Part shown: piece after piece, positions 1-64,000 of the stretch | Numbering within the stretch: the stretch's first letter is position 1 | Layout: each line of letters starts with the position of its first letter | IMG/VR virus record: IMGVR_UViG_3300023084_000010 | Coordinates: 25,381-89,380 of that record | From: a virus | Strand: one strand, 5' to 3' | DNA: 64,000 nt | Made by a program: the position numbers and the translations under genes | Notes under the pieces: model-generated | Seen by the model: only the letters and a program-made list of their open reading frames with translations | The model's database searches: none | What the model was told of the DNA's origin: nothing

Positions 1-1742
1 GAAAGATACATGTCAGTATCTGGATCGTAGTACGCACCTTCTTTTGGATCGTAGTAAACTACTTTACCACTTAGTGTACTAAATGGTCCTTCTAAACCTG
101 GACGTTCTTGATAACGATCTCTGTCAATTGGTGGAAGTTCTTTGTAGCCTTCGCTATATTTTTTCTTTTTATTTTTGTTATATTTTCCTTCACCGAGTGC
201 ACCTTTATTGTAACGTTGTGCAATTTGGCTTAGTGTGTCTCCACTTTTTACTGTGTACGAACCACCGTTTGGCAAAGTAATTGTGTCACCTGGATAAATT
301 TTATTTGCATCTTTAATACCACTTGCACGTGCCAAATCTTGATATGTAACTTTTGATTGTGTTGACTGTTTTTTAGCAGGCTCGTTAAATTTAAGTGCTT
401 GTTTTACTGCATTGTCAATACTTGGTTTGTCTGGGCCAGTTGTGGTTGGACGCAATTTAGGACGAGGGCTTGTTGCTCTGCTTGGTTCTTTTGTTTGTGG
501 TTGAGCTGCTGTACCTGGTGCGGTGATTTGATAATTAGAAGATTTTTTAATTACTTTGTCCGCATGTGTAGTAGCCATTGCTTGCGCTTTCGGGCCACGA
601 CTTAAAATACCAGGGCCGCCATTATACATCATAACTGCTACTCTGTCATCTTCTGCACCATATGTATTTTTCATAGCAGAATAATATCTCATAGCAACAT
701 CTGTGTTAACAAACGGATCTTCAACATCAGCTAAACTAAAGTTTGTACCGTAAATTCTGTTAACGTCATCGATTGCAGGTTGACGAAGTTGGAAAATACC
801 AATAGCACTACCACCGTCTCCACGTGCAGAATTATCAAATCCACTTTCTTGATCTGCCATACCCATAGCAATATGATACGGAACATTGTATTTTTCTGCT
901 GTGGTACGAATCATTTCAGCTGTTGCATCACCTACTTTTTCGCTCACTGGACGTAACTTAGGGCGTGGACTTGTTGATCTGTCTGATCCAGGACGTAACT
1001 TAGGACGTGGGCTTGTACTTCTAGGATCTGTTAATCCTTTGTTTTGAGGATGTGATGGTTGATCCATGTGTCCTGCATTTGGATTAAAATAATCATGGTC
1101 TGTATCAAATCCACGTGTACTTCCTGTCATCTGACCATTTGGTGCACGTTCACGACGACCGATATTATCGTTAGGTCCTTCTTTCATTACAGTTGTAATC
1201 ATTTGTGTTGTATCAACTGTAGGTCCTTCAAAAATAGTAAGCATACGTACACGGTCTTCGTCTTTTGTAGTAAGATTCGGATACGCTTCCATTACACGTT
1301 CCCATGAAAGAGATGCAGTATCTTTTAGTTCTGATTCTGTTAGTGCACGTTCATTATAGTATTTTTTACTTTGTGCTTGTGCAGCACTTTCACCGATAAA
1401 ACCTACATGCTTTAATAGTTTATTAGATAGTTTTTGTTCGTTAACTTTTTTGTATTCATCTAGTGCAATTTTATATTCTACTACTACACGTTTATATTCT
1501 TGTTTCATCGAAGCACGTTCTTCTTTAAGCATATTGTCTTTGTGTAATGACAAGTATTTTTTAATGCTTTCTTGGAAATATTTTTTAGTTGTGTCCCAAC
1601 TGATAACTCCATGTGCATAACATTCAAATACACTATACATATTTGCCTGAACTTTATCAAACTCTCTACCTGTGACTGCAAATTTGTTTCTTGATTCTTT
1701 TGCAATGTCTAGTATGTTTTTTGCTGCTTTAATAGGTTTCAT
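1..1742 (-). CDS. Lytic transglycosylase with LysM domain (C-terminus cut by window edge)
   Basis: The reading frame is open from the ATG at 1742 to the window edge (580 codons), so the C-terminus lies outside. Residues about 270-380 form an SLT-type lytic transglycosylase domain: the presumed catalytic Glu299 sits in MADQES, followed by the GIFQL strand and a MMYNGGPG segment. These enzymes cleave the glycan strand of peptidoglycan. A LysM peptidoglycan-binding motif follows at about 494-512 (YTVKSGDTLSQIAQRYN). The N-terminal 170 residues are helical and charged, and a TSPRPKLRP linker motif occurs three times. It sits 14 bp after the KPDTKP-repeat gene in a virion-type gene block, so I infer a tail- or capsid-associated hydrolase that helps DNA entry. 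A free endolysin is the alternative. Confidence 0.85.
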   Translation of the reverse strand, partial: MKPIKAAKNILDIAKESRNKFAVTGREFDKVQANMYSVFECYAHGVISWDTTKKYFQESIKKYLSLHKDNMLKEERASMKQEYKRVVVEYKIALDEYKKVNEQKLSNKLLKHVGFIGESAAQAQSKKYYNERALTESELKDTASLSWERVMEAYPNLTTKDEDRVRMLTIFEGPTVDTTQMITTVMKEGPNDNIGRRERAPNGQMTGSTRGFDTDHDYFNPNAGHMDQPSHPQNKGLTDPRSTSPRPKLRPGSDRSTSPRPKLRPVSEKVGDATAEMIRTTAEKYNVPYHIAMGMADQESGFDNSARGDGGSAIGIFQLRQPAIDDVNRIYGTNFSLADVEDPFVNTDVAMRYYSAMKNTYGAEDDRVAVMMYNGGPGILSRGPKAQAMATTHADKVIKKSSNYQITAPGTAAQPQTKEPSRATSPRPKLRPTTTGPDKPSIDNAVKQALKFNEPAKKQSTQSKVTYQDLARASGIKDANKIYPGDTITLPNGGSYTVKSGDTLSQIAQRYNKGALGEGKYNKNKKKKYSEGYKELPPIDRDRYQERPGLEGPFSTLSGKVVYYDPKEGAYYDPDTDMYL

Positions 1743-1756
1743 TTTGTTTTCCAATA

Positions 1757-3277
1757 TTATCTATCTAATTTTAATGGGCTTGTTAATTTTATAGGTGAAA
1801 ATTTCATTGCAGTTGCGTCTACCGGTCCGATACCAGGTAAACCAAATCCTGGTAATCCGAATCTACGTCTTGTTCTTTTTTTACCATTGCCTTTACCGCC
1901 TTTAGGTTTTAATCTAGGTTGTGGCAGTGGCCTTGGGCCTGGAACAGGAACAATCTCCGGTGCCTTTATAGTTTTAGGAGTAGTTTTAGGCTTACTTGGT
2001 GTAGTATCTGGCGTTGGCTTAGTATCGGGTTTTGGCTCAGCTGGCTTATCGGATGGCTTAGTATCCGGTCTACTATCGGGTTTTGGCTTAGTATCTGGCC
2101 TACTATCGGGTTTTGGCTCAGCTGGTTTAGCTGGCGGTTTAGTATCTGGTTTTGGTGTAGGCGTTGGCCTATCAGCTGGCTTAGTATCTGGCTTTGGCTT
2201 AGTATCGGGTTTTGGCTCAGCTGGCTTATCGGATGGCTTAGTATCCGGTCTACTATCGGGTTTTGGCCTGGTATCTGGTTTAGAATCTGGCTTCGGTTGT
2301 GCCGGTTTAACTGGCGGTTTAGTATCTGGTTTTGGTGTAGGCGTTGGCCTATCAGCTGGCTTAGTATCTGGCTTTGGCTTAGTATCTGGCTTTGGCTTAG
2401 TTGGTTTTTTTGGTTGACCGGGAACAGGTTTTGTGTCTGGACGGGTACGTGGCTTACTACCCGGCTTATCAGATGGCTTTGGCTCAGCTGGTTTAGCTGG
2501 CGGTTTAGTATCTGGTTTTGGTGTAGGTGTTGGCCTATCAGCTGGCTTAGTATCTGGCTTTGGCGTTGTTTCTGGCTCCGGCACTACACGAATAGGAGGC
2601 CCTGGTTTGTTTGCGGGCTTCGGATCTGTTTTAGGTGTAGTACGATCTGGAGCGGGATCACTAGTTGCTGGTTCTCCCAACTCTGGTGCAGGAAGACTTG
2701 CTGCAGCTTTTGTTAACGCATCTTTTGCAGCTACATATCTAGGATGAGTACGTGGGTCGCCACTTGCTATGTCATCTGCTGACATAGCATTTGCTTCTGC
2801 ATCTATTAAGTCAACGAAAGCCTGAGGATCATTGGTCGAAAGATGATCTAAAAACTTTTCTGCTTCGTTCCAAGCTGCCGACTGATCATCTGATATAGTG
2901 CCATCGGCTGCAGTAGATGGAGTTAGTGCAAATCCTATAGCACCGAATAATCTTCCCAATACACCTTTTGCTAAAGATCCTGCTTTTGATCCCGTAGATT
3001 TCGGAATACTGGGAATATTGCCCGCTTTAAAATTATTGTTTGCTGCTTGTAATGCTTTTGGATTATCTAATAAGTAATTTGTTATTGCATTTTTAAATTG
3101 TGGTGTTTTAAACTGCGGATTTAAATTCACAATATTATTTACAGTTCTCGCTGCTTGACTTGGACTTACTTTGTATTGATTCTGAAATTGAACCGGATCA
3201 AGTCCTCTTAAATTAAACGCAGGCACTGCTTCGTCTAATGATTCTTTGTTGCCTTCAGTGAACTCTGTAAATTTCAT
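1757..3277 (-). CDS. Pro/Lys/Asp-rich repeat protein, probable virion component
   Basis: The start at 3277 is preferred because GAGGAA lies 7 nt upstream; an in-frame ATG at 3304 overlaps the preceding gene and has no ribosome binding site. The protein has about 506 residues: a globular N-terminal part (about 1-200), then about 250 residues of low-complexity KPDTKP, PADRPTPTP and PAEPKP repeats, then a basic C-terminus rich in Lys, Arg and Gly. The central part should be extended and unfolded. The N-terminus MKFTEFTEG belongs to the leader family seen in neighbouring genes. I do not recognise a family. A spacer or nucleic-acid-associated internal virion protein is possible. The repeats also create long antisense open frames, which I consider artefacts. 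Confidence 0.6.
   Translation of the reverse strand: MKFTEFTEGNKESLDEAVPAFNLRGLDPVQFQNQYKVSPSQAARTVNNIVNLNPQFKTPQFKNAITNYLLDNPKALQAANNNFKAGNIPSIPKSTGSKAGSLAKGVLGRLFGAIGFALTPSTAADGTISDDQSAAWNEAEKFLDHLSTNDPQAFVDLIDAEANAMSADDIASGDPRTHPRYVAAKDALTKAAASLPAPELGEPATSDPAPDRTTPKTDPKPANKPGPPIRVVPEPETTPKPDTKPADRPTPTPKPDTKPPAKPAEPKPSDKPGSKPRTRPDTKPVPGQPKKPTKPKPDTKPKPDTKPADRPTPTPKPDTKPPVKPAQPKPDSKPDTRPKPDSRPDTKPSDKPAEPKPDTKPKPDTKPADRPTPTPKPDTKPPAKPAEPKPDSRPDTKPKPDSRPDTKPSDKPAEPKPDTKPTPDTTPSKPKTTPKTIKAPEIVPVPGPRPLPQPRLKPKGGKGNGKKRTRRRFGLPGFGLPGIGPVDATAMKFSPIKLTSPLKLDR
2015..2570 (-). repeat. Tandem nucleotide repeats encoding KPDTKP/PTPTPKPDTKP units
   Basis: A unit of roughly 90 bp encoding KPDTKPADRPTPTPKPDTKP plus a PAEPKP/PAQPKP variant is present about three times, with shorter KPDSRPDTKP units between copies. 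Near-identity at the DNA level suggests recent expansion and likely length variation between relatives. Confidence 0.8.
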
Positions 3278-3278
3278 A

Positions 3279-3725
3279 TTAGATTTCCTCGATAGGAAGG
3301 TCATCTACTATTTCTGGTTGACCTTCTGTAGCTTCTATATATTCCATATAGTGCTTTACAGTAGCAATGTAATCTGCTGCTTTAGTGATTTTACTTTGCA
3401 CCCAAGGTTCTAAATTTTCGTTGTCTTGAATCATGCCATGCAATTGAATAGCATACTTTGAAAGTTTATATAGTTCACTTTTTGCCATCCATCCATCATC
3501 GTCGGTGTCATCTAATACACCTTCCATAATTTCGCTCATGTAAACTGTAGGCTCTGTGCCTTCTTTTAATTCTGTACTGTGTCTTTTCATCCACGCACGT
3601 GCAACATCGATGTCTTCGAACACTTTGCGTTCTACTCCGTTAACATCTAGTACTTTATATTCGCTGCCTTCTTTCACAAGTTGTGGTTTGGCAGCTGGGT
3701 TTGATTGTAATTTTTCTAATCTCAT
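3279..3725 (-). CDS. Conserved phage protein, probably virion-associated
   Basis: The ATG at 3725 is chosen because GGAG lies 8 nt upstream, giving 148 residues; a further-upstream frame opening would run through the promoter. The C-terminal half (about 85-135) has an amphipathic helical motif, with MAKSELYKLSKYA, then a LEPWVQSKITKAADYI stretch. From memory, this resembles a domain common in T4-like marine phages. Its function is unknown. A late promoter (GATAAATA) lies at 3764-3771, so it is expected to be transcribed late together with the two genes that follow. Confidence 0.6.
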   Translation of the reverse strand: MRLEKLQSNPAAKPQLVKEGSEYKVLDVNGVERKVFEDIDVARAWMKRHSTELKEGTEPTVYMSEIMEGVLDDTDDDGWMAKSELYKLSKYAIQLHGMIQDNENLEPWVQSKITKAADYIATVKHYMEYIEATEGQPEIVDDLPIEEI

Positions 3726-3763
3726 TGAGACGCTCCAAGTATCATGATAAGTAATTATACACT

Positions 3764-3771
3764 TATTTATC
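3764..3771 (-). promoter_or_regulatory. T4-type late promoter (GATAAATA)
   Basis: GATAAATA on the minus strand, 39 nt before the ATG of the gene starting at 3725. It matches the late consensus seen at about a dozen places in this window. Confidence 0.7.
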
Positions 3772-3781
3772 AGAGTACAGC

Positions 3782-4843
3782 ATGAAGATAGCAATTTTCC
3801 TTACCGGTCTAATAATAGACAAAACTCCAACATTAGAATATATTAAACACATGTTTGATGATTTTGCAAGAAGAAATAGCTTGCAAATTGATTATTATTG
3901 TCACTTTTGGGATAGTACAGGTTTATATCCTTATGATATAGATTATCAAATTACAAAGATAACTGTACCTTGGGAAAATCGTGGCAGTGTAGATCGTGCA
4001 ATTAATACTTTTAAACCAAGAGAATACAAAGTAAGTAAATTTTCAGATATACATGATCATTTTTTAATTTATTACAAAAACAAATTTAAAGACAATGAAT
4101 GGGTACAAGACACAATTTCAATGATCGAAGATCAGCAATTTAACAAAAACTTACATCCAAACTTTTTTATAGACAACTTTAAAAATCCACATCATGTATT
4201 TGATAAATGGTGGCACTATCATGTATTTTACTGCAGATATGTTCATGTTGTTTCACAAGCATTTAGTGCTTCGCAATCTAAAAATCTTATTAAGAATTCA
4301 AACGAAGAATATGCGGCTGTTATTAAATGGAGATACGATGTACTAGCTGATTTAATTTCTAATAATGACAAAATGATAGATGCAATTAAACATTGCTCAG
4401 ATGATTCTGTTTTTTATACAGAATTAGCATGGGAAGGAAACGAATGGAAAGAAGACTTACCATATGATATTAACAGTGCGCCTGTGAACAAAACTATAAG
4501 TTTACACGACGGTTGGTGGATGACTAGTAATTCTGTTAATAATACATTAGCAGAAACCTTACTAACTAAATATTCCGAAGTCGATGACGGTCAACACATT
4601 AGATTTTATAAGTCGATTAAGTCCGACGAGTATCAGATTAAATTAACTAATAGAATACAACATAATATTATACGCTTTCCCGAATCAATACCAAAAGATT
4701 ACAACTCAAAACCTTGGGAGTATTTTCATACATTGTATCAGAAAAACTTTAACACAAAAAAACAAAGCGATTTCAGAGGTCCTATAGATCACTGCGATGA
4801 AAGAGCAAAATACTATACTATCAAATATTTTAATTTTTATTAG
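3782..4843 (+). CDS. Glycosyltransferase-like protein
   Basis: 353 residues on the plus strand, opposite to all its neighbours. The N-terminus MKIAIFLTGLI followed by IDYYCHFWDS, and a later AVIKWRYDVLAD segment, resemble bacterial polysaccharide glycosyltransferase-like proteins that carry an R-x-R/D-type motif after a Rossmann-like start. The same layout occurs in the convergent gene at 4840-5712, so the two appear to be distant paralogues. The stop codons overlap (4840-4843). No strong ribosome binding site or plus-strand late promoter is evident upstream. The codons look more A-rich than in the neighbours, which suggests acquisition as a moron. Possible roles are modification of host surface glycan or of virion proteins. 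The substrate is unknown. Confidence 0.5.
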   Translation: MKIAIFLTGLIIDKTPTLEYIKHMFDDFARRNSLQIDYYCHFWDSTGLYPYDIDYQITKITVPWENRGSVDRAINTFKPREYKVSKFSDIHDHFLIYYKNKFKDNEWVQDTISMIEDQQFNKNLHPNFFIDNFKNPHHVFDKWWHYHVFYCRYVHVVSQAFSASQSKNLIKNSNEEYAAVIKWRYDVLADLISNNDKMIDAIKHCSDDSVFYTELAWEGNEWKEDLPYDINSAPVNKTISLHDGWWMTSNSVNNTLAETLLTKYSEVDDGQHIRFYKSIKSDEYQIKLTNRIQHNIIRFPESIPKDYNSKPWEYFHTLYQKNFNTKKQSDFRGPIDHCDERAKYYTIKYFNFY

Positions 4844-5712
4844 GCTTTGTCAGGATTCTCAAATTGATATTGATTAAACTGTTGCTCGATATATTGGAAA
4901 TTTAGTTGATGTAATTCTTCATCATACCGTATTAGTTTACAATCAAATGGCATCGGCCACACTACGCTAAAACTTAACATATTTGTCTTAGAGTACATTG
5001 CTAACTTATTCCATATCCAATGCGGCGGCTCTGGAAAATCACTTACTTGTAGTTCATACCATAATTGTTTGTGTTCGGTTGCTAATTTTAAACAATGATC
5101 TTCGATATTATTATTAAATTTGTACCAGACATCTGGTTTGCTTATGAATGCAAAATCTGCAAATAACGGAATACCACTGTCTATATAGAGCCAAGGCGAA
5201 AACATTTTATCATTGAATATTGGATTTCGATATATGTTTTCAAATGCTTCTGTCCAGTACTTTACATCCATATCTTTAAAAGCAACGTCACTGCGAGTCC
5301 GTATTACAATGTCATAATCAGATAGTGTTCCTAACATTTTAGTTATTTTGCCACTACAAATATACTGTCCCCAGAAGTTTTTAGCATAGTTGCTGATATA
5401 TTGTTTTTCTACACCGAATAAATGTGCATGTTTGAATTTATCTGATACAAAGGACCAATCTAAATGTTGATTTATATTTTGTACACTATCTATAAATTTA
5501 TCTATTACATTGTCATAATTTTGTATATGATACCGTATAGGTGCATATGTATTTTCTATTCTACTACGCAAATCAGGATCACCGTCGTCCCAAAAATATC
5601 CGTAGTAATCTACGTCAATTCCACAACCGTCGGGAAAAACTCGATTTTTAAACCACCAGGCACCCTGCTCAAGATGTCTTGGCTGCCCGGTTACTAATAC
5701 TGCTATTCTCAT
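4840..5712 (-). CDS. Glycosyltransferase-like protein (paralogue)
   Basis: 290 residues. It begins MRIAVLVTGQPRHLE, continues with VDYYGYFWDD and has VIRTRSDVAF near residue 140. An N-terminal TGQPR plus an RTRSDV acidic motif is typical of capsule and LPS glycosyltransferase-like families; the assignment is by motif only. AAGAG precedes the ATG by about 7 nt. The gene follows 5722-6360 after 9 bp and looks like the last member of that minus-strand operon. It is homologous in layout to the convergent plus-strand gene. Confidence 0.5.
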   Translation of the reverse strand: MRIAVLVTGQPRHLEQGAWWFKNRVFPDGCGIDVDYYGYFWDDGDPDLRSRIENTYAPIRYHIQNYDNVIDKFIDSVQNINQHLDWSFVSDKFKHAHLFGVEKQYISNYAKNFWGQYICSGKITKMLGTLSDYDIVIRTRSDVAFKDMDVKYWTEAFENIYRNPIFNDKMFSPWLYIDSGIPLFADFAFISKPDVWYKFNNNIEDHCLKLATEHKQLWYELQVSDFPEPPHWIWNKLAMYSKTNMLSFSVVWPMPFDCKLIRYDEELHQLNFQYIEQQFNQYQFENPDKA

Positions 5713-5721
5713 ATAAAACTC

Positions 5722-6360
5722 TTAGTTTAGCGGAAGTTCTGGGTTAGATGTTCTGAAGTCTTTTTTACGCATAACTGTTTTAGCAATCAAATCTAGTTCT
5801 TGCTTGTTGCTATCCCAGTCTAATGCAAACGGTACGTTTACATCACTACGCATGTCTTTAATAACTGCTTCAGCGTCTGGACCCATTTGTGCAATTCGCT
5901 TACCATACTTATTATAAGCATCTTTAAACAAAATTGCAAGCTCTTTTAGTGTAATTGGCTGTTTATTTCTTCTATCATTTACACGATCCAAAAAGTGCTT
6001 TGTAAATTCTACATCAATTCCAACTGCAGCAAATAGTCTATCCAAATGTTTTTCTAATGTATCTAACATCGGCTGTGTAATCTCTGTTGGATAACCTTCG
6101 CTTTCAGCCATGTACTTGTCACGATACATCTGTTCAATTTCTCTGTGATCAAAACCGCCAAACGTTCTACCAATGTCAAATGCATAACTGCTGATACTGC
6201 GTCGATTACCTTTACTCATTACAAGACGGTGCATTGCTGCTAACATAGCTTCAATGAACGCTTCTTTTTGTCGTCGTTTTATTTCTGCTTGTACTTCATC
6301 TTTGCTCATCGCTTCCTCCATATTAGGGAAGTCGATGTTTAAAAGTTCTGATAATTTCAT
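5722..6360 (-). CDS. Conserved phage structural-type protein
   Basis: 212 residues starting MKLSELLN. The C-terminal 90 residues contain FTKHFLDRVNDRRN, then KELAILFKDAYNKYG and a closing TVMRKKDFRTS. I remember this module from cyanophage-type virion proteins of unknown function; no enzyme motif is visible. The ATG at 6360 overlaps the end of the preceding gene by 4 nt (ATGA), indicating translational coupling. It belongs to the operon that begins at 9469. Confidence 0.5.
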   Translation of the reverse strand: MKLSELLNIDFPNMEEAMSKDEVQAEIKRRQKEAFIEAMLAAMHRLVMSKGNRRSISSYAFDIGRTFGGFDHREIEQMYRDKYMAESEGYPTEITQPMLDTLEKHLDRLFAAVGIDVEFTKHFLDRVNDRRNKQPITLKELAILFKDAYNKYGKRIAQMGPDAEAVIKDMRSDVNVPFALDWDSNKQELDLIAKTVMRKKDFRTSNPELPLN

Positions 6361-6575
6361 CTTAAATCATCCCTGTACTCTTTCACGTAGTAATTCATTG
6401 GTTCGGTGTTTACTATTTCGAAGGTCTCGCCGTCGATATTCACGCCTGCCAACTTTTTTGGTTTTTTGCTTGTGAATTTTACTACGTGTATTCTGCGCTC
6501 AATACCACGGTGGTTTACCTCAAGTATATACTGAGGAAACATATTACGCCACCATCTTTTGAGCAACTTCTTCAT
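6357..6575 (-). CDS. Small basic protein of unknown function
   Basis: 72 residues, strongly basic N-terminus (MKKLLKRWWRN) and acidic C-terminus (VKEYRDDLR). The middle has a short beta-rich stretch (RRIHVVKF, then LAGVNIDGETFEI). It is embedded in the operon between two probable virion proteins and overlaps the following gene by 4 nt. No family recognised. Confidence 0.55.
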   Translation of the reverse strand: MKKLLKRWWRNMFPQYILEVNHRGIERRIHVVKFTSKKPKKLAGVNIDGETFEIVNTEPMNYYVKEYRDDLR

Positions 6576-6588
6576 TTCTTTTTATTCC

Positions 6589-6882
6589 TTACTGCGAATT
6601 TAATTCTAGTTCGTATCTTACTGCTTCTAACTCGTCTATATAAGTTTGTAATTCTTGTTGACTTGCGTTTTTAGCCATAGCATCAAAGTCACCATCATAC
6701 TTGTCCATTGCTGCATCAAATGTTGGAGCATGAGTATAAAGATATTCTAATGCACTGTCACCTATGGTGCCAACATAATCATACACTTTGTTGTATGCTG
6801 TTTGCAAATCTTTTACACCCAAGCCTTCGTTTAAATTTAGTCCTGCTAGTTGTACAATTCTATCTAAGTCTGACATTTTCAT
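6589..6882 (-). CDS. Small acidic protein with DLxRIxxLAG leader
   Basis: 97 residues. The N-terminus MKMSDLDRIVQLAGLNLNE carries the DLxRIxxLAG motif also found at the start of 19637-19984 and, as [10 protein letters not shown], at the end of 19163-19636. The rest is acidic and helical. It overlaps the upstream gene by 4 nt (ATGA). The motif may be a virion-targeting or interaction tag; this is inference. Confidence 0.55.
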   Translation of the reverse strand: MKMSDLDRIVQLAGLNLNEGLGVKDLQTAYNKVYDYVGTIGDSALEYLYTHAPTFDAAMDKYDGDFDAMAKNASQQELQTYIDELEAVRYELELNSQ

Positions 6883-7604
6883 TTCTTTTTGCCTGCTTTC
6901 ATATTAGCACACCAGTGATACATTTTTTGTTTTTCACCGCTGCTATTTTTTGCTTTACGTCTTAGTTCAGTAACGCTACCGTCACAACTAGCACCTGCTG
7001 CTTTTACACGCCCAGGTCTACTTTTGCCTTTTACTTTACCATCAGCAAAGTTTTCTCCCATTACACGTTGTTTAAGAGATTGCCACCAACTTTGATTTTG
7101 TTGATTTGTTTTTGTCTGTTGTTTAGGTTGTTTGTTTTGTCCACCCCAGTTAATTTTATGTGCTAGGCTACCTGGTTCATTTTCGTTAAATGCTGTATCA
7201 GCATGTTTCTTAGCACTAGCACCATCTGGGTGTTTTGGATTAATACCAACAACTTCACCGTTTATTAGTTCGCTTATATTACTTGCTTTGCCAATTTTGT
7301 CAAGCAATTGATGCAGTGGATCTTCAGGATCATAGTTACCACTTTCGTATCCACTTTTACCTCTTACTTCAGTGCGTTTACCTGTTTCACTATCTGTAAT
7401 ATGTAGTACATACATATCATCATCACGTTCTAATTGTAGTTTATAACCTTCTAGTACTACTTCGGAACTTTCTTTAAGATATGGCAAACTAAACCACAGT
7501 TTAAACCATTCTTGTGTGCCAGGCTTAACTTTATTCTTACGCTCGATGTCGTGAATACGTTTAGCAGTATGGCTCATGTTCTCTGTGATTTCATTCAACT
7601 TCAT
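6879..7604 (-). CDS. Virion-type protein with C-terminal Cys/basic module
   Basis: 241 residues. The leader MKLNEITE is followed by a domain with the segment GTQEWFKLWFSLPYL, a central region, a Gln-rich linker (about 155-175) and a basic C-terminal module containing GKSRPGRVKAAGASC and MYHWCANMKAGKKK. Two Cys about 30 residues apart in a Lys/Arg-rich context suggest a metal- or nucleic-acid-binding module. I recall this tail from many marine T4-like phages, where it has no function. The ATG overlaps the stop of 7601-8812. Confidence 0.55.
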   Translation of the reverse strand: MKLNEITENMSHTAKRIHDIERKNKVKPGTQEWFKLWFSLPYLKESSEVVLEGYKLQLERDDDMYVLHITDSETGKRTEVRGKSGYESGNYDPEDPLHQLLDKIGKASNISELINGEVVGINPKHPDGASAKKHADTAFNENEPGSLAHKINWGGQNKQPKQQTKTNQQNQSWWQSLKQRVMGENFADGKVKGKSRPGRVKAAGASCDGSVTELRRKAKNSSGEKQKMYHWCANMKAGKKK

Positions 7605-8812
7605 TTTACTAACCCTAAGTTAAATGCTTGGTTAGGTGTTGCACCTGGTACACCAAGAGGTTTTGGTTTACCATCGCCGCCAAAAAACTTTTTAGCCTGA
7701 CGTTCTGTTTCGCCTGGTTTAACATCTACTGTAGTGTTAACACCTGGAACAATTTTACCATCTTCTTTTATTGCTATTCTTTGATTCTTAACATCATCAA
7801 ACATTTTGTTAAATTTATTTAATGTTTTATCTAGACTTGCATTTACTTTTTTCTTTTTGTTATCAGTGTTAGATACCGGTACATTGTTAGTATTTGGTGT
7901 GACTACCTTAGGTGATGATGTTTTTTGATTTGGTTCCATTTTGTTCCATGGCTTAGATGTATCCCAATCTTTATTCGGAATCATTTCGGTAGGAACTTCA
8001 AAATCAAAAATACCAGGATCATAATATGGATTTGGTTGAGGATCACTGATACTGTTAGATCCAGGTTCTCTTACAGTGTAATCTGGTAAGTCATGTCCTA
8101 TTGACGGAAATACTCTTGCTCGTTCAGCAGGATCAAGTGTTCTGCGTAATTCTCCGTAATCACGTGCACCTATTTCGCCAGATATTCTTCTGTAATCATC
8201 GTAATCTCCTCCTGTCATATCCAAGTTTCCACCGCTGCCCCAGCCTTCCTCGTCTTGTATAAGATGTTGAATTTCGTGTATAATTGTGTTGAGAATTTCA
8301 TCGTCGGAGTTAAGGTCGCCCCAAGGATTGAGTGTACCGATACCAATTTGACCACCTCCGGCCCAACCTTGTTCTTCTGGATTACTAGAATTATCAAAAA
8401 ATTCTATTTCTACATTTTTTAAAAATGGATATGACTTGAATATTTCGTCGTGGTTAAGAAATTTATTTAATTTTATTGGATTCATTGGCCTTTGATTTGA
8501 TATAGTTGCGTTATGATCCGACACTTCTTGACGCCAACGTCCTTCTAAACCTCTAACAGTGCCTGTTGCAGCCCATATTTCTTCCGGAGAATATCCTTGT
8601 GACTCCATTCGTTCCGCTTTACGAGCACGATCCGGATCCCACAATTTAGCCTGTTGTCCTATCATTGTTGTCTTGGTAGGTTTGATGTTTTTATCTGCTG
8701 TAGTAGCCGGTTGTCTAACAACTGGTGTGTTGTTAATTTCAGGATTAAGTTTTCCTAAGCCAACTGATGCTCTAGAACCCGGACCTTCGGATATAAATTC
8801 ATTTAGTTTCAT
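7601..8812 (-). CDS. Zincin-like metallopeptidase of the 'polyvalent protein' type
   Basis: 403 residues. Residues 179-183 are HEIQH (HExxH zinc motif), followed by IQDEEGWGSGG and, 30 residues on, GEIGARD, whose Glu213 is a candidate third ligand. Around 65-100 is a segment with GYSPEEIWAATGTVRG and RWRQEVSD. Both segments are characteristic, from memory, of zincin-like domains in large phage and conjugative 'polyvalent proteins' that enter the cell with DNA. The N-terminus MKLNEFISEG resembles a T4 internal-protein targeting sequence with an I-x-E cleavage site. The C-terminal third is low complexity (Asn, Lys, Pro). I infer a packaged and injected protease; the substrate is unknown. Confidence 0.7.
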   Translation of the reverse strand: MKLNEFISEGPGSRASVGLGKLNPEINNTPVVRQPATTADKNIKPTKTTMIGQQAKLWDPDRARKAERMESQGYSPEEIWAATGTVRGLEGRWRQEVSDHNATISNQRPMNPIKLNKFLNHDEIFKSYPFLKNVEIEFFDNSSNPEEQGWAGGGQIGIGTLNPWGDLNSDDEILNTIIHEIQHLIQDEEGWGSGGNLDMTGGDYDDYRRISGEIGARDYGELRRTLDPAERARVFPSIGHDLPDYTVREPGSNSISDPQPNPYYDPGIFDFEVPTEMIPNKDWDTSKPWNKMEPNQKTSSPKVVTPNTNNVPVSNTDNKKKKVNASLDKTLNKFNKMFDDVKNQRIAIKEDGKIVPGVNTTVDVKPGETERQAKKFFGGDGKPKPLGVPGATPNQAFNLGLVK

Positions 8813-9117
8813 GATACTAACGCCGTTAATAATTGTAATATCTCTATTGGATATATTGTTTGTCTATCGCTTGAAAGAGATTGAATTCCTCTGCGCATTT
8901 TGTCAGCAGATTCTGGTGAAATATTTCCAGTACTTTCGAATCTATCAATTATAATGTTTATTCTAGAAATATCAATTGGAAGTTCTTGCTGTACTGCTTC
9001 GTTCTTTTTACGACCGTCACAATGAGCACGTTGAGAGAATCCTTTTGGATTATTACAATCAATTGAACGCTTGTACTTTGCGCTCCACTTCTCTCCTAGT
9101 ATCTCATTAGTTTTCAT
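8809..9117 (-). CDS. Small virion-type protein with Cys/basic motif
   Basis: The start at 9117 gives 102 residues beginning MKTNEILGEKW; a longer in-frame opening would run through the preceding gene. It contains KYKRSIDCNNPKGFSQRAHC followed by DGRKK, a two-Cys basic motif similar in style to those of 9119-9469 and 6879-7604. The C-terminus is helical. No enzymatic motif. It starts 2 bp after its neighbour in the operon led by the late promoter at 9500. Confidence 0.55.
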   Translation of the reverse strand: MKTNEILGEKWSAKYKRSIDCNNPKGFSQRAHCDGRKKNEAVQQELPIDISRINIIIDRFESTGNISPESADKMRRGIQSLSSDRQTIYPIEILQLLTALVS

Positions 9118-9118
9118 A

Positions 9119-9469
9119 TTACCACTTTCTACATGACCAATAACGAGCTTTCCACTTTGGACCTGGATTGTCGCAATTATGTCTAGCACGGAAACTTTTA
9201 CGTCTTTTCGGATTAGACTTCTTAATACGCATATTAGGATCACCAAAGTTTACTTTTACAACATTGCCTTTATCGTTTTTAACGTAAACTTTAAATTTCT
9301 TCACGTCACCACGCATTGGCTTGTTTAGTTTAACTTTACGTCCTTGATACTCTGCTTCGAATACACCTTCTTCTTCTGCATATCCTAGTTCGCCAAACTC
9401 TTCGTGAAAGTCTTGTGTATCTTCTAACGTAATTTCTTCGTTAAGTTGTGTAAATTCATAAATCTTCAT
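9119..9469 (-). CDS. Virion-type protein, first gene of late operon
   Basis: 116 residues. The leader MKIYEFTQLNEE is followed by an acidic part and a basic C-terminal half with KKFKVYVKNDKG, FRARHNCDNPGP and KARYWSCRKW. The C-terminal Cys pair with RYWSC is a motif I recall from marine T4-like phages (function unknown). It is the first gene of a tightly packed operon running to 4840. Its ribosome binding site (AAGGG) lies in the right arm of a 10-bp hairpin whose loop holds the late promoter, which implies late-only translation. Confidence 0.6.
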   Translation of the reverse strand: MKIYEFTQLNEEITLEDTQDFHEEFGELGYAEEEGVFEAEYQGRKVKLNKPMRGDVKKFKVYVKNDKGNVVKVNFGDPNMRIKKSNPKRRKSFRARHNCDNPGPKWKARYWSCRKW

Positions 9470-9473
9470 AAAA

Positions 9474-9516
9474 ACACCCTTGGTAATAGTCGTTAGTACT
9501 ATTTATCCAAGGGTGT
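9474..9516 (-). promoter_or_regulatory. RBS-occluding hairpin with late promoter in its loop; also terminator-like
   Basis: A perfect 10-bp inverted repeat (ACACCCTTGG at 9507-9516 on the minus strand pairs with CCAAGGGTGT at 9474-9483). The 23-nt loop contains GATAAATA. The right arm includes the AAGGG ribosome binding site of the gene at 9469 and is followed by TTTTT, so in read-through RNA it could terminate transcription or hide the site. RNA started at the late promoter (expected near 9494) lacks the left arm. Confidence 0.75.
9500..9507 (-). promoter_or_regulatory. T4-type late promoter (GATAAATA) inside hairpin loop
   Basis: GATAAATA on the minus strand, 31 nt before the ATG at 9469, within the loop of the hairpin at 9474-9516. 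Confidence 0.8.
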
Positions 9517-9533
9517 AAAGTTTTTAGTAAAAC

Positions 9534-9944
9534 TTATGGTGTTTCGTCACCTTCGAGATCATCTGCATTAGTTAATGATGAATCGTCGCCTGCTTCTTCA
9601 ATTTGTGCGCCGCCATCTGTCAGATCTGCGTCGAAGTTCCATGGATATGTGTTGCCATCATTTCCTGTAACTTTTCTACCAGAAATTTTAGTAACTTGTA
9701 ACTGGTCACCTGAATCATTCAATACTGTAATTGACATTTGACCTGCTGTAAGTGCTGCACTTGCTGCATCTGTTAGTGTGCAAACTGCAGTGTTAGTGCC
9801 GTCTGAACATAAAAAACGCTTTGACGCTTTTTGTTTTACAATCCATCCTGCTACACTAGCTGTACCATTATGGAATTGTACTTTGATTTCGTTTCCGCCT
9901 GCTGTTGGTGTTCCGAAAAATCTTTTGTTTAGTGGTCTTCCCAT
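9534..9944 (-). CDS. Small structural-type protein with own late promoter
   Basis: 136 residues, MGRPLNKRFFG at the start, then a Gly/Thr/Ala-rich beta-type sequence and an acidic Asp/Glu-rich tail. Excellent ribosome binding site AAAGGAG 8 nt before the ATG and a late promoter at 10011-10018, so strong late expression is expected. The size, composition and expression signals fit a head decoration or small tail protein. From memory the MGRPLNK start recurs in marine phages. Exact role unknown. Confidence 0.55.
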   Translation of the reverse strand: MGRPLNKRFFGTPTAGGNEIKVQFHNGTASVAGWIVKQKASKRFLCSDGTNTAVCTLTDAASAALTAGQMSITVLNDSGDQLQVTKISGRKVTGNDGNTYPWNFDADLTDGGAQIEEAGDDSSLTNADDLEGDETP

Positions 9945-9996
9945 TTGTTTTCTCCTTTGACGTTCTAGGTCTACGGGGTGGTGTCCCCATAAGCTC

Positions 9997-10494
9997 TTAT
10001 TGAGCAGTAGTATTTATCGGATATCTTCGAATACCTATAGCTTTATTAGGTTTATAATAGTCATACCGAACTTCATTGTTTTGATTACCGCCAAGTATTA
10101 CCCAATATTCGGTGTTGTCTACTAGTCTTGTTTCTACGTAAAAGCCAACGTGTCCTTGCCAACCTTGATTACCTCTTGGAAACACAACAACATCTCCACG
10201 TTGTATATTAGCACGTTCAACACGTTCTCCCCATTGTAAAAAACTTCTGGCCATTAACGGACTATCGCTGACACTTGAACTACCAGGTATATTATCTATC
10301 TCTAGTACACTGTTAACAAACGCTGCACACCATTCTGTTCGCACAGGATCTACACCGACTAGTTCTTTCAACTCTGAACGATTTTGTCTTTCTTGCAAAC
10401 CAATATATGGTTGTGCAGTAATAACACTATCGTTGGTACTAACAGTATTACAGCCGCTGACAGCGGCTGCTAATAAAAAAATAATCACTCTCAT
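9997..10494 (-). CDS. Lipid-anchored CHAP-like peptidoglycan hydrolase
   Basis: 165 residues. An N-terminal signal peptide ends in a lipobox (AVSGC, Cys15), so the mature protein should be lipidated on the outer face of an envelope membrane. The catalytic part resembles CHAP/TIGR02594-type amidase-peptidases: Cys56 in EWCAAF, His115 in GHVGFYVE and Asn137 in LGGNQ. These enzymes cut cell-wall peptides. A lipoprotein hydrolase is unusual for a phage endolysin; it may instead modify the wall or help lysis. The start codon lies in the loop of an AT-rich 10-bp hairpin. Confidence 0.75.
   Translation of the reverse strand: MRVIIFLLAAAVSGCNTVSTNDSVITAQPYIGLQERQNRSELKELVGVDPVRTEWCAAFVNSVLEIDNIPGSSSVSDSPLMARSFLQWGERVERANIQRGDVVVFPRGNQGWQGHVGFYVETRLVDNTEYWVILGGNQNNEVRYDYYKPNKAIGIRRYPINTTAQ
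10011..10018 (-). promoter_or_regulatory. T4-type late promoter (GATAAATA)
   Basis: Minus-strand GATAAATA inside the 3' end of the hydrolase gene, 67 nt before the ATG at 9944. The leader between them has two short hairpins (GCTC/GAGC and GGGG/CCCC). Confidence 0.7.
10451..10469. repeat. Perfect 9-bp inverted repeat in signal-peptide codons
   Basis: CAGCCGCTG-A-CAGCGGCTG, within the codons for the AAAVSGC lipobox region. It would form a very stable short hairpin close to the 5' end of the message. Confidence 0.75.
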
Positions 10495-10514
10495 AAAGAT
10501 ATTTAGTGATTATT
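10480..10514 (-). terminator. AT-rich hairpin followed by U7, spanning the next gene's start
   Basis: Minus-strand AATAATCACT (10505-10514) pairs with AGTGATTATT (10480-10489), followed by a run of T. The loop contains the ATG at 10494. It begins at the stop codon of 10510-11277, so it may be a terminator for that gene, a translation control for the hydrolase, or both. Confidence 0.55.
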
Positions 10515-11277
10515 CCTCTAAGAAAAAGTTCTCAATTTTAATGTAAGGAGTGCTATTATCAATATTGTGCAATATTTTGCTGGTTACTACATTAATAGTA
10601 GTGCCATTTTTAATACGTTTTTCAAACATAGGCAAAAATGCATTGTGTTTAGTATGTACCCATACCTTAACTGCACCATATTCACTTGCACAAATATACC
10701 ATCTAATTTCTTTATGTGTATATTCATATACACTACGTACAAATAGTTTTCTATTATCGTAGTCTGCAGGGTTTTTTAGTTTTTTGTGTACATCATTTGT
10801 AAAGTAACTGATGTAATTGTTAAATGGAACAGTACCTAGTATACGACTTGCATCTTCTTCTAGTGTTTTAATGTTTGTATTTTCATTTAACTGTTGAACT
10901 GTTGTGTCTACATTAAATTGTAGTTCTAGCCAACGTGCAAGTCCTATATAACTGTTAATGTCGTCTTGTCTAGTGCGATGCCCCCAGGAGTTTCTGTCAT
11001 TGTATGATTTATTTTCGATAAAACGTTGTAGTGTACTTCTAAAACTTGTTAAGGATTCTCCTGTAAGTTTAGCACTAATAAACATTGTACGATAGTAGTC
11101 CCAAATAGCAGTAGCCTTTTCCATACTAATTTGAGGATTGGCTAACATAAAAATATCAAAGTTTGTAGTTTTATTTGGAATACACTGAAATTTATGTTCT
11201 TCTCCATTTAGATAGAATGTTTGAATTTTATCGTCTTCTTGTTCACGAACTAAATTATAATCGCTTTCGTAATCCAT
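10510..11277 (-). CDS. Hypothetical protein downstream of UV endonuclease
   Basis: 255 residues, mixed alpha/beta, no motif recognised. Notable features are an aromatic-rich middle (EIRWYICASEYGAVKVWVHT) and acidic N-terminus. The ATG overlaps the stop codon of the UV endonuclease gene (TAATG), so the two are translationally coupled and share the early promoter at 12355-12383. Confidence 0.5.
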   Translation of the reverse strand: MDYESDYNLVREQEDDKIQTFYLNGEEHKFQCIPNKTTNFDIFMLANPQISMEKATAIWDYYRTMFISAKLTGESLTSFRSTLQRFIENKSYNDRNSWGHRTRQDDINSYIGLARWLELQFNVDTTVQQLNENTNIKTLEEDASRILGTVPFNNYISYFTNDVHKKLKNPADYDNRKLFVRSVYEYTHKEIRWYICASEYGAVKVWVHTKHNAFLPMFEKRIKNGTTINVVTSKILHNIDNSTPYIKIENFFLEE

Positions 11278-12323
11278 TATGCTGCCTTACTTGTAAATGG
11301 GTCTTTTTGCATTAAGTAGTGCTGATACAATTGTGCACTAGCTAAGTTTTTATTTTTTGCTTCTACCATGATATCAAAGTCTTCCCAAAAGCTCAACGCC
11401 CAGTCGTTGCAGGCGCTGTTCCAACACATATCACTGTGTGCTCTTAGTTTGGCTTTTTTGTATCCTTGTTCAAGTAGTGAGTCCATGTCTGGTCGTACAC
11501 TCGGTCTAGCAGTTTCCAATAAAGATTCACGGCTAAGACTGTAATGCATAGTAGGACGGACACCCCGCCAACTATCGATAATACGGTTAATGCGAACATC
11601 ATCTCGTGCAATATATTCTCCTGTACGCACCCAATGGTGATGTATATCTATCACTAGTGCTACATGTTTACTTAGCTCGAGTATAGATTCGAGTCCCCAC
11701 GCATTTTCTTCGTTTTCAATGGTAATTGTGTTTCGTGCTTCTGTAGAGAGTCTTGGAAGGATGTCTTTGATACCTTCTGGACCTTTTCTGCCGGCGATGT
11801 GGACGTTACATTTGAAGTCTTGCCATGTCTGACCATAGCCCATCCACCTGATGATATCCGCATGATATTCAAACTCCTCTAAACTACGTTCTACAACATC
11901 CGGATTATCGGAAGCAAGAACGGTAAACTGACCAGGGTGCATAGACAAGCGTACATCAAACTCACGTGCAATGTCGCCAATTGCTTTGTACGCTCGCTCG
12001 AGCCTTGTTCTGAGATCTGGTTGCCGATAGAAATAAGACCAATCACTGTGAGTATAAGCAGGAAGAAGACCGCTTCCAATACGAACCATACGTAACTGGG
12101 GTGGTAAAGATCCAACATATCTAATTAGCCTTTCCAGTGCACTGATGTTGTGCTCTATAATCTCGTATAAACGTTGTTCTGCTACATCACGTGTTTGATT
12201 GTTAAGCCATGTAATAGTAGTAGCACGTTCATTAAAAGGACGTTGTATGTCCTCTAGTAATTTCTTTTTAATGCTTTGATCATGATGCAAATACTTACAT
12301 GCAAAGCCGATACGTTTGATCAT
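11277..12323 (-). CDS. uvsE: UV damage endonuclease (UvdE/UvsE family)
   Basis: 348 residues, the usual length of bacterial UvsE. This TIM-barrel, metal-dependent endonuclease nicks DNA 5' of UV photoproducts. Conserved segments seen in order: RIGFACKYL at the start, RIGSGLLP (81-88), MHPGQFTVLAS (128-138), NVHIAGRKG (173-181), TIENEE (201-206), DIHHHW (226-231) and MHYSLSRE (259-266). His and Glu in these segments are the metal ligands in the family. It provides light-independent repair of phage DNA, useful in sunlit water. A sigma70-type promoter lies directly upstream, suggesting early expression. Confidence 0.92.
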   Translation of the reverse strand: MIKRIGFACKYLHHDQSIKKKLLEDIQRPFNERATTITWLNNQTRDVAEQRLYEIIEHNISALERLIRYVGSLPPQLRMVRIGSGLLPAYTHSDWSYFYRQPDLRTRLERAYKAIGDIAREFDVRLSMHPGQFTVLASDNPDVVERSLEEFEYHADIIRWMGYGQTWQDFKCNVHIAGRKGPEGIKDILPRLSTEARNTITIENEENAWGLESILELSKHVALVIDIHHHWVRTGEYIARDDVRINRIIDSWRGVRPTMHYSLSRESLLETARPSVRPDMDSLLEQGYKKAKLRAHSDMCWNSACNDWALSFWEDFDIMVEAKNKNLASAQLYQHYLMQKDPFTSKAA

Positions 12324-12354
12324 AATGTTATCTCACTGTTACGTTATCGTATAT

Positions 12355-12383
12355 AATGTAACACGTATATCACATAAAGTCAA
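12355..12383 (-). promoter_or_regulatory. Early sigma70-type promoter (TTGACT-17-TACATT)
   Basis: On the minus strand TTGACT (12378-12383), a 17-bp spacer and TACATT (12355-12360), 32 nt before the UV endonuclease ATG. Confidence 0.65.
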
Positions 12384-12937
12384 ACAAATTTGTCTTTATT
12401 TTTAATATAATAATCTAATAATTCTTTATCTTCAGTCATTCTTCTGCGTCTATATGATTCTGGTAAATCATCCCACGGACGCATAGCAGGATGTGTTTTG
12501 TTAACTTGGTCAAAGTTTAATCCAAACCTCCAACCTTTATCTTGTTGTTCTGTAATCCATTTGTTATGATTTTGACGTTCCATAGTTAGCATAATTATTT
12601 CACGAGCACCATCATCCATTTGTACATCATACTCAAACGGATGACCGAAGTTTGCCTTAGAGCGATATACATTACTACTTTCAATTTGGAAGTCGTGTTC
12701 AGTAACACGCATATATCCTTCAACAATACGTTCTGCTTCATCTGCAGTAAGATGTCTTACTAACGGAATGATATACAAATAGTCTGTATCTTGCATACCT
12801 AACATCAAATTATTAGTATCGTCGTCTCCTGCCATTATAGCATCAGGGCCGAGCATATCAACAGTATAATACCATTTTTGTATTTGATCTGCAGTTAGTG
12901 CGTATGAACTACGTTGAAGGATATAAAAATCTTGCAT
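12380..12937 (-). CDS. RyR-domain protein
   Basis: 185 residues. Residues about 117-165 match a RyR domain: Trp127, then GWRFG (135-139), then KTHPAMRPWDDLPESYR (147-163), which is the K-HP-PW/Y-LPE signature of this domain. RyR domains occur in bacteria and phages and are thought to bind ligands or proteins; their phage role is unknown. The N-terminal 115 residues are alpha/beta and unassigned. AAGG precedes the ATG. The stop codon lies next to the early promoter of the UV endonuclease gene. Confidence 0.7.
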   Translation of the reverse strand: MQDFYILQRSSYALTADQIQKWYYTVDMLGPDAIMAGDDDTNNLMLGMQDTDYLYIIPLVRHLTADEAERIVEGYMRVTEHDFQIESSNVYRSKANFGHPFEYDVQMDDGAREIIMLTMERQNHNKWITEQQDKGWRFGLNFDQVNKTHPAMRPWDDLPESYRRRRMTEDKELLDYYIKNKDKFV

Positions 12938-12945
12938 GTGTTACC

Positions 12946-13413
12946 TTATTTTTTTGTTTTACTTTTACTTTGAGTAAATGCTTGTCCACCAAAGAATGCA
13001 GCAACAATAGCAGCAACTGACACAAAGTATGTAGCAGCCATATCGCCTAAAATTTTGCCTGCTTGATCTAAACTAAACGCTACTGCTAGTACTACTGCAA
13101 AAGGATATAATAACATACCTCCTAGTGCAAACCAAGCCATTTTTCTTTGTGCATCACGCATTGCATCTGCATCTTCAAATTCTTTACGTCTGAATTCGAG
13201 ATACATTGCATGTTCTTCTGCATCTACTATTCCGTCACCATTTGTATCAGCTTCGTGGAATCCAGTTGGCGCTGTTGATACAGGTGCTGGCGCTCCTACT
13301 GGAGCTGGTGCGGCTGCTGGAGCCGGCTTTGGTGCGGCGGTCGGTGTAGTTGCAGTTGCAGCTTTTCCAGGCCCTCCAGCACTTTTTAATTCTTCGGGTT
13401 TTTTTCTTGGCAT
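12946..13413 (-). CDS. Membrane protein with EF-hand and two TM helices (holin candidate)
   Basis: 155 residues. An Ala/Pro-rich N-terminal linker (15-50) precedes an EF-hand-like calcium loop, DTNGDGIVDAEE (56-67), a charged helix and two hydrophobic segments (about 93-113 and 127-144). It ends with a basic tail. Ribosome binding site GAGGAA at 8 nt. Two membrane helices and a charged tail are compatible with a class II holin, and the lysis cassette lacks another obvious holin, but a virion or envelope role is equally possible. The EF-hand would be unusual for a holin. Confidence 0.5.
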   Translation of the reverse strand: MPRKKPEELKSAGGPGKAATATTPTAAPKPAPAAAPAPVGAPAPVSTAPTGFHEADTNGDGIVDAEEHAMYLEFRRKEFEDADAMRDAQRKMAWFALGGMLLYPFAVVLAVAFSLDQAGKILGDMAATYFVSVAAIVAAFFGGQAFTQSKSKTKK

Positions 13414-13441
13414 TAAAATTTCCTCTGTCTATGTCACTCTC

Positions 13442-13768
13442 TTAAAAGTCGAAATCTGCTACTGTAGTAGTACTACAATCGTAATCGTTATCTCCGACTG
13501 TTGCACCTAAACTTTGCATTGCATTTTCTAATGTTGCTGCAGTCCATGTACTATTTTCAACTGCAATTCTAAATGCACCATTGTTTTCTGCACCTACTGC
13601 AAGAAGTGTTCCTTCTCTGCCGATAAGTTCTACAATTGCTTCGACTGCTTCTCCTGGATTTAATTCGTTTGCCAGTGAGCTGCCAGTATTAATACTGTAA
13701 AAACTCACAGGAGCACCAAAGTTTTGTACATCAAACTCTAACACATTTGTTGAATTTCTGGTTACCAT
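13442..13768 (-). CDS. Small late protein, probable structural
   Basis: 108 residues, beta-rich and acidic, no family recognised. It has an individual late promoter at 13793-13800 and a strong AAGGAG ribosome binding site 8 nt before the ATG, matching its neighbours at 13859 and 14169. High late expression suggests a minor capsid or decoration role. Confidence 0.5.
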   Translation of the reverse strand: MVTRNSTNVLEFDVQNFGAPVSFYSINTGSSLANELNPGEAVEAIVELIGREGTLLAVGAENNGAFRIAVENSTWTAATLENAMQSLGATVGDNDYDCSTTTVADFDF

Positions 13769-13792
13769 TTCTATAACTCCTTAATATAAGTG

Positions 13793-13800
13793 TATTTATC
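13793..13800 (-). promoter_or_regulatory. T4-type late promoter (GATAAATA)
   Basis: Minus-strand GATAAATA, 25 nt before the ATG at 13768, directly after the terminator at 13807-13836. Confidence 0.8.
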
Positions 13801-13806
13801 TAGCCA

Positions 13807-13836
13807 ACAAAAAAGCCCCGACTAGCGAGGCTTTTA
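13807..13836 (-). terminator. Rho-independent terminator
   Basis: Minus strand: AAAAGCCTCG-CTAGT-CGGGGCTTTTTT, a 10-bp stem with one G-U pair and a T tract. It ends transcription of 13859-14095. Confidence 0.85.
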
Positions 13837-13858
13837 AGTTTAAACGTTTTGTTTAATA

Positions 13859-14095
13859 TTAGTCTACGAATGTTACAACTAGTGTTGAGTCAGTAAGTGT
13901 TGGTGCAGCACCTGTACCTTGGATTGCGATATGATCGCCGTTTGCTGTACCTTCAACTGCTGCTACTGTGAAACCTGCTTCTGCTGCTTCTGTGCAAGCT
14001 ACTGCTACGTTTGTTCCTGTTGCAACTACAAAAATATGTGTTTGTCCGCCTAGTCCGTTACCTGCACGAACTGCTGCTGTTGATGTTAAAGCCAT
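13859..14095 (-). CDS. Small late protein, probable structural
   Basis: 78 residues rich in Ala, Thr, Val and Gly with no charged core, a composition typical of small beta-structured virion proteins. It has its own late promoter (14143-14150), an AAGGAG ribosome binding site and a dedicated rho-independent terminator, so it forms a monocistronic, strongly expressed unit. No family recognised. Confidence 0.55.
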   Translation of the reverse strand: MALTSTAAVRAGNGLGGQTHIFVVATGTNVAVACTEAAEAGFTVAAVEGTANGDHIAIQGTGAAPTLTDSTLVVTFVD

Positions 14096-14142
14096 TTGCT
14101 TATCTCCTTGTTTGTGTTAGCATTCTATTCTGCTTATACATT

Positions 14143-14150
14143 TATTTATC
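14143..14150 (-). promoter_or_regulatory. T4-type late promoter (GATAAATA)
   Basis: Minus-strand GATAAATA, 48 nt before the ATG at 14095. Confidence 0.75.
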
Positions 14151-14168
14151 AAATTAATTTCAAAAATA

Positions 14169-14336
14169 CTAGTTTTCGGCAATAATTTCTACTAATTTTC
14201 CAGGTCCTGCTAGTTCTTGTACAACTGCTTCTAACTGTGCAAGTGTACTTGAATCAAAAATTTCGCTAGGTTCCTGTGAATCTTTTAGTAGTTCGCTTAC
14301 TTTAATAACAAACATTGATTCATTAAGTTTAGCCAT
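14169..14336 (-). CDS. 55-residue late small protein
   Basis: An open frame of 55 codons starting MAKLNESMFVIK and ending LVEIIAEN, stop TAG at 14169. Support comes from its signals rather than homology: AGGAGT lies 8 nt before the ATG and a late promoter variant (AATAAATA) at 14362-14369. The ribosome binding site sits in the loop of a hairpin that the late transcript would not contain. Acidic, helical, no family recognised. Confidence 0.65.
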   Translation of the reverse strand: MAKLNESMFVIKVSELLKDSQEPSEIFDSSTLAQLEAVVQELAGPGKLVEIIAEN

Positions 14337-14365
14337 AATACTACTCCTATCATTATAGTAGTATT
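14337..14365 (-). promoter_or_regulatory. RBS-occluding hairpin overlapping a late promoter
   Basis: Minus-strand AATACTAC (14358-14365) pairs perfectly with GTAGTATT (14337-14344); the 13-nt loop and stem hold AGGAGTAG, the ribosome binding site of the gene at 14336. The left arm overlaps the end of the late promoter, so an RNA started about 6 nt downstream (near 14356) loses it. Confidence 0.65.
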
Positions 14366-14369
14366 TATT
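14362..14369 (-). promoter_or_regulatory. T4-type late promoter variant (AATAAATA)
   Basis: Minus-strand AATAAATA, 25 nt before the ATG at 14336. Confidence 0.7.
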
Positions 14370-15072
14370 CTAAATCTTCTATTAGAACTACTTTTGTTGT
14401 ACTAGTAATAATGTTTTTAAACATCAAATGCATTGTGCATACATCGCTATAATCTATAAAGTATACAGATCCTGTAGAACTATACGGAATAAAAGTAGAC
14501 CAACGTGGTCTTCTAAATGCACTACCCGAGCCTACATTTTTATACTGATCTTCTAATGCTTTTAGTCTTGGATACTGTCGTATAGTGCTGTTTATATAAT
14601 AAGTGTCTGGTTCAAAACTGCTGGTTACAAAGTCTGCTATGTCAATAAATTGATCCATTTCATCACGAAACTTATACATATGACAACTTACTTTATATCT
14701 GTATTTGTTATAAAATAACTTTTTGCGTACACTTTGTGTTAGGTCTTGTACCATTAGATCTTTATGATCTCGACTTAACGGTCCTTGTATTTCGATAATA
14801 TCATCGTTGTAATACTTAATAACATCCGACAAGGCTTGTTCTTCTTTAAGATATAAATTAAAACAATGATCATTACGTGACTTGTATTCGTGTTCAAGTC
14901 TACTCATTTGTCTTTTAATATTACTATTACGATGAAATAAATTTAAAAATCCTCCATCGAACATGTCCCATCCCTTGAAACTAACACGGAATGGGAACTC
15001 TTTGTACCAGACTTTACTAGCTATTGTAAATCTAGAATCTGCTTTAAGCTGTTCGTATATGGATTTTGTCAT
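14365..15072 (-). CDS. Hypothetical protein overlapping the ClpA gene end
   Basis: About 235 residues from the ATG at 15072 (GGAAG 6 nt upstream). It overlaps the 3' end of the ClpA gene by 29 nt in another frame, so the two are co-transcribed and probably coupled. It is rich in Tyr, Phe and Lys, with segments such as WYKEFPFRVSFKGWDMF and YRYKVSCHMYKF. No domain recognised. Its fixed link to clpA makes a role as partner or adaptor worth considering, but that is only inference. Confidence 0.5.
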   Translation of the reverse strand: MTKSIYEQLKADSRFTIASKVWYKEFPFRVSFKGWDMFDGGFLNLFHRNSNIKRQMSRLEHEYKSRNDHCFNLYLKEEQALSDVIKYYNDDIIEIQGPLSRDHKDLMVQDLTQSVRKKLFYNKYRYKVSCHMYKFRDEMDQFIDIADFVTSSFEPDTYYINSTIRQYPRLKALEDQYKNVGSGSAFRRPRWSTFIPYSSTGSVYFIDYSDVCTMHLMFKNIITSTTKVVLIEDLE

Positions 15073-17275
15073 CAACTACTTCCAACCTAACAGCCGTAAT
15101 GTTATCACCGAACAATAGGATTTTTGCTAGTGGCTTTTTAATTTGTTCGTTAATCAATCTACCCATAGGTCTTGCACCCATTGTTTCAGTAAATCCATTA
15201 TTTGTTAGCCAAGTAAGAACAGTGTTATTCCAATGTATTGATATATTTCTATCAGTTAACATTGTTCTTAGTTCGTTTAAGAACTTAACAGTAATGTCTC
15301 TCATCAGAGTTTTGTCTAGTTTTGTAAACTGTACAATAGCATCTAGTCTATTGCGGAACTCTGGAGAGAAGAAACGTTTAACTGCTTCTTCACTGGCTGC
15401 ACTATTGTCATTATCGCCAAAACCAATTGTATTACGTTCAGCATCACGTGCACCTAAGTTACTAGTCATAATAACAATAGCATTACGAGCACTTACACTT
15501 TTGCCTTCACTGTTAGTAATCATACCATTGTCCATAAGTTGTAACATTACGTTACTAACATCAGGGTGTGCTTTTTCAATTTCGTCCAGTAGTAGGATAC
15601 AGTTAGGATTTTCTTCAAGTTTGTTGACTAGTAAGCCACCTCCTTGACCACCTTCACCGTATCCTACATACCCTGGGGGAGCACCGATAAGTTTAGCAAC
15701 TGTGTGACGTTCTTGGTATTCACTCATATCAAAACGTACAAGCGGCATACTCATTGCATCACTTAATTGTTTTGCTGTTTCAGTTTTACCAACACCTGTA
15801 GGGCCTGTAAACAAATAACAGCCGATTGGTTTACTAGGATCTTTCAGTCCAGCTTTAGCAATATAAATGCTATCTGCAAGTCTAGTAATAGCTTCGTCTT
15901 GACCAAATACTTTCTTTTTAACAACTGCCTCAATGTCTACAGGCTTCTCCTGTTTGTACTCACTGTCTTTTGTAAGTACTAGCTGGTCTACAGGAATACG
16001 TGTCATCTTAGCAACTTCATAACGAATATCATCTAAGTCTAGTACACTTTTACGCATCTCTGCTGGCTGTAACCGCTGACGTGCAGCCGCTGCATCCAAT
16101 ACATCAAATGCCTTGTCTGGCAAGTGTTTGTTGTGCCAGTATTGATGTGTCAAGTCTACTGCACCATGTAGTGCTTCTTTTGTATATGCTAGTTCGTGGA
16201 ATAGTTCATACACTGGAATACTTGCTTCGATAATTCTCTTAGCATCAGCAGGGCTTGGTTCTGGAACATCGACTTTATAAAAGCGACGATTAAGTGCTTT
16301 ATCTTTTTCAAAGTGTTCTCTGTATTCTTCGTATGTTGTCGAACCAATACAACGTAAGTTACCTTTTTGCAGTGCTGGCTTCAACAAGTTAGCAACATCC
16401 ATTGCACCTTGTCCTGCGCTACCTGCACCCATAATCATGTGAATTTCGTCGATAAACAAGATAGCATCATCACGCTTTTCTAAAATGTTTAATACATCTT
16501 TAAGACGTTCTTCAAAGTCACCTCTAAACTTAGTGCCTGCAAGTAGTGCACCAATATCTAAACTATAAATTGTATTGTCTTTAATAACTTCTGGAACTCT
16601 GTCTTCGTTAATTAAATGTGCTAAACCTTCTGCAATAGCAGTTTTACCAACGCCTGATTCACCTACAAGTATAACATTGTTCTTTTTACGACGAGCAATA
16701 GTTTGTACTAGTTTTTCTAGTTCATCTTCACGTCCGATCATAGGATCAATAATGCCATCTGCCGCTTGTTCGTTTAAATTGTCGCAGAACTTACGCAGCA
16801 TACGTTCTGCTTTGGCAGGTTTTGTTTTTGACTCATCCATATCTTGTTCTTGCACTGCAGGGTTCTGAATAAATTGTACTAATTGTTCTCTGCTAATATC
16901 AAACTGTTTTAACAAATGCACGGCTGCACTTGTATCTTCTGTTAATATACTAATTAACAAATCTTTAGCATTGATATTTTGTCTGCCGTTGAACAATGCT
17001 TGTGTGAATGCACGATTAAACACACGCTCTAACATTTGCGTCTTTTTAGGATCTTGTACTTCTGGTAATGGTGTTACTTCTTTTTCTAAGTACTGATAAA
17101 TTAATGCTTTTAACTGTGCAGGCTCTTTGCCCAAGTCATATAATATATCTTCAATTTCTTCTTGTTCTAGCAAAATTGCAAGTAGATGTTCTAGTGTAAC
17201 ATATTCGTGTTTATACTCACGAGTAAGTTGATATACACGCTCTACTATGTGTTCTATTCTATCATTTTGCGACAT
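15044..17275 (-). CDS. clpA: ClpA-type AAA+ unfoldase with ClpP-docking loop
   Basis: 743 residues, close to E. coli ClpA (758). It has an N-domain (about 1-145), D1 with Walker A GESGVGKT (205-212) and Walker B ILFIDEIH, pore loop around GTKFRG, and D2 with Walker A GPTGVGKT (491-498), Walker B LLLDEIEKAH (561-570) and sensor region around GARPMGR (700-706). Between D2 segments is IGF (617-619) in the position of the ClpA/ClpX loop that docks on ClpP. It lacks the long coiled-coil middle domain of ClpB. It should feed substrates to host ClpP, since no clpP is in the window. It has its own early-type promoter and a GAGGAA ribosome binding site. Confidence 0.93.
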   Translation of the reverse strand: MSQNDRIEHIVERVYQLTREYKHEYVTLEHLLAILLEQEEIEDILYDLGKEPAQLKALIYQYLEKEVTPLPEVQDPKKTQMLERVFNRAFTQALFNGRQNINAKDLLISILTEDTSAAVHLLKQFDISREQLVQFIQNPAVQEQDMDESKTKPAKAERMLRKFCDNLNEQAADGIIDPMIGREDELEKLVQTIARRKKNNVILVGESGVGKTAIAEGLAHLINEDRVPEVIKDNTIYSLDIGALLAGTKFRGDFEERLKDVLNILEKRDDAILFIDEIHMIMGAGSAGQGAMDVANLLKPALQKGNLRCIGSTTYEEYREHFEKDKALNRRFYKVDVPEPSPADAKRIIEASIPVYELFHELAYTKEALHGAVDLTHQYWHNKHLPDKAFDVLDAAAARQRLQPAEMRKSVLDLDDIRYEVAKMTRIPVDQLVLTKDSEYKQEKPVDIEAVVKKKVFGQDEAITRLADSIYIAKAGLKDPSKPIGCYLFTGPTGVGKTETAKQLSDAMSMPLVRFDMSEYQERHTVAKLIGAPPGYVGYGEGGQGGGLLVNKLEENPNCILLLDEIEKAHPDVSNVMLQLMDNGMITNSEGKSVSARNAIVIMTSNLGARDAERNTIGFGDNDNSAASEEAVKRFFSPEFRNRLDAIVQFTKLDKTLMRDITVKFLNELRTMLTDRNISIHWNNTVLTWLTNNGFTETMGARPMGRLINEQIKKPLAKILLFGDNITAVRLEVVDDKIHIRTA

Positions 17276-17297
17276 TTAAGTTCCTCTGTTTTTTAAT

Positions 17298-17326
17298 AAT
17301 ATAGTAATTTATTATACTAATGTCAA
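17298..17326 (-). promoter_or_regulatory. Sigma70-type promoter for clpA (TTGACA-17-TATATT)
   Basis: Minus strand: TTGACA (17321-17326), 17-bp spacer, TATATT (17298-17303), 23 nt before the ATG at 17275. Confidence 0.8.
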
Positions 17327-17332
17327 GGTAAA

Positions 17333-18130
17333 CTACGGTAAATCCTGTAATTTTGTTTGTAAATCTGTCTCTGTAAGTGCTGGTATGTGTACGTTAATTT
17401 CTACGAAAAGGTCACCGTTTGGTTTTTTATTTCTAGGCAAGCCGCCTTCTGGTATACGCAGCCTCGTCTTTGATTGCGTTCCTGGCCTAATATTTAATTT
17501 TAGATTACGTCCGTCTAAAGTGTCTATTATCTTTTCCGTTCCTATCATTGCTTCTCGTATACTAATATTTAACCTTTTTACTAGGTTATGTTCTTCAACT
17601 GTAAACTGTGGATGTGGTTTTACTTGAAATGTAACAAACAAAGATCCAGCAGGCACATCTGGTATAGTATTTTCACCATACTGCGCATACCTAACTTCTG
17701 CACCATCTGTTACGCCTGGAGGCAGTGTAATAGTAACTTGTCTGCCGTGTCCATTGCGAAACTTTAAGTCTAGTATTTTTTTAGATTGATGTATAATATC
17801 TTCTAGTGATACTGGTACTGTGATTCTAGTATCTGCATTTCGTCTGGGTCGTTGTCTAAACTGTGATCCAAACTGTTGTGCAAAAATATCTTCGAAACCT
17901 TCAAATGGATTTCTGCTATTAAAATTAAAACCATTCGGTGCCTGTTGCTGTTGTTGATCAGGACCACCGTTTTTTATAATATCATATGCTTCGTTTACCT
18001 GCTTGAATTTAGTTTCATCTCCGCCTGGTCTATCGGGATGATGTTGTTTTGCTAAACGTCTATATGCTTGTTTGATTTCATCGTCGCTTGATGCTCTAGT
18101 AACACCAAGGACTGCCCAAGGATCATTCAT
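17333..18130 (-). CDS. DnaJ/CbpA-like J-domain co-chaperone
   Basis: 265 residues. The J domain (1-55) has HPD at 31-33, followed by a Gln- and Gly/Phe-rich linker and two beta-sandwich client-binding domains; the zinc-finger region of type I DnaJ is missing, as in CbpA and type II J proteins. It would stimulate host DnaK ATPase and hand over clients. The ATG overlaps the o-spanin stop codon by 8 nt. It lies directly upstream of clpA, so the two form a chaperone/unfoldase pair. Confidence 0.9.
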   Translation of the reverse strand: MNDPWAVLGVTRASSDDEIKQAYRRLAKQHHPDRPGGDETKFKQVNEAYDIIKNGGPDQQQQQAPNGFNFNSRNPFEGFEDIFAQQFGSQFRQRPRRNADTRITVPVSLEDIIHQSKKILDLKFRNGHGRQVTITLPPGVTDGAEVRYAQYGENTIPDVPAGSLFVTFQVKPHPQFTVEEHNLVKRLNISIREAMIGTEKIIDTLDGRNLKLNIRPGTQSKTRLRIPEGGLPRNKKPNGDLFVEINVHIPALTETDLQTKLQDLP

Positions 18131-18542
18131 TTACTGATTTGTTATGTTCGTCGATTGCACGTTCTGCAGACTTGTAGTAGTTTTCATATGCTGCAATGAT
18201 TGCTTGTTGTTGCTGTACCATAGCACGTATGTCACTAAAATTTAACCCCAAGTTACCGTAGCCTTCACCTGTTAGTGCATATACTGCAAATGCACCATCG
18301 CTGGCTTTTAGTCTAGCAATTACTGCTTCTACGTTACCTTCGTTAATTACGACCCATTCTACATCACGCATACGCAGTTGATCTACTGGCGGTAGTGTTA
18401 AGTTAGGTTTTTGAATTGGTTCTGCTTTAATAATTACAGGCGGTTCGACAACAGGCTGACTATTGCCCAGACACCCGCTCAGGGTCATTACCAGGCCAAA
18501 GCCAAGGGCACTCTTTATTAAAAGCGATTTCGTTTTCTGCAT
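18123..18542 (-). CDS. Outer-membrane spanin lipoprotein (o-spanin, Rz1-like)
   Basis: 139 residues with a signal peptide and lipobox LSGC (Cys24), then a Pro-rich stretch and a C-terminal helical part. It overlaps the end of the preceding TM/coiled-coil gene by 83 nt in another frame, which is the classic arrangement of two-component spanins. With the i-spanin it should fuse inner and outer membranes at the last step of lysis, implying a Gram-negative host. It is longer than typical Rz1, so the call depends partly on context. Confidence 0.7.
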   Translation of the reverse strand: MQKTKSLLIKSALGFGLVMTLSGCLGNSQPVVEPPVIIKAEPIQKPNLTLPPVDQLRMRDVEWVVINEGNVEAVIARLKASDGAFAVYALTGEGYGNLGLNFSDIRAMVQQQQAIIAAYENYYKSAERAIDEHNKSVNE

Positions 18543-18945
18543 TTAATTCTTCCTCAGTTAACGGGCTTCCACTTAGAATCTCAAAACATCTGCCAGCATT
18601 TTCTGTACCTCTGTTTACTGCACGTTCAATACCTTCTGCATTTGCAATAGCGGCTGCTTCTAAATCAATCTTTTCTAGTTTATCTGCTAGTCTACGATTC
18701 TGATTTCTAATAGCAGTATATGCTTCTTGTAATGCTGCATTTTCTGCTGCGGCTGCTTCAAAGTCTTTTTGTAATTGCTCCATTGTTTCTTGTTGTGTAG
18801 CAATTGCTTGTTCTAGGTTTGCTTGATTTGCTTTTAGTGTAGCATTGTTTTCTTGTAGTATTTTCATACGTTCTTGGCTGTCATTGTAATACCAATATCC
18901 AATGCCGCCCATCATAAGAATAACAACTAATAATACTTTGCTCAT
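18460..18945 (-). CDS. Inner-membrane spanin (i-spanin, Rz-like)
   Basis: 161 residues. An N-terminal membrane anchor (about 3-19, no cleavage site) is followed by a long heptad-rich coiled coil (about 23-100), the topology of Rz-type i-spanins. The C-terminus contains two Cys and a short Pro/Trp segment and overlaps the o-spanin gene. It starts immediately after the IF-1 gene (ATG shares the stop region at 18945). Confidence 0.7.
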   Translation of the reverse strand: MSKVLLVVILMMGGIGYWYYNDSQERMKILQENNATLKANQANLEQAIATQQETMEQLQKDFEAAAAENAALQEAYTAIRNQNRRLADKLEKIDLEAAAIANAEGIERAVNRGTENAGRCFEILSGSPLTEEELNAENEIAFNKECPWLWPGNDPERVSGQ

Positions 18946-19163
18946 TACTTGTGCCTAAAAACTATACGACCTTTATCTAAATCGTACGGAGTCATCTCCA
19001 CATCTACACGATCGTCTTGCAATATATTAATGTTAAATCTTCTTATCTTACCACTAATAGTCGCAATTATTTGATGACCGTTTTCTAGTTCAACTTTGAA
19101 TAGTGCATTAGGAAGGCAATTAATTACTTTGCCTTGAAATACTAATACGTCTTCTTTTGCCAT
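18945..19163 (-). CDS. infA: Translation initiation factor IF-1
   Basis: 72 residues, exactly the length of E. coli IF-1, and collinear with it: [13 protein letters not shown] at the start, then [21 protein letters not shown], the turn [13 protein letters not shown] and the ending KGRIVFRHK. This is the S1-like OB fold that occupies the ribosomal A site during initiation. Residues of the decoding-centre loop, such as the Arg pair after GKI, are kept. It lies in a late-type operon between a virion-type gene and the spanin genes, with overlapping starts and stops. A phage copy could favour phage mRNA initiation. Confidence 0.93.
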
Positions 19164-19636
19164 TACAGCCCCGCTAGTTCCTTTACTCTTGATAGCGATT
19201 CGTTTGTTTCTTCGTTATTTGTATAACGTAACACATACTCTTCCGAATTGTCAAGAACTGTTTCAGCTAAATTTTCGGCTGTAAGATCCGCACTGTCTGT
19301 ACCTTTATAGTAACTGTATTTCCATTCTGTAATTGAAGTTGCTTGACTTGCAACTTTTACAATATTCATAATGTTTTCATATAAGTTTCCGTCACGCTCA
19401 AACTCAACAAATACCATATACTTGCCATCACCGTTTGGACCGTCTGATACATCTACGTCTAAACTTTCAGTAACATCTGTTTCAATCAAGTTACTTAAAT
19501 CTTTTGCTGGCTGTTCGAACGCAACTTCAAATGCTACAACTACAGTTTCGTTTGCTTCACCAATTTTAGGTTTGTATTGGTCAATACTAATTGTAGGAGT
19601 CACTAAGTTTGTCATTTCGCCGTATTTTACTGTCAT
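19163..19636 (-). CDS. Structural-type protein with C-terminal LAG tag
   Basis: 157 residues, beta-rich first half, no family recognised. The last residues [11 protein letters not shown] match the DLxRIxxLAG motif found at the N-terminus of 6589-6882 and 19637-19984. The gene starts 1 bp after 19637-19984 and its stop overlaps the IF-1 start. Probably virion-associated by context. Confidence 0.5.
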
Positions 19637-19984
19637 TTACTTGTCCTCTGGAGCCATTTGCTTAATTTGTTGATAGGCTTTCTTAACTGTGCTCAGTCCT
19701 GATACGTTTCCGTAAGCTGATACTGATTTCCACAATTCATTTAATGCACTGTATTTTTCTGGTTCAATACCTGCATTATCCATGTCTTGCATAAGACCAC
19801 CTAAGATTTCAATTTGTTCGTCTGTAACTTCGCCTTCGTATTCTTTGGCAGTGTTAAACATATCCATGAGTGCTTCTAGTGCATTTTTTCTAACCGTACC
19901 TTGATCATACATGTCATCTGGGTCAAAGTTTACTTTGCGTTCCTCTATACCAGCTAATTTTTTAATTCTATTTAAATCTGTCAT
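19637..19984 (-). CDS. Small protein with DLxRIxxLAG leader
   Basis: 115 residues beginning MTDLNRIKKLAGIEE, which repeats the leader of 6589-6882. The rest is acidic and helical. It overlaps the upstream gene by 4 nt. No family recognised; the leader suggests the same destination, possibly the virion, as its relatives. Confidence 0.5.
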   Translation of the reverse strand: MTDLNRIKKLAGIEERKVNFDPDDMYDQGTVRKNALEALMDMFNTAKEYEGEVTDEQIEILGGLMQDMDNAGIEPEKYSALNELWKSVSAYGNVSGLSTVKKAYQQIKQMAPEDK

Positions 19985-20523
19985 TCTATATCATCCATAA
20001 CATCTGTTTTATCTGGTGCAATTTCGTTATCATAATCGCTATCATATGCACTGTCAACATCGCTCATATCGATGTCAATGCCGTTAATTGTAACTTTCGA
20101 GCTTTCAAATTCATCAACAAAATCACGTGGCATTTCGATAGTTACCAACCAAACTTTGGTTTTCTTTTTCTTAGGTTTACGTTTGCCTGTTTTAGGATCA
20201 GGATCACCTAAGTCTTCTGGCTTAGTAATTTTAACTGGTTCAATCAATTCATCACGTTTATAAAATACTCTTGCACCGTGTTTAATTAGTCTTAGTGCTG
20301 CATCAGGATCTGGCATTAGTCGTTCCGGATACATCAGTGTTACTGTAATCCAATAGCGTGATACATCAGGACCAGCAATTACTTCACCGTATTCCCAATT
20401 TTTGTATGCATACATGTGCAAACTATCTAATACTTCTTCAAACTCAAGCAGAACACTCAAGTCACTGCTCGAATCGATTAGTTTATCTAATGTGTTTTTT
20501 AATTGTTCAATTTCTGTACTCAT
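19981..20523 (-). CDS. Conserved T4-like phage structural-type protein
   Basis: 180 residues. Segments such as LHMYAYKNWEYGEV, VSRYWITVTLMYPERLMPDP and KVWLVTIEMPRDF are, from memory, conserved in cyanophage-type virion proteins. A KTGKRKPKKKKTK basic insert lies in the middle and the C-terminus is strongly acidic. It heads the operon that continues through IF-1, spanins and DnaJ. I find no clear promoter; a weak ACTAAATA lies too close to the ATG. Confidence 0.55.
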   Translation of the reverse strand: MSTEIEQLKNTLDKLIDSSSDLSVLLEFEEVLDSLHMYAYKNWEYGEVIAGPDVSRYWITVTLMYPERLMPDPDAALRLIKHGARVFYKRDELIEPVKITKPEDLGDPDPKTGKRKPKKKKTKVWLVTIEMPRDFVDEFESSKVTINGIDIDMSDVDSAYDSDYDNEIAPDKTDVMDDIE

Positions 20524-20546
20524 CTTACTACTATTTAGTTCTTTTT

Positions 20547-20554
20547 AATAAATA
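20547..20554 (+). promoter_or_regulatory. T4-type late promoter variant for phoH (AATAAATA)
   Basis: AATAAATA on the plus strand, 46 nt before the chosen phoH start at 20601. Confidence 0.6.
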
Positions 20555-20600
20555 CTTTTGTAGACACATTGGGCGCAATCAACAAACAATGGAGTACTAC

Positions 20601-21314
20601 ATGGCCAAAAGAGCGAGAAAACAAAATAGCAGGAATTCATTCAACGATATGGTAGTAGAATTACAAACCTATCGTAAAAAGAAAATAACTATTTTACCAC
20701 GCAATGTACATCAGGAAGATTACATTGACTTATTAACTGATCCTCAAAAATCTATTGTATTTGCAACTGGACCAGCAGGCACGGGTAAAACTATGCTGGC
20801 AGTCCAAATGGGTATACAAAAGTATGATAGTGGTGAAATTAATAAAATAGTTGTCACGAGACCTGCTGTTAGCGTAGACGAACAACACGGATTCTTACCA
20901 GGTGATCTTAAAGATAAAATGGCACCCTGGACTAGACCTATCTTTGATGTTTTAGAAGAACATTGGACACCACAGCAAGTAGAACGTATGATTGAAAATA
21001 AAGAAATCGAAATTGCTCCACTTGCTTATATGCGTGGTAGAACATTTAAGGAGTGCTGGATAGTTGCAGATGAAATGCAAAACGCTACACCAGAGCAAAT
21101 GAAAATGTTACTAACACGTATTGGTACAGGATCTAAAATAGTTGTTACAGGAGACTTAGCACAACATGATAGAGGATACCAAAATAATGGTTTAAAAGAT
21201 TTTACCGAACGTTTAACCACTAATCACCACACCATCGGGTGTGTACATTTTACAAAACAGGACGTCGAACGACACCCTGCTGTAGTTGATGTTTTAAATA
21301 TTTACGGCGAGTAA
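20601..21314 (+). CDS. phoH: PhoH-like ATPase
   Basis: 237 residues from the ATG at 20601, chosen because GGAG lies 6 nt upstream; an ATG 12 nt earlier lacks this spacing. Walker A is GPAGTGKT (57-64), followed by VTRPAVSVDEQHGFLPGDL and Walker B IVADEMQN, then VVTGDLAQHD, all typical of PhoH. The family consists of RNA-linked P-loop NTPases common in marine phages and often under phosphate control in hosts. The gene is convergent with the HAD gene with no gap. A PiT-like phosphate permease occurs 12 kb away. Confidence 0.9.
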   Translation: MAKRARKQNSRNSFNDMVVELQTYRKKKITILPRNVHQEDYIDLLTDPQKSIVFATGPAGTGKTMLAVQMGIQKYDSGEINKIVVTRPAVSVDEQHGFLPGDLKDKMAPWTRPIFDVLEEHWTPQQVERMIENKEIEIAPLAYMRGRTFKECWIVADEMQNATPEQMKMLLTRIGTGSKIVVTGDLAQHDRGYQNNGLKDFTERLTTNHHTIGCVHFTKQDVERHPAVVDVLNIYGE

Positions 21315-21887
21315 CTAAGACTTAATAATAGTATTATAAATTTGCGCCCAATTGTCTACTTGTGTTACACCGTCGTATTCAAAATTGGCATTGTGCTGGT
21401 GCCGCACAAGGATTGACTTTAACCCTAAGTCCGCACCGAGTCTTGCGTTTTCTGGCTTATCTTCCAACCACCACATTCCGCTATCTTTGTAAGGAGCAAG
21501 TGCTTCATCTTTGTCAGCACCAGTATCCAAACAAGTCACAAAGTCAAATACATCACCGAAATGTTTAATTAAGTTTTCTTTACGTAGTTGTCCAGCATAA
21601 GGATCCAAGCTCAAGCTAGTAATAGCACCAAACCGATAACCAGCATCTGCTAGCATTTGGACACCTTCTACTGCATCCCGTAAAGGATTCAAACAACACA
21701 TCCAAGCACTGTTGTTGTATTCACGTACTAGCTCTTTTACATGCTCTTTACGCTGATTGTAAACAACATGCATATCGTAACTAGCAATAGCATTCCGAAC
21801 AAAGCCTTTAGACTCCATCCAATCATGAAAGCCAGTTTCCCAATCAAGCATTACGCCGTCAATATCAGTGAGGATTAATTTTGTCAT
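21315..21887 (-). CDS. HAD-superfamily hydrolase
   Basis: 190 residues. Motif I is DIDGVMLDW (Asp8 nucleophile, Asp10), motif II is AITSLS near residue 88, and the acidic motif IV region is WWLEDKPENA. A phosphatase acting on a small phosphorylated substrate, possibly a nucleotide, is likely, but the substrate cannot be read from sequence. An early promoter lies 32 nt upstream. Confidence 0.8.
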   Translation of the reverse strand: MTKLILTDIDGVMLDWETGFHDWMESKGFVRNAIASYDMHVVYNQRKEHVKELVREYNNSAWMCCLNPLRDAVEGVQMLADAGYRFGAITSLSLDPYAGQLRKENLIKHFGDVFDFVTCLDTGADKDEALAPYKDSGMWWLEDKPENARLGADLGLKSILVRHQHNANFEYDGVTQVDNWAQIYNTIIKS

Positions 21888-21918
21888 TTTTATCTTTCTT
21901 TTCTCAACTTACATATAT

Positions 21919-21947
21919 AATATAAGGCATCTTGGTACAAATGTCAA
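21919..21947 (-). promoter_or_regulatory. Early promoter P1 (TTGACA-17-TATATT)
   Basis: Minus strand: TTGACA 21942-21947, TATATT 21919-21924. The spacer contains ACCAAGATG, shared with the other members. The -35 overlaps the TGA stop of the upstream imm-like gene. Confidence 0.85.
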
Positions 21948-22270
21948 GAGCTTTTTTCATCTTTTTTGCATTGCTCTCCTATAAGTGTAATAATTGCATC
22001 TTCGAGTGTATTCACTTCTTCTTTAAGACATTCGATTTCTTTAACTTGTTTTGTACTAGTGAATGCCCAAACAAGAGCAATAACCCATGCAATAAAACTC
22101 CATCCTAAAAATACGTTTAGGATAAAGATAGCCAATGTATTATAGTGTCCACGATTCCATGCAACAAACGCTGGAAGAAAGTAAAGCATTACAAGCATTA
22201 AAACTAAAACAAAAATACCAACAATTGTTGCGTACGGAGTTAATGCTAACATTGTCAATTGGTCTAACAT
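21944..22270 (-). CDS. imm: Superinfection immunity protein (T4 Imm family)
   Basis: 108 residues with two membrane helices (about 12-38 and 45-70). The segment FLPAFVAWNRGHYNT, then IFILNVFLGWSFIAWVIALV, is the signature of the superinfection-immunity family. T4 Imm sits in the inner membrane and blocks DNA entry of later infecting phages. The C-terminal 35 residues form a short charged coiled coil. It is driven by its own early promoter (22300-22328) with an AAAGGAAAG ribosome binding site, fitting early expression. Confidence 0.88.
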   Translation of the reverse strand: MLDQLTMLALTPYATIVGIFVLVLMLVMLYFLPAFVAWNRGHYNTLAIFILNVFLGWSFIAWVIALVWAFTSTKQVKEIECLKEEVNTLEDAIITLIGEQCKKDEKSS

Positions 22271-22299
22271 ATTCTTTCCTTTTCTCTGTCTACACTTAT

Positions 22300-22328
22300 A
22301 ATATAGTGTAAGATGTCTTGGATGTCAA
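22300..22328 (-). promoter_or_regulatory. Early promoter P2 (TTGACA-17-TATATT)
   Basis: TTGACA 22323-22328, TATATT 22300-22305. Around the -10 the inverted repeat TACACT/AGTGTA is visible. The -35 overlaps the stop of 22325-22528. Confidence 0.85.
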
Positions 22329-22528
22329 GAGCCTTCCATCATTTTTTTACACTGTAGAATAATCTTTTTTTCTGTATCAGTATAATGTTCCCACCGTTTA
22401 CTAAATGGAGTATCCATCTCAGTTAGTTCTTCACCGAGGTAACTCAGCATGTTGGCCAAGGCATAATTATCTCCTGTTTTATAAGTTAGATCCATCATAT
22501 AACGACCAAGTGCAGGTGCTGTTACCAT
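22325..22528 (-). CDS. Small early protein of unknown function
   Basis: 67 residues, helical, no motif recognised. Third gene of the early operon from promoter P3; its start overlaps the end of 22522-22812. Its TGA stop is formed by the -35 box of promoter P2. Confidence 0.55.
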   Translation of the reverse strand: MVTAPALGRYMMDLTYKTGDNYALANMLSYLGEELTEMDTPFSKRWEHYTDTEKKIILQCKKMMEGS

Positions 22529-22812
22529 GTTTGTGCTTCCACTTCTTTAAATTGTAAATCATGACGGCCCATAGTGCCAACTAGTGCATGGTGCTCGCCT
22601 TCGTCGATTGCGTAAATCATTGCACTGCGAATTCTATTAGGTTCTTGCAGTGTAATTTTGCTGTATGCTACAGCCATTTCTAAGTTATCAAAACTCTGAT
22701 ACACACGACTGCTTTTGCCTGGTTGAAACATAACAACGTTGTACGCAACAGCGTTCGAACGAATTGTATGTTCCCAAGCATCCATAGGTTTTAGTTCACC
22801 ACGTTTAGCCAT
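22522..22812 (-). CDS. Small early protein of unknown function
   Basis: 96 residues, alpha/beta, with AYNVVMFQPGKSSRVYQSF and MIYAIDEGEHHALVG segments; I recall similar proteins from marine phages but no function. Its ATG overlaps the stop of 22812-23048 (TAATG). Confidence 0.55.
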   Translation of the reverse strand: MAKRGELKPMDAWEHTIRSNAVAYNVVMFQPGKSSRVYQSFDNLEMAVAYSKITLQEPNRIRSAMIYAIDEGEHHALVGTMGRHDLQFKEVEAQTW

Positions 22813-23048
22813 TATACATCCATTTCAAGTTGAGTGTTCATTAGTTCTACAGGCTGTTCAGCAATAACTTTTTCAACAGCTTCGTCCCACGCTTCGTAAT
22901 ACGCTTCGTCGTCTTTAAAAAACTTGTTTACTCCGCTCATATAGCAATCCGAATCAACAAAGTTCCAGTTGATAGAACCATCATAGTCAATGTTCTCTGG
23001 GTTAGCTGCTGCTTCACGAACTTGTGCTTCTACTAGTGAGTAAATCAT
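22812..23048 (-). CDS. Small acidic early protein
   Basis: 78 residues, acidic with many Tyr and Trp, no motif recognised. First gene of a three-gene early operon under promoter P3, with GAGGTACACA before the ATG. Confidence 0.55.
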   Translation of the reverse strand: MIYSLVEAQVREAAANPENIDYDGSINWNFVDSDCYMSGVNKFFKDDEAYYEAWDEAVEKVIAEQPVELMNTQLEMDV

Positions 23049-23076
23049 TGTGTACCTCTTTATTGCTTACATATAT

Positions 23077-23105
23077 AATATAAGCATGATGTCTTGGTTT
23101 GTCAA
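23077..23105 (-). promoter_or_regulatory. Early promoter P3 (TTGACA-17-TATATT)
   Basis: TTGACA 23100-23105, TATATT 23077-23082; spacer with ACCAAGACATCA. TGCTTA/TAAGCA forms an inverted repeat around the -10. Confidence 0.87.
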
Positions 23106-23106
23106 G

Positions 23107-23124
23107 TCTTTTTTTAAAAAAAGA
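23107..23124. repeat. 18-bp T7A7 palindrome
   Basis: TC-T7-A7-GA, a perfect palindrome between the stop codon of 23127-23324 and promoter P3. It may act as a weak terminator or upstream element. Confidence 0.6.
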
Positions 23125-23126
23125 TG

Positions 23127-23324
23127 TCAAATTCCTAAAATTCTTTCAACTTTTTCTTGGAGACCTTTATGAGGATTTTTTTGCAAATGATCCGCAACTT
23201 GCTCAAAGTAAAATGCACTATCATCATCACCGTTTGCAGTGAGTTTGTTTGCACTAGTTTGAAAAAAATCAATAAGCTCTTTGATGCCTACACGACCGTC
23301 TGTGGGTGCTTTAGTTTTCATCAT
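23127..23324 (-). CDS. Small early protein of unknown function
   Basis: 65 residues, mostly helical, with GRVGIKELIDFFQTSANKL. It overlaps the MazG-like gene by 14 nt and is the last gene of that operon. No family recognised. Confidence 0.55.
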   Translation of the reverse strand: MMKTKAPTDGRVGIKELIDFFQTSANKLTANGDDDSAFYFEQVADHLQKNPHKGLQEKVERILGI

Positions 23325-23616
23325 TGATCAATGTACTCCATTTTTTAAGTTTGTTACGTTTTACATCTGCACGATCGTACAGTTCTTTCCAATCAAATAA
23401 ATTGTGTTCACTTAATAGTTCTAACATACACAATACATCGCCGGCTTCTTCAACTAATAATTCACGGAACTTATCGCTTTCAATGCCTTCGAGTGAATTA
23501 TACTTTCGCATAATCTTCATACAGACTTGTGTAAGTTCACCACATTCTTCTGCAGTAATTGCCATTAATTGTTGGATATCATTTATCGGTGAGTTCAGGT
23601 GTATGTTGCTGGTCAT
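23311..23616 (-). CDS. mazG: MazG-like nucleotide pyrophosphohydrolase
   Basis: About 101 residues from the ATG at 23616, third of three consecutive ATGs and 6 nt after GGAAG. Metal-binding motifs EECGEL (23-28) and, 28 residues later, VEEAGDVL (55-62) are the EExxE and ExxD pairs of all-alpha NTP pyrophosphatases. The short length fits a single MazG domain. Phage MazG proteins may hydrolyse NTPs or dNTPs and alter host nucleotide pools. Upstream it overlaps a 50-residue open frame with a TTG start. Confidence 0.75.
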   Translation of the reverse strand: MTSNIHLNSPINDIQQLMAITAEECGELTQVCMKIMRKYNSLEGIESDKFRELLVEEAGDVLCMLELLSEHNLFDWKELYDRADVKRNKLKKWSTLINDEN

Positions 23617-23731
23617 CATCATCTTCCACAAATTGTTCATCTTCAATCATCTGAAATGCTCGCTCAAACAGCGGATGATTGTAGTTTTGCAAGATTTCTG
23701 CAATACTAGTATCAAGTTCACTTATCTTCAA
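23579..23731 (-). CDS. 50-residue protein with TTG start
   Basis: An open frame of 50 codons from TTG at 23731, preceded by a perfect GGAGG at 5 nt. It fills the gap between 23718-23966 and the MazG-like gene and overlaps both slightly. The protein begins MKISELDTSIAEILQNY and ends in an acidic tail (VEDDDDQQ). Support is the ribosome binding site and fit to the operon; no family recognised. Confidence 0.5.
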   Translation of the reverse strand: MKISELDTSIAEILQNYNHPLFERAFQMIEDEQFVEDDDDQQHTPELTDK

Positions 23732-23966
23732 TCTTGCCTCCAAGTTTTTTAATAATTTGTTTTTCTCTGCGAAGTTCGTGTAAATCTTCTTCTATTTTAC
23801 CGTATGTACTACAATTCTTTAATTTATCTTCTACATACCAATATATTGAATATAAATCTTCTTTGCAGCGCCATGTAACATAACCGTCCATACGAGGATC
23901 TGATTCAGCCCAAGCGATACGATCTACTTGGGCTTTGATCTCTGCTATGGACCAGTCTTTAATCAT
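23718..23966 (-). CDS. Small early protein of unknown function
   Basis: 82 residues with many charged residues and a helical C-terminal half (LHELRREKQIIKKLGG). It overlaps 23963-24145 by 4 nt. No family recognised. Confidence 0.55.
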   Translation of the reverse strand: MIKDWSIAEIKAQVDRIAWAESDPRMDGYVTWRCKEDLYSIYWYVEDKLKNCSTYGKIEEDLHELRREKQIIKKLGGKIEDK

Positions 23967-24145
23967 ACAGGAACGTTATCGAACATGTCTTCTACATCAG
24001 CTTCAAACTTTGCTGCTTCATGTTCTTTACGAGCAAGCATACGTATAAGTGAATGACGTGCTGCACGTTTTTCATCTGACGCACCTTCTTCCCATGCAAT
24101 TAGGACGTCTTTAAGAGTTTCGATATCTTGAAAAAGTTCTGTCAT
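23963..24145 (-). CDS. Small early helical protein
   Basis: 60 residues from the ATG at 24145 (GAGG 5 nt upstream), rather than a longer frame that runs through the promoter. Helical and acidic, no family recognised. First gene of an operon that continues to 23127. Confidence 0.55.
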   Translation of the reverse strand: MTELFQDIETLKDVLIAWEEGASDEKRAARHSLIRMLARKEHEAAKFEADVEDMFDNVPV

Positions 24146-24174
24146 GTTAGCCTCTTGTTGATTGCCATAAATTA

Positions 24175-24203
24175 TGTATAACGCATCTTCCGTCAAGTGT
24201 CAA
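24175..24203 (-). promoter_or_regulatory. Early promoter P7 (TTGACA-17-TATACA), diverged copy
   Basis: TTGACA 24198-24203, TATACA 24175-24180. The spacer keeps only GAAGATG of the common element. The -35 overlaps the TGA stop of 24200-24550. Confidence 0.7.
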
Positions 24204-24550
24204 CCTTTAAGATATTTTGGACCAGTCCAGTTAATGCTAAAACTTTCAAACACGTTACCACGTGCAACATTTGTTGCAGGAGCATTCCATCCTGCTGCTT
24301 TTAAGATGTCGCCTTTTTTAAACTTAGGACCATCTTCTTTAACAACAAATCCCCAAACACAGCCGTTGTTCTCTTTGGTAATCTTAATATACTTTTTACC
24401 TTCTGAATAGCCAATGCCTGATTCAAATGCATCTACCATATTTTGTTGTACCGTTGTGTACTCATCATCTCGTAACATCCAATCACGATAGTCAGTTTTG
24501 ATTGCTTCGATAAGAACTTCAACGCCAGTTTTAATATCAGTGATTTGCAT
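24200..24550 (-). CDS. Conserved small phage protein of unknown function
   Basis: 116 residues. The C-terminal part (KYIKITKENNG, then VWGFVVKEDGPKFKKGDILK and GWNAPATNVARGN) is, from memory, a conserved marine-phage sequence with no assigned role. AGAGGTTACT precedes the ATG and early promoter P4 is 30 nt upstream, so early expression is expected. Confidence 0.55.
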   Translation of the reverse strand: MQITDIKTGVEVLIEAIKTDYRDWMLRDDEYTTVQQNMVDAFESGIGYSEGKKYIKITKENNGCVWGFVVKEDGPKFKKGDILKAAGWNAPATNVARGNVFESFSINWTGPKYLKG

Positions 24551-24579
24551 AGTAACCTCTTTTCTCTGTCTACACTTAT

Positions 24580-24608
24580 AATATAAGTATGATGTCTTGG
24601 TTTGTCAA
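24580..24608 (-). promoter_or_regulatory. Early promoter P4 (TTGACA-17-TATATT)
   Basis: TTGACA 24603-24608, TATATT 24580-24585. The spacer differs from P3 by a single base. A 7-bp palindrome (ACTTATA-A-TATAAGT) is centred on the -10. Confidence 0.87.
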
Positions 24609-24616
24609 CACCTAAA

Positions 24617-24904
24617 TCAATCTTTTTTTAGATTTTCTTTGATATCTTCGAGGGCGCCTTCGACACGACTGGGATAGTCGCCAAGATAGGTTCCGGCTTG
24701 TAAGTCATCAACATTAATAAGGTGCTTGTGAAAATGATCAATGTCATCCCATCTCTCCAACATAGTTTTACTCATAGCGTCGAAGAACGCATCACTGAGT
24801 ATAGGTTCATCTTTTTTGTAGTACGCATATGCTGCTATTAAGTACCATGGTACCATCATGTTTATGTTTTCAGCAAACAATTCTGCTGCGTGGTCATCTA
24901 ACAT
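24617..24904 (-). CDS. Small conserved protein, faintly like NAD-ligase Ia region
   Basis: 95 residues. The segment WYLIAAYAYYKKDEPILSDAFFD resembles in pattern the start of NAD-dependent DNA ligases (YY..D.P.ISD..YD), but nothing else of a ligase is present. Without a profile search I would call it a conserved hypothetical. It overlaps 24898-25128 by 7 nt. Confidence 0.45.
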   Translation of the reverse strand: MLDDHAAELFAENINMMVPWYLIAAYAYYKKDEPILSDAFFDAMSKTMLERWDDIDHFHKHLINVDDLQAGTYLGDYPSRVEGALEDIKENLKKD

Positions 24905-25128
24905 TTGATGCCCATTTTACGTAACATATCCTGTGCCATGCTTACATCAGACTCGGCAGGTTGTTCTAGTAATTGGTCGATAACCATTTCTTGCAGTGTA
25001 ACAGCCATTTTAAAATCTTCTTCGCTGAGAGATTTCATCCATTCTAGTACTTCATCAGTTGTATCAAATGACCACAACTTATCTAACATTTCTACTTGCT
25101 TAGTAGTCAATCCTTCAATACGTATCAT
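24898..25128 (-). CDS. Small acidic helical protein
   Basis: 76 residues, several amphipathic helices, no motif recognised. AGGAC lies about 8 nt before the ATG. It lies in an operon with the GIY-YIG-like gene upstream. Confidence 0.5.
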   Translation of the reverse strand: MIRIEGLTTKQVEMLDKLWSFDTTDEVLEWMKSLSEEDFKMAVTLQEMVIDQLLEQPAESDVSMAQDMLRKMGIKC

Positions 25129-25137
25129 ACTAGAGTC

Positions 25138-25680
25138 CTATTCAAATAAGTTTGGAGCAGAGTTTTCTTGAACAAATAAATCAGGAAACTGGTTTTTTGG
25201 AATATCTTCATCTGCTGCAGATGTTTTTGTTCCGTCCAAATAAAAGTTAATAGCCTGAATATTTAAATTAAAGTTATCGACTGCAACTTCTGCAATAGAA
25301 TATACAGTATCGACTATTTCATTGTCAGCTACATTAAACAATTCTTTTTGACCTTGACTGCCTGGTACATGTTTATCTGCTAGTACTTTATGTGCTATTT
25401 CTTCAATTTCGTGAGTTTCTTTGTTAGTAGAAACAATAATTTCTGCATAGATTCTAAAATCGACGCCTGGTTGGTTACGACCACGCATTAATGCAGTTTT
25501 GAATTTACCTCTTCCGACTTTAAGTAATCCACGTGCAGTGATTCCTGTTTCGAAATCATCGACGTGTACCCTACCGAAGTATAAAAGAAATTCTTCGTTT
25601 CCTTTTGCTTCCATATTAGACGCAGTATAGCCTTCGCTTATACGCTGTTGTCTTGCTTGTTGGTAACCTAAACCTTGCAT
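25138..25680 (-). CDS. GIY-YIG-like (T5orf172-type) domain protein
   Basis: 180 residues. Residues about 33-120 fit a T5orf172/GIY-YIG-like nuclease: YFGRVHV, then GLLKVGRG (51-58), a downstream Arg, DFRIYAEI, an EIEEIAHKVL helix with the conserved Glu/His, and a QKELFNV end. Such proteins nick DNA or occur next to modification systems. The first Tyr is part of YFG instead of GIY, so activity is uncertain. It sits directly after 25683-26048 in an early operon. Confidence 0.55.
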   Translation of the reverse strand: MQGLGYQQARQQRISEGYTASNMEAKGNEEFLLYFGRVHVDDFETGITARGLLKVGRGKFKTALMRGRNQPGVDFRIYAEIIVSTNKETHEIEEIAHKVLADKHVPGSQGQKELFNVADNEIVDTVYSIAEVAVDNFNLNIQAINFYLDGTKTSAADEDIPKNQFPDLFVQENSAPNLFE

Positions 25681-25682
25681 TA

Positions 25683-26048
25683 TTATGATCCCATTACTAG
25701 TTCAAAACCATTTTCGAGAGTAGCATCGAAGTCTTCGATGTAAGTATGCCAGTCGCCTTGTTGCTTTGCTTGTTGAAAGCAAGACTCTGCAGCACGCCAA
25801 AAGTCACGCACTGTGCCACCGGCAGTGAAAGCACTAACTTCTACCCAAGCAGTGTCATTTTGAATTTCTTCCATTGTAGCATCGCCACGAATGAAACGAT
25901 AAAACACACGATGACTTTTTTCTTGGAAGATTGTTTGGTCAATGTTATCGGCTTCCCAAATGCTCCAAGTAGTTTCAAAGCCTTGATCTGCTTGTTGTGC
26001 ATCCCAATATTCAATTGTTTGCATTGTGTTATCAACTGCTACTGTCAT
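25683..26048 (-). CDS. Small early protein of unknown function
   Basis: 121 residues rich in Trp and acidic residues (GFETTWSIWEADN, then TAWVEVSAF and TVRDFWRAAE). No domain recognised. CGGAGAT ribosome binding site and early promoter P5 directly upstream. Confidence 0.55.
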   Translation of the reverse strand: MTVAVDNTMQTIEYWDAQQADQGFETTWSIWEADNIDQTIFQEKSHRVFYRFIRGDATMEEIQNDTAWVEVSAFTAGGTVRDFWRAAESCFQQAKQQGDWHTYIEDFDATLENGFELVMGS

Positions 26049-26080
26049 TTGGTATCTCCGTTTAACTAACTTACATATAT

Positions 26081-26109
26081 AATATAAGACATCTTGGTAC
26101 GAATGTCAA
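26081..26109 (-). promoter_or_regulatory. Early promoter P5 (TTGACA-17-TATATT)
   Basis: TTGACA 26104-26109, TATATT 26081-26086; spacer with GTACCAAGATG as in P1. Preceded by a hairpin terminator with which it forms a duplicated cassette. Confidence 0.87.
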
Positions 26110-26111
26110 TA

Positions 26112-26142
26112 GAAAACGCAAAAAAAGAATCCTGCGTTTTCA
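26112..26142 (-). terminator. Hairpin terminator of duplicated terminator-promoter cassette (copy 1)
   Basis: Minus strand GAAAACGCA (26134-26142) pairs with TGCGTTTTC (26112-26120); the loop contains a run of seven T. Located after the stop of 26155-26733, immediately before the -35 of P5. Confidence 0.65.
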
Positions 26143-26154
26143 ATAGTTTATAAT

Positions 26155-26733
26155 TTATTTTGCAGCATGATATGTATTGTAAACATACTGCCACATTTGG
26201 CTAATGTTCTCTACCTGGCTATCTAATTTTAAAACAGCACGTGCAACAATGTTTGATTCTGCATCAATATGTTTTGCTGAATAAAAACAATCTTGCAACA
26301 TGTTTAGTGCATGTGTTTTAACTTGAGCATAACGCAAGTTTTCGAGTTTTGTTGCTTTCCATTTTTTTCCTGCATACTTACCGGTTTGGATACGACAAGT
26401 ATTAGAACGTGAACAGCAAGTATAACCTTGATCTTCTAATAGGTCTTTATAGATTTTGTAGTTTTCTTCTAATTCTTTTTTGGATACGTGATCCAATTCT
26501 ACGTAATCTACTACCCAGTCATTGATGTTAGTGTTAGCTAACACACGGTAAAAAGAAGTAGTTGCACCCGATTGTGCAGAATCTTTTCCGCTAAGTGCAT
26601 ATGCTGCTTTGGAAAAGGCATTAGCAATGTTTACATTTTTCTTAAACTGTTCTTGTTTTGTAGCCCAAATGTGATATAATTTTTGTTGGTCATTAACAAA
26701 AACACAAAGTGTATGTGGAAGTTTGACGGTCAT
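26155..26733 (-). CDS. Early protein of unknown function
   Basis: 192 residues, basic, helical in the second half, with a cluster of Cys at about 111-118 (CCSRSNTC). No domain recognised. Monocistronic: early promoter P6 upstream, hairpin terminator downstream, GAGGTAAT ribosome binding site. Confidence 0.5.
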   Translation of the reverse strand: MTVKLPHTLCVFVNDQQKLYHIWATKQEQFKKNVNIANAFSKAAYALSGKDSAQSGATTSFYRVLANTNINDWVVDYVELDHVSKKELEENYKIYKDLLEDQGYTCCSRSNTCRIQTGKYAGKKWKATKLENLRYAQVKTHALNMLQDCFYSAKHIDAESNIVARAVLKLDSQVENISQMWQYVYNTYHAAK

Positions 26734-26765
26734 ATTATTACCTCATTTCTAACGCTTACATATAT

Positions 26766-26794
26766 AATATAAGCATGACATCTCGGTATGTCAA
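26766..26794 (-). promoter_or_regulatory. Early promoter P6 (TTGACA-17-TATATT)
   Basis: TTGACA 26789-26794, TATATT 26766-26771; spacer ACCGAGATGTCA. GCTTA/TAAGC flanks the -10. Confidence 0.87.
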
Positions 26795-26796
26795 TA

Positions 26797-26827
26797 GAAA
26801 ACGCAAAAAAAGAATCCTGCGTTTTCA
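26797..26827 (-). terminator. Hairpin terminator of duplicated cassette (copy 2)
   Basis: Same 9-bp stem and T7 loop as copy 1, placed between the HNH gene stop and the -35 of P6. The 41 bp from the -35 through the hairpin are identical in both copies (26104-26144 and 26789-26829). Confidence 0.65.
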
Positions 26828-26840
26828 ATGAGTTTTAATT

Positions 26841-27290
26841 TTATTTGCGATTTCCTAGATAATCTTTTTCTTTGTAACTCTTAATCATATGACAACGACA
26901 ACACAGTGTGTTAATATTGTCTTCTGTATCGCTACCACCATGACTTTTTAGTTTAATATGGTCACCGTGCATAACACCTCGAGCCACTCTTACTTGATGA
27001 TAAGGATCTTCGATTGATATAATCTCAGGATCTTCACGTGGATCATACCCACATGTGTTACATTCCCAACCTCTATAAAATGTATGTGGACGTTCGGGCT
27101 TGCCCATTCCACCATACTCTACACATTCGAGTTGATGTTCTTCACACAGTATGTTACCACCAGGTCCATCGAATATACTCAAATCATTATCACAGTCTTC
27201 AAGCATACACTTAGCACCTCGGTTGTACTGCTCACGCAGTACTCCCGGGCTTTTCATCTTACGATTATCTTTATCTAACAACTTAGCCAT
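26841..27290 (-). CDS. HNH endonuclease
   Basis: 149 residues from the ATG at 27290, which overlaps the stop of the DGQH gene. A Cys pair in ECNTCGYDP and a C-terminal HNH core, HGDHIKLKSHGG, then NINTLCCRCHMIKS, give the His-Asn-His and CxxC zinc residues. The N-terminal Cys residues (KCMLEDCDN, then LCEEH) could form a second zinc site. It may be a homing-type or packaging-related nuclease; co-expression with the DGQH protein suggests a joint role. Confidence 0.75.
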   Translation of the reverse strand: MAKLLDKDNRKMKSPGVLREQYNRGAKCMLEDCDNDLSIFDGPGGNILCEEHQLECVEYGGMGKPERPHTFYRGWECNTCGYDPREDPEIISIEDPYHQVRVARGVMHGDHIKLKSHGGSDTEDNINTLCCRCHMIKSYKEKDYLGNRK

Positions 27291-28429
27291 TAGTCCCACA
27301 AGTCCTCTTTAGAAACTGTGAAGCCGTTGTTTGGCGTGTAATTAGGAGTTTTAAGATTTGTACTTTTCTTCAACTGTGCAATTAAGAACGGAAGTCCTGT
27401 ACGCATCTCTGTAGTAAACCCTCGTACACCCCAATCGTTGTAGCTGTCTGGGTTAGCTTTCGCATACCAGCTTTCGTATGCCATTTTAACTTTATCCCAA
27501 AACATTCCGTTAGGAGAAAAGTCTGCTTCAAAGAAGTCTTTAGTAAACTCTACAAACTCTTTTACATACTCATCATCTACTGTAATGCCTTGTTCGTAAC
27601 ACAGGTTAAAGTATTCAAACAACTGTCTAGCTTCTTTAGCATCAACTGGGCGTTTTGCATTTAAGCGAGTCCAGTAGTCTGCAAACATACGAGTTACTTC
27701 TGGATTTTTACGTGTTTTCAGGCTCTTGCTCATTGTAGTATCTGCAAGCAATGTAAATGCACCTGCTTCGTCGTCATCACCAAACTTGCTGTTAGTAGCA
27801 AACAAGTCTGCATCACGGAAGTAGTCATTTTTCTTTGCAGTGTCTACCCATTCTTGGTCTGTTGCACCATCAACTTTAACACCATAAACCATTTGCTTAT
27901 ATGTGTCGATAAAGTCTAGTGGTTGTTTTGCATCGCCATTCAATAAAATAAAGTTACGACGAATTTCAAGTTTTTGACTTGTGCAATATACAACAATTGG
28001 GATCTCACATGCCTTTAGGCGATCACCAAATACTTTAGTAGCCAAGATATACAAAGCAAGAGCCGTATGCTGGCCATCCCAAGCCACATAATTTCCATCC
28101 TCGTTTACGTAAACTTGGATAGCCATAACCATTGTTTCACGGAAGTTTTGTAAAATTTCTAGTACGTGGCGCATATTAGGTTGTCGTTGCATACTAGCAT
28201 CAATGAGAATTTTATCTAGTGGAGTTACCTGTGCTTTGCACAGTTGTAAGTCACTAAACTTTTTCCATTGTTTATTTTTGCGTTTAAATTCGGACACCAT
28301 TTGATCTAGCTGTGCAGCGAAAAATGGTGCTTTCTCTAGTGCTTCGTTTAATCGTTCTTGTAGTGTGACAAAGTTAGATGCACTAGTTTCGTACTCTTTG
28401 TTCACACGGGTTGCGTATGATAGTTCCAT
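27290..28429 (-). CDS. DGQH/ParB-like domain protein
   Basis: 379 residues. The core is AWDGQHTALALYIL (116-129), then IPIVVYCTSQ and FILLNGDAKQPL, the pattern of DGQHR and ParB-like domains known from DndB and related DNA-modification or partition proteins. The rest is helical. It is followed, with overlapping stop and start, by an HNH nuclease. The function in phages is not established; sensing or protecting DNA are options. Confidence 0.6.
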   Translation of the reverse strand: MELSYATRVNKEYETSASNFVTLQERLNEALEKAPFFAAQLDQMVSEFKRKNKQWKKFSDLQLCKAQVTPLDKILIDASMQRQPNMRHVLEILQNFRETMVMAIQVYVNEDGNYVAWDGQHTALALYILATKVFGDRLKACEIPIVVYCTSQKLEIRRNFILLNGDAKQPLDFIDTYKQMVYGVKVDGATDQEWVDTAKKNDYFRDADLFATNSKFGDDDEAGAFTLLADTTMSKSLKTRKNPEVTRMFADYWTRLNAKRPVDAKEARQLFEYFNLCYEQGITVDDEYVKEFVEFTKDFFEADFSPNGMFWDKVKMAYESWYAKANPDSYNDWGVRGFTTEMRTGLPFLIAQLKKSTNLKTPNYTPNNGFTVSKEDLWD

Positions 28430-28440
28430 TTACTTTTCCT

Positions 28441-28480
28441 TTAGTTGCGGCCTCCGGCCTATGCGGACCTACTCGTCCTA
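28441..28480 (-). promoter_or_regulatory. GC-rich leader hairpin of the DGQH gene
   Basis: The 83-nt leader between promoter P8 and the ATG at 28429 contains GGCC-GGA-GGCC and other GC-rich self-complementary sequence, unusual in this AT-rich genome. Possible leader structure. Confidence 0.4.
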
Positions 28481-28511
28481 GTTTTCGTAAACGTTATTGC
28501 TTACATTATTT

Positions 28512-28540
28512 AATATAGTTTCTAATTGTTAATATGTCAA
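28512..28540 (-). promoter_or_regulatory. Early promoter P8 (TTGACA-17-TATATT)
   Basis: TTGACA 28535-28540, TATATT 28512-28517. It lacks the ACCAAGA spacer element of the main family. It overlaps the end of the nucleosidase-like gene. Confidence 0.75.
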
Positions 28541-29074
28541 GACATTTGCAAACTTTTTTGCACCTTTTGACACATTTTTTTTCCATGCTTCTGCTGGGTC
28601 TTCATCGGAATCAGTGTCACTAATATATTTGTAACAGTAAAACGAATGGATACCAAACTGTCTTACTACGCTAGCAATTGCATATGCTTCCATGTCCACA
28701 ATGTGATAAGGATCTTCTGGACGAGCAAAACTATCACCGGTGCCACATACAATTTCTGTGTCTCTGTTGCTGGTATAAATGTAAGGCACTTGACGTTCTT
28801 GTGTCACAAACTTGGGAAAGCCAAGTGGAGTTAAATCCATGTCACGTTCTACTAGTGCACTAACACCTAATAGTTCTCCAGCAACACTGTCATCTCCACC
28901 TCCAGCTGTTCCATAATTGTAAACTAATTCAGTATGTGGGTTTGCGGTAAGATATCTTGCCACTTTGCTTGCTGCATTTATTTTACCAATGCCAGTATAC
29001 ACAACATTCATACCTTTTGGTGCCATTGACATTGGAAATTCATCTTCTAGTGCAACAAAAATTACTGTACTCAT
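28529..29074 (-). CDS. MTA/SAH nucleosidase-like nucleoside phosphorylase
   Basis: 181 residues. Seen motifs: ALEDEF (8-13), VVYTGIGKINAA (24-35), NYGTAGG (53-59), RDMDLTPLGFP (77-87), VDMEAYAIA (126-134) and ISDTDSDED (151-159). The ME Glu129 and Asp153 correspond to Glu174 and Asp197 of E. coli MTA/SAH nucleosidase. It is shorter than the host enzyme (about 230). The likely reaction is cleavage of a nucleoside or 5'-thioadenosine to base and ribose. Possible roles are nucleotide salvage or control of SAM by-products. The ATG overlaps the clamp-loader stop by 4 nt. Confidence 0.82.
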   Translation of the reverse strand: MSTVIFVALEDEFPMSMAPKGMNVVYTGIGKINAASKVARYLTANPHTELVYNYGTAGGGDDSVAGELLGVSALVERDMDLTPLGFPKFVTQERQVPYIYTSNRDTEIVCGTGDSFARPEDPYHIVDMEAYAIASVVRQFGIHSFYCYKYISDTDSDEDPAEAWKKNVSKGAKKFANVLTY

Positions 29075-29985
29075 AGCATTTGTAACTCGATTAGCGTAGC
29101 ACTTAAATTAATTTCAACATCAGCAACACTTACATGTTTAACTAATCCGTTACGAATAATAATAACTGCTTCGTCTTGTTTGTCTGCTGTATCTCCAAAT
29201 AATTCAATATTATCATACAACCAACGATAGATTTCTTCGTACTCACCAGGAGGCGCATTTACTGTAATAAGTTTACGAGCTTCTTTGATATTACCACTTT
29301 TAAATAGTTCGACCATTTTAATACGCCAAGAAGTATCAGTCTGATCTGCTTCAAATTTTACTAATTCATTGTTTACTGTTGCAGCTTGTAAGTTATTAAT
29401 AGTCTTGCGCATATCTGGATATGTTGCTTTTACATATGTATCAAGTAAGTCTAAATCAAATTTTACACCTTCTGTAATTAAAATTTCAGCACATCGAGCA
29501 GTAAATTCAACAGGATCTTGTTGTTGTATTTGTATAATCTGAGTTCTACTTTGTAGTGCAGGAATAATTTTATTTGGATAGTTACAAGTTAAAATAAAAC
29601 GCACACTGGAATGGTATTGTTCCATAACTCCACGTAGTGCTGCTTGTGCATCCGGAGACAAATAATCCGCCTCGTCGAGTAAAATGATTTTAAACTCTCC
29701 CCACGGCATTGTTTCACTAAAATTAGTAATTTTATTACGTACCCAATGAATACCGTTATCACGACTTGCGTTAATAAACAATACGTCAGCATCCTGTACA
29801 TCTAGTTCGTTAATCAAAATCCTTGCTAGTGTAGTTTTACCTGTGCCTGCACTACCTGCAAATAGCAAATGCGGAATACTTTTATCAGCAATCCAGTTTT
29901 CAACTTGTCGTCTGTGCGACTGGTTTTTAAATACGTATCCGTCTACTTTTTTAGGACGATACTTTTCTACCCAGATGTCTTTCAT
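29071..29985 (-). CDS. 44: Sliding clamp loader large subunit (T4 gp44-like)
   Basis: 304 residues. AAA+ motifs: the start IWVEKYRPKKVDGYV, Walker A GSAGTGKTT (44-52), Walker B ILLDEAD (101-107), then sensor ILTCNYPNKIIPALQSR with the arginine-finger SRT. This is the RFC/gp44-type ATPase that opens the sliding clamp onto primer-template DNA. The small subunit (gp62) is not next to it, where T4 has it; the nucleosidase-like gene occupies that place. Early promoter at 30018-30046. Confidence 0.92.
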   Translation of the reverse strand: MKDIWVEKYRPKKVDGYVFKNQSHRRQVENWIADKSIPHLLFAGSAGTGKTTLARILINELDVQDADVLFINASRDNGIHWVRNKITNFSETMPWGEFKIILLDEADYLSPDAQAALRGVMEQYHSSVRFILTCNYPNKIIPALQSRTQIIQIQQQDPVEFTARCAEILITEGVKFDLDLLDTYVKATYPDMRKTINNLQAATVNNELVKFEADQTDTSWRIKMVELFKSGNIKEARKLITVNAPPGEYEEIYRWLYDNIELFGDTADKQDEAVIIIRNGLVKHVSVADVEINLSATLIELQML

Positions 29986-30125
29986 TTATATATGCCTTCA
30001 ATTGTATAATGTTTACTATTATATACTGCCCAAAAGAAACAGTCAAGACGTTTATAGCCTTGACTGCGTAGTTTTTTATACCATGCTACGTAATTTTCTA
30101 GTCTAGATAATATCCGCTGTATCAC
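29982..30125 (-). CDS. Possible 47-residue basic protein before the clamp loader
   Basis: An open frame from GTG at 30125 to a TGA that overlaps the clamp-loader ATG (ATGA). The translated segment, with YVAWYKKLRSQGYKRLDCFF, looks protein-like. Against it, a good promoter lies inside it and there is no clear ribosome binding site. Low confidence. Confidence 0.3.
   Translation of the reverse strand: MIQRILSRLENYVAWYKKLRSQGYKRLDCFFWAVYNSKHYTIEGIYK
30018..30046 (-). promoter_or_regulatory. Sigma70-type promoter for clamp loader (TTGACT-17-TATAAT)
   Basis: TTGACT 30041-30046, TATAAT 30018-30023 on the minus strand, 33 nt before the ATG at 29985. Confidence 0.78.
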
Positions 30126-30426
30126 CTTGATATACACCCATGATTTCTTTTGCTTCAATTCCGTAAAGTTTTTTACCTTCTGGGTGATCAATGTCAAATC
30201 CACGTGTCCAGCGTCCGTGTGGTACAGCAACAATGTCACCTTTTTTAACATCACTTGCTACTTCTGAACGTTCGCCTACATCATGGATTTCAAAGAAACG
30301 TGTTTTAATTCCACGTTCGTTTGCATCGTCGTCTAAAATAATAAGTCCGCTTTTAGTTGTAGTTTCACCTGGCGGATTAACAAAAAATCCTAGTACGCTA
30401 GTTGCTGTTGCTCTAACTTGTCTCAT
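30103..30426 (-). CDS. GroES/gp31-like co-chaperonin
   Basis: 107 residues, similar in length to GroES and T4 gp31. ETTTKSGLIILDDDANERG resembles the GroES mobile loop and following turn, and VKKGDIVAVPHGRWT plus YGIEAKEIMGVYQ match the later GroES strands. It would cap host GroEL to fold the phage capsid protein. GroES proteins are normally found beside groEL; here it stands alone, as in T4. GAGGAATAA precedes the ATG. Confidence 0.7.
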   Translation of the reverse strand: MRQVRATATSVLGFFVNPPGETTTKSGLIILDDDANERGIKTRFFEIHDVGERSEVASDVKKGDIVAVPHGRWTRGFDIDHPEGKKLYGIEAKEIMGVYQGDTADII

Positions 30427-30831
30427 TTATTCCTCATTATTGCTAAGTTCGATAGTTTCCATACTACCATCATCATATTCAATCTCCATATACTGAGATC
30501 CATCTTCTCTAGTTTTTGTAATTTTACTAATTGCTTCTGGCTCTGCAGGAGGATCAAATTCTTCCATAATAGCCTGTTCTTCTTGTGGCTCTAATTTAGT
30601 TTGTGTAATTGGTTTTGGATCACTGATAGCAGTTTGCTGCGGAGGCGTTTTTGTATTTTGTGACATACGTGCAATGTCTTCTGCACTATACTTTACACTG
30701 CCGTCTGGATTTAGTCTGTCTCCACGTGCATTCATTAGCACATTACCAACAGCTCTTACTTTTTCATTTCTAGCACTAAGTGCAGCCATGTCTATCATTT
30801 GACCACGAGCTGTTTTAATACGTCTGCTCAT
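30427..30831 (-). CDS. Conserved T4-like phage protein, acidic
   Basis: 134 residues. The N-terminus KTARGQMIDMAALSARNEKV, then VLMNARGD is, from memory, conserved in T4-like marine phages. The C-terminal half is acidic and probably disordered. Likely virion-associated; exact role unknown. Its ATG overlaps the stop of the DnaE-like gene. Confidence 0.5.
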   Translation of the reverse strand: MSRRIKTARGQMIDMAALSARNEKVRAVGNVLMNARGDRLNPDGSVKYSAEDIARMSQNTKTPPQQTAISDPKPITQTKLEPQEEQAIMEEFDPPAEPEAISKITKTREDGSQYMEIEYDDGSMETIELSNNEE

Positions 30832-31331
30832 CTAAAGAATTCCTTATAATCTAAATCATATTTAATACTATTAATTTTGTGTACACCTATCAAATATAAT
30901 ATATAACTTGCAACAGAACTTCCTCGTCCAACACCCCATACAATTCCATCTTGACGTAGTGTGTGTACAAGATAGTTTAAAAATTTAAGTACAGGAACCA
31001 TGTCACGTTCTTTGTAAAGTTGTAACTCCTGTTCTACTCTTTGTTTTTCCTCGGGTGTAGTTGCCAAACTTAATACGTGTGTTTCAATATCAAATTGTTG
31101 GAACTCGTCTGGCATAAACCAATTTTGCTCTATTGCTTTATTATACTTATCTGTTTCGTCATCTGGTGTTTCAACATCAATAGTATCATTGAATAAAAAT
31201 AAACTGCACAGATGATTATATTTGTCTATTGTTACTGTATCTTTCATTGTCACCGTATGTGGATTTATATCTGATAGCATCATTTCTACCAAATCATTTT
31301 CTGTAACGATTATTTCATTACTGTTATTCAA
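30828..31331 (-). CDS. DnaE-like fragment (DNA polymerase III alpha palm start)
   Basis: 167 residues with a TTG start at 31331. The C-terminal 65 residues match the beginning of the bacterial polIII alpha palm: FLNYLVHTLRQDGIVWGVG, then RGSSVASYILYLIGV and YDLDYKEFF. The protein ends just where DnaE continues to its catalytic PDFDID aspartates, so it cannot be a polymerase. I recall similar short forms in other T4-like phages. It could bind host clamp or polymerase parts, or be a relict. Confidence 0.7.
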   Translation of the reverse strand: MNNSNEIIVTENDLVEMMLSDINPHTVTMKDTVTIDKYNHLCSLFLFNDTIDVETPDDETDKYNKAIEQNWFMPDEFQQFDIETHVLSLATTPEEKQRVEQELQLYKERDMVPVLKFLNYLVHTLRQDGIVWGVGRGSSVASYILYLIGVHKINSIKYDLDYKEFFR

Positions 31332-31334
31332 TTA

Positions 31335-31589
31335 TTAACTGCCTATATCTAAAGACACACCATCGCCGTCGTCTTTGTCTTCTTCTATTGCTTGCTTTCT
31401 AGCTTCTTCTAATTTTTCTATTTCTGATTTAGTACGTATTTCGGTATTTAAAAAGTCAATCATAGTTTGTATTTGTTCTATAATTTGAGGACTCATTCCA
31501 GCACTAGTTGCTTGTCCTAGTTTTTGTTTAAACTCTAATTGCTTGTGCAGCATTTGTTCAACTGTTAAATTTTCAAGACTTGGAAACAT
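31335..31589 (-). CDS. Small coiled-coil protein
   Basis: 84 residues; a predicted coiled coil in the middle (QMLHKQLEFKQKL and IEKLEEARKQAIEE) and acidic end. AAAGGAAT ribosome binding site. Second gene of the operon after the nucleotide-sugar dehydrogenase. No family recognised. Confidence 0.5.
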   Translation of the reverse strand: MFPSLENLTVEQMLHKQLEFKQKLGQATSAGMSPQIIEQIQTMIDFLNTEIRTKSEIEKLEEARKQAIEEDKDDGDGVSLDIGS

Positions 31590-31590
31590 A

Positions 31591-32346
31591 CTATTCCTTT
31601 CTTATATCATTGTTATAACGTCTAACTTCTTCGAGTATAGACAAATCTGTATTATACTTATCTGCGGTTTCGATAATTGCACTTATGTCTTTAGGAAAAC
31701 AATGGCCACCATATCCACGTTCTTTTGAAACTCGAATGTGACTGTACCCAATGCGTTCATCTGCTCCAACTACATCTGCTACTGCAGTAAAGTCAACTTC
31801 TGCTGACTCGCATAAGTCATATACTTGATTAAAAAATGCAACTTTAGAAGCAAGAAAACTATTACGAAAATACTTAGCAAGTATTAATACTTCAGGATCT
31901 TGTATTTGTGTAGTAAATGTACTGTCATTAAATGCAAGACGGAACACAGTATGCCAAAACAATTCTTCTTTGCCACCTACATAAATTACTCTACTGTTTT
32001 TAAAATCTTCTATGGCTGTTGCAGCACGTAAAAATTCAGGACTAAATGCTAGTTTGTGATTAGGAAACATAAAATTAAGTCTGCGCCATCCGTCTAAACT
32101 AATTGTACTTTTAATAAGAATAGGAACTTCTTCGTCTAAGTAACTAACAGTGTCGATAACATTTTCTATGTTACAACTACCATCTTCTGCTGGAGGTGTA
32201 CTTACACATATAATAGCACAGTCTGGCTTTTTCCAAAAATCATTATATCCTAGCGCAGGATCGTATATGTGTGTATGGTGTTTTTCTTTAAGAACTGCTT
32301 CATGTGCACGACCTACAAAACCAAAACCTGCAATTAAAATATCCAT
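31591..32346 (-). CDS. Truncated UDP-glucose/GDP-mannose dehydrogenase-like protein
   Basis: 251 residues from the ATG at 32346 (AGGAGT 6 nt upstream). It has the NAD-binding start AGFGFVG (6-12), CVSTPP, SPEFLR (102-107), LAKYFRNSFLASKVAF and GYGGHCFPKD with Cys216, the catalytic Cys of the family. The family normally has about 430 residues with a C-terminal UDP-binding domain, which is absent here. NAD binding seems intact. It may act on another substrate, need a partner, or decorate a glycan together with the glycosyltransferase-like genes. Confidence 0.8.
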   Translation of the reverse strand: MDILIAGFGFVGRAHEAVLKEKHHTHIYDPALGYNDFWKKPDCAIICVSTPPAEDGSCNIENVIDTVSYLDEEVPILIKSTISLDGWRRLNFMFPNHKLAFSPEFLRAATAIEDFKNSRVIYVGGKEELFWHTVFRLAFNDSTFTTQIQDPEVLILAKYFRNSFLASKVAFFNQVYDLCESAEVDFTAVADVVGADERIGYSHIRVSKERGYGGHCFPKDISAIIETADKYNTDLSILEEVRRYNNDIRKE

Positions 32347-32367
32347 ACTTACTCCTATGTTTCTACT

Positions 32368-32396
32368 AATATACACAGTTTTTATTTAAATGTCAA
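32368..32396 (-). promoter_or_regulatory. Sigma70-type promoter (TTGACA-17-TATATT)
   Basis: TTGACA 32391-32396, TATATT 32368-32373, for the dehydrogenase operon. The -35 shares bases with the plus-strand late promoter at 32395-32402. Confidence 0.8.
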
Positions 32397-32402
32397 TAAA
32401 TA
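32395..32402 (+). promoter_or_regulatory. T4-type late promoter variant for lipase (AATAAATA)
   Basis: AATAAATA on the plus strand, 18 nt before the lipase ATG at 32421. Confidence 0.6.
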
Positions 32403-32420
32403 ATTTTGAGGAGAATGACA

Positions 32421-33203
32421 ATGATTTCAGACATGAATTTTAGACAACGGAGTCTTCTGTTTGCTAAACTTGCGAGTATAGCATACAGTGACGATACTAA
32501 ACAAGTCAAAAAAGATGCAAAAGCATTAGGCTTTACAGAAATAGAATTTTATAATAACGGCGGAGCACAAGCATATCGTTTCCAAAACAAAACAGATATT
32601 GTAATTGCTTGTCGTGGAACACAACCCAGCGAGTTTAATGACATTAAAGCAGACTTAAAAGCTGCACCAGTTATGGCAGAAACAGTAGGTCGTGTTCACA
32701 GAGGTTTCAAAACAGAAGTAGACGAACTTTGGCCAATGGTACTAGAAGATTTACGTGAGTGTGGTAAAACACGCAAAGCATGGTTCTGCGGACATTCACT
32801 AGGTGCTGCTATGACAACTATTATGGCTAGCCGTTGTGAAGACGATCCTGCAATGCCAAACATTGAAGAAGTGTATACATATGGTTCACCACGAGTAGGT
32901 TGGCGTAAGTTTGTAAACAGTTTAAATTGCAAACATCATCGCTGGGTAAACAACAACGATATTGTTACACGTGTACCTTTTGCTATCATGGGTTATAAAC
33001 ATGATGGTTGTGAACATTATATGAATGCATATGGTAATGTACGTAAACTAACAACAATACAACGTATTAAGGATCGTTGGCGTGGCATGTGGATGGGTTT
33101 AAAGAAAGGCAGCATCGACAACTTTAGTGACCATAGTATGGTAAACTATATTGCTAACTTAGAACGCTATGTTGACGAAATGGAAGTAGTGCAGCCGGTG
33201 TGA
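32421..33203 (+). CDS. Class 3 lipase-like alpha/beta hydrolase
   Basis: 260 residues from the ATG at 32421, 7 nt after GAGGAG; upstream TTG and ATG codons are too close to the site. The nucleophile elbow is GHSLGAA (Ser126), followed by YTYGSPRVGW, Asp180 in NNNDIVTRVP and His194 in YKHDG, giving a complete catalytic triad as in lipase class 3. No signal peptide, so action would be in the cytoplasm or after lysis. Possible substrates are membrane lipids or storage esters. It overlaps the next gene by 4 nt (GTGA). Confidence 0.85.
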   Translation: MISDMNFRQRSLLFAKLASIAYSDDTKQVKKDAKALGFTEIEFYNNGGAQAYRFQNKTDIVIACRGTQPSEFNDIKADLKAAPVMAETVGRVHRGFKTEVDELWPMVLEDLRECGKTRKAWFCGHSLGAAMTTIMASRCEDDPAMPNIEEVYTYGSPRVGWRKFVNSLNCKHHRWVNNNDIVTRVPFAIMGYKHDGCEHYMNAYGNVRKLTTIQRIKDRWRGMWMGLKKGSIDNFSDHSMVNYIANLERYVDEMEVVQPV

Positions 33204-33424
33204 AATACTTTTTAGTGGTAATGTTTCTAATGCAAGACGGAACATGGAAGCCTGGAGACATTATCGCACCAGATGGATGGAGTAGTACACAACATTCAAC
33301 ACTAAAAAAATGTGAATATCGACGAGATAGTTTAAACAATTACTTAATATCAATCGAATTAAATGAAAGGGTCGTAGCCAGATGTGTAAACTACGACCCT
33401 AGCATACCTTCTACAGGTATTTAA
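33200..33424 (+). CDS. Small protein coupled to the lipase
   Basis: 74 residues with a GTG start overlapping the lipase stop. The hydrophobic N-terminus KYFLVVMFLM could be a signal or membrane segment; two Cys are present later. Codons 57-67 contain a perfect inverted repeat. Its stop overlaps that of the convergent PiT-like gene. Family unknown. Confidence 0.5.
   Translation: MKYFLVVMFLMQDGTWKPGDIIAPDGWSSTQHSTLKKCEYRRDSLNNYLISIELNERVVARCVNYDPSIPSTGI
33368..33400 (+). repeat. 10-bp inverted repeat near convergent gene ends
   Basis: AGGGTCGTAG (33368-33377) and CTACGACCCT (33391-33400) with a 13-nt loop. Not followed by a T tract on either strand. It may be a 3' RNA stabilising hairpin or weak terminator for the plus-strand lipase operon. 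Confidence 0.6.
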
Positions 33425-34392
33425 AGTCCGTTTGGAAGAATAATATAATGTATAGCAAGTACTAGTGCAACACTAGCACCTAGTCCTACCATCATCTTAC
33501 CAAAGTCCTTTGCTACTAGTGGGAACACACTCTTTGTTTTCTTCTTGCCAAAGTATGTTGCCATTGCTAGTTCTCGTCCTGCAAGTAAACCTACAAACAC
33601 CCAAGTTGTTGACATTGGGATGTCGTTCAGTTCTTTAAAGAAGTACAAGCACAACCAATAGAACAAGTCAATCAGTGTTGCACTGCGCACATATCTAGTG
33701 TTGTGTTTTTCCAATACAATCTGTTGTATCTTGCCGCCACGCTCTCTAAACATAAAGAACAAGCCAGCAACAAATACTATGCTGACAAACACCATTAGGT
33801 CTAGTGGCACTTGTCTTGGAAGGAATACTGCGATGTTTGCTACATCATGTGACAACCAAGTGAACCAAAGTCCTCCTGTTGCAACCCATTGTGCTACCCG
33901 CCAAAACTTTTTGTTGCCTTCGCTTACCGGCTGAGTTTCATCATACCATTTACCAAAGAACTTGTGTATTGCAAACCATACTGCATATGCAAATGCGGCT
34001 GCAACACCATAACCCATAATGCTTTTCATCAGCATCTTTTCTAGTACAAAGGTACTAGCAAACACTGACAGCACTAGGAAACTTGTGCTAACTGGCACAC
34101 CTATTCGTGTCAGTGCAACAAGAATGGCCGGTGCGGCTGCGTGATACCATTGCACTTCTTGGAATGGTATTTTATTTAAGCGACCATAACTGATGTCGCC
34201 TCCGTTCATATACCACCCATACCAGAGTGTATATAATAAAACAGCCGAAGCGGCTGCCCATAATACTTTATAGTTAAATCGCTCATTGTTTGATGCCATC
34301 CAAGTACCGAGCGTTTGTACTGAATCGTTTGCTATAACTGCATAGGCAGCAAGCAAGAAGCCAACAAGGCTCCATAGAGTGAGTAGTTCCAT
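33421..34392 (-). CDS. PiT-like inorganic phosphate permease
   Basis: 323 residues with about nine or ten hydrophobic helices. It shows two internal halves, each with the PiT signatures: ANDSVQTLGT (21-30) and SHDVANIAVF (181-190) correspond to the ND/GANDVAN motif, and GVPVSTSF (98-105) and DIPMSTTW (257-264) to the GxPVSTTH motif. PiT/PHO-4 proteins take up phosphate with a cation. The start at 34392 has AAAGGAGAAA. It would be a phage-encoded phosphate transporter. Confidence 0.65.
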   Translation of the reverse strand: MELLTLWSLVGFLLAAYAVIANDSVQTLGTWMASNNERFNYKVLWAAASAVLLYTLWYGWYMNGGDISYGRLNKIPFQEVQWYHAAAPAILVALTRIGVPVSTSFLVLSVFASTFVLEKMLMKSIMGYGVAAAFAYAVWFAIHKFFGKWYDETQPVSEGNKKFWRVAQWVATGGLWFTWLSHDVANIAVFLPRQVPLDLMVFVSIVFVAGLFFMFRERGGKIQQIVLEKHNTRYVRSATLIDLFYWLCLYFFKELNDIPMSTTWVFVGLLAGRELAMATYFGKKKTKSVFPLVAKDFGKMMVGLGASVALVLAIHYIILPNGL

Positions 34393-34441
34393 ATTTTCTC
34401 CTTTGTTTGACGGCTTTACCCCGTCGCTCACAATAGTAGTA

Positions 34442-34470
34442 TTACTACACGACTACTTAGCAATAGTCAA
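34442..34470 (-). promoter_or_regulatory. Weaker sigma70-type promoter for the permease (TTGACT-17-TAGTAA)
   Basis: TTGACT 34465-34470, TAGTAA 34442-34447. The downstream leader has a GTAGTAATACTAC palindrome and a GACGG/CCGTC hairpin. Confidence 0.5.
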
Positions 34471-34539
34471 GTATAGGTTTTGTAACAGTTTTGTAAAAAG
34501 ATTCCGCAAGATATCCTGGCAAAAATTGCAATAAAAACC

Positions 34540-34547
34540 GATAAATA
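34540..34547 (+). promoter_or_regulatory. T4-type late promoter (GATAAATA)
   Basis: GATAAATA on the plus strand, 25 nt before the fibre gene ATG at 34572; AAGGAG at 34556-34561. Confidence 0.8.
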
Positions 34548-34571
34548 TGTTATATAAGGAGTATTTTTAAA

Positions 34572-37500
34572 ATGCCTAGCCCTAAGGTGCATCCTAATCT
34601 CCAGGCCGGTGGAGATTTAGGTGAAACACTTTACAAAGTTGGTTCCGCACGCCGTCCTACAGCAGAACCAGACAACTTCGTTGGCGAAGTTGGCGACTTA
34701 TTTTACAGTATGCGAGATACAAAACTGCGTATCTCAGATGGATACACTGTGGGCGGTTGGTATATTATTCCCGACTTCGAAGCCGTAGATACTGATATTA
34801 TTCCAGGTGATGGAGTGACAATTAATATCGGTGGTCCTACTAACTACTTTGGCGACTTGTATGTTGACAATATTTTTGCAGGTGATTTAGTATTAGGTGG
34901 CGACTTAATTGTACAAGGTGATCAGGTTGTAAACAACTATGTTACTAATCAATTGTTTACAATTAACGAAGGATCAACTGGCGGTGGCGACGGTGCTGGT
35001 ATTGAAATTTACTTAACAGAAAATAACTATGCTACAATTACATACGATTTAAGTTCAGATACTTTTGTATTCAACAAAAACATCACAGTCAATACAGTAT
35101 ACGGAGATCAAGTCGGCGATATCTATGCAGATGATGGTACAAGTCAAGTACTTGAAAACGGAACAGATGGAACAGACGCTTGGTTTAAAGGTTATGTTTA
35201 TGGACAAGTAAGTGACATTAGTAATCACAGACTAGGTGAATTATTAGATGTAAATGTTCCTGATGTACAAGACGGGCAAGCATTAGTTTATGATGAAGAT
35301 CTAGACAGATGGGTACCAGGCAATCCTACAGCAGAAGTAGATTATAATCAGCCTGGTAATTATGCATTTAAAACAATTTTAGTAGACGGACAAAATAATG
35401 TCGTAGCAGATAGTAATGTTGATCAGCTTAGACTTATTGCTGGTAACAATATCACTATTACAACTGATGCTGCAACAGATGCAATTACTATTAGTAGCAC
35501 AGGTGGCGGTGGCTCAGCTGATTATGTAAATGATTTGCTAGACACAGATACAACTGGCATTCAAGACGGACAAGTGCTTGCCTATGATGCTGCAAACGAA
35601 GAATACGTTCCTGCTACTGTACTTACTACCGATAACTTTGATACACTGTTTGGTGCAAAAAGCATAGACGATTTAAGTGATGTTGATATTAGTACTGATC
35701 CAATTGAAGATGGAGAATTCTTAGCGTGGGATTCTGCTAGTGGACAGTTTGTTCCATCACAAGGTAATGTTACACTAATTTATAGAAACTTAATTGGTAT
35801 TACTAAAATTGGTGAATTAGAAGATGTTGATGATACAGGTGTTGCTAACGGACAAATGCTTGTATGGGATAGTGCATTAGAAACTTATATACCTAGTACA
35901 CCATTTACAACATCTGACTTTAATTCTTTATTTGGTGCTAAAAGTATTGACGATTTGGTAGATGCTGATATTACTACTAATCCAATTCAAGACGGAGAAG
36001 TGTTAACCTGGGATGCAGCAAATGGAGAATTTGTACCCGGACAAGGGTTTAACCAAACTAATTATAATTTATATTTTGAAACAAGTAGTATTGGCGATTT
36101 AGTTGACATCGACATTAACAACATTATCGAAGGGCAAACAATCGTTTGGGACAGTGTTACAAATCAGTTTATCACAGTGAACAATATTGACAGACTGTTA
36201 GACTTATTAGATGTTAATGCAGATAATATCTCAGACGGGCAAGTAATTGTATGGGATAATGCTAATAGTGAATTTGTTCCTGCTAATGTTGCTAGTCTTA
36301 TTTCACAATCAGAATTTAATACACTATTAGGTGCAAGCACACTAAGTGGATTAGATGATGTTGATACAACAACAACCACACCAAGTGACGGACAAATACT
36401 TGTATGGAATGGTACTAATCAATCTTGGGAGCCGGGCGATTTATCAAGTGGCGGTGGTGGGTCAACTACGCTTGCTGGCTTGGTTGATACTGATACTACT
36501 GGATTACAAGATGGCGATGCATTAGTTTATGACAGTTCGACAGGAGATTGGAAACCTGTTCCAATTGTAACTAACGGAATTAAATATACATATGATCCGA
36601 ATACAGGAAAGTATGTAGGCGATACGTTAATATTTGAAGGTAATGATATTCCTATTAGAAGTATTGAATATGACAACGAAGAAATTATTGTTAATCCGGC
36701 ATCATTTACGCCTATTGTTAGTTCAAGTGGACAAAGTTTATTATGGGATCAAGCAGCATCACAATTTACAGTAAGTGTTGATAACCCTGCAGATTTCCCT
36801 TCAAGTTATATTGCTTCTGTAGACAGCATTTCAAATGCAACAGGTGTATACACTACACTAGCAGACTATACAACAACAGGTCCGAGTACAACACCAGCAG
36901 GTGGAGTAGATTGGACACAAACATTTGAAACAAATTCAACAGCAACAATTTTATCAAACGGAACAGGTACAACAGGCGGTTCAGCAAGTGCTACAGTGAC
37001 ATTTGCAGATGATACAAGTGCTGCCTGGAGTGAAACACAACCGATTTATTTTAATTGGGGTAATGTCGGTGCAAGTATTACTGCTACTATTCCAAATGGA
37101 CAAACATTCTTAGGAAGTTATAGTACAGTTAATTATACAGTCAACGTAACTGGATTAAGTGATCCAAACAATGCAACCACAACACTTACACCAACAAACG
37201 GCACACTTTCAAATGCAAGTGGATCTGGTGTATTTACTCCGAGCAGTGCACTAATTGCTGGTACAGTTAATGGCGGTTCAATTGATTTAAGTACAACATT
37301 TACAAGACCTGTAGATGTAACAGGAACAAGTTATACAGTTACAGTTACAGATACAGTAACTATACCTGCTGGCAATTTCTCTTATCCTAGTTTTTACTTA
37401 TGGACAACAAGTAAGTATGTTGTACCTGTAGCAAGTGATATTGTAGATGGTACAGGATTTAAAACAGGTGTTACTGAATTAGGTGACGAAGCATATACAA

Positions 37501-37748
37501 TCGACACATATATCAATAATAGTGCAAGTGTTGCAAGAGCGTTTTGGTTAGGTATTAGATCAAGTGCTACACAGCCAACTACATTTAAAACAGGCTATGA
37601 TCCAACACTATTAAGTGATGTTGATGTTGAAACAGGAAATACAGTAGATTTAGAACCTACAAATCCACCGACAGGATATGTAGCAGAAGAATATACATTA
37701 TATGGTATTACACTACAACCTGGTAATACTTATGTGAGGATTAATTAA
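34572..37748 (+). CDS. Fibre/adhesin protein with DLxDVD...DGQ repeats
   Basis: 1058 residues. The N-terminus (to about 140) contains a GDLFYSMRDTKLRISDG-type segment that may attach to the virion. A repeat of about 45-55 residues follows, with the pattern DLxDVD, then DGQxLxWDSAxxxFVP, in about eight copies. Such repeats are typical of extended trimeric fibres. From about 750 the sequence becomes Thr/Ser-rich and Ig-like. It is the first of two plus-strand fibre genes under a late promoter. Binding specificity cannot be read. Confidence 0.75.
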   Translation: MPSPKVHPNLQAGGDLGETLYKVGSARRPTAEPDNFVGEVGDLFYSMRDTKLRISDGYTVGGWYIIPDFEAVDTDIIPGDGVTINIGGPTNYFGDLYVDNIFAGDLVLGGDLIVQGDQVVNNYVTNQLFTINEGSTGGGDGAGIEIYLTENNYATITYDLSSDTFVFNKNITVNTVYGDQVGDIYADDGTSQVLENGTDGTDAWFKGYVYGQVSDISNHRLGELLDVNVPDVQDGQALVYDEDLDRWVPGNPTAEVDYNQPGNYAFKTILVDGQNNVVADSNVDQLRLIAGNNITITTDAATDAITISSTGGGGSADYVNDLLDTDTTGIQDGQVLAYDAANEEYVPATVLTTDNFDTLFGAKSIDDLSDVDISTDPIEDGEFLAWDSASGQFVPSQGNVTLIYRNLIGITKIGELEDVDDTGVANGQMLVWDSALETYIPSTPFTTSDFNSLFGAKSIDDLVDADITTNPIQDGEVLTWDAANGEFVPGQGFNQTNYNLYFETSSIGDLVDIDINNIIEGQTIVWDSVTNQFITVNNIDRLLDLLDVNADNISDGQVIVWDNANSEFVPANVASLISQSEFNTLLGASTLSGLDDVDTTTTTPSDGQILVWNGTNQSWEPGDLSSGGGGSTTLAGLVDTDTTGLQDGDALVYDSSTGDWKPVPIVTNGIKYTYDPNTGKYVGDTLIFEGNDIPIRSIEYDNEEIIVNPASFTPIVSSSGQSLLWDQAASQFTVSVDNPADFPSSYIASVDSISNATGVYTTLADYTTTGPSTTPAGGVDWTQTFETNSTATILSNGTGTTGGSASATVTFADDTSAAWSETQPIYFNWGNVGASITATIPNGQTFLGSYSTVNYTVNVTGLSDPNNATTTLTPTNGTLSNASGSGVFTPSSALIAGTVNGGSIDLSTTFTRPVDVTGTSYTVTVTDTVTIPAGNFSYPSFYLWTTSKYVVPVASDIVDGTGFKTGVTELGDEAYTIDTYINNSASVARAFWLGIRSSATQPTTFKTGYDPTLLSDVDVETGNTVDLEPTNPPTGYVAEEYTLYGITLQPGNTYVRIN

Positions 37749-38398
37749 TGGCAGTTAACTATGATGGTTTAACCAGAAACAGATGGCCCGGTACGTGGTC
37801 TCCTGGCGGAGATCATCCAATTGTACTAAACTCTGAAATGCGTGGAGGTATACATTTTGTCGAAGGAGGTACCGTCGAAGAGTTAACAGACATTAAAGGA
37901 CAGCGATTAATCGAAGGTATGATTGCTTATGTCAAAACTTCTTACACAGGTGTCGATGGCGATACATTTTACATTTACAAATCACAATCTGGCGAATCGA
38001 GAGATCAAGCAACAGGTGCACTTCCTAACAATGCAGCTAATTGGACAAAGTTATCATATGAATTTGATGAGTATGAACAATTAACAGTTGACAACTTATA
38101 CTTAGATGGTAATACTATATCAACTACAAATACAGATGGAGATTTAATATTATCTCCAAATGGCGATGGTACAATTATTGTTCCTACTGGATATATGAAT
38201 CGTACTGGTATTACAGGCGATAGTCTTGTTACGAAAGAATATGTAGATAATTTAACATATGTAGGTGATGCTACTGCTATTTCTACACCTGTTGGTATTA
38301 CAAATACTGATAAAGGTATTGCAGCATTTGACAGTGATCAATTCGCAGTAACAGATGGCTGGGCTACAATCACTGAATTAGACGGTGGATCATACTAA
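37748..38398 (+). CDS. Short fibre-type structural protein
   Basis: 216 residues; its ATG overlaps the stop of the long fibre gene (TAATG). Contains segments related to fibre proteins (DNLYLDGNTIST, LVTKEYVDN, GIAAFDSDQF). Probably a fibre tip or partner. A bidirectional terminator follows after 37 bp. Confidence 0.6.
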   Translation: MAVNYDGLTRNRWPGTWSPGGDHPIVLNSEMRGGIHFVEGGTVEELTDIKGQRLIEGMIAYVKTSYTGVDGDTFYIYKSQSGESRDQATGALPNNAANWTKLSYEFDEYEQLTVDNLYLDGNTISTTNTDGDLILSPNGDGTIIVPTGYMNRTGITGDSLVTKEYVDNLTYVGDATAISTPVGITNTDKGIAAFDSDQFAVTDGWATITELDGGSY

Positions 38399-38435
38399 TA
38401 AACGCAACATATAGTTAAAAAAGCATTGTATAAAC

Positions 38436-38469
38436 AAAAAGTCCTACTGCATTTAGTAGGACTTTTTTT
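38436..38469. terminator. Bidirectional rho-independent terminator
   Basis: AAAAA-GTCCTACT-GCATTT-AGTAGGAC-TTTTTTT: an 8-bp perfect stem with T7 on the plus strand and T5 on the minus strand, between convergent fibre genes. Confidence 0.92.
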
Positions 38470-38491
38470 ATAACCATATTGTATACTAATA

Positions 38492-41400
38492 TTACTTGTC
38501 TATTAGTATCCAACCACGTGTTGAATTATAATATACTAATCCAAAACCTGCGCCGTTTGCATCAACAATTAAGTCACTGCTTGAACCGTTGATATTATCG
38601 CTTGATGTAATTGTAATGTTGTTAGTTGCAGCATTACCACTTCCGTCAATAATTCTAACTTCGTCGCCTAAACTTGGACTACTTGGCATTGTTACTGTAA
38701 CAGTTTGCGATGACGTATCGATAATCATTCTATCACCAACTGTTGCTGTTATTGTGCTACTTGTAACTTCTGCCCAAACAGGCTGTGCAGTAATACCTGC
38801 ATTTGCTAGATAGTTGCCAACTCTTGTATCTGTGTAATATAAGTTACTTGTACCTTCTGCTAGTGCATCTGTATCGTGATTGCTAATATCACTTACAGTA
38901 CCTGTGACATCACCTGTAACATCGCCTACAAGTGTTGCTTCTAAGTCTTTGTTTAGTACCCAGCGGTCATTTGCACTATCATATAAGATTGTAGCAAGTC
39001 CATCTGTACCGAGGTCAAGTGTAATACCTCCGCCATTTGAACTTGCTGCATTTGTACTACCATCACCTAAAACTAAGTTTAGGTCGTCTACACTTAATGT
39101 AGTACTGTTAATGGTTGTTGTAACACCATCAACTTGTAAGTTACCAGCAATAATAACTGTACCAGTGTTATCTCCGTGTCCTAGCGGATCAAGTGTAAAT
39201 GCAGCAGGACCTTTTAGTGTACCTGTCATTTGAATGTCTGATACGTTACCACTTGCTAAGTGTGTACTTACTCTGGCGTTTGTGTAGTAAAGATTTGTAG
39301 AGCCTTCTGTTAAATCATCTGTTGTTTTAGCACTAAAGTTTGAGTTAACACGTGCCTCTGTATAATATAAATTATTTGTGCCTTCTGTTAAATCATCTGT
39401 TGTTTTAATTGCCAAACGTGAATCAAAGTCTGTGTTGTGTCTTGATGTTGTATAATAAAGGTTTGTTGAGCCTTCTGTTAAATCGTCTGTTGTTTTTTGA
39501 TTAAATGCACTATCAAAATCACTTTGGCTAAATGGTGCATCAGGAATCCAAACACCGTTGTTTGCATCCCATACAAGTGCATCGCCGCCACTTGGTGTAT
39601 TACTTGCTGTATCAACATCTTGTAGTGCATTGATACTTGTGTTATTAATTCTTGTTGTTACACGTGCATCTGTATAATAAAGATTTGTTGTGCCTTCGCT
39701 TACTGCATTTGTTGTGAAACTGCCACTACCGCCTAAACTAATTGTTGTGCCATTTACTGTAAGTGAACTATTTGTTAAACTACTATTAGGAATGTTTGCC
39801 AGTGAAATAATACCAGTTGCACTATCATAGTATGCACCAGTTGAATTGTTTGCACTAATAAGTGTTCTAACACTTGCGTCACTTGGACCTGTATATGTTA
39901 ATACACCAGTTGCACTATCGTATGTTAACGATCCGCCGCCGCCTGTGTCAGTAACGCTAATTGATCCTCGTGCTCTTGCTTGTGTAAAGTATAAGTTAGT
40001 TGAACCTTCTGGAAGTGTATCTGTATCAACTTGTGTTAAATCTAAGTTAGCACCTGTTTGTAAGTTAACTCTTGCATCTGCACGTGCATCTGTATAATAA
40101 AGATTAGTTGTACCTTCTGCTAAGTCATCTGTTGTAAAGTTACTGATGTCACTAACTTGTCCAGTAACATTACCAGTAAATGTACCGTCAAATTCGTCTG
40201 CTTTAATAGTTGCAGCATCCCATGTGCTTGTACCTGCATTATAAACTTGTGCAGTCCAAACATCATCTACTTCATCCCATACAAAGCGAACGTTGTCACT
40301 TGTTCCACGTTCAATTTCAATACCGCCGTTTTGGCTTGGTGCACCAGTTTCATCACTATTAAGTAGGATAATACTATCACCAATATCAACTTGGTTTGAA
40401 TTAACTGTAGTTGTTGTACCGTTAACTGTTAAGTTACCCTGAACAATAATATCTGCTGCAGTAGTTACACTATTAAAGTCGACGTCTGCTGTAGTTCCAA
40501 CATCTTGTCCAATAGCAATAACACCTGTTCCACTGTCATATGTTACACCAGTGCCGCCGCTTAGTGCTGCTCTTGCTCTAGCATCTGTATAATAAAGATT
40601 AGTTGAACCTTCTGCTAAGTCATCAGTTGTACTACCTGCAAGTCCTGCTGTACTAATAACACCTGTTGCTGGATCATAACTTAAATCACCGCTAACACTA
40701 ATACTGTTTCTTGCTCTTGCTTGTGTAAAGTAAAGATTTGGATCAGTTGTTGTACTTGTGGTTGTACTTGCTGTTAAGCCTAAATCTGTGTTTGCTGTAC
40801 CTGCACCAATAACTAAATCTAATGCAGTACCATTGGGTGGTGAATATGTAATTACAAGCTGATCAGTGCCGTCCTTATCTGCAACGATACCTGCAATACT
40901 TGCACCATTAATACTTGCAACTGCATCGTCGATGTCACTTGTAAGTCCACCTTCTTGGTCAACAATATCAACTGTTGTTCCATTGATAATAACTTGTGTA
41001 TAAGTTGTGTTTGCAACTGTTGGCGCTGTTGCACCTGCTGTAAATCCAAAGTCAGTAGCAGTTTGGTTCGCACCAATTGTTAAATCATCATTTGCGTTTT
41101 GCGGTGCATATGTAAGTTCAATTTCATTTGTAATTGTTGAAGCTGCTAGTAAGTTTGGAATTGCTGCCGCTGTAATTTCATTAATAATATCAGCAAGCGG
41201 CAAGTTAGTAGTACTAAAGTTAATTGATGTACCATTAATAATTAATGGATCAGCTGTTGTATTAGTTGGGTTCTGTACTGTACCAGTTACTACTGTTTGA
41301 TTATATGTTTGTGCAGCAATTGTACTTGGTGCTTGCACTGTACCAGTAACAACAACATCTGAATATTCAGTTACGCCCTCGTCTAAATCATTTGTATCTT

Positions 41401-42031
41401 TTGTTGCTAGTCTGGTATCAAATAAACTATCAAAATCACTTGTTTGTACTGCACTACCTGCTGTACCACTGACTGCATCAATATTTGTTTGTAGTGTAGT
41501 ATCGGCGTCGATTCTATTATTTTTTTCTTCTAGGAATAAATCAGTTGCTTCAGCAATTGCAAAGTTTAAACTACTTAAAGAAGAACTAACAGCAAAATCT
41601 TCTGTTGCATATTCTAAGTCATCTAAGTAACTTTCAATTTTAATGTCTGAGTAATATGTATTTGTATCTAGCGGATCGTAGCCAGGATCATTTACTTCAA
41701 TGTAAGTTTCAGCGTCAAGTGATTCACTTGTTACAGTGGTTAAAAATGTTGTATCAGTTGCAGCGTCTACAATAATAATTGTAACAGTATAAGTGCCGCT
41801 ATCAGTATTTGGTGCACTTGCAAATGTTACGTTATTGTTTGTACTGTTTGAAACCACGCCAGAGGTTTGCAAAACTTCATTTACGTATACTTTTACTGTC
41901 GAGTTCGTGTCTATTGCTAGCACGTTGCCCGCAGCGTCAGCACCACTAAAAGTGATTTGGTTTAGTGCTGCAGTATATTCGTAAACACGCTTTTGTGTAC
42001 TTAACAACGAATAATCTAAATCTAAGGACAT
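38492..42031 (-). CDS. Large fibre protein with TTDDLxEGxTNLYYT repeats
   Basis: 1179 residues. About ten copies of a short repeat, TTDDLxEGxTNLYYTDARV, are scattered in the chain, along with two stretches NLxVDGxTTTINSTTLSVDDLNL that also occur in the fibre at the right end. The C-terminal 95 residues (VRIIDGSGNAATNNITI, ending GWILIDK) match those of 58539-64000, so the two fibres share a tip domain. The start has only a weak ribosome binding site; a late promoter is 29 nt upstream. Confidence 0.8.
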   Translation of the reverse strand: MSLDLDYSLLSTQKRVYEYTAALNQITFSGADAAGNVLAIDTNSTVKVYVNEVLQTSGVVSNSTNNNVTFASAPNTDSGTYTVTIIIVDAATDTTFLTTVTSESLDAETYIEVNDPGYDPLDTNTYYSDIKIESYLDDLEYATEDFAVSSSLSSLNFAIAEATDLFLEEKNNRIDADTTLQTNIDAVSGTAGSAVQTSDFDSLFDTRLATKDTNDLDEGVTEYSDVVVTGTVQAPSTIAAQTYNQTVVTGTVQNPTNTTADPLIINGTSINFSTTNLPLADIINEITAAAIPNLLAASTITNEIELTYAPQNANDDLTIGANQTATDFGFTAGATAPTVANTTYTQVIINGTTVDIVDQEGGLTSDIDDAVASINGASIAGIVADKDGTDQLVITYSPPNGTALDLVIGAGTANTDLGLTASTTTSTTTDPNLYFTQARARNSISVSGDLSYDPATGVISTAGLAGSTTDDLAEGSTNLYYTDARARAALSGGTGVTYDSGTGVIAIGQDVGTTADVDFNSVTTAADIIVQGNLTVNGTTTTVNSNQVDIGDSIILLNSDETGAPSQNGGIEIERGTSDNVRFVWDEVDDVWTAQVYNAGTSTWDAATIKADEFDGTFTGNVTGQVSDISNFTTDDLAEGTTNLYYTDARADARVNLQTGANLDLTQVDTDTLPEGSTNLYFTQARARGSISVTDTGGGGSLTYDSATGVLTYTGPSDASVRTLISANNSTGAYYDSATGIISLANIPNSSLTNSSLTVNGTTISLGGSGSFTTNAVSEGTTNLYYTDARVTTRINNTSINALQDVDTASNTPSGGDALVWDANNGVWIPDAPFSQSDFDSAFNQKTTDDLTEGSTNLYYTTSRHNTDFDSRLAIKTTDDLTEGTNNLYYTEARVNSNFSAKTTDDLTEGSTNLYYTNARVSTHLASGNVSDIQMTGTLKGPAAFTLDPLGHGDNTGTVIIAGNLQVDGVTTTINSTTLSVDDLNLVLGDGSTNAASSNGGGITLDLGTDGLATILYDSANDRWVLNKDLEATLVGDVTGDVTGTVSDISNHDTDALAEGTSNLYYTDTRVGNYLANAGITAQPVWAEVTSSTITATVGDRMIIDTSSQTVTVTMPSSPSLGDEVRIIDGSGNAATNNITITSSDNINGSSSDLIVDANGAGFGLVYYNSTRGWILIDK
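39240..39500 (-). repeat. Tandem DNA repeats encoding EGxTNLYYT units
   Basis: Four closely similar segments of 60-90 bp, each encoding TTDDLTEGSTNLYYT-like units, lie head to tail here; others are dispersed to 40.6 kb. Confidence 0.7.
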
Positions 42032-42059
42032 AATTTAAATCTTTCTATCTTATTAATTA

Positions 42060-42067
42060 TATTTATC
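42060..42067 (-). promoter_or_regulatory. T4-type late promoter (GATAAATA)
   Basis: Minus-strand GATAAATA, 29 nt before the ATG at 42031. Confidence 0.78.
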
Positions 42068-42111
42068 CAAATCAAACTTTTAGAGTTAGACTGGTACACT
42101 CGGCGTTATAG

Positions 42112-42119
42112 TATTTATT
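42112..42119 (-). promoter_or_regulatory. Possible second late promoter (AATAAATA)
   Basis: Minus-strand AATAAATA immediately after the stop of 42120-44651, 80 nt before the ATG at 42031. Confidence 0.5.
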
Positions 42120-44651
42120 TTATCCATCTAGTGATGCTGTCGGTGGTGTGAAGTTAGCGGTGTATCTAGCAAGACCTTTTGTAATTCTGAAATCTTCTAC
42201 ATGCCCGACTATACCTGAATTACTATAAGTTGCAGACAATATATAACCTGTTGTTGCAGTTATATCTTCAGGCGTTGCTCTTGTACCTTCCAACTGGCCG
42301 TCTAACCAAATTTTACAAACACCACTTTCTCTTGTTACTGCTATATGATACCACTGATTAGATGCAATCGTTGTGGTGTTATCTACATAGGTATTGCTAC
42401 TGCCAAATCTAATTACAGGATTGGGATTATGTAAATTTAAAATAAGTCCTGAACTTTGTGTGTGATCACCCAGTTGAAAGAAGCAACCGTCCCAAGAACC
42501 GTTGGTCATCCATCTTAACCACCCTTCAATTGTAAAATCGTCAGTGCCTAATCCTTCTGGTAAAGTAAATGATATTCCACCGTTTGGATTAGTATTTGTA
42601 TTATAAAATGAAGTTCCGGCGTATTTAGGACCAACGCCTCCATAAGAACCGTCATCTGCATAACCATTATTAATAACAAAAGTAGATGACTGCGATTTAT
42701 CTATTATAGGTGCGCCAATGCCTTTTACATGTAGTGTAGCATTAGTCGAACTCAATGGTTCTGACGGTGGCGTAAATTCAGAAGTATATACTGCTGAATC
42801 TGTAACTCTAAAATCTGAAATAAGTCCATTCCATGTATAAATTCCATTGGTGTATGCGCCGCCAATAACAATATAAGACGAATCATTATCATATGTATCA
42901 GATTGACTATGTATTTGCTTTCCGTTAATATAAATGTAAGATGTTCCAGAATTTCTAACATATGCTGTATGATACCATGTATCAGGACTTGCAGCGAAAC
43001 CACCTGTATTTACTGTAGCATATCCACCGCCATATATTGCCCACTGTTCAGGTGTATTTTGGTTATTCCACCAAAGTGCTATTGTTTGCGCTATACTTGT
43101 AGAAAATCCGCCAGAAGTTGGAGAAATTTGCCAAATACCTTCGTAGTCTGTTGTGCCAGCAATAATAGAAGAATCTAATGTTACCCAACATTCGACTGTA
43201 AAATCTCCTGTTCCGAAAGCTGTATTTGGAGAGCCTTGTAAATATTGGCTGCCGTTGAATCGCATACTGCCACCGTGCAGTGCAGGATCATAATCGTCTT
43301 TCTCCCACAGTGTAAATGGAGATGTGTTCGGACTTCCGCTAGGTATGATTGAATGATTATTTGTGGAACTATCTCCCCAATACGGCAATTGGCAAGCAAG
43401 TAGTTCTGTTCCGGTTATTGCAGTAAGAGGCTCAATAGGTGGTGTAAATGCTGTTGTATAAACTGCAGTGCCTTTAACTATACGTAAGTCTGTTATATAT
43501 CCGCTAGCATAGTTTGGAGTAACTCTGTAACCAATTGTATTATCGGATGATAGATTAAAATTATATCCATCCCATACACCAGAATTAGCTTGTTCAACAC
43601 CATTGACATAAATGTAACAAGTACCGTTATAACGAGTAAATGCTATATGAGTCCATTCATTGGCAAGTACTTGTCCTGCTGAAGTTAAAAATCCCGGGCC
43701 GCCAGAGTGTTGATAAAATTGTACACTTCCGTCTGTTCCTACTCCCATGAAATAGTAGTTACTAGTAGCACTAGACTGTATAGGAGAATTTTGCCAAATA
43801 CCAAAGAAATCGCTGTGATCTGTATATATCCATGCTTCTACAGTAAAATCTCCTGTTTCAAATTGTAAACCTGTTGCTGCTGGTACTGTAAGTGCTGCGT
43901 CTGTTCCGTTAAAATGTGCACTATATCCACCCGAACGATACGGGCTGTATGTTTGAAATTGTACGTTTGTATTAGTAAGAGAAGAACTACTAGGTGAAGA
44001 GTCTATTGCACCAGACAACGTATTATTACCAGTTGTACCATTTGTAGTAATAAGTGCAATTACTGATTCTGATCCGTCTATTGTTGTAGCAAATGCTAAT
44101 GTAAATGTATTAACATCATTTACAATATTTGTTCCATCTGTTACACTAAATGTTATTTCAAAAGTTCCTGCATCGTCGGGATCAGTTGTTCCAGGTGTAA
44201 TAGTAAACACATTGTCTGCTTGGCTTACGGTTGCTGTAGTACCTAGTGCTCCACTAGTTACTGTATAACTCCAAGTAAGTGGTACTTCTTCTGGGTCAGT
44301 TGCTGTTAGTGTAATTACAGTAGGTGTTCCATCTGTTGCTAGTACATAACTGCCAGTGCCGCCATTTGTAATAGTTGGGCTTGTATTGATAAGTGCAATA
44401 TTAAACCAGCCATTGTCATTTGACAAATATAGTCTATCAGTTTCTTCAACAAATGCCATGTCGCCATTTGTATTATTTGTTAATGGAAGTTCAGCAACTG
44501 TTGCGTATGTAGTAACTCCTCCGCCTCCACTACTACCGCCTGCAGAAACATTTAATCTCCAAACACCATATGTTGCATTATAAACATATGATAATCCGTT
44601 TGCTGTAAATGTTTGTCCGTTGGTTGGGCTTGTTGGAAAAGTTACTGCCAT
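42120..44651 (-). CDS. Fibre/adhesin with Ig-like and LamG-like lectin domains
   Basis: 843 residues. An N-terminal module (MAVTFPTSPTNGQTF, then YVYNATYGVW) is shared with three other genes here and probably attaches to the virion. An Ig/cadherin-like domain follows (about 90-190; TLTATDPEEVPL). Then come three LamG/ConA-like jelly-roll domains with the recurring FGTGDFTVECWVTL, WYHTAYVRNSGTSYIYINGK and ISDFRVTDSAVYT patterns. Such domains bind glycans. It is a paralogue of 44655-47183. GAGGGAT ribosome binding site. Confidence 0.8.
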   Translation of the reverse strand: MAVTFPTSPTNGQTFTANGLSYVYNATYGVWRLNVSAGGSSGGGGVTTYATVAELPLTNNTNGDMAFVEETDRLYLSNDNGWFNIALINTSPTITNGGTGSYVLATDGTPTVITLTATDPEEVPLTWSYTVTSGALGTTATVSQADNVFTITPGTTDPDDAGTFEITFSVTDGTNIVNDVNTFTLAFATTIDGSESVIALITTNGTTGNNTLSGAIDSSPSSSSLTNTNVQFQTYSPYRSGGYSAHFNGTDAALTVPAATGLQFETGDFTVEAWIYTDHSDFFGIWQNSPIQSSATSNYYFMGVGTDGSVQFYQHSGGPGFLTSAGQVLANEWTHIAFTRYNGTCYIYVNGVEQANSGVWDGYNFNLSSDNTIGYRVTPNYASGYITDLRIVKGTAVYTTAFTPPIEPLTAITGTELLACQLPYWGDSSTNNHSIIPSGSPNTSPFTLWEKDDYDPALHGGSMRFNGSQYLQGSPNTAFGTGDFTVECWVTLDSSIIAGTTDYEGIWQISPTSGGFSTSIAQTIALWWNNQNTPEQWAIYGGGYATVNTGGFAASPDTWYHTAYVRNSGTSYIYINGKQIHSQSDTYDNDSSYIVIGGAYTNGIYTWNGLISDFRVTDSAVYTSEFTPPSEPLSSTNATLHVKGIGAPIIDKSQSSTFVINNGYADDGSYGGVGPKYAGTSFYNTNTNPNGGISFTLPEGLGTDDFTIEGWLRWMTNGSWDGCFFQLGDHTQSSGLILNLHNPNPVIRFGSSNTYVDNTTTIASNQWYHIAVTRESGVCKIWLDGQLEGTRATPEDITATTGYILSATYSNSGIVGHVEDFRITKGLARYTANFTPPTASLDG

Positions 44652-44654
44652 TTG

Positions 44655-47183
44655 TTATCCCTCTAATGATCCTGTTGGTGGTGTGAAGTTTGCTGTGTAT
44701 CTGGCATGTGTAGGAGATATTCTTAAATCTTCTATAAACATTTGCGCAGTTCTATTAGCTCCGTAAAAAACTCTACCAATATAAGCAGTGTTGTGGGCTG
44801 TTCCTGATGGATATGATCCTGTTCCAGTTCCATCAGCAGTTCCGTTAATGTATATAGTCCATGTTTGATTGTATAGAACAAGTGCAAGGTGTGTCCACTG
44901 CCCTGTCGAAACAGTGCCTGTACTGATTGGGCAACCAGTCACGTTACTATAACTTCCATTAATTAACGCTCTAACAGTTTGGTTCTCTTGTATTTCAAAT
45001 GATACAACATTTGATCCACCTGAAGAACCTTGTGTGCCTTGAGAATATATCGCAGTACCATATGAACCAGATGCAGGAACAGTAACCAGCCAAACCCAAG
45101 CCTCAATGGTACATTCAGTGCCAGTTCTACCCATCGTTTGCAAGACATCAGGAATAGTAAAATATACACTGTCGTCGACACCGTCAACATAAAGACTATT
45201 AGACCATTTGTAATGATTTGTAGATGCTGTAGGGTCTCCTATGTTAATAAGAGCAGTGCCTCCGGCTGCATCCCATATACTGTTTTTGTTAGTGCAAGTA
45301 AGTAGCGTAGTTCCTGATATAGCTGTTAATGGCTCATCCGGCGGTGTGAAATCTGTAGTATAAACAGCAGTTCCGTTATTAATTCTAAGATCTGACATAT
45401 AACCTTCGAAGTACCTGGAATATCCGTTGATATTGCCAATCAAAAACGGATGCACATTGCTCCCAATACTGTTACTATATGTCAGAGATATGCTTGTGGC
45501 AACACCGTCTAAATAAACTTTAATTGTAGGATTATCTCTTACTACAGCTATATGATGCCACATGTTAAGTTTAATTCTTTGAGTGCTAGTTTGTCCGTTG
45601 AGTCCAGTTGTTCCAAACATAATATTTCCAGAATTGTTAATGTGAAGCCAAGGGCCACTTCCATCTCCTCCGGTGTCATACTTACTCCAAACACTATCGT
45701 AATTTTTGAAAGATCCTGTTTTATAAATCCAACACTCAATTGTAAAATCAGTATTAGAATTAAAGTTAACACCTATACTAGTTGGAATCGACATAGTATC
45801 ACCGTTTCCATCAAAGTAAACAGATCCACCGTCTGTTGCTGAATCATACGTGAGATAATCATACGGGCCGCCTAATACAAATTGCGGATCACCAAAATAT
45901 GTAATTGTTCTGGAGCCACTGTTTGTTGATAAATCTTTTCCATAAGGAAGACCTGTAGCAAAAACAAATGTTTCTGTACCGTCAACTGTTAATTCAATAG
46001 GAACAGAAGGTGTTGTGCCACCATAAACTGCGGTTCCAGCTGTAAATTTTAAATCACGTATTTCACCAGTATAATAACCTGTATTTGCGGTACCATGGCG
46101 ACCGATATACCATCCGCTAGATTGTGTACCATTTTCAGTATTTGCTCTGGAATCTTGTAATACACCATCTGCATAATAATAATATGTTCCACTATGTCTT
46201 TCCCAAACAAGATGGTGCCATAGATTGTCTCTTAAATCTTTAGTACCTGCGGCTCCTTCTGTGCCGCTGTCAGTATGACTAGCCATAACACCTGTTGTTG
46301 TTAATATTTCAAATGCTTCCATTTGACTACCACCGTCATATTGACCCATAATAATGCCACCGACTGTAGTCTTAGCCCAGCACTCAAATGTAAAATCACC
46401 AGTACCGAAATTATCATTAAAACCTGGAGTAATATAATCATTACCGTCTAATTGTAAACTATATCCCTTAGGGTGATAAGGTGTAAATGCGGTAGATGTT
46501 ACACCTCCGGATTCATTAATAGTATGTGTCCAAGTCGAAGCATCAACTTGATTATCTGATAGTGATCCGTCAGTTTTTAACAAAAATGAAGTGTACTTAG
46601 AATCTTGTACACTTGTTATAAATTCTAAACTAAACGAGTTTACGTCATTGACAATGTTTGCACCGTCTGTTACACTAAATGTTAACGTAAAAGTACCTTC
46701 ATACGCTTCTGTTGTAGTAGGTGTAATAGTAAACACGTTGTCTGCTTGTGTTACAGTAGCAGTTACTCCACCGCCATTAGTTAACGATCCACTAGTAACT
46801 GCATAACTCCATGTTATTGGAAGACTTTCCGGATCTGTTGCTGTTAGTGTAATTACAGTAGGTGTTCCGTCAGTTGCTAACGCATAACTACCTGCGCCGC
46901 CTTGTGTAATACTAGGTGCTGTATTAATAAGTGCAATATTATACCAAGCAGTGTCGTTCCAAATATATAGTTTATCTGTTTCTTCAACTAGTGCTAAATC
47001 ACCATTTGTTGCAGTTTGCGGAAGTTCTGCCGCAGTAGCATATGTTGTAGTTCCACCACTTCCACCGCTGGATGATGACGAACCTGCTTTCCACAAGTTA
47101 TTTGTAGCATTGTAAGTGTAAGTGACACCGTTTACTACTGTTGTATCACCGTTACTTGGGTTATCTGGAAAGTTTACTGCCAT
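44655..47183 (-). CDS. Fibre/adhesin paralogue with LamG-like lectin domains
   Basis: 842 residues with the same plan as 42120-44651: FPDNPSNGDTTVVNG leader, Ig-like domain, three LamG-like domains with DFTFECWAKT, WHHLVWERHSG and the FTPPTGSLEG ending. The leader and the Ig-like region are closely similar to the neighbour, while the lectin domains have diverged. This is what is expected from gene duplication followed by receptor adaptation. AGGAT precedes the ATG. Confidence 0.8.
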   Translation of the reverse strand: MAVNFPDNPSNGDTTVVNGVTYTYNATNNLWKAGSSSSSGGSGGTTTYATAAELPQTATNGDLALVEETDKLYIWNDTAWYNIALINTAPSITQGGAGSYALATDGTPTVITLTATDPESLPITWSYAVTSGSLTNGGGVTATVTQADNVFTITPTTTEAYEGTFTLTFSVTDGANIVNDVNSFSLEFITSVQDSKYTSFLLKTDGSLSDNQVDASTWTHTINESGGVTSTAFTPYHPKGYSLQLDGNDYITPGFNDNFGTGDFTFECWAKTTVGGIIMGQYDGGSQMEAFEILTTTGVMASHTDSGTEGAAGTKDLRDNLWHHLVWERHSGTYYYYADGVLQDSRANTENGTQSSGWYIGRHGTANTGYYTGEIRDLKFTAGTAVYGGTTPSVPIELTVDGTETFVFATGLPYGKDLSTNSGSRTITYFGDPQFVLGGPYDYLTYDSATDGGSVYFDGNGDTMSIPTSIGVNFNSNTDFTIECWIYKTGSFKNYDSVWSKYDTGGDGSGPWLHINNSGNIMFGTTGLNGQTSTQRIKLNMWHHIAVVRDNPTIKVYLDGVATSISLTYSNSIGSNVHPFLIGNINGYSRYFEGYMSDLRINNGTAVYTTDFTPPDEPLTAISGTTLLTCTNKNSIWDAAGGTALINIGDPTASTNHYKWSNSLYVDGVDDSVYFTIPDVLQTMGRTGTECTIEAWVWLVTVPASGSYGTAIYSQGTQGSSGGSNVVSFEIQENQTVRALINGSYSNVTGCPISTGTVSTGQWTHLALVLYNQTWTIYINGTADGTGTGSYPSGTAHNTAYIGRVFYGANRTAQMFIEDLRISPTHARYTANFTPPTGSLEG

Positions 47184-47230
47184 CTGTTATTATCCTGTTG
47201 TACTTGTTATAATGCTACCGTCGGTTTTTG

Positions 47231-49024
47231 TCATGCTGCGTTTCCTGATGTAGCACAACCTAGTCTATTATTCTGTAACAAATCTCCCAAGTCTGTTGCA
47301 TTACTAGGAGATGTTATTGTAACATAATCAATGGTATTAAAAATACCATTAGTGTTACCATAACCGCCACTAAATGCACCCCTTGTTCCATTACTACATC
47401 CACCTAATTCCGCTCTTGCAACTGTTAAATAACCAAAATCAGTTGTGTTGCTTGGTGTGTCGATCGTTACATATTGAATAGTATTCAGGTAATCCTGAGG
47501 ATTAAGTCCGTCTCGGCCACCGCCAATGACCCCATAAGTATCATCAGATACACTAGCTGTTGCTTCCAAGATTGAACCTAAATCGCCAAAGTCAGAAGCG
47601 TTACTTGTTGTAGCAACTGTTACATAGTCAATAGTATTGACCATAGTAGAAGATGTGTTTCCTGTTCTGCCGCCCGCCGTAACTGAATATGTCGAATTTG
47701 CAAAACTGGTAACTAATGATCTTGCTACTGTCAAAATACCAAAATCTGCTGCATTACCCGTTGATGCTATTGTGACATAATCAATTACATCTGAACCATA
47801 TGTACCTGAACCAGTATTACCACCGCTCCATAAACCATATGTTCCATTAGAACTAGCTGAAGTAGAATATCTCTCAACAGTTAAATCTCCAAAGTCTGAG
47901 GAGTTACTTGTTGTAGCAACTGTTACATATTCTATTACGTTAGTTTTAGCACCATCATAACCACCTCCACTTAACGCATATGTTGAATTGCTACAAGCAC
48001 CAGATGTGTATACCGTAGTTACTAAATCCCCAAAGTCAATTGCATTACCAGTTGATGTAATATCAAAATATTGAATTACATTTATAGAAGTTACATTATC
48101 AACAAGCAGACCGCCTATATGAAGTCCACGGTCTCCATACCAAACACCTGCCCAAGACAATGCAAAATTAAAAGGTTGTGTAACGCTGTTACCACTGTTA
48201 TCATATGCTGAAACAGATAAAATAAAGTTACCACTGATAGTATCGTCAGTAGTAGGTGTAACAGTAAGTGTATTTCCGCTTAGTGCAACAGTTGCTATTG
48301 CACTATTTCCGCTGTCTATACTATAATTGTAGGTAAGAGGAATTCCCTCAGGATCAGTTGCATTTAAATTAACAACTGTTGGAGTACCATCATTACTTAA
48401 ATTAAAACTAGTTGTAACAGGACTCCAAGATGGTGCCTGGTTTTGTGTAGCTTGTATTGAATCCCATCCAGAACCATTAAAAATGAACAGTTTATTACTA
48501 TCTGTTTCGTAAACCATATCGCCAGTTGACGAATCTGTATTTGCTGGGAAATTTTCTGTACCACTAATTACACTAACACCCCCGCCGCCACTTCCAGCAG
48601 TAACTCCACTAGGCATAGAACTTACCCATTGGCTACTAGACCCATCGTCATAATATACATATGTAGTTAAATCTGTTGAATTAAACCACAGGTCTCCTGC
48701 ACTAGGAGTTGCAGGTGCTGTATCACTAGAAGTTAAACTTGCACCACTGCCGCCACCGCCACCTGATGGATTAGATAATACCCACTGCGAGTTATAGTAT
48801 ACATAAGTTTCTAGTAATGTACTGTGAAACCACAAGTCGCCTTCACTTGCACTAGTAGGTGCAGTGTCTGAAACAGTAAGTGCTGCTCCTCCTCCGCCTC
48901 CGGCACTAGATGAACCACCTCTACTACCTAACCAAACACCTCTTGCGGCATTATAAGTATAGGTCCTTCCGTTAAAGGTATATTCATCTGCATTGCTCGG
49001 GCTCGACGGAAAAGTAATTGGCAC
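47231..49024 (-). CDS. Fibre/adhesin with propeller-like repeats
   Basis: 597 residues with a GTG start (AGGAG 8 nt upstream). Leader FPSSPSNADEYTFNGRTYTY, then two SSDTAPATPSAGDLWF modules, an Ig-like domain (about 200-290), and then about six repeats of roughly 50 residues with the pattern IDYVTIATTSNSSDFGDLT, then SNGTYGLWSGG. The repeat resembles Kelch or RCC1-type beta-propeller blades. Likely a receptor-binding fibre tip. Confidence 0.72.
   Translation of the reverse strand: MPITFPSSPSNADEYTFNGRTYTYNAARGVWLGSRGGSSSAGGGGGAALTVSDTAPTSASEGDLWFHSTLLETYVYYNSQWVLSNPSGGGGGSGASLTSSDTAPATPSAGDLWFNSTDLTTYVYYDDGSSSQWVSSMPSGVTAGSGGGGVSVISGTENFPANTDSSTGDMVYETDSNKLFIFNGSGWDSIQATQNQAPSWSPVTTSFNLSNDGTPTVVNLNATDPEGIPLTYNYSIDSGNSAIATVALSGNTLTVTPTTDDTISGNFILSVSAYDNSGNSVTQPFNFALSWAGVWYGDRGLHIGGLLVDNVTSINVIQYFDITSTGNAIDFGDLVTTVYTSGACSNSTYALSGGGYDGAKTNVIEYVTVATTSNSSDFGDLTVERYSTSASSNGTYGLWSGGNTGSGTYGSDVIDYVTIASTGNAADFGILTVARSLVTSFANSTYSVTAGGRTGNTSSTMVNTIDYVTVATTSNASDFGDLGSILEATASVSDDTYGVIGGGRDGLNPQDYLNTIQYVTIDTPSNTTDFGYLTVARAELGGCSNGTRGAFSGGYGNTNGIFNTIDYVTITSPSNATDLGDLLQNNRLGCATSGNAA
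47270..48110 (-). repeat. About six tandem repeats coding propeller-like blades
   Basis: Units of about 150 bp encoding IDYVTxxxxSNxxDFGDLxxxR and a following Ser/Gly-rich turn. Confidence 0.65.
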
Positions 49025-49037
49025 TTACTATCTCCTA

Positions 49038-52000
49038 TTACGCTTGTGATTCTGACCAAGTAATACGTCCTGATGCACTAAACGGTTGGCTTGCACCAAT
49101 ACCACCAGTGTCAACAACACTAACAGCAACAGATATAACGTCTGGACCATTCGGGAACGTACCGTTACCACCTAATATACTATTACCTAAGTCAATGATG
49201 TCTCCCAAACTAAAGTTTGAAGCGTTTGACAAACGTTTACCTGTACTATCAGTACTACCACCTGCAGCACGGAAACTAAACACTTCTGTACCGCCTGTAA
49301 TAATATCACCTGCTTCGTGTTTAATAAGTTGTGATAGTGACGGGTTAGCAACGTTTTCCCATTCGATACTTGACAAGTCACCGTTTAGGATTAGTTTAAC
49401 TTCACAGTCGTGTGTTAGAATCAAACCAACTTCATTTAGTTTCAACTGCATTCTGTTGATAATGTCTCTTTCGCCTAAGTTTCCTGACAAGTTACTGTCA
49501 ACACTTGGAGCAAGTCTGAGCGACACTAACGGGATAACATCAGTACCTAGGTTAACGTCATCGTCACCGCCACCGGATGCTGGAGCACCAAGAGATACTG
49601 CAGTACCACTTGCTACTGTTGGATAAATGGCAGGATAACTTCTAGACTTACCAATATAAATGTAAACATAGAAAGTACTACCTGAGAAACCTGTGTAATC
49701 TACTTCATCACCGTCTAGTTCTCCGCCAGTTGTATACAGTTTCAAACCGCTATAGAACTTGCCTGAATCGCTACTACTAAATGGGATTCTTCTCCAGAAA
49801 TCATACTGTCTAGATCTCCAATCATATTGATAAAACCACTCAGTGTTACCGGTTGTTGTAGCAGTATTTGATTCACCGTTTGTAAACGATAGTGATTTAG
49901 ACGGAGCAGTAAATAAGTATGCCTTATCGTCGTCGAACGTACCGTCCATAATAACCGATGTACCCCAGTGGAACAGTGTCGGTGCGTATGTTGGATTTTG
50001 TCCATTTTCAATTTCGTACTTAGCAGGCAAGTTACCTGAACGCATATACGCTTCGTCTAGTCTGTTGTTGTGAATAAACTCGTGTACATACTTAACATGT
50101 CCGTGTGCATCTTTAAATCCAAATCTAATTTTACCAGCACCATACCAACTGTAGTCCATATATGCCATTTGAATTTTATTAATGTCTAATAAAAATCCTT
50201 TTTGACCTGTACCATCGCACGGATCAATATTCCATTGAGGTTGTGGTACTCTAACGTCTTCAGTTTTAGTTAAAATTGCACCGCTTGTACTTACACCTTT
50301 AAATTGTGGTTGTACATACATTTCGTTTTTGGCTGCAATTTTAGTTACTTTATAGCTTTGTCCGCGAATAACAACATAGTCTCCTACACTCAACTGTCCA
50401 CTAAAATCACTTGAATTGTCACCGCTAACTCTGCCGCTATTATTAACTAGTGTACTTGTACCACTTAACTGTGTAGTAGATGAACGTCTAACACAGTATA
50501 ATTGTGTACCGTCGTATTCAAAAAAGAAGCCGTTTTGTTGATCAAACATACCAGCACGTACATAAGCATCTGTGTATCCATTTAGATTATATTTAATAAT
50601 GCCGCTTGGAACACTACTAGTAGGTGCTTGTGTCATACCATATGTAAATCTGAAATCATCTAAAATTCCTGATACTGTTTTTAGTCCATTATATGCAGGA
50701 TCTGATGCATCTTTAACAGTAATAGCCGACCCAACACGCAATCTGTGTGGATACTTTGTAGTTGCTGTTGCAGTGTTTGCAGGATAATCTTCAATATCAA
50801 CGATACCGTACATTACTGAGTGATTGCCGCAGAAGTAGAATAATTCTTCTGGTGCATCTGTTGGTACTGTAAATGTAATTGTCCCGCTATCTGTACGTGA
50901 TCCTGTTACACCGTCAGTATATTCTCCATAATATGTACCTGAACTATAGTTATCGCCTGAATCTGTTGAGAAGTAGAACGGATGTCCAGTTGCAGTAACA
51001 TTAAATGTATACGTTGCGCCTCTGTATAATGTTAATATTGGATTATCGCCTTGTATCTCAGTGAACTGCCAAGAAACTGATCCATCATTTGCAACGTTGT
51101 ATGTTTCATTTGGCGCAGTTTGTCCTGCAGCACCTGATAAATTATCAAATGTGATAGGGGGATTAAAGTTAATCGCAAGTGATGTTTGAATACCTTTACC
51201 TGACTGATATCTAAAATACTTACGAGTTTGTCTTGTAACTTGTGAGAAAGGACTCGTACCTGCAGCAATTTCAACACCACCGTCGAATGGTCTATGCACT
51301 GAATAGCCATCTGGTTTAGCATAAACTTTTGTTTCTAAGAAGTGTTTTGTTGCAGCGTTTGTTATATCATACTGTCTATCAACTGTCATTTTACTATCAT
51401 CTGAAATAGATGTAATAGTTCTTTCTATTAGTTGACCAGGCGTACTACTATTGTCTTTAACATAAATTTTATCGCCTACTTTAAAGTAACGTTTGAACAG
51501 TGTTTCTGTACCTTCGATAATATTTGAACCATTTTCTACTGCAACTGTACCAATTGCTTCTGCAATACCTGCGACATTTGAAGTACTAAGTTTATGTGTA
51601 CCTGTACCTGCTGCTAATTCGATAATGTTATCTCTATTAAGAGCATCTTGTTCAGTTGGAGCAAACTGAAGGAATTGTTCATCTACTACTACAGCGTAGT
51701 ATGTACTACCGTTTGTTAAGTTAGTTAAGTCTGGGTTTCCATTACTATCGTATAAAACTGCAGTACCGGTAATTAATGTATGATCGCCGCCAGCTGCAAT
51801 TTGTATTGTCCCGTCTGTGTTGGCAGTAGTAGCATCTATGTCAAGTTGTGCACCGAAGATTTTGTTTGCAACTTGGAATGTAAATGTATCTTCAGTTGAA
51901 GCAGTTGTTGTATATGTTCCGTCAATAACGCCCAATTCTGCTGCAGTTACAAATTCAAAATCACCAGTACCTTGGTTTGTTAAGTTAATTTGTACACCGT

Positions 52001-54989
52001 TTTCTTCTAGTGCAATTCTGTTATCAGTAATAGCATTTGCAGTGTATGCGTTTCCAGCAACTAAGTTTGGATAAATGTAGTTTGTATCAAAATCTGTTAA
52101 CATTTGAACCATTAAGTTATCAAAATCAGTACTACTATTAAATGCAGTATCACTTTCGCCGACCATCCAAACTAATCCAAATTCAATTATATCTTTCCAG
52201 TAATAGTTACCATTCCAATAACTATACCAATATGTATTAGCATTAGTCGAATAAGTCATACCTGTATTTGAAGTGTATACATTCCAATCTGAGTTGTTAA
52301 AGAAATGACCATTCATATAACAAAGAGATGGTCCTCCACTACGAACATGTTTAAACCAAGTTGTTGACCATCTATAGTCATTTCCGTTAATTGTATTACT
52401 GCGGTTATTACTTGTTGAATATGTTTGCATACTACCTGGCGATGGTAACCCAAATCCGTCACGTAGATAACCATACCAGTATTCACTAGTAGTTTGTCTA
52501 TTAGACTCACGTGTCCAGAAGTAATAAGGTAGTGTAGAGTTTGCAGACCAGTCTGTAGCAACCATCATATTATTTCTATCTGCTAGGTTAGTACCTTGTA
52601 AAATATTATATGGTCTTGTACTACTAAAGTTTCCAACATTTAAGTTACTCGATGGCGGGTTTAGAGAACCATAATTACTGTACCATACAGTATTAGTTGT
52701 ATAGTATAAATCATAATAGTCCATTGCTGAGTTACCACTACTTACACCACTGTTGAACACACGTGTTGAATTAGGATTACTCGCAGTAACCATATTCTGC
52801 AAGCCTGCAGTATTTGCGGCCATATATGTGTTAATACTGTCATTCAATACACTCCAACTGTTTACGTTAGTACCATCTACACCTGCTGATGAATATGGAA
52901 TAATTTGTCCAGATGTTGATGTTGGTAATGTACCGCCGTTAATTTCTGTAACAGTAACTTCAGTACCACTAATTAATCCATGATCTTCTAAATAAAATGT
53001 ATTAGCTAAACTATTACGTCTTTCTCCAGTAAATGTATATTGACCTTTTGCTTCAGATAGTCTAACACCTGACAATTTAAATCTGTCTTCTGATATTACA
53101 TCGACATTATAAGAACCATCTGCTAAAGAAGATAAATTAGTTGTATTTGTTGGACTAGTACTACCAACATGTTGTAATATACTATTTGATCCTGTATAGC
53201 CGCCGTATGTTCCGCTATTAGTAGCAATTGAAATTGTGTCACCTGTTGTTAATCCGTGATCTTCAATAAAGAACGAATCACCTTCTGCATCTTCGACCAT
53301 TGGAACCCAGAATTCATATAAATCTGATGGATAATAGTTATAAGTTCCTGTATAATAGTATTTCGAACCGTGTATTTGACCACTCGATCCACTCAGGTAA
53401 ATATAACCAGTATAATTAGCAGTACTAAATCTTGTAAAGTCTTCAAAGATGTTATAACGATTTGCAGTGTTCACACCGCCCGATGATATAAAGTTAAAGT
53501 TACTACTTGCATATGGTGAATATGTGTAGTTAGTACCAATGTAGTACATCATATAATAAAAAGAACCAGGAGCATTTCTAGCAAATGGAACCCATTTTAC
53601 AGTTTGTCCACTTTGATATCCTAATCCGTATCCTCCGTTAAATGTGGATCTGAGATCCCATCCAGATCCAGTCCCATTATATGCATTTCTTGTATAAGAT
53701 TGTGCTTGATAACTACGATAACGAACATAAACATATTTGATCTCATACGCTAAGTGTAAAGAGTGTCTACCGAAATAACTAGTACCTGCACTACTAAAGC
53801 TAATTGCAGCACCATTATAACTAGATGTCAACTGAATGTTGTTATCATCTACTTTTTTAATATAATATGCTTCAAATTGACCTAATCCGCCGATTGCTTC
53901 GTCTGATACCGGAGGCATATAGAACACAACATCGTTATCTCTTAGTTGGTGATTTGTCCATTGAATAGAATTGTTTGAAGTGTTAACTTGAGTACTATCA
54001 AACTTTGTACTCCACCATGATCTCATTTGTTTTGTTTCGGTTTGTGTATAGTCAGGACTTACACTAAATTGTAATGTTTCTTCTTCATCGACGTAAGGAC
54101 GACCGTCTGGTGCAGTATCTGTTGTTATGTATTCAAATTTAACCGATTTACCGCCAACACTGTTTAGCAAATAGAATTGGTTACCAGTGACAAACCCATG
54201 TGGATCGGATGTAGTAACTGTAATTGTACTCGGTTCAGCTAGGTCGGTTGTAATACCAGCTGCCGGATCAAACGGAATTTGAGACCCTGTATAGAACGTA
54301 CCCGGAGTAACTGTAGAATAAATGTTACCAATGTTTCCTGTTACTCGTTGTGCAGCATTTGCTCTGAATGTAAAACTTGTTGTAGTTGGAACACTAGCAA
54401 TCAAGAATTTACCTTCTGCTGTTCTACTAGATAGACCTTGCACATCGATGGGAGTACCAACTGGTAACGAATGATCTTCGCCTGTGATAACAGTGATAAT
54501 TCTTGAACCGTCAACTGCATTTATACTCAAAACATCGGCAATGGCTAAATCCCCGTCTGAGATATAAAATGAAGGAACGTTGTTAGATAGTTCAAGTGTT
54601 TCCCACTTAGTTGGCTGTAGACCATATTCAAAGTCAGTATCGATCAAGTTCTCTGGTGCACTAACACGAATTTTATGCACTGGATCTAAGAATGAATCAT
54701 CAATATTCATCTTAGCATTACCTTCGTCTACAATGATTTGTAAACGATCATCGTCTGTCATAGTGCCTAATGCATTAACATCCATGTCTAGGTTTATAGT
54801 TGTTTCTTCTAAAACACCGTCCCATGTAACTGTGCCGCCAGCTGCTGGATCAGCAAAGTTGTAGATAATGTCATTTGTTGTTACGTTTGTTATCAAAAAG
54901 ATGTCATCTAATTTCATGAACTCTTTAATAACAATTGTACCAGCGGCTACGTTAAATGTGTATCCGTAGTTTATAAGTTTCTTAGCCAT
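49038..54989 (-). CDS. Very large virion structural protein with cupredoxin-like domain
   Basis: 1983 residues, the largest complete gene. The N-terminal part (LDPVHKIRVSAPENLIDTDF, then YGLQPTKWETLEL) is, from memory, typical of giant structural proteins in T4-like marine phages. The middle holds many Tyr/Ser/Asn-rich segments. At about residues 1300-1400 is a cupredoxin-like domain with GHPFYF and FYFCGNHSVMYG (His-Cys-His-Met). The C-terminal part looks like a baseplate- or fibre-associated domain. GGAGG ribosome binding site. Probably a long fibre or baseplate-associated protein. Confidence 0.7.
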   Translation of the reverse strand: MAKKLINYGYTFNVAAGTIVIKEFMKLDDIFLITNVTTNDIIYNFADPAAGGTVTWDGVLEETTINLDMDVNALGTMTDDDRLQIIVDEGNAKMNIDDSFLDPVHKIRVSAPENLIDTDFEYGLQPTKWETLELSNNVPSFYISDGDLAIADVLSINAVDGSRIITVITGEDHSLPVGTPIDVQGLSSRTAEGKFLIASVPTTTSFTFRANAAQRVTGNIGNIYSTVTPGTFYTGSQIPFDPAAGITTDLAEPSTITVTTSDPHGFVTGNQFYLLNSVGGKSVKFEYITTDTAPDGRPYVDEEETLQFSVSPDYTQTETKQMRSWWSTKFDSTQVNTSNNSIQWTNHQLRDNDVVFYMPPVSDEAIGGLGQFEAYYIKKVDDNNIQLTSSYNGAAISFSSAGTSYFGRHSLHLAYEIKYVYVRYRSYQAQSYTRNAYNGTGSGWDLRSTFNGGYGLGYQSGQTVKWVPFARNAPGSFYYMMYYIGTNYTYSPYASSNFNFISSGGVNTANRYNIFEDFTRFSTANYTGYIYLSGSSGQIHGSKYYYTGTYNYYPSDLYEFWVPMVEDAEGDSFFIEDHGLTTGDTISIATNSGTYGGYTGSNSILQHVGSTSPTNTTNLSSLADGSYNVDVISEDRFKLSGVRLSEAKGQYTFTGERRNSLANTFYLEDHGLISGTEVTVTEINGGTLPTSTSGQIIPYSSAGVDGTNVNSWSVLNDSINTYMAANTAGLQNMVTASNPNSTRVFNSGVSSGNSAMDYYDLYYTTNTVWYSNYGSLNPPSSNLNVGNFSSTRPYNILQGTNLADRNNMMVATDWSANSTLPYYFWTRESNRQTTSEYWYGYLRDGFGLPSPGSMQTYSTSNNRSNTINGNDYRWSTTWFKHVRSGGPSLCYMNGHFFNNSDWNVYTSNTGMTYSTNANTYWYSYWNGNYYWKDIIEFGLVWMVGESDTAFNSSTDFDNLMVQMLTDFDTNYIYPNLVAGNAYTANAITDNRIALEENGVQINLTNQGTGDFEFVTAAELGVIDGTYTTTASTEDTFTFQVANKIFGAQLDIDATTANTDGTIQIAAGGDHTLITGTAVLYDSNGNPDLTNLTNGSTYYAVVVDEQFLQFAPTEQDALNRDNIIELAAGTGTHKLSTSNVAGIAEAIGTVAVENGSNIIEGTETLFKRYFKVGDKIYVKDNSSTPGQLIERTITSISDDSKMTVDRQYDITNAATKHFLETKVYAKPDGYSVHRPFDGGVEIAAGTSPFSQVTRQTRKYFRYQSGKGIQTSLAINFNPPITFDNLSGAAGQTAPNETYNVANDGSVSWQFTEIQGDNPILTLYRGATYTFNVTATGHPFYFSTDSGDNYSSGTYYGEYTDGVTGSRTDSGTITFTVPTDAPEELFYFCGNHSVMYGIVDIEDYPANTATATTKYPHRLRVGSAITVKDASDPAYNGLKTVSGILDDFRFTYGMTQAPTSSVPSGIIKYNLNGYTDAYVRAGMFDQQNGFFFEYDGTQLYCVRRSSTTQLSGTSTLVNNSGRVSGDNSSDFSGQLSVGDYVVIRGQSYKVTKIAAKNEMYVQPQFKGVSTSGAILTKTEDVRVPQPQWNIDPCDGTGQKGFLLDINKIQMAYMDYSWYGAGKIRFGFKDAHGHVKYVHEFIHNNRLDEAYMRSGNLPAKYEIENGQNPTYAPTLFHWGTSVIMDGTFDDDKAYLFTAPSKSLSFTNGESNTATTTGNTEWFYQYDWRSRQYDFWRRIPFSSSDSGKFYSGLKLYTTGGELDGDEVDYTGFSGSTFYVYIYIGKSRSYPAIYPTVASGTAVSLGAPASGGGDDDVNLGTDVIPLVSLRLAPSVDSNLSGNLGERDIINRMQLKLNEVGLILTHDCEVKLILNGDLSSIEWENVANPSLSQLIKHEAGDIITGGTEVFSFRAAGGSTDSTGKRLSNASNFSLGDIIDLGNSILGGNGTFPNGPDVISVAVSVVDTGGIGASQPFSASGRITWSESQA

Positions 54990-54995
54990 ATTAAG

Positions 54996-55181
54996 TTATC
55001 CTCCAAGCGCAATTGCATATGCTACTGCTAATTTTTTTGACGCAAGATCTGCATCTAACTCCGTTGTGTTAATATTCGTTGCTACTTCCCACGCACCAGT
55101 TGAAGTACGATATACGTATGTAATACCGTTTAAACTATACGTGTCACCGTTTGATGGGTTTGCTGGAAAATTAAATGCCAT
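54996..55181 (-). CDS. Stand-alone fibre-leader module
   Basis: 61 residues, consisting almost only of the FPANPSNGDTYSLNGITYVY, then TGAWEV module that starts three of the larger adhesins. It starts 7 bp upstream of the giant structural gene. It has its own late promoter in the loop of an RBS-hiding hairpin. It could be an adaptor for fibre attachment. Confidence 0.65.
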   Translation of the reverse strand: MAFNFPANPSNGDTYSLNGITYVYRTSTGAWEVATNINTTELDADLASKKLAVAYAIALGG

Positions 55182-55186
55182 GCTTG

Positions 55187-55221
55187 CTCTCCGTTTTATT
55201 AAAAGTATTTATCACGGAAAG
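55187..55221 (-). promoter_or_regulatory. RBS-occluding hairpin with late promoter in its loop
   Basis: Minus-strand CTTTCCGT (55214-55221) pairs with ACGGAGAG (55187-55194) through 8 bp, one being G-U. The right arm contains the ribosome binding site GGAG of the gene at 55181 and the 19-nt loop holds GATAAATA. Confidence 0.65.
55206..55213 (-). promoter_or_regulatory. T4-type late promoter (GATAAATA) inside hairpin loop
   Basis: Minus-strand GATAAATA, 25 nt before the ATG at 55181. Confidence 0.8.
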
Positions 55222-55238
55222 ATGATAATGTAAATTAA

Positions 55239-57047
55239 TTAAACAGTTGTTTCACCAGCAGTTGATGATGCAAGATCTACATTTGTTGAAGGGAATGCTC
55301 TACCTGTGCCCCAAATAATTCTTACAGCACCTGGGCCACCATAACTGTTTGGACTGTTGCCAAAGCGACCGTAGCCTCCGCCGCCGTAACTACCCGCAAT
55401 GCCGTCGGCATTTGTGCTAACACTTGATCCTTTGGTGCCGTTAGGGCCACTGTTAACAGTTGTATAATAACCTACTTGACCACCGGAACCTGCGCCGCCG
55501 TTTCCGCCGTGACTGCCACTATAGGTTCCTGGGTTTGCACCTCTAGCACCGCTGGCACCTTCTCCGTACACGCCAACGCCACCACCACCGCCAGCGGTGT
55601 AGTCACCATAAGAGCCACCACCGCCTCCGCCGCCTGAACCAGCAGTTGCACTATAAAATGGATTTGCCGATCCAGTGCCGTAGCCACCTCTGCCACCATT
55701 ACCTGAGTACCCGCCAGCACCTCCTCCGCCAGGTTCAGTTCCTCCTGTTCCCCAAGTTCCATCACCGCCATTGCCACCGCCGTCTCCGGTGTAACTACCT
55801 CCGCCGCCAAATTGGCCAGCGCCGCTAAGACCTGTAGGAGGAATTCCGCCTCCTCCTTTGACAGTAGATGTGTTTATAAAATAACTATCACCGCCGTTAC
55901 ATGTGGAAAGATTGTCAGATCCAATACGACTACCACGTCTGCCTACGACAACTGTATACGATTGACCAGGAGTAACAGGAATATTATTTTTCCATCCTAG
56001 ACCGCCACCACCAGAACTAACAGAAGGAGTGTTTAGACCTGCACCGCCACCACCGATAGCAACTACACAAACACTAGTTACACCTTCTGGTGCAATCCAA
56101 CTATGTGTTCCTACTGTGTCAAATAATACACCACCCGGTGGGGCAGCGAATGCTAGGTCCAATGTAGAGGTAAAATATGCTGTGTTGATTCCGTCAGTTG
56201 CTGAAAATGTTATATCGAAACTACCAGCATTTGATTCATTTGTACTCGGTGTAATAGTGAAAACATTAGAATTAGCACCTGTTCCTTGACTAACTGTAGC
56301 TTGATTTGTTAAACCACTAGTTGTATATCCTATTGTAGTATCGAATCCCTCGGGATCGGTTACATTCAATGTTATTACTGTGGCTGTTCCATCTGTTGCT
56401 AATTGATATTCGCTTTCGGCACCTGAAATTGACGGGTTTTGGTTTATTAATGCAATTTGATACCACCCATTATTCCAGAAAAATAATCTGTCTGTGTCTT
56501 CTGCAAATGCCATGTCTCCAATATTGTTATTAGTTTCTGGAAACAAATCTTGTTGAGAATAAACTGTAACTGCACCACCATTGGCTTGTGGAGTCACAAA
56601 ACTAAAATTACCTGATCCGTCTGTTTGTAATACTTGTCCGTTTGTACCGTCTGTAATTCCTAAATCTGTCAGTGTAGATGGAATACTAGTTGACAATGCA
56701 TAAGGTGCTACACTAGGCACATTTGGTGGAGTATATGTAAAAACACCTGTTGTATTATTATAAGAAAGTGCTCCGTTTCCAGAAGGTTCAGATGCAGTTA
56801 CAATGCTTAAATCTGTTAAAGCAATGCCTCCTCCGCCGCCAGCACTGGATTTTTCTTTCCATTCAATCGTACTAGTTGTATCATTCTCAACTGCAATATA
56901 AGTAATCTCATTTGATTCATTATACCAAATTTCTCCTTCTATAGGATTAGAAGGCTGTACAGCACTGACTGTTGTTTTTTTGCCGCCGCCAGATATTCCT
57001 TTAATAGCTGCTTTTTCTTGCTTATATGTTTTTAGTGATCTTCCCAT
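55239..57047 (-). CDS. Adhesin with glycine-rich C-terminal domain
   Basis: 602 residues. N-terminus MGRSLKTYKQEKAAIKGISGG, shared with 57060-58535; then AVQPSNPIEGEIWYN, an Ig-like domain (about 210-300) and from about 310 a domain starting SWIAPEGVTSVCVVAIGGGG with many GGGG runs. Such Gly-rich domains resemble polyglycine-II sandwich adhesins of T-even gp38 type, which bind outer-membrane proteins. The closing VRIIWGTGRAFPSTNV may be a capping motif. A receptor-binding role is inferred. Confidence 0.7.
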   Translation of the reverse strand: MGRSLKTYKQEKAAIKGISGGGKKTTVSAVQPSNPIEGEIWYNESNEITYIAVENDTTSTIEWKEKSSAGGGGGIALTDLSIVTASEPSGNGALSYNNTTGVFTYTPPNVPSVAPYALSTSIPSTLTDLGITDGTNGQVLQTDGSGNFSFVTPQANGGAVTVYSQQDLFPETNNNIGDMAFAEDTDRLFFWNNGWYQIALINQNPSISGAESEYQLATDGTATVITLNVTDPEGFDTTIGYTTSGLTNQATVSQGTGANSNVFTITPSTNESNAGSFDITFSATDGINTAYFTSTLDLAFAAPPGGVLFDTVGTHSWIAPEGVTSVCVVAIGGGGAGLNTPSVSSGGGGLGWKNNIPVTPGQSYTVVVGRRGSRIGSDNLSTCNGGDSYFINTSTVKGGGGIPPTGLSGAGQFGGGGSYTGDGGGNGGDGTWGTGGTEPGGGGAGGYSGNGGRGGYGTGSANPFYSATAGSGGGGGGGSYGDYTAGGGGGVGVYGEGASGARGANPGTYSGSHGGNGGAGSGGQVGYYTTVNSGPNGTKGSSVSTNADGIAGSYGGGGYGRFGNSPNSYGGPGAVRIIWGTGRAFPSTNVDLASSTAGETTV

Positions 57048-57059
57048 AATATTACTTAT

Positions 57060-58535
57060 CTAGATAGTTGTTTCACCTGCTGTCGAATCTGCTAATGACA
57101 CGTTTGTAGATGGAAATGCTCGCCCGTTGCCCCAAATAATTCTTACAGCGCCATTTGCACCAGCGCCAGGAGTAAATGCCGCCGCTTCGCCGCCGGCTCC
57201 CCCGCCTCCGTATAGACCGCCAGCACCATTTGCTCCGTCATTTACTCCGTTAGATCCATTTGCACCACCTGATCCGCCGCCGCCGCCACTGCCAGTGACA
57301 GTTCCCGCTCCGCCAGTGCCACTTGCGCCTTCGCCATATAAACCAACTCCGCCGCCTCCGCCTGCATCCTGATTTTCTGTGGAGCCACCTCCACCTCCAC
57401 CTCCTGCGCCAATGCCCCCTGTAACAGGAGAGGTGTCAACAAGATTATCTGCTCCAGTGCCGCCGTTTCCAGAATAGCCGCCGGCGCCTCCGCCGCCGCC
57501 TGGTGCGTATGATGTGTGTCCTTGCCCGCCGTTGCCGCCATTACCACCGCCATTACGTGCTGATCCAGATGACGTGCCGCCAACACCGCCGGCGGTCGGC
57601 TGGGTTGTTGCATCAATTACTCCGCCGCCGCCACCACCAGCATATAATACTGAACTATTATCAAACCACGAAGGGGTGCCATTGCCACCTGTGCCACCGC
57701 CAACTCCTACATTAACACTGAAAGATTGGCCTGGAGTAACGATTATATTATTAGCATAAGCTAATCCGCCGCCGCCTCCACCTGAAGCATCATCTGGAGT
57801 GGTATACCATCCACCACCGCCACCTGCACCTACACAAACAACACAAATCGAAGTCACATTCTCTGGAACCGTAAATGTCTGTGTATTCAAACTAGTAACT
57901 AATACACCGCCTGGTTCGGCTTCGTTAATTAAAGAACCAAAATTAATTAAATACCATCCGTTATTCCACAAAAATAATCTGTCTGTGTCTTCTGCAAATG
58001 CCATATCTCCAATGCTATTTCCAGTTATAGGCATGCTAGCTTGTGTATTGTAAACTGTAACACTGGTGTTTAGACTTGGCGTAGCGAAGGAAAAATTACT
58101 AGAACCATTTGTAGATAATAATTGTCCGTTTGTACCATCAGTGATTCCTAAATCAGTAAGTGTAGTTGGTATATTTGATGATAAAGCAAGACCAGATACA
58201 TCAGGAACACTGGGAGGAGTGTAAGTAAAAGATCCAGTTACATTATTGTAAACTATCGAAGGGTTATCCGCACCTAGTGTTGATGTACTGAAGTCTGTAA
58301 GTGCAATACTACTACCAGTGTTTCCTTTAGATAAAGATTTAAATTCTACAGTAGAAGTAGTGTCGTTTTCAATTGCAATATAAGCAACTTCGTTTACTTT
58401 ATCAAACCACTCGTCGCCTTCTACAGGATCAGAAGGTTGCGTGGCACTTACTGTTATTTTGCCACTATCGGCTCCTGCAGAAACTCCTTTTAAAGATTCT
58501 TTTTCTTGCTGTAACGCCTTTAAGGATCGTGGCAT
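57060..58535 (-). CDS. Adhesin paralogue with glycine-rich C-terminal domain
   Basis: 491 residues, same plan as 55239-57047 but without the Ig-like domain: MPRSLKALQQEKESLKGVSA, ATQPSDPVEGDEWFD, then a Gly-rich domain starting VPENVTSICVVCVGAGGGGG and the same VRIIWGNGRAFPSTNV end. The two genes are tandem duplicates that differ in the Gly-rich loops. The ATG follows the stop of the right-end fibre, GGAG 10 nt upstream. Confidence 0.7.
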   Translation of the reverse strand: MPRSLKALQQEKESLKGVSAGADSGKITVSATQPSDPVEGDEWFDKVNEVAYIAIENDTTSTVEFKSLSKGNTGSSIALTDFSTSTLGADNPSIVYNNVTGSFTYTPPSVPDVSGLALSSNIPTTLTDLGITDGTNGQLLSTNGSSNFSFATPSLNTSVTVYNTQASMPITGNSIGDMAFAEDTDRLFLWNNGWYLINFGSLINEAEPGGVLVTSLNTQTFTVPENVTSICVVCVGAGGGGGWYTTPDDASGGGGGGLAYANNIIVTPGQSFSVNVGVGGGTGGNGTPSWFDNSSVLYAGGGGGGVIDATTQPTAGGVGGTSSGSARNGGGNGGNGGQGHTSYAPGGGGGAGGYSGNGGTGADNLVDTSPVTGGIGAGGGGGGGSTENQDAGGGGGVGLYGEGASGTGGAGTVTGSGGGGGSGGANGSNGVNDGANGAGGLYGGGGAGGEAAAFTPGAGANGAVRIIWGNGRAFPSTNVSLADSTAGETTI

Positions 58536-58538
58536 TTA

Positions 58539-61500
58539 TTAGTTCTCCGTAATTACCCAACCGTTTGCTGCATTGTAATATACTAAATGTAGTGTAGCTC
58601 TGTCGTAATCCATTAATAAATCGTCTGCTATGCCTTCAATATTTGAATTATTACGAGCAACTGTTATATTGTTTGTTCCTGCATTACCGGATCCGTCAAT
58701 TAAGTGTACTTTTGTACCCATAGTCGGATTTGCAGGTAATGATATAGTTAGTGCTCCGCCTGATGTATCAACAAAGAAGTTACCACCAGATGCTGGTAAC
58801 GTAGTACTACCAGTAAGTTCTACCCAACCATCTGCATTAGGGTTAATAATTTGTACCCATTGTGTAGAATCGACGTCTTGGAATAAAACGTACATACTAC
58901 CATCAGTTGTATGATACCATAAGTCTCCTGGCTGTCTACCAACAATTGCCGGTGCTGTATCAGAGAACTGCATACTAATACCAGCATTGTTAACAAACGA
59001 GAAGTTACCAGCACCATCAGTTGATAGTATCTGGTTAAGTGTACCGTCAGTTATACCAATATCAGTAAGTGTAGTTGGAATATCACTTACTAGTGCAACT
59101 GTACCTGATTCGTCTTTAAAAGTAACAGTTCTGTCTGCAGTTGGCTCTGTTACAACAATTGAAGTTTCGTGTGCATCTTCTGTCGTGCCTTCGACTTCAA
59201 TAATTGTATTGCCTGCAGTAGAACTAAATCTAATAGTACTGTCAGTTTCAACTTGTGTACCTACTAACTTAATAGCATTACTTGTACTTTGTAGCACAAG
59301 ATTATTGCTACTGTCAAGACTTATATTACCTTGCTGTACACCTGCTGCTTTAATTTGTATAATTTCGCCTGTGTCAGTTGTTCTATTTAATTCTAATACA
59401 TGTGATTGATCTGCAGTTGCTTTAATTAAATCGGCACCTGTAGTTGACAAATGTAAATTGATATCTAATAAGCTAGTTGTATCAGTTAGTTCACTTACAT
59501 CACGTGGTACATCTTGGAATGTTGCATTACCTGCACCATCTGTTGTTAGTACTTGATTTGCTGTTCCGTCAGTGATATCTTCTAAATCAAACAAGTCTAA
59601 CTGTGCAAACGGGTTAACAACCTGTGTCCACTGTAGTGTGTCGACGTCTTGATAAAGTACATACAAACTACCGTCTGTTGTATTGTACCATAAGTCACCT
59701 GCTACTTCATCTCCAACATTTGGTGCGTTGTCTCCAGCGTATGAAGTAGGTTTTGTTGCAGCATTTTGGAAACTAAAGTTGCCTGCGCCATCAGTTTTAA
59801 GCACTTGGTTAATAGTACCATCACTGATACCTAAGTCTGTTATTGATGTTGGAATGTCTGCTACAAATGCTACTGTACCGCTTCCATCTTTAAATGTAAT
59901 AGTATTATCTGCTGTTGGATCTGTTACTGCAAACGAAGTTTCAAATGCATCATCTGTAGCACCTTCAACATGTAAAAATGTGCCTGTATTAACTCTAATT
60001 GCACTATCTGTTTGTACTTCTGTACCGATTAATTTAATTGCTTGGTTATCTGCTTCAATAACAATGTTATTACTTGCATCAATGTTAATACTACCTTGCT
60101 GTACGCCTAGAGATTTAAGTTGAATTATCTCACCTGTATCACCAGTTCTGTCTAGTTCTAATACATGACTACTTGCATTTGCTGCTTTAATTAAATCAGC
60201 ACCAGTTGTACGTAAATGTAAGTTAATATCAAATAACCCTGTTGTATCAGTTAAGTCTGAAGCATCACGTGGTATGTCTTGGAATGTTGCATTACCTGCT
60301 CCATCGGTTGTTAGTACTTGTAAATTTGTACCGTCAGTAATATCTTCTAAGTCAAACAAGTTAAGTTGAGCAAATGGGTTAACTACTTGGATCCACTCAA
60401 TACTGTCAGCATCTTGATAGTAAACGTACAGTGAACCATCTGTTGTGTTATACCACAGGTCGCCTGCTACTTCGTCGCCTACTTCAGGTGCAGTATCTCC
60501 TGCAGTTGCAATTGGTTTTGCTGCAGCGTTTTGGAAACTAAAGTTACCGTTACCGTCTGTTTTAAGTACTTGGTTAATAGTACCATCTGCAATACCTAAA
60601 TCTGTTAAGTCAGTTGGAATATCGCTTATTAGTGCAACTGTACCATCTTCATCTTTGAAAGTAACTGTTCTGTTAAATGTCGGTTCTGTTACTGTAAATG
60701 ATATTGCTTTAGCATCATCAACTGACCCTTCTACAGATAAGAATGTGTTACCTGCAGTTGAACTAAACTTCAATGGTGCATCAATTACTGTTTCTGTATC
60801 ATTGATAGTAAGCACTGTGTTATTATTTGCTAACAGTTCAATGTTGCCTAAATCACTTGTAATTACAACGTCATTTGTGCTGTTAGTTCCAATAGTACCT
60901 TGCTGTGTACCGTTGAAATCAATTTTAATAACATCACCTGTTAAACCTGTTCTATTAAGTTCAAGTAAATGACTACTGTTTACTGTAGATTTAATCAAAT
61001 CAGCACCAGTTGTACGTAAGTGTAAGTTGATGTCAAGTAAACTTGTAGTATCAGTTAAGTCACCAATGTCTCTCGGTACATCTTGGAATGTTGCATTACC
61101 TGCACCGTCAGTTGTTAGCACTTGTAAGTTAGTTCCATCGGTAATATCTTCTAAGTCAAATAAACTTAATTGTGCAAATGGGTTGACCACTTGTACCCAT
61201 TGCTCTGTATCAACATCTTCAAACAGTACATACAAACTACCATCTGTTGTATTATACCATAAGTCACCTGGTTTTTCATCGCCAACTGTTGGTGCTGCAT
61301 CACTTGCATACGCAGTTGGACGTTCTTGTGCGTTTTGGAAAGTAAAGTTCCCATTACCATCTGTTTTAAGAACTTGGTTTAATGTGCCGTCTACGATACC
61401 TAAGTCAGTGATGCTTGTTGGGATATCGCTTACAAGAGCAACTGTACCTGTCTCGTCTTTAAACGTAACAGTTCTGTCTGCTGTAGGTTCTGTTGCAACA

Positions 61501-64000
61501 AATGAAGTTTCAAATGCATCATCTGTTGTTCCTTCGACATGTATAAATGTGTTTCCTGCACCAGCATTAAACCTAATAGCACTATTTGTTTGTACTTCAG
61601 TACCAGTAAGTATGACATCTTGGTTATCTGCTTCAATAACAATATTATTGTTTGCATCAATATTAATACTACCTTGTTGTACACCCAGTGATTTAAGTTG
61701 AATTATTTCGCCTGTATCAACTGTTCTGTCTAGTTCTAGTACGTGGCTACTCGCATTTGCTGCTTTAATTAAATCAGCACCGGTTGTACGTAGATGTAAG
61801 TTAATGTCTAGTAGACTTGTGTTGTCGGTTAAATCGCCAATGTCACGTGGTACATCCTGGAATGTAGCATTACCTGCACCATCTGTTGTAAGTACTTGGT
61901 TTGCTGTTCCGTCAGTAACATCTTCTAAGTCAAATAAACTTAATTGTGCAAACGGGTTGACTACTTGCACCCACTGTGAAGTATCAACATCTTCGTAGTA
62001 TACATACATACTACCATCATCACTGTTGTACCATAAGTCACCTGCTTCTAAGTTTCCAAATGGTGCAGTGGCTCCGATTTCGACATTAGCTCTAATACCT
62101 TGGCTTGCTAAACTTGGGTTATTGTTAAGTTGTATCCATTGACTACTATCAGCATCTTCGTAATATACATACAAGTTCATTGTAGTATCTTCAATCCAAA
62201 GATCACCGTCACGTGGACCTGCAGGAGCATTAGTGCTAACTTCAACGGCACCTGAACCGCCGCCTGCTATCTGCCATACAGATCCATCCCAAATTTTCAT
62301 TGTTAAATTGTATTGATCAGCAGTATCAAACCACAACTGTCCAGTGTCTGGATTTGCAGGAGCAACAGGGCCAATTGCTGTTATTTCGCCAATAACAAAT
62401 TCACTGCCGTTCCATTTTAGTATTTGATGATTTGCACTAGGTGCTGTAGTTGTAATATCAACGTCACTTAGTCCACTAATACTGTGATTACTAATGTCAT
62501 TTACTGTACCGCCAATAGTTTTGTTAAAGTCCCAAGTATCAGTTGTATTATTATATGTAATAGTTGCTGTACCATCTGTGCCTAAATCTGCAGTTAATCC
62601 AGCACCATTCGCTGCGGCGGCATCTGCAGCACCATTAGCAACTGTAATATTCAAATCTTCAACGTCTAGTGTAGTTGTATTGATTGTAGTTGTTGTACCA
62701 TTAACTGTTAAATCACCAGTTACAATAACGTTTGCACCAAATGTTGTGTCTGCTGCAATTTTTGCTGCATATGCAGTATCAAAGTCTGTTTGACTAAAGC
62801 TATCACCAGGAACAAACTTACTGTTAGCATTATCCCATATTAGAGATTGTCCATCAGTTGGAGCAGTTGTTGTTGTATCTACGTCTGCTAAGTCGTCAAT
62901 ACTAACTAGAGAAATTGCACTATCAAAGTCTCCTTGACTAAAGCTAGCACCTGCAACAAAAATACCTTGTGCACTATCCCAAACAAGTGTTTCTCCATCA
63001 ACTACACCTGCTGTACTAACATCAATCAAATCACTTAATTCACTTGGAATATTACTTTGGTTTAGTTGTGCCCATGCAGTGCCATTGTAGATGTAAAAGT
63101 CTAAGTTACTTTCGTCTACCCATAAGTCGCCATTGTCTGGATTTGCAGGAGGAGTAGCACCAATATTAGCACGTACTGCTTCTGAGTATGGGTTAATGTG
63201 CACCCATTGACTACTGTCTGAGTCTGTATACCAAACATACAGGTTCATTGTACTGTTGTTTAACCACAAGTCGCCTTCGCTTGGGTTACTCGGAACAGCA
63301 CCTGACAAGTTAACACTTGAACTAAAGCCTGGAGCATATGTACCTAATGCTGCATCCCAAACAAGCACACTGTTGTCTGCTGCACCTGTTGTATCTACAT
63401 CACTTAAATCTCCAATTGATTTAAGAGTAAATGCAGTATCGAAATCTGTCTGACTGAAACTATCGCCTGGAATAAATTTGCTTGTTGCATTATCCCAAAT
63501 AAGTGCTTGTCCATCGGTTGGTGCTACTGTTGTAATGTCAGTTGGTATATTACCTACTCCAACACTTGCACCCATACCGCTGTGATTGCCACAGTAGTAG
63601 TAAAGTGTAGGTGTTGCTTGAGTTACTTCAATCTCTGTATATGCACCTGCTGTACCTGGTGTTCCTACTTCAGTAACACCTGTTGTATAGTTTGTACCAC
63701 TGTTGTGTGTGCCGTCTGATGTTGTGCTAAATCTAAACGGATGTGTTGTATTACTTGCATCTGATTGATCAAATCTATATGTTCTGCCAGGTTCTAAACT
63801 TAGTATTGCTTGACTTGCACCATCAACAACAAATACTCCACCACTTACTGTTACAGTAGGATATTCAGTAATAAATTTGCCTTGCATTACAACATTGCCG
63901 TTTAATACAATGTGTCCATTTGAAGTATTAAGTGTAATGTCAGCATTGCTATGTGCTGTTAGAATCATATCTTGGCTTGTTTCAAGTGTTGTTTCACCTG
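58539..64000 (-). CDS. Giant fibre protein with tandem ~260-residue modules (N-terminus cut by window edge)
   Basis: The frame is open through the right edge (GETTLETSQD precedes the first internal Met), so at least 1820 residues are present and the start is outside. Order: a cupredoxin-like domain (THPFRFS and YYYCGNHSGMG), SGAVPSNPSEGDLWLN-type modules, a NLTVNGTTTTINTTTLDV segment, then four tandem modules of about 260 residues each beginning near GDLWYNTTDGSLYV, and finally the tip domain shared with 38492-42031 (HLIDGSGNAGTNNITV, ending GWVITEN). Confidence 0.78.
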   Translation of the reverse strand, partial: GETTLETSQDMILTAHSNADITLNTSNGHIVLNGNVVMQGKFITEYPTVTVSGGVFVVDGASQAILSLEPGRTYRFDQSDASNTTHPFRFSTTSDGTHNSGTNYTTGVTEVGTPGTAGAYTEIEVTQATPTLYYYCGNHSGMGASVGVGNIPTDITTVAPTDGQALIWDNATSKFIPGDSFSQTDFDTAFTLKSIGDLSDVDTTGAADNSVLVWDAALGTYAPGFSSSVNLSGAVPSNPSEGDLWLNNSTMNLYVWYTDSDSSQWVHINPYSEAVRANIGATPPANPDNGDLWVDESNLDFYIYNGTAWAQLNQSNIPSELSDLIDVSTAGVVDGETLVWDSAQGIFVAGASFSQGDFDSAISLVSIDDLADVDTTTTAPTDGQSLIWDNANSKFVPGDSFSQTDFDTAYAAKIAADTTFGANVIVTGDLTVNGTTTTINTTTLDVEDLNITVANGAADAAAANGAGLTADLGTDGTATITYNNTTDTWDFNKTIGGTVNDISNHSISGLSDVDITTTAPSANHQILKWNGSEFVIGEITAIGPVAPANPDTGQLWFDTADQYNLTMKIWDGSVWQIAGGGSGAVEVSTNAPAGPRDGDLWIEDTTMNLYVYYEDADSSQWIQLNNNPSLASQGIRANVEIGATAPFGNLEAGDLWYNSDDGSMYVYYEDVDTSQWVQVVNPFAQLSLFDLEDVTDGTANQVLTTDGAGNATFQDVPRDIGDLTDNTSLLDINLHLRTTGADLIKAANASSHVLELDRTVDTGEIIQLKSLGVQQGSINIDANNNIVIEADNQDVILTGTEVQTNSAIRFNAGAGNTFIHVEGTTDDAFETSFVATEPTADRTVTFKDETGTVALVSDIPTSITDLGIVDGTLNQVLKTDGNGNFTFQNAQERPTAYASDAAPTVGDEKPGDLWYNTTDGSLYVLFEDVDTEQWVQVVNPFAQLSLFDLEDITDGTNLQVLTTDGAGNATFQDVPRDIGDLTDTTSLLDINLHLRTTGADLIKSTVNSSHLLELNRTGLTGDVIKIDFNGTQQGTIGTNSTNDVVITSDLGNIELLANNNTVLTINDTETVIDAPLKFSSTAGNTFLSVEGSVDDAKAISFTVTEPTFNRTVTFKDEDGTVALISDIPTDLTDLGIADGTINQVLKTDGNGNFSFQNAAAKPIATAGDTAPEVGDEVAGDLWYNTTDGSLYVYYQDADSIEWIQVVNPFAQLNLFDLEDITDGTNLQVLTTDGAGNATFQDIPRDASDLTDTTGLFDINLHLRTTGADLIKAANASSHVLELDRTGDTGEIIQLKSLGVQQGSINIDASNNIVIEADNQAIKLIGTEVQTDSAIRVNTGTFLHVEGATDDAFETSFAVTDPTADNTITFKDGSGTVAFVADIPTSITDLGISDGTINQVLKTDGAGNFSFQNAATKPTSYAGDNAPNVGDEVAGDLWYNTTDGSLYVLYQDVDTLQWTQVVNPFAQLDLFDLEDITDGTANQVLTTDGAGNATFQDVPRDVSELTDTTSLLDINLHLSTTGADLIKATADQSHVLELNRTTDTGEIIQIKAAGVQQGNISLDSSNNLVLQSTSNAIKLVGTQVETDSTIRFSSTAGNTIIEVEGTTEDAHETSIVVTEPTADRTVTFKDESGTVALVSDIPTTLTDIGITDGTLNQILSTDGAGNFSFVNNAGISMQFSDTAPAIVGRQPGDLWYHTTDGSMYVLFQDVDSTQWVQIINPNADGWVELTGSTTLPASGGNFFVDTSGGALTISLPANPTMGTKVHLIDGSGNAGTNNITVARNNSNIEGIADDLLMDYDRATLHLVYYNAANGWVITEN
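59560..62060 (-). repeat. Four tandem repeats of about 770-805 bp inside the fibre gene
   Basis: The anchor coding FAQLxLFDLEDxTDG recurs near 59.6, 60.36, 61.17 and 61.94 kb. Units are highly similar at DNA level, which invites recombination and copy-number change. Confidence 0.85.

Follow-up and report, generated by a model that had tools for sequence, protein, structure and literature searches.

A hairpin around a late promoter as a candidate read-through filter before a 61-residue gene of an environmental T4-like phage

Introduction

Several genes of phage T4 carry a structure that hides the Shine-Dalgarno sequence (SD) in early read-through RNA and that is bypassed by transcription from a late promoter. 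This arrangement is established for e, soc, 49 and I-TevI (PMC3014915, PMC2988022), and in gene e the repression in the longer RNA is about 100-fold (PMC3014915). A similar arrangement has been described for I-TevII, I-TevIII, segB and Aeh1 mobE (PMC3014915, PMC2988022). The T4 leaders, as we read them, fall into two layouts: in layout 1 the 3' half of the promoter forms part of the 5' arm (e, 49, I-TevI and segB), and in layout 2 the whole promoter lies in the loop (I-TevII). Here we analyze a leader in an environmental virus that has layout 2, together with two further leaders of the same genome, one of each layout.

The hairpin and the genes around it

The window, by which we mean the whole stretch of 64,000 nucleotides analyzed, comprises bases 25381-89380 of an 89,380-base IMG/VR virus record. 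Its gene content, called by a simple script, includes PhoH, clamp-loader and numerous tail and baseplate-type genes, and a megablast search against deposited phages gave no match to a close relative. The locus is built from the following features:

55239..57047, minus strand: glycine-rich, tail-fibre-like gene upstream of the hairpin, on the same strand
55214..55221, minus strand: 5' arm CTTTCCGT, upstream of the late promoter (sequence and fold)
55206..55213, minus strand: GATAAATA, putative late promoter -10 element, in the loop (motif positions in the window)
55187..55194, minus strand: 3' arm ACGGAGAG with the Shine-Dalgarno GGAG (sequence; duplex energy -11.3 kcal/mol)
54996..55181, minus strand: 61-residue gene (MAFNFPANPSNGDTYSLNGITYVY...), from the ORF and its translation, with an 80% identical orthologue in G006
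49038..54989, minus strand: 1983-residue virion structural gene (PHROG 5838, E 1.2e-176)

Direct reading gives the 61-residue gene the minus-strand leader CTTTCCGT-GATAAATA-CTTTTAATAAA-ACGGAGAG-CAAGC-ATG. The stem has 8 bp with one G-U and joins 55221-55214 to 55194-55187; GGAG (55192-55189), the SD of the gene, lies within the 3' arm, and the 19-nt loop begins with GATAAATA (55213-55206). A sequence-only reading of this DNA had described both arms with their one G-U pair, the GGAG hidden in the stem and the place of the promoter in the loop, and the letters agree on every point. The minimum-free-energy fold of the leader includes exactly this 8-bp stem, and an 81-nt fold has a z of -1.8, with equally stable folds in 10 of 200 shuffles. 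The ORF starts with the ATG at 55181, and the 1983-residue gene begins 6 nt past the ORF end, its GGAGG overlapping the end of the 61-residue gene. The 61-residue protein has no family match in PHROGs or Pfam. Differing small genes that precede the giant structural gene (L004, L008, L009, L018, L020, L030 and window 54996) share a similar tail, in the forms AIALGG, SIALS, AIALS, SIALGN and AVALG, which is perhaps an assembly or coupling signal.

ATAAATA occurs 12 times in the window, as against 28 expected from shuffles, and lies shortly upstream of a same-strand gene in 12/12 cases in the window and 13/15 in the whole contig. This placement bears out the earlier assignment of the motif as a late promoter, and judged by it ATAAATA is a real promoter signal of the T4 late type; T4-like cyanophages use this motif, NATAAATA, as their late promoter (PMC2984593). 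The depletion of the heptamer in the window looks as if it had been purged everywhere except upstream of genes. Neither T4 gp55 nor two PHROG sigma models matched anything in the partial contigs, but the controls were silent too, and the negative is uninformative. Late transcripts start roughly one helical turn past the box (PMC2988020), so late RNA would be without the 5' arm, to whose 3' side GATAAATA directly adjoins.

Upstream of the 61-residue gene the visible genes, with products of 602, 491 and 1809 residues, are fibre-type; such genes fill the 9 kb to the contig end, and the origin of the upstream RNA lies off the contig. A search for an intrinsic terminator gave none, and no terminator-like site was found between the 55239..57047 gene and the hairpin. 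Because the upstream genes are fibre-type and no terminator-like site separates them from the 61-residue gene, read-through RNA into this gene would probably itself be late RNA, and as such does not fit the prevention of premature synthesis of virion parts that had been proposed for the hairpin: the visible upstream genes on the same strand are all tail-fibre-type, and early read-through is not evident.

Stem strength relative to chance

For the energy null, the promoter and leader were held fixed and the 45 bases upstream were shuffled. Three runs against this null put the 61-residue leader (E -11.3) at P 0.043-0.069. Of the shuffled upstream flanks 1.4% contain a contiguous helix of 8 bp or more over GGAG, as do 0.55% of random genomic 59-mers, and by helix count such a helix in at least one of 12 late leaders is a ~7-16% event. 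Opening the SD is predicted to cost 5.1 kcal/mol in the read-through RNA versus 1.1 in the late RNA, and in this geometry the SD would be covered solely in RNA starting upstream; a partition-function test of SD opening against shuffled flanks gives P 0.09. When upstream parts and SD regions were exchanged in a 12 x 12 swap, the true pairing of the 61-residue leader topped its own row and column. The uncorrected P values span 0.014-0.09, and the 61-residue case is not significant once 12 leaders are corrected for; the stem is barely above chance.

Conservation of the hairpin, which would support membership of the T4-type class but does not strictly define it, was not found in the related leaders. 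The sole orthologue of the 61-residue protein (80% identical, G006/L008) carries TATAAATA at the equivalent place, with the promoter kept and the stem absent, its SD region pairing only at the level of shuffles (E -5.1, P 0.33). An SD-covering stem is also absent from the late leaders directly before the giant-gene homologues in L023, L029 and L032. At about 15185-15254 of L023, ahead of a 247-residue gene that lies downstream of the giant one, the order AAAGTAAGGC / GCCTTACTTTTT (terminator-like) / TATAAATA / AAAAAGTAAGG offers three segments with two exclusive pairings, a terminator or an SD-hiding stem (duplex E -20.5).

Better supported leaders of the same genome

The sequence-only reading had counted three such hairpins. 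It named neither of the other two, which we take to be those before the 116- and 55-residue genes:

9475..9517, minus strand: ACACCCTTGG/CCAAGGGTGT hairpin in the leader of the 116-residue gene, its loop containing GATAAATA (E -18.5, P 0.004-0.01)
9119..9469, minus strand: conserved 116-residue phage protein (PHROG 7595, unknown function)
14337..14368, minus strand: ATACTACT/AGTAGTAT stem in the leader of the 55-residue gene, its 5' arm including part of the promoter, as in T4 gene e

The 116-residue leader shares the layout of the 61-residue one (layout 2, as in I-TevII); the 55-residue leader departs from it, with the 3' half of the promoter in the stem (layout 1, as in T4 e and I-TevI).

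In the 116-residue leader a 10-bp perfect stem and an inner 6-bp stem enclose GATAAATA and hide AAGGG. The partition function puts the SD opening cost at 15.6 in the read-through RNA versus 4.1 in the late RNA (P 0.02). The pair ACACCCTTGG/CCAAGGGTGT around GATAAATA is kept in G000, G003 and G010, the G010 version having GCACCCTTGG and a longer stem, and the inner stem AATAGT/ACTATT becomes AATACT/AGTATT in relatives, a two-sided change. TTTTT follows the hairpin, and a weak terminator role for it is conceivable.

The 55-residue family has the arms AGTAATCACCTTT/AAAGGTGATTACT, CGGCTCC/GGAGCCG, ATTGGCTC/GAGCCAAT, GGGCTCC/GGAGCCC and GACTCC/GGAGTC, each pair with the promoter between its arms, in one case as the variant GCTAAATA. 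Covariation exceeds shuffles in a ten-leader subset, a biased alignment of seven leaders picked by eye for a stem and three without one; its unbiased version, a permutation that takes in each of the family's 24 non-redundant leaders, also favors the true pairing (P 0.0002). Since many members have no stem, the stem is gained and lost within the family. Compensatory change replaces the stem sequences across leaders L118-L185, where the late promoter lies in the arms or between them. In several 55-residue leaders the upstream gene has its stop codon within AATAAATA, and its coding sequence supplies the 5' arm.

The flank-shuffle null is blind to stems whose 5' arm lies inside the promoter, as in the 55-residue gene and T4 e, 49 and I-TevI, and separate swap, permutation and type-A tests were therefore run. 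The type-A test flagged no T4 gene and is thus unvalidated; the called-gene set and the choice of the nearest promoter probably omit or mis-assign the known T4 cases. Both the 116- and the 55-residue leader thus far exceed the 61-residue site in support, being conserved in relatives, where their stems show compensatory changes.

Other hairpins with a similar disposition were seen. In G012 (L211), GCGAAATCC/GGATTTTGC at 15531-15566 enclose GATAAATA (duplex E -14.4, P 0.01) and precede a 115-residue ORF (MYTYQCNTIRVIDGNTVDAIIDLGF...) that is thermonuclease-like by eye. A third family (MPIYAQSSTLRNL...; G004 - 24737, a reverse-strand coordinate, and L131 3570) has a stem that hides an AGGA-type SD and a loop that contains TATAAATA (E -11.6 and -10.0, P 0.08-0.16). 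At 13769-13845 (minus strand) of the window, before a 108-residue gene, a terminator-like GCCTCG/CGGGGC-TTTTTT lies directly upstream of the late promoter, another way to separate upstream RNA from late RNA.

Late leaders as a set

From its three cases the sequence-only reading had argued for a genome-wide rule, in which late promoters generally lie in loops of SD-hiding stems that guard against premature virion synthesis. Among the 12 late leaders in the contig, the 116-residue leader alone is individually clear (P about 0.004), and none of the ten besides it and the 61-residue leader reaches P 0.05 by flank shuffling. In a permutation test that re-pairs upstream parts with the SD regions of other leaders, the P value for the entire contig is 0.07; once the 116- and 55-residue genes are taken out, the rest matches the permuted leaders (mean energy -6.37 versus -6.53, P 0.60), which leaves the rule unsupported.

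The relatives entered the analysis as loci retrieved with a small number of query genes, and do not represent a random sample. Their 148 further non-redundant late leaders, which lie outside the families of the query genes, include 12 at P<=0.05, with about 7 expected, and 18 with E<=-10 versus 10.7 permuted (P 0.014). Decoy leaders without a promoter, whose motifs were filtered for overlap with ATAAATA, reach P<=0.05 in 10/212 and E<=-10 in 22/212. The relatives' late leaders show a small excess, far from a rule, and the scan of the genome and its relatives against shuffled leaders that had been proposed as a check yields no more than this. The pooled 185 non-redundant leaders do differ from permutation (P 0.0002), and this figure and the excess among the 148 are what speaks for a rule; the pooled signal, however, comes mostly from two gene families over-sampled by the searches, 9-10 of the 12 leaders here show nothing, and T4 leaders taken together show no enrichment (P 0.22), despite the proven single T4 cases. 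We regard the rule as very improbable, since shuffles and permutations have already largely refuted it. The device belongs to individual genes, and it is clear at those of 116 and 55 residues. The divergent late pairs T4 51/26 and 4/53 share a palindromic promoter region and so give apparent SD-hiding hairpins, a confounder for scans of this kind.

Explanations for the 61-residue hairpin

Our preferred reading, held tentatively and at just under an even chance, is that the hairpin is a candidate gene-specific filter of the T4 type against read-through RNA; the analysis shows the sequence, the promoter signal and the predicted change in SD accessibility, and from these we infer promoter use, the existence of the read-through RNA and the biological relevance of the effect. 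RNA reading through from the upstream fibre genes would contain both arms, with the SD of the 61-residue gene locked in the 8-bp stem, and would be translated poorly at this gene. RNA from GATAAATA would start ~6-7 nt past the promoter box, without the 5' arm and with the SD open. Translation of the 61-residue gene would be tied, at most, to its own late promoter, and that of the giant gene perhaps too, by coupling. This reading draws on the exact geometry, the contrast in SD opening (5.1 versus 1.1), the helix frequencies (P 0.014 and 0.0055) and the best place in the swap matrix, along with the lack of a terminator-like site, the promoter placement, the T4 precedent and the two well-supported genes of this genome. 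Weighing against it are the energy P, the partition-function P of 0.09, the stemless orthologue, the leaders in L023, L029 and L032 and the virion genes upstream. The stem may instead be chance complementarity, the promoter falling in the loop merely because promoters sit just upstream of SDs, and this is quite possible, if somewhat short of an even chance. A frequency of ~1.4% per leader is here multiplied by 12 leaders with GA-rich SDs, the contig minus its two clear genes equals permutation, the orthologue is stemless and decoys reach the same cut-offs at the rates given above; the helix, however, is fully contiguous and best in both row and column of the swap matrix, and two well-supported hairpins of the same class in this genome raise the prior.

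Two further roles for the hairpin deserve mention. It could separate one late transcript from another, not early from late, blocking translation of the 61-residue gene on the long tail-fibre mRNA, and through coupling that of the giant structural gene as well, so that the dose would be set solely by the promoter of this leader; we consider this unlikely. Still less probable is a role in RNA processing or stability at the boundary of the fibre operon instead of SD hiding. The short intergenic gap between two same-strand virion genes would suit such a role, but there is no terminator-like site and no U-run after the stem, and the stem is aligned to the SD, not to the gap.

If the filter is real, a virion gene in an environmental T4-like phage would join those known to carry the translational timing device of T4. 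The more useful result is that the device is kept at particular genes, the 116- and 55-residue families, where stem sequences are replaced by compensatory change, and not across all late genes.

Comparison with known T4-type systems

The late RNA of T4 e, 49, I-TevI and segB, like that predicted for the 61-residue site, is without the 5' part of the inhibitory stem; in these genes the 5' arm consists of the 3' half of the promoter and the next bases, and here the 61-residue gene differs. Aeh1 mobE, listed alongside the T4 endonucleases, has a similarly arranged promoter and RBS-sequestering RNA structure (PMC2988022), but is a homing endonuclease gene and no virion gene. T4 I-TevII, an intron homing endonuclease in nrdD, like the 61-residue site has its late promoter TATAAATA in the loop (PMC2988022), the 5' arm upstream of the promoter (CCTCG/CGAGG) and the SD in the 3' arm. 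I-TevII lies inside an early/middle transcription unit, where early read-through is expected, whereas virion genes lie upstream of the 61-residue site. The kind of device is already known, and by its sequence the 61-residue site is a plausible candidate member of it.
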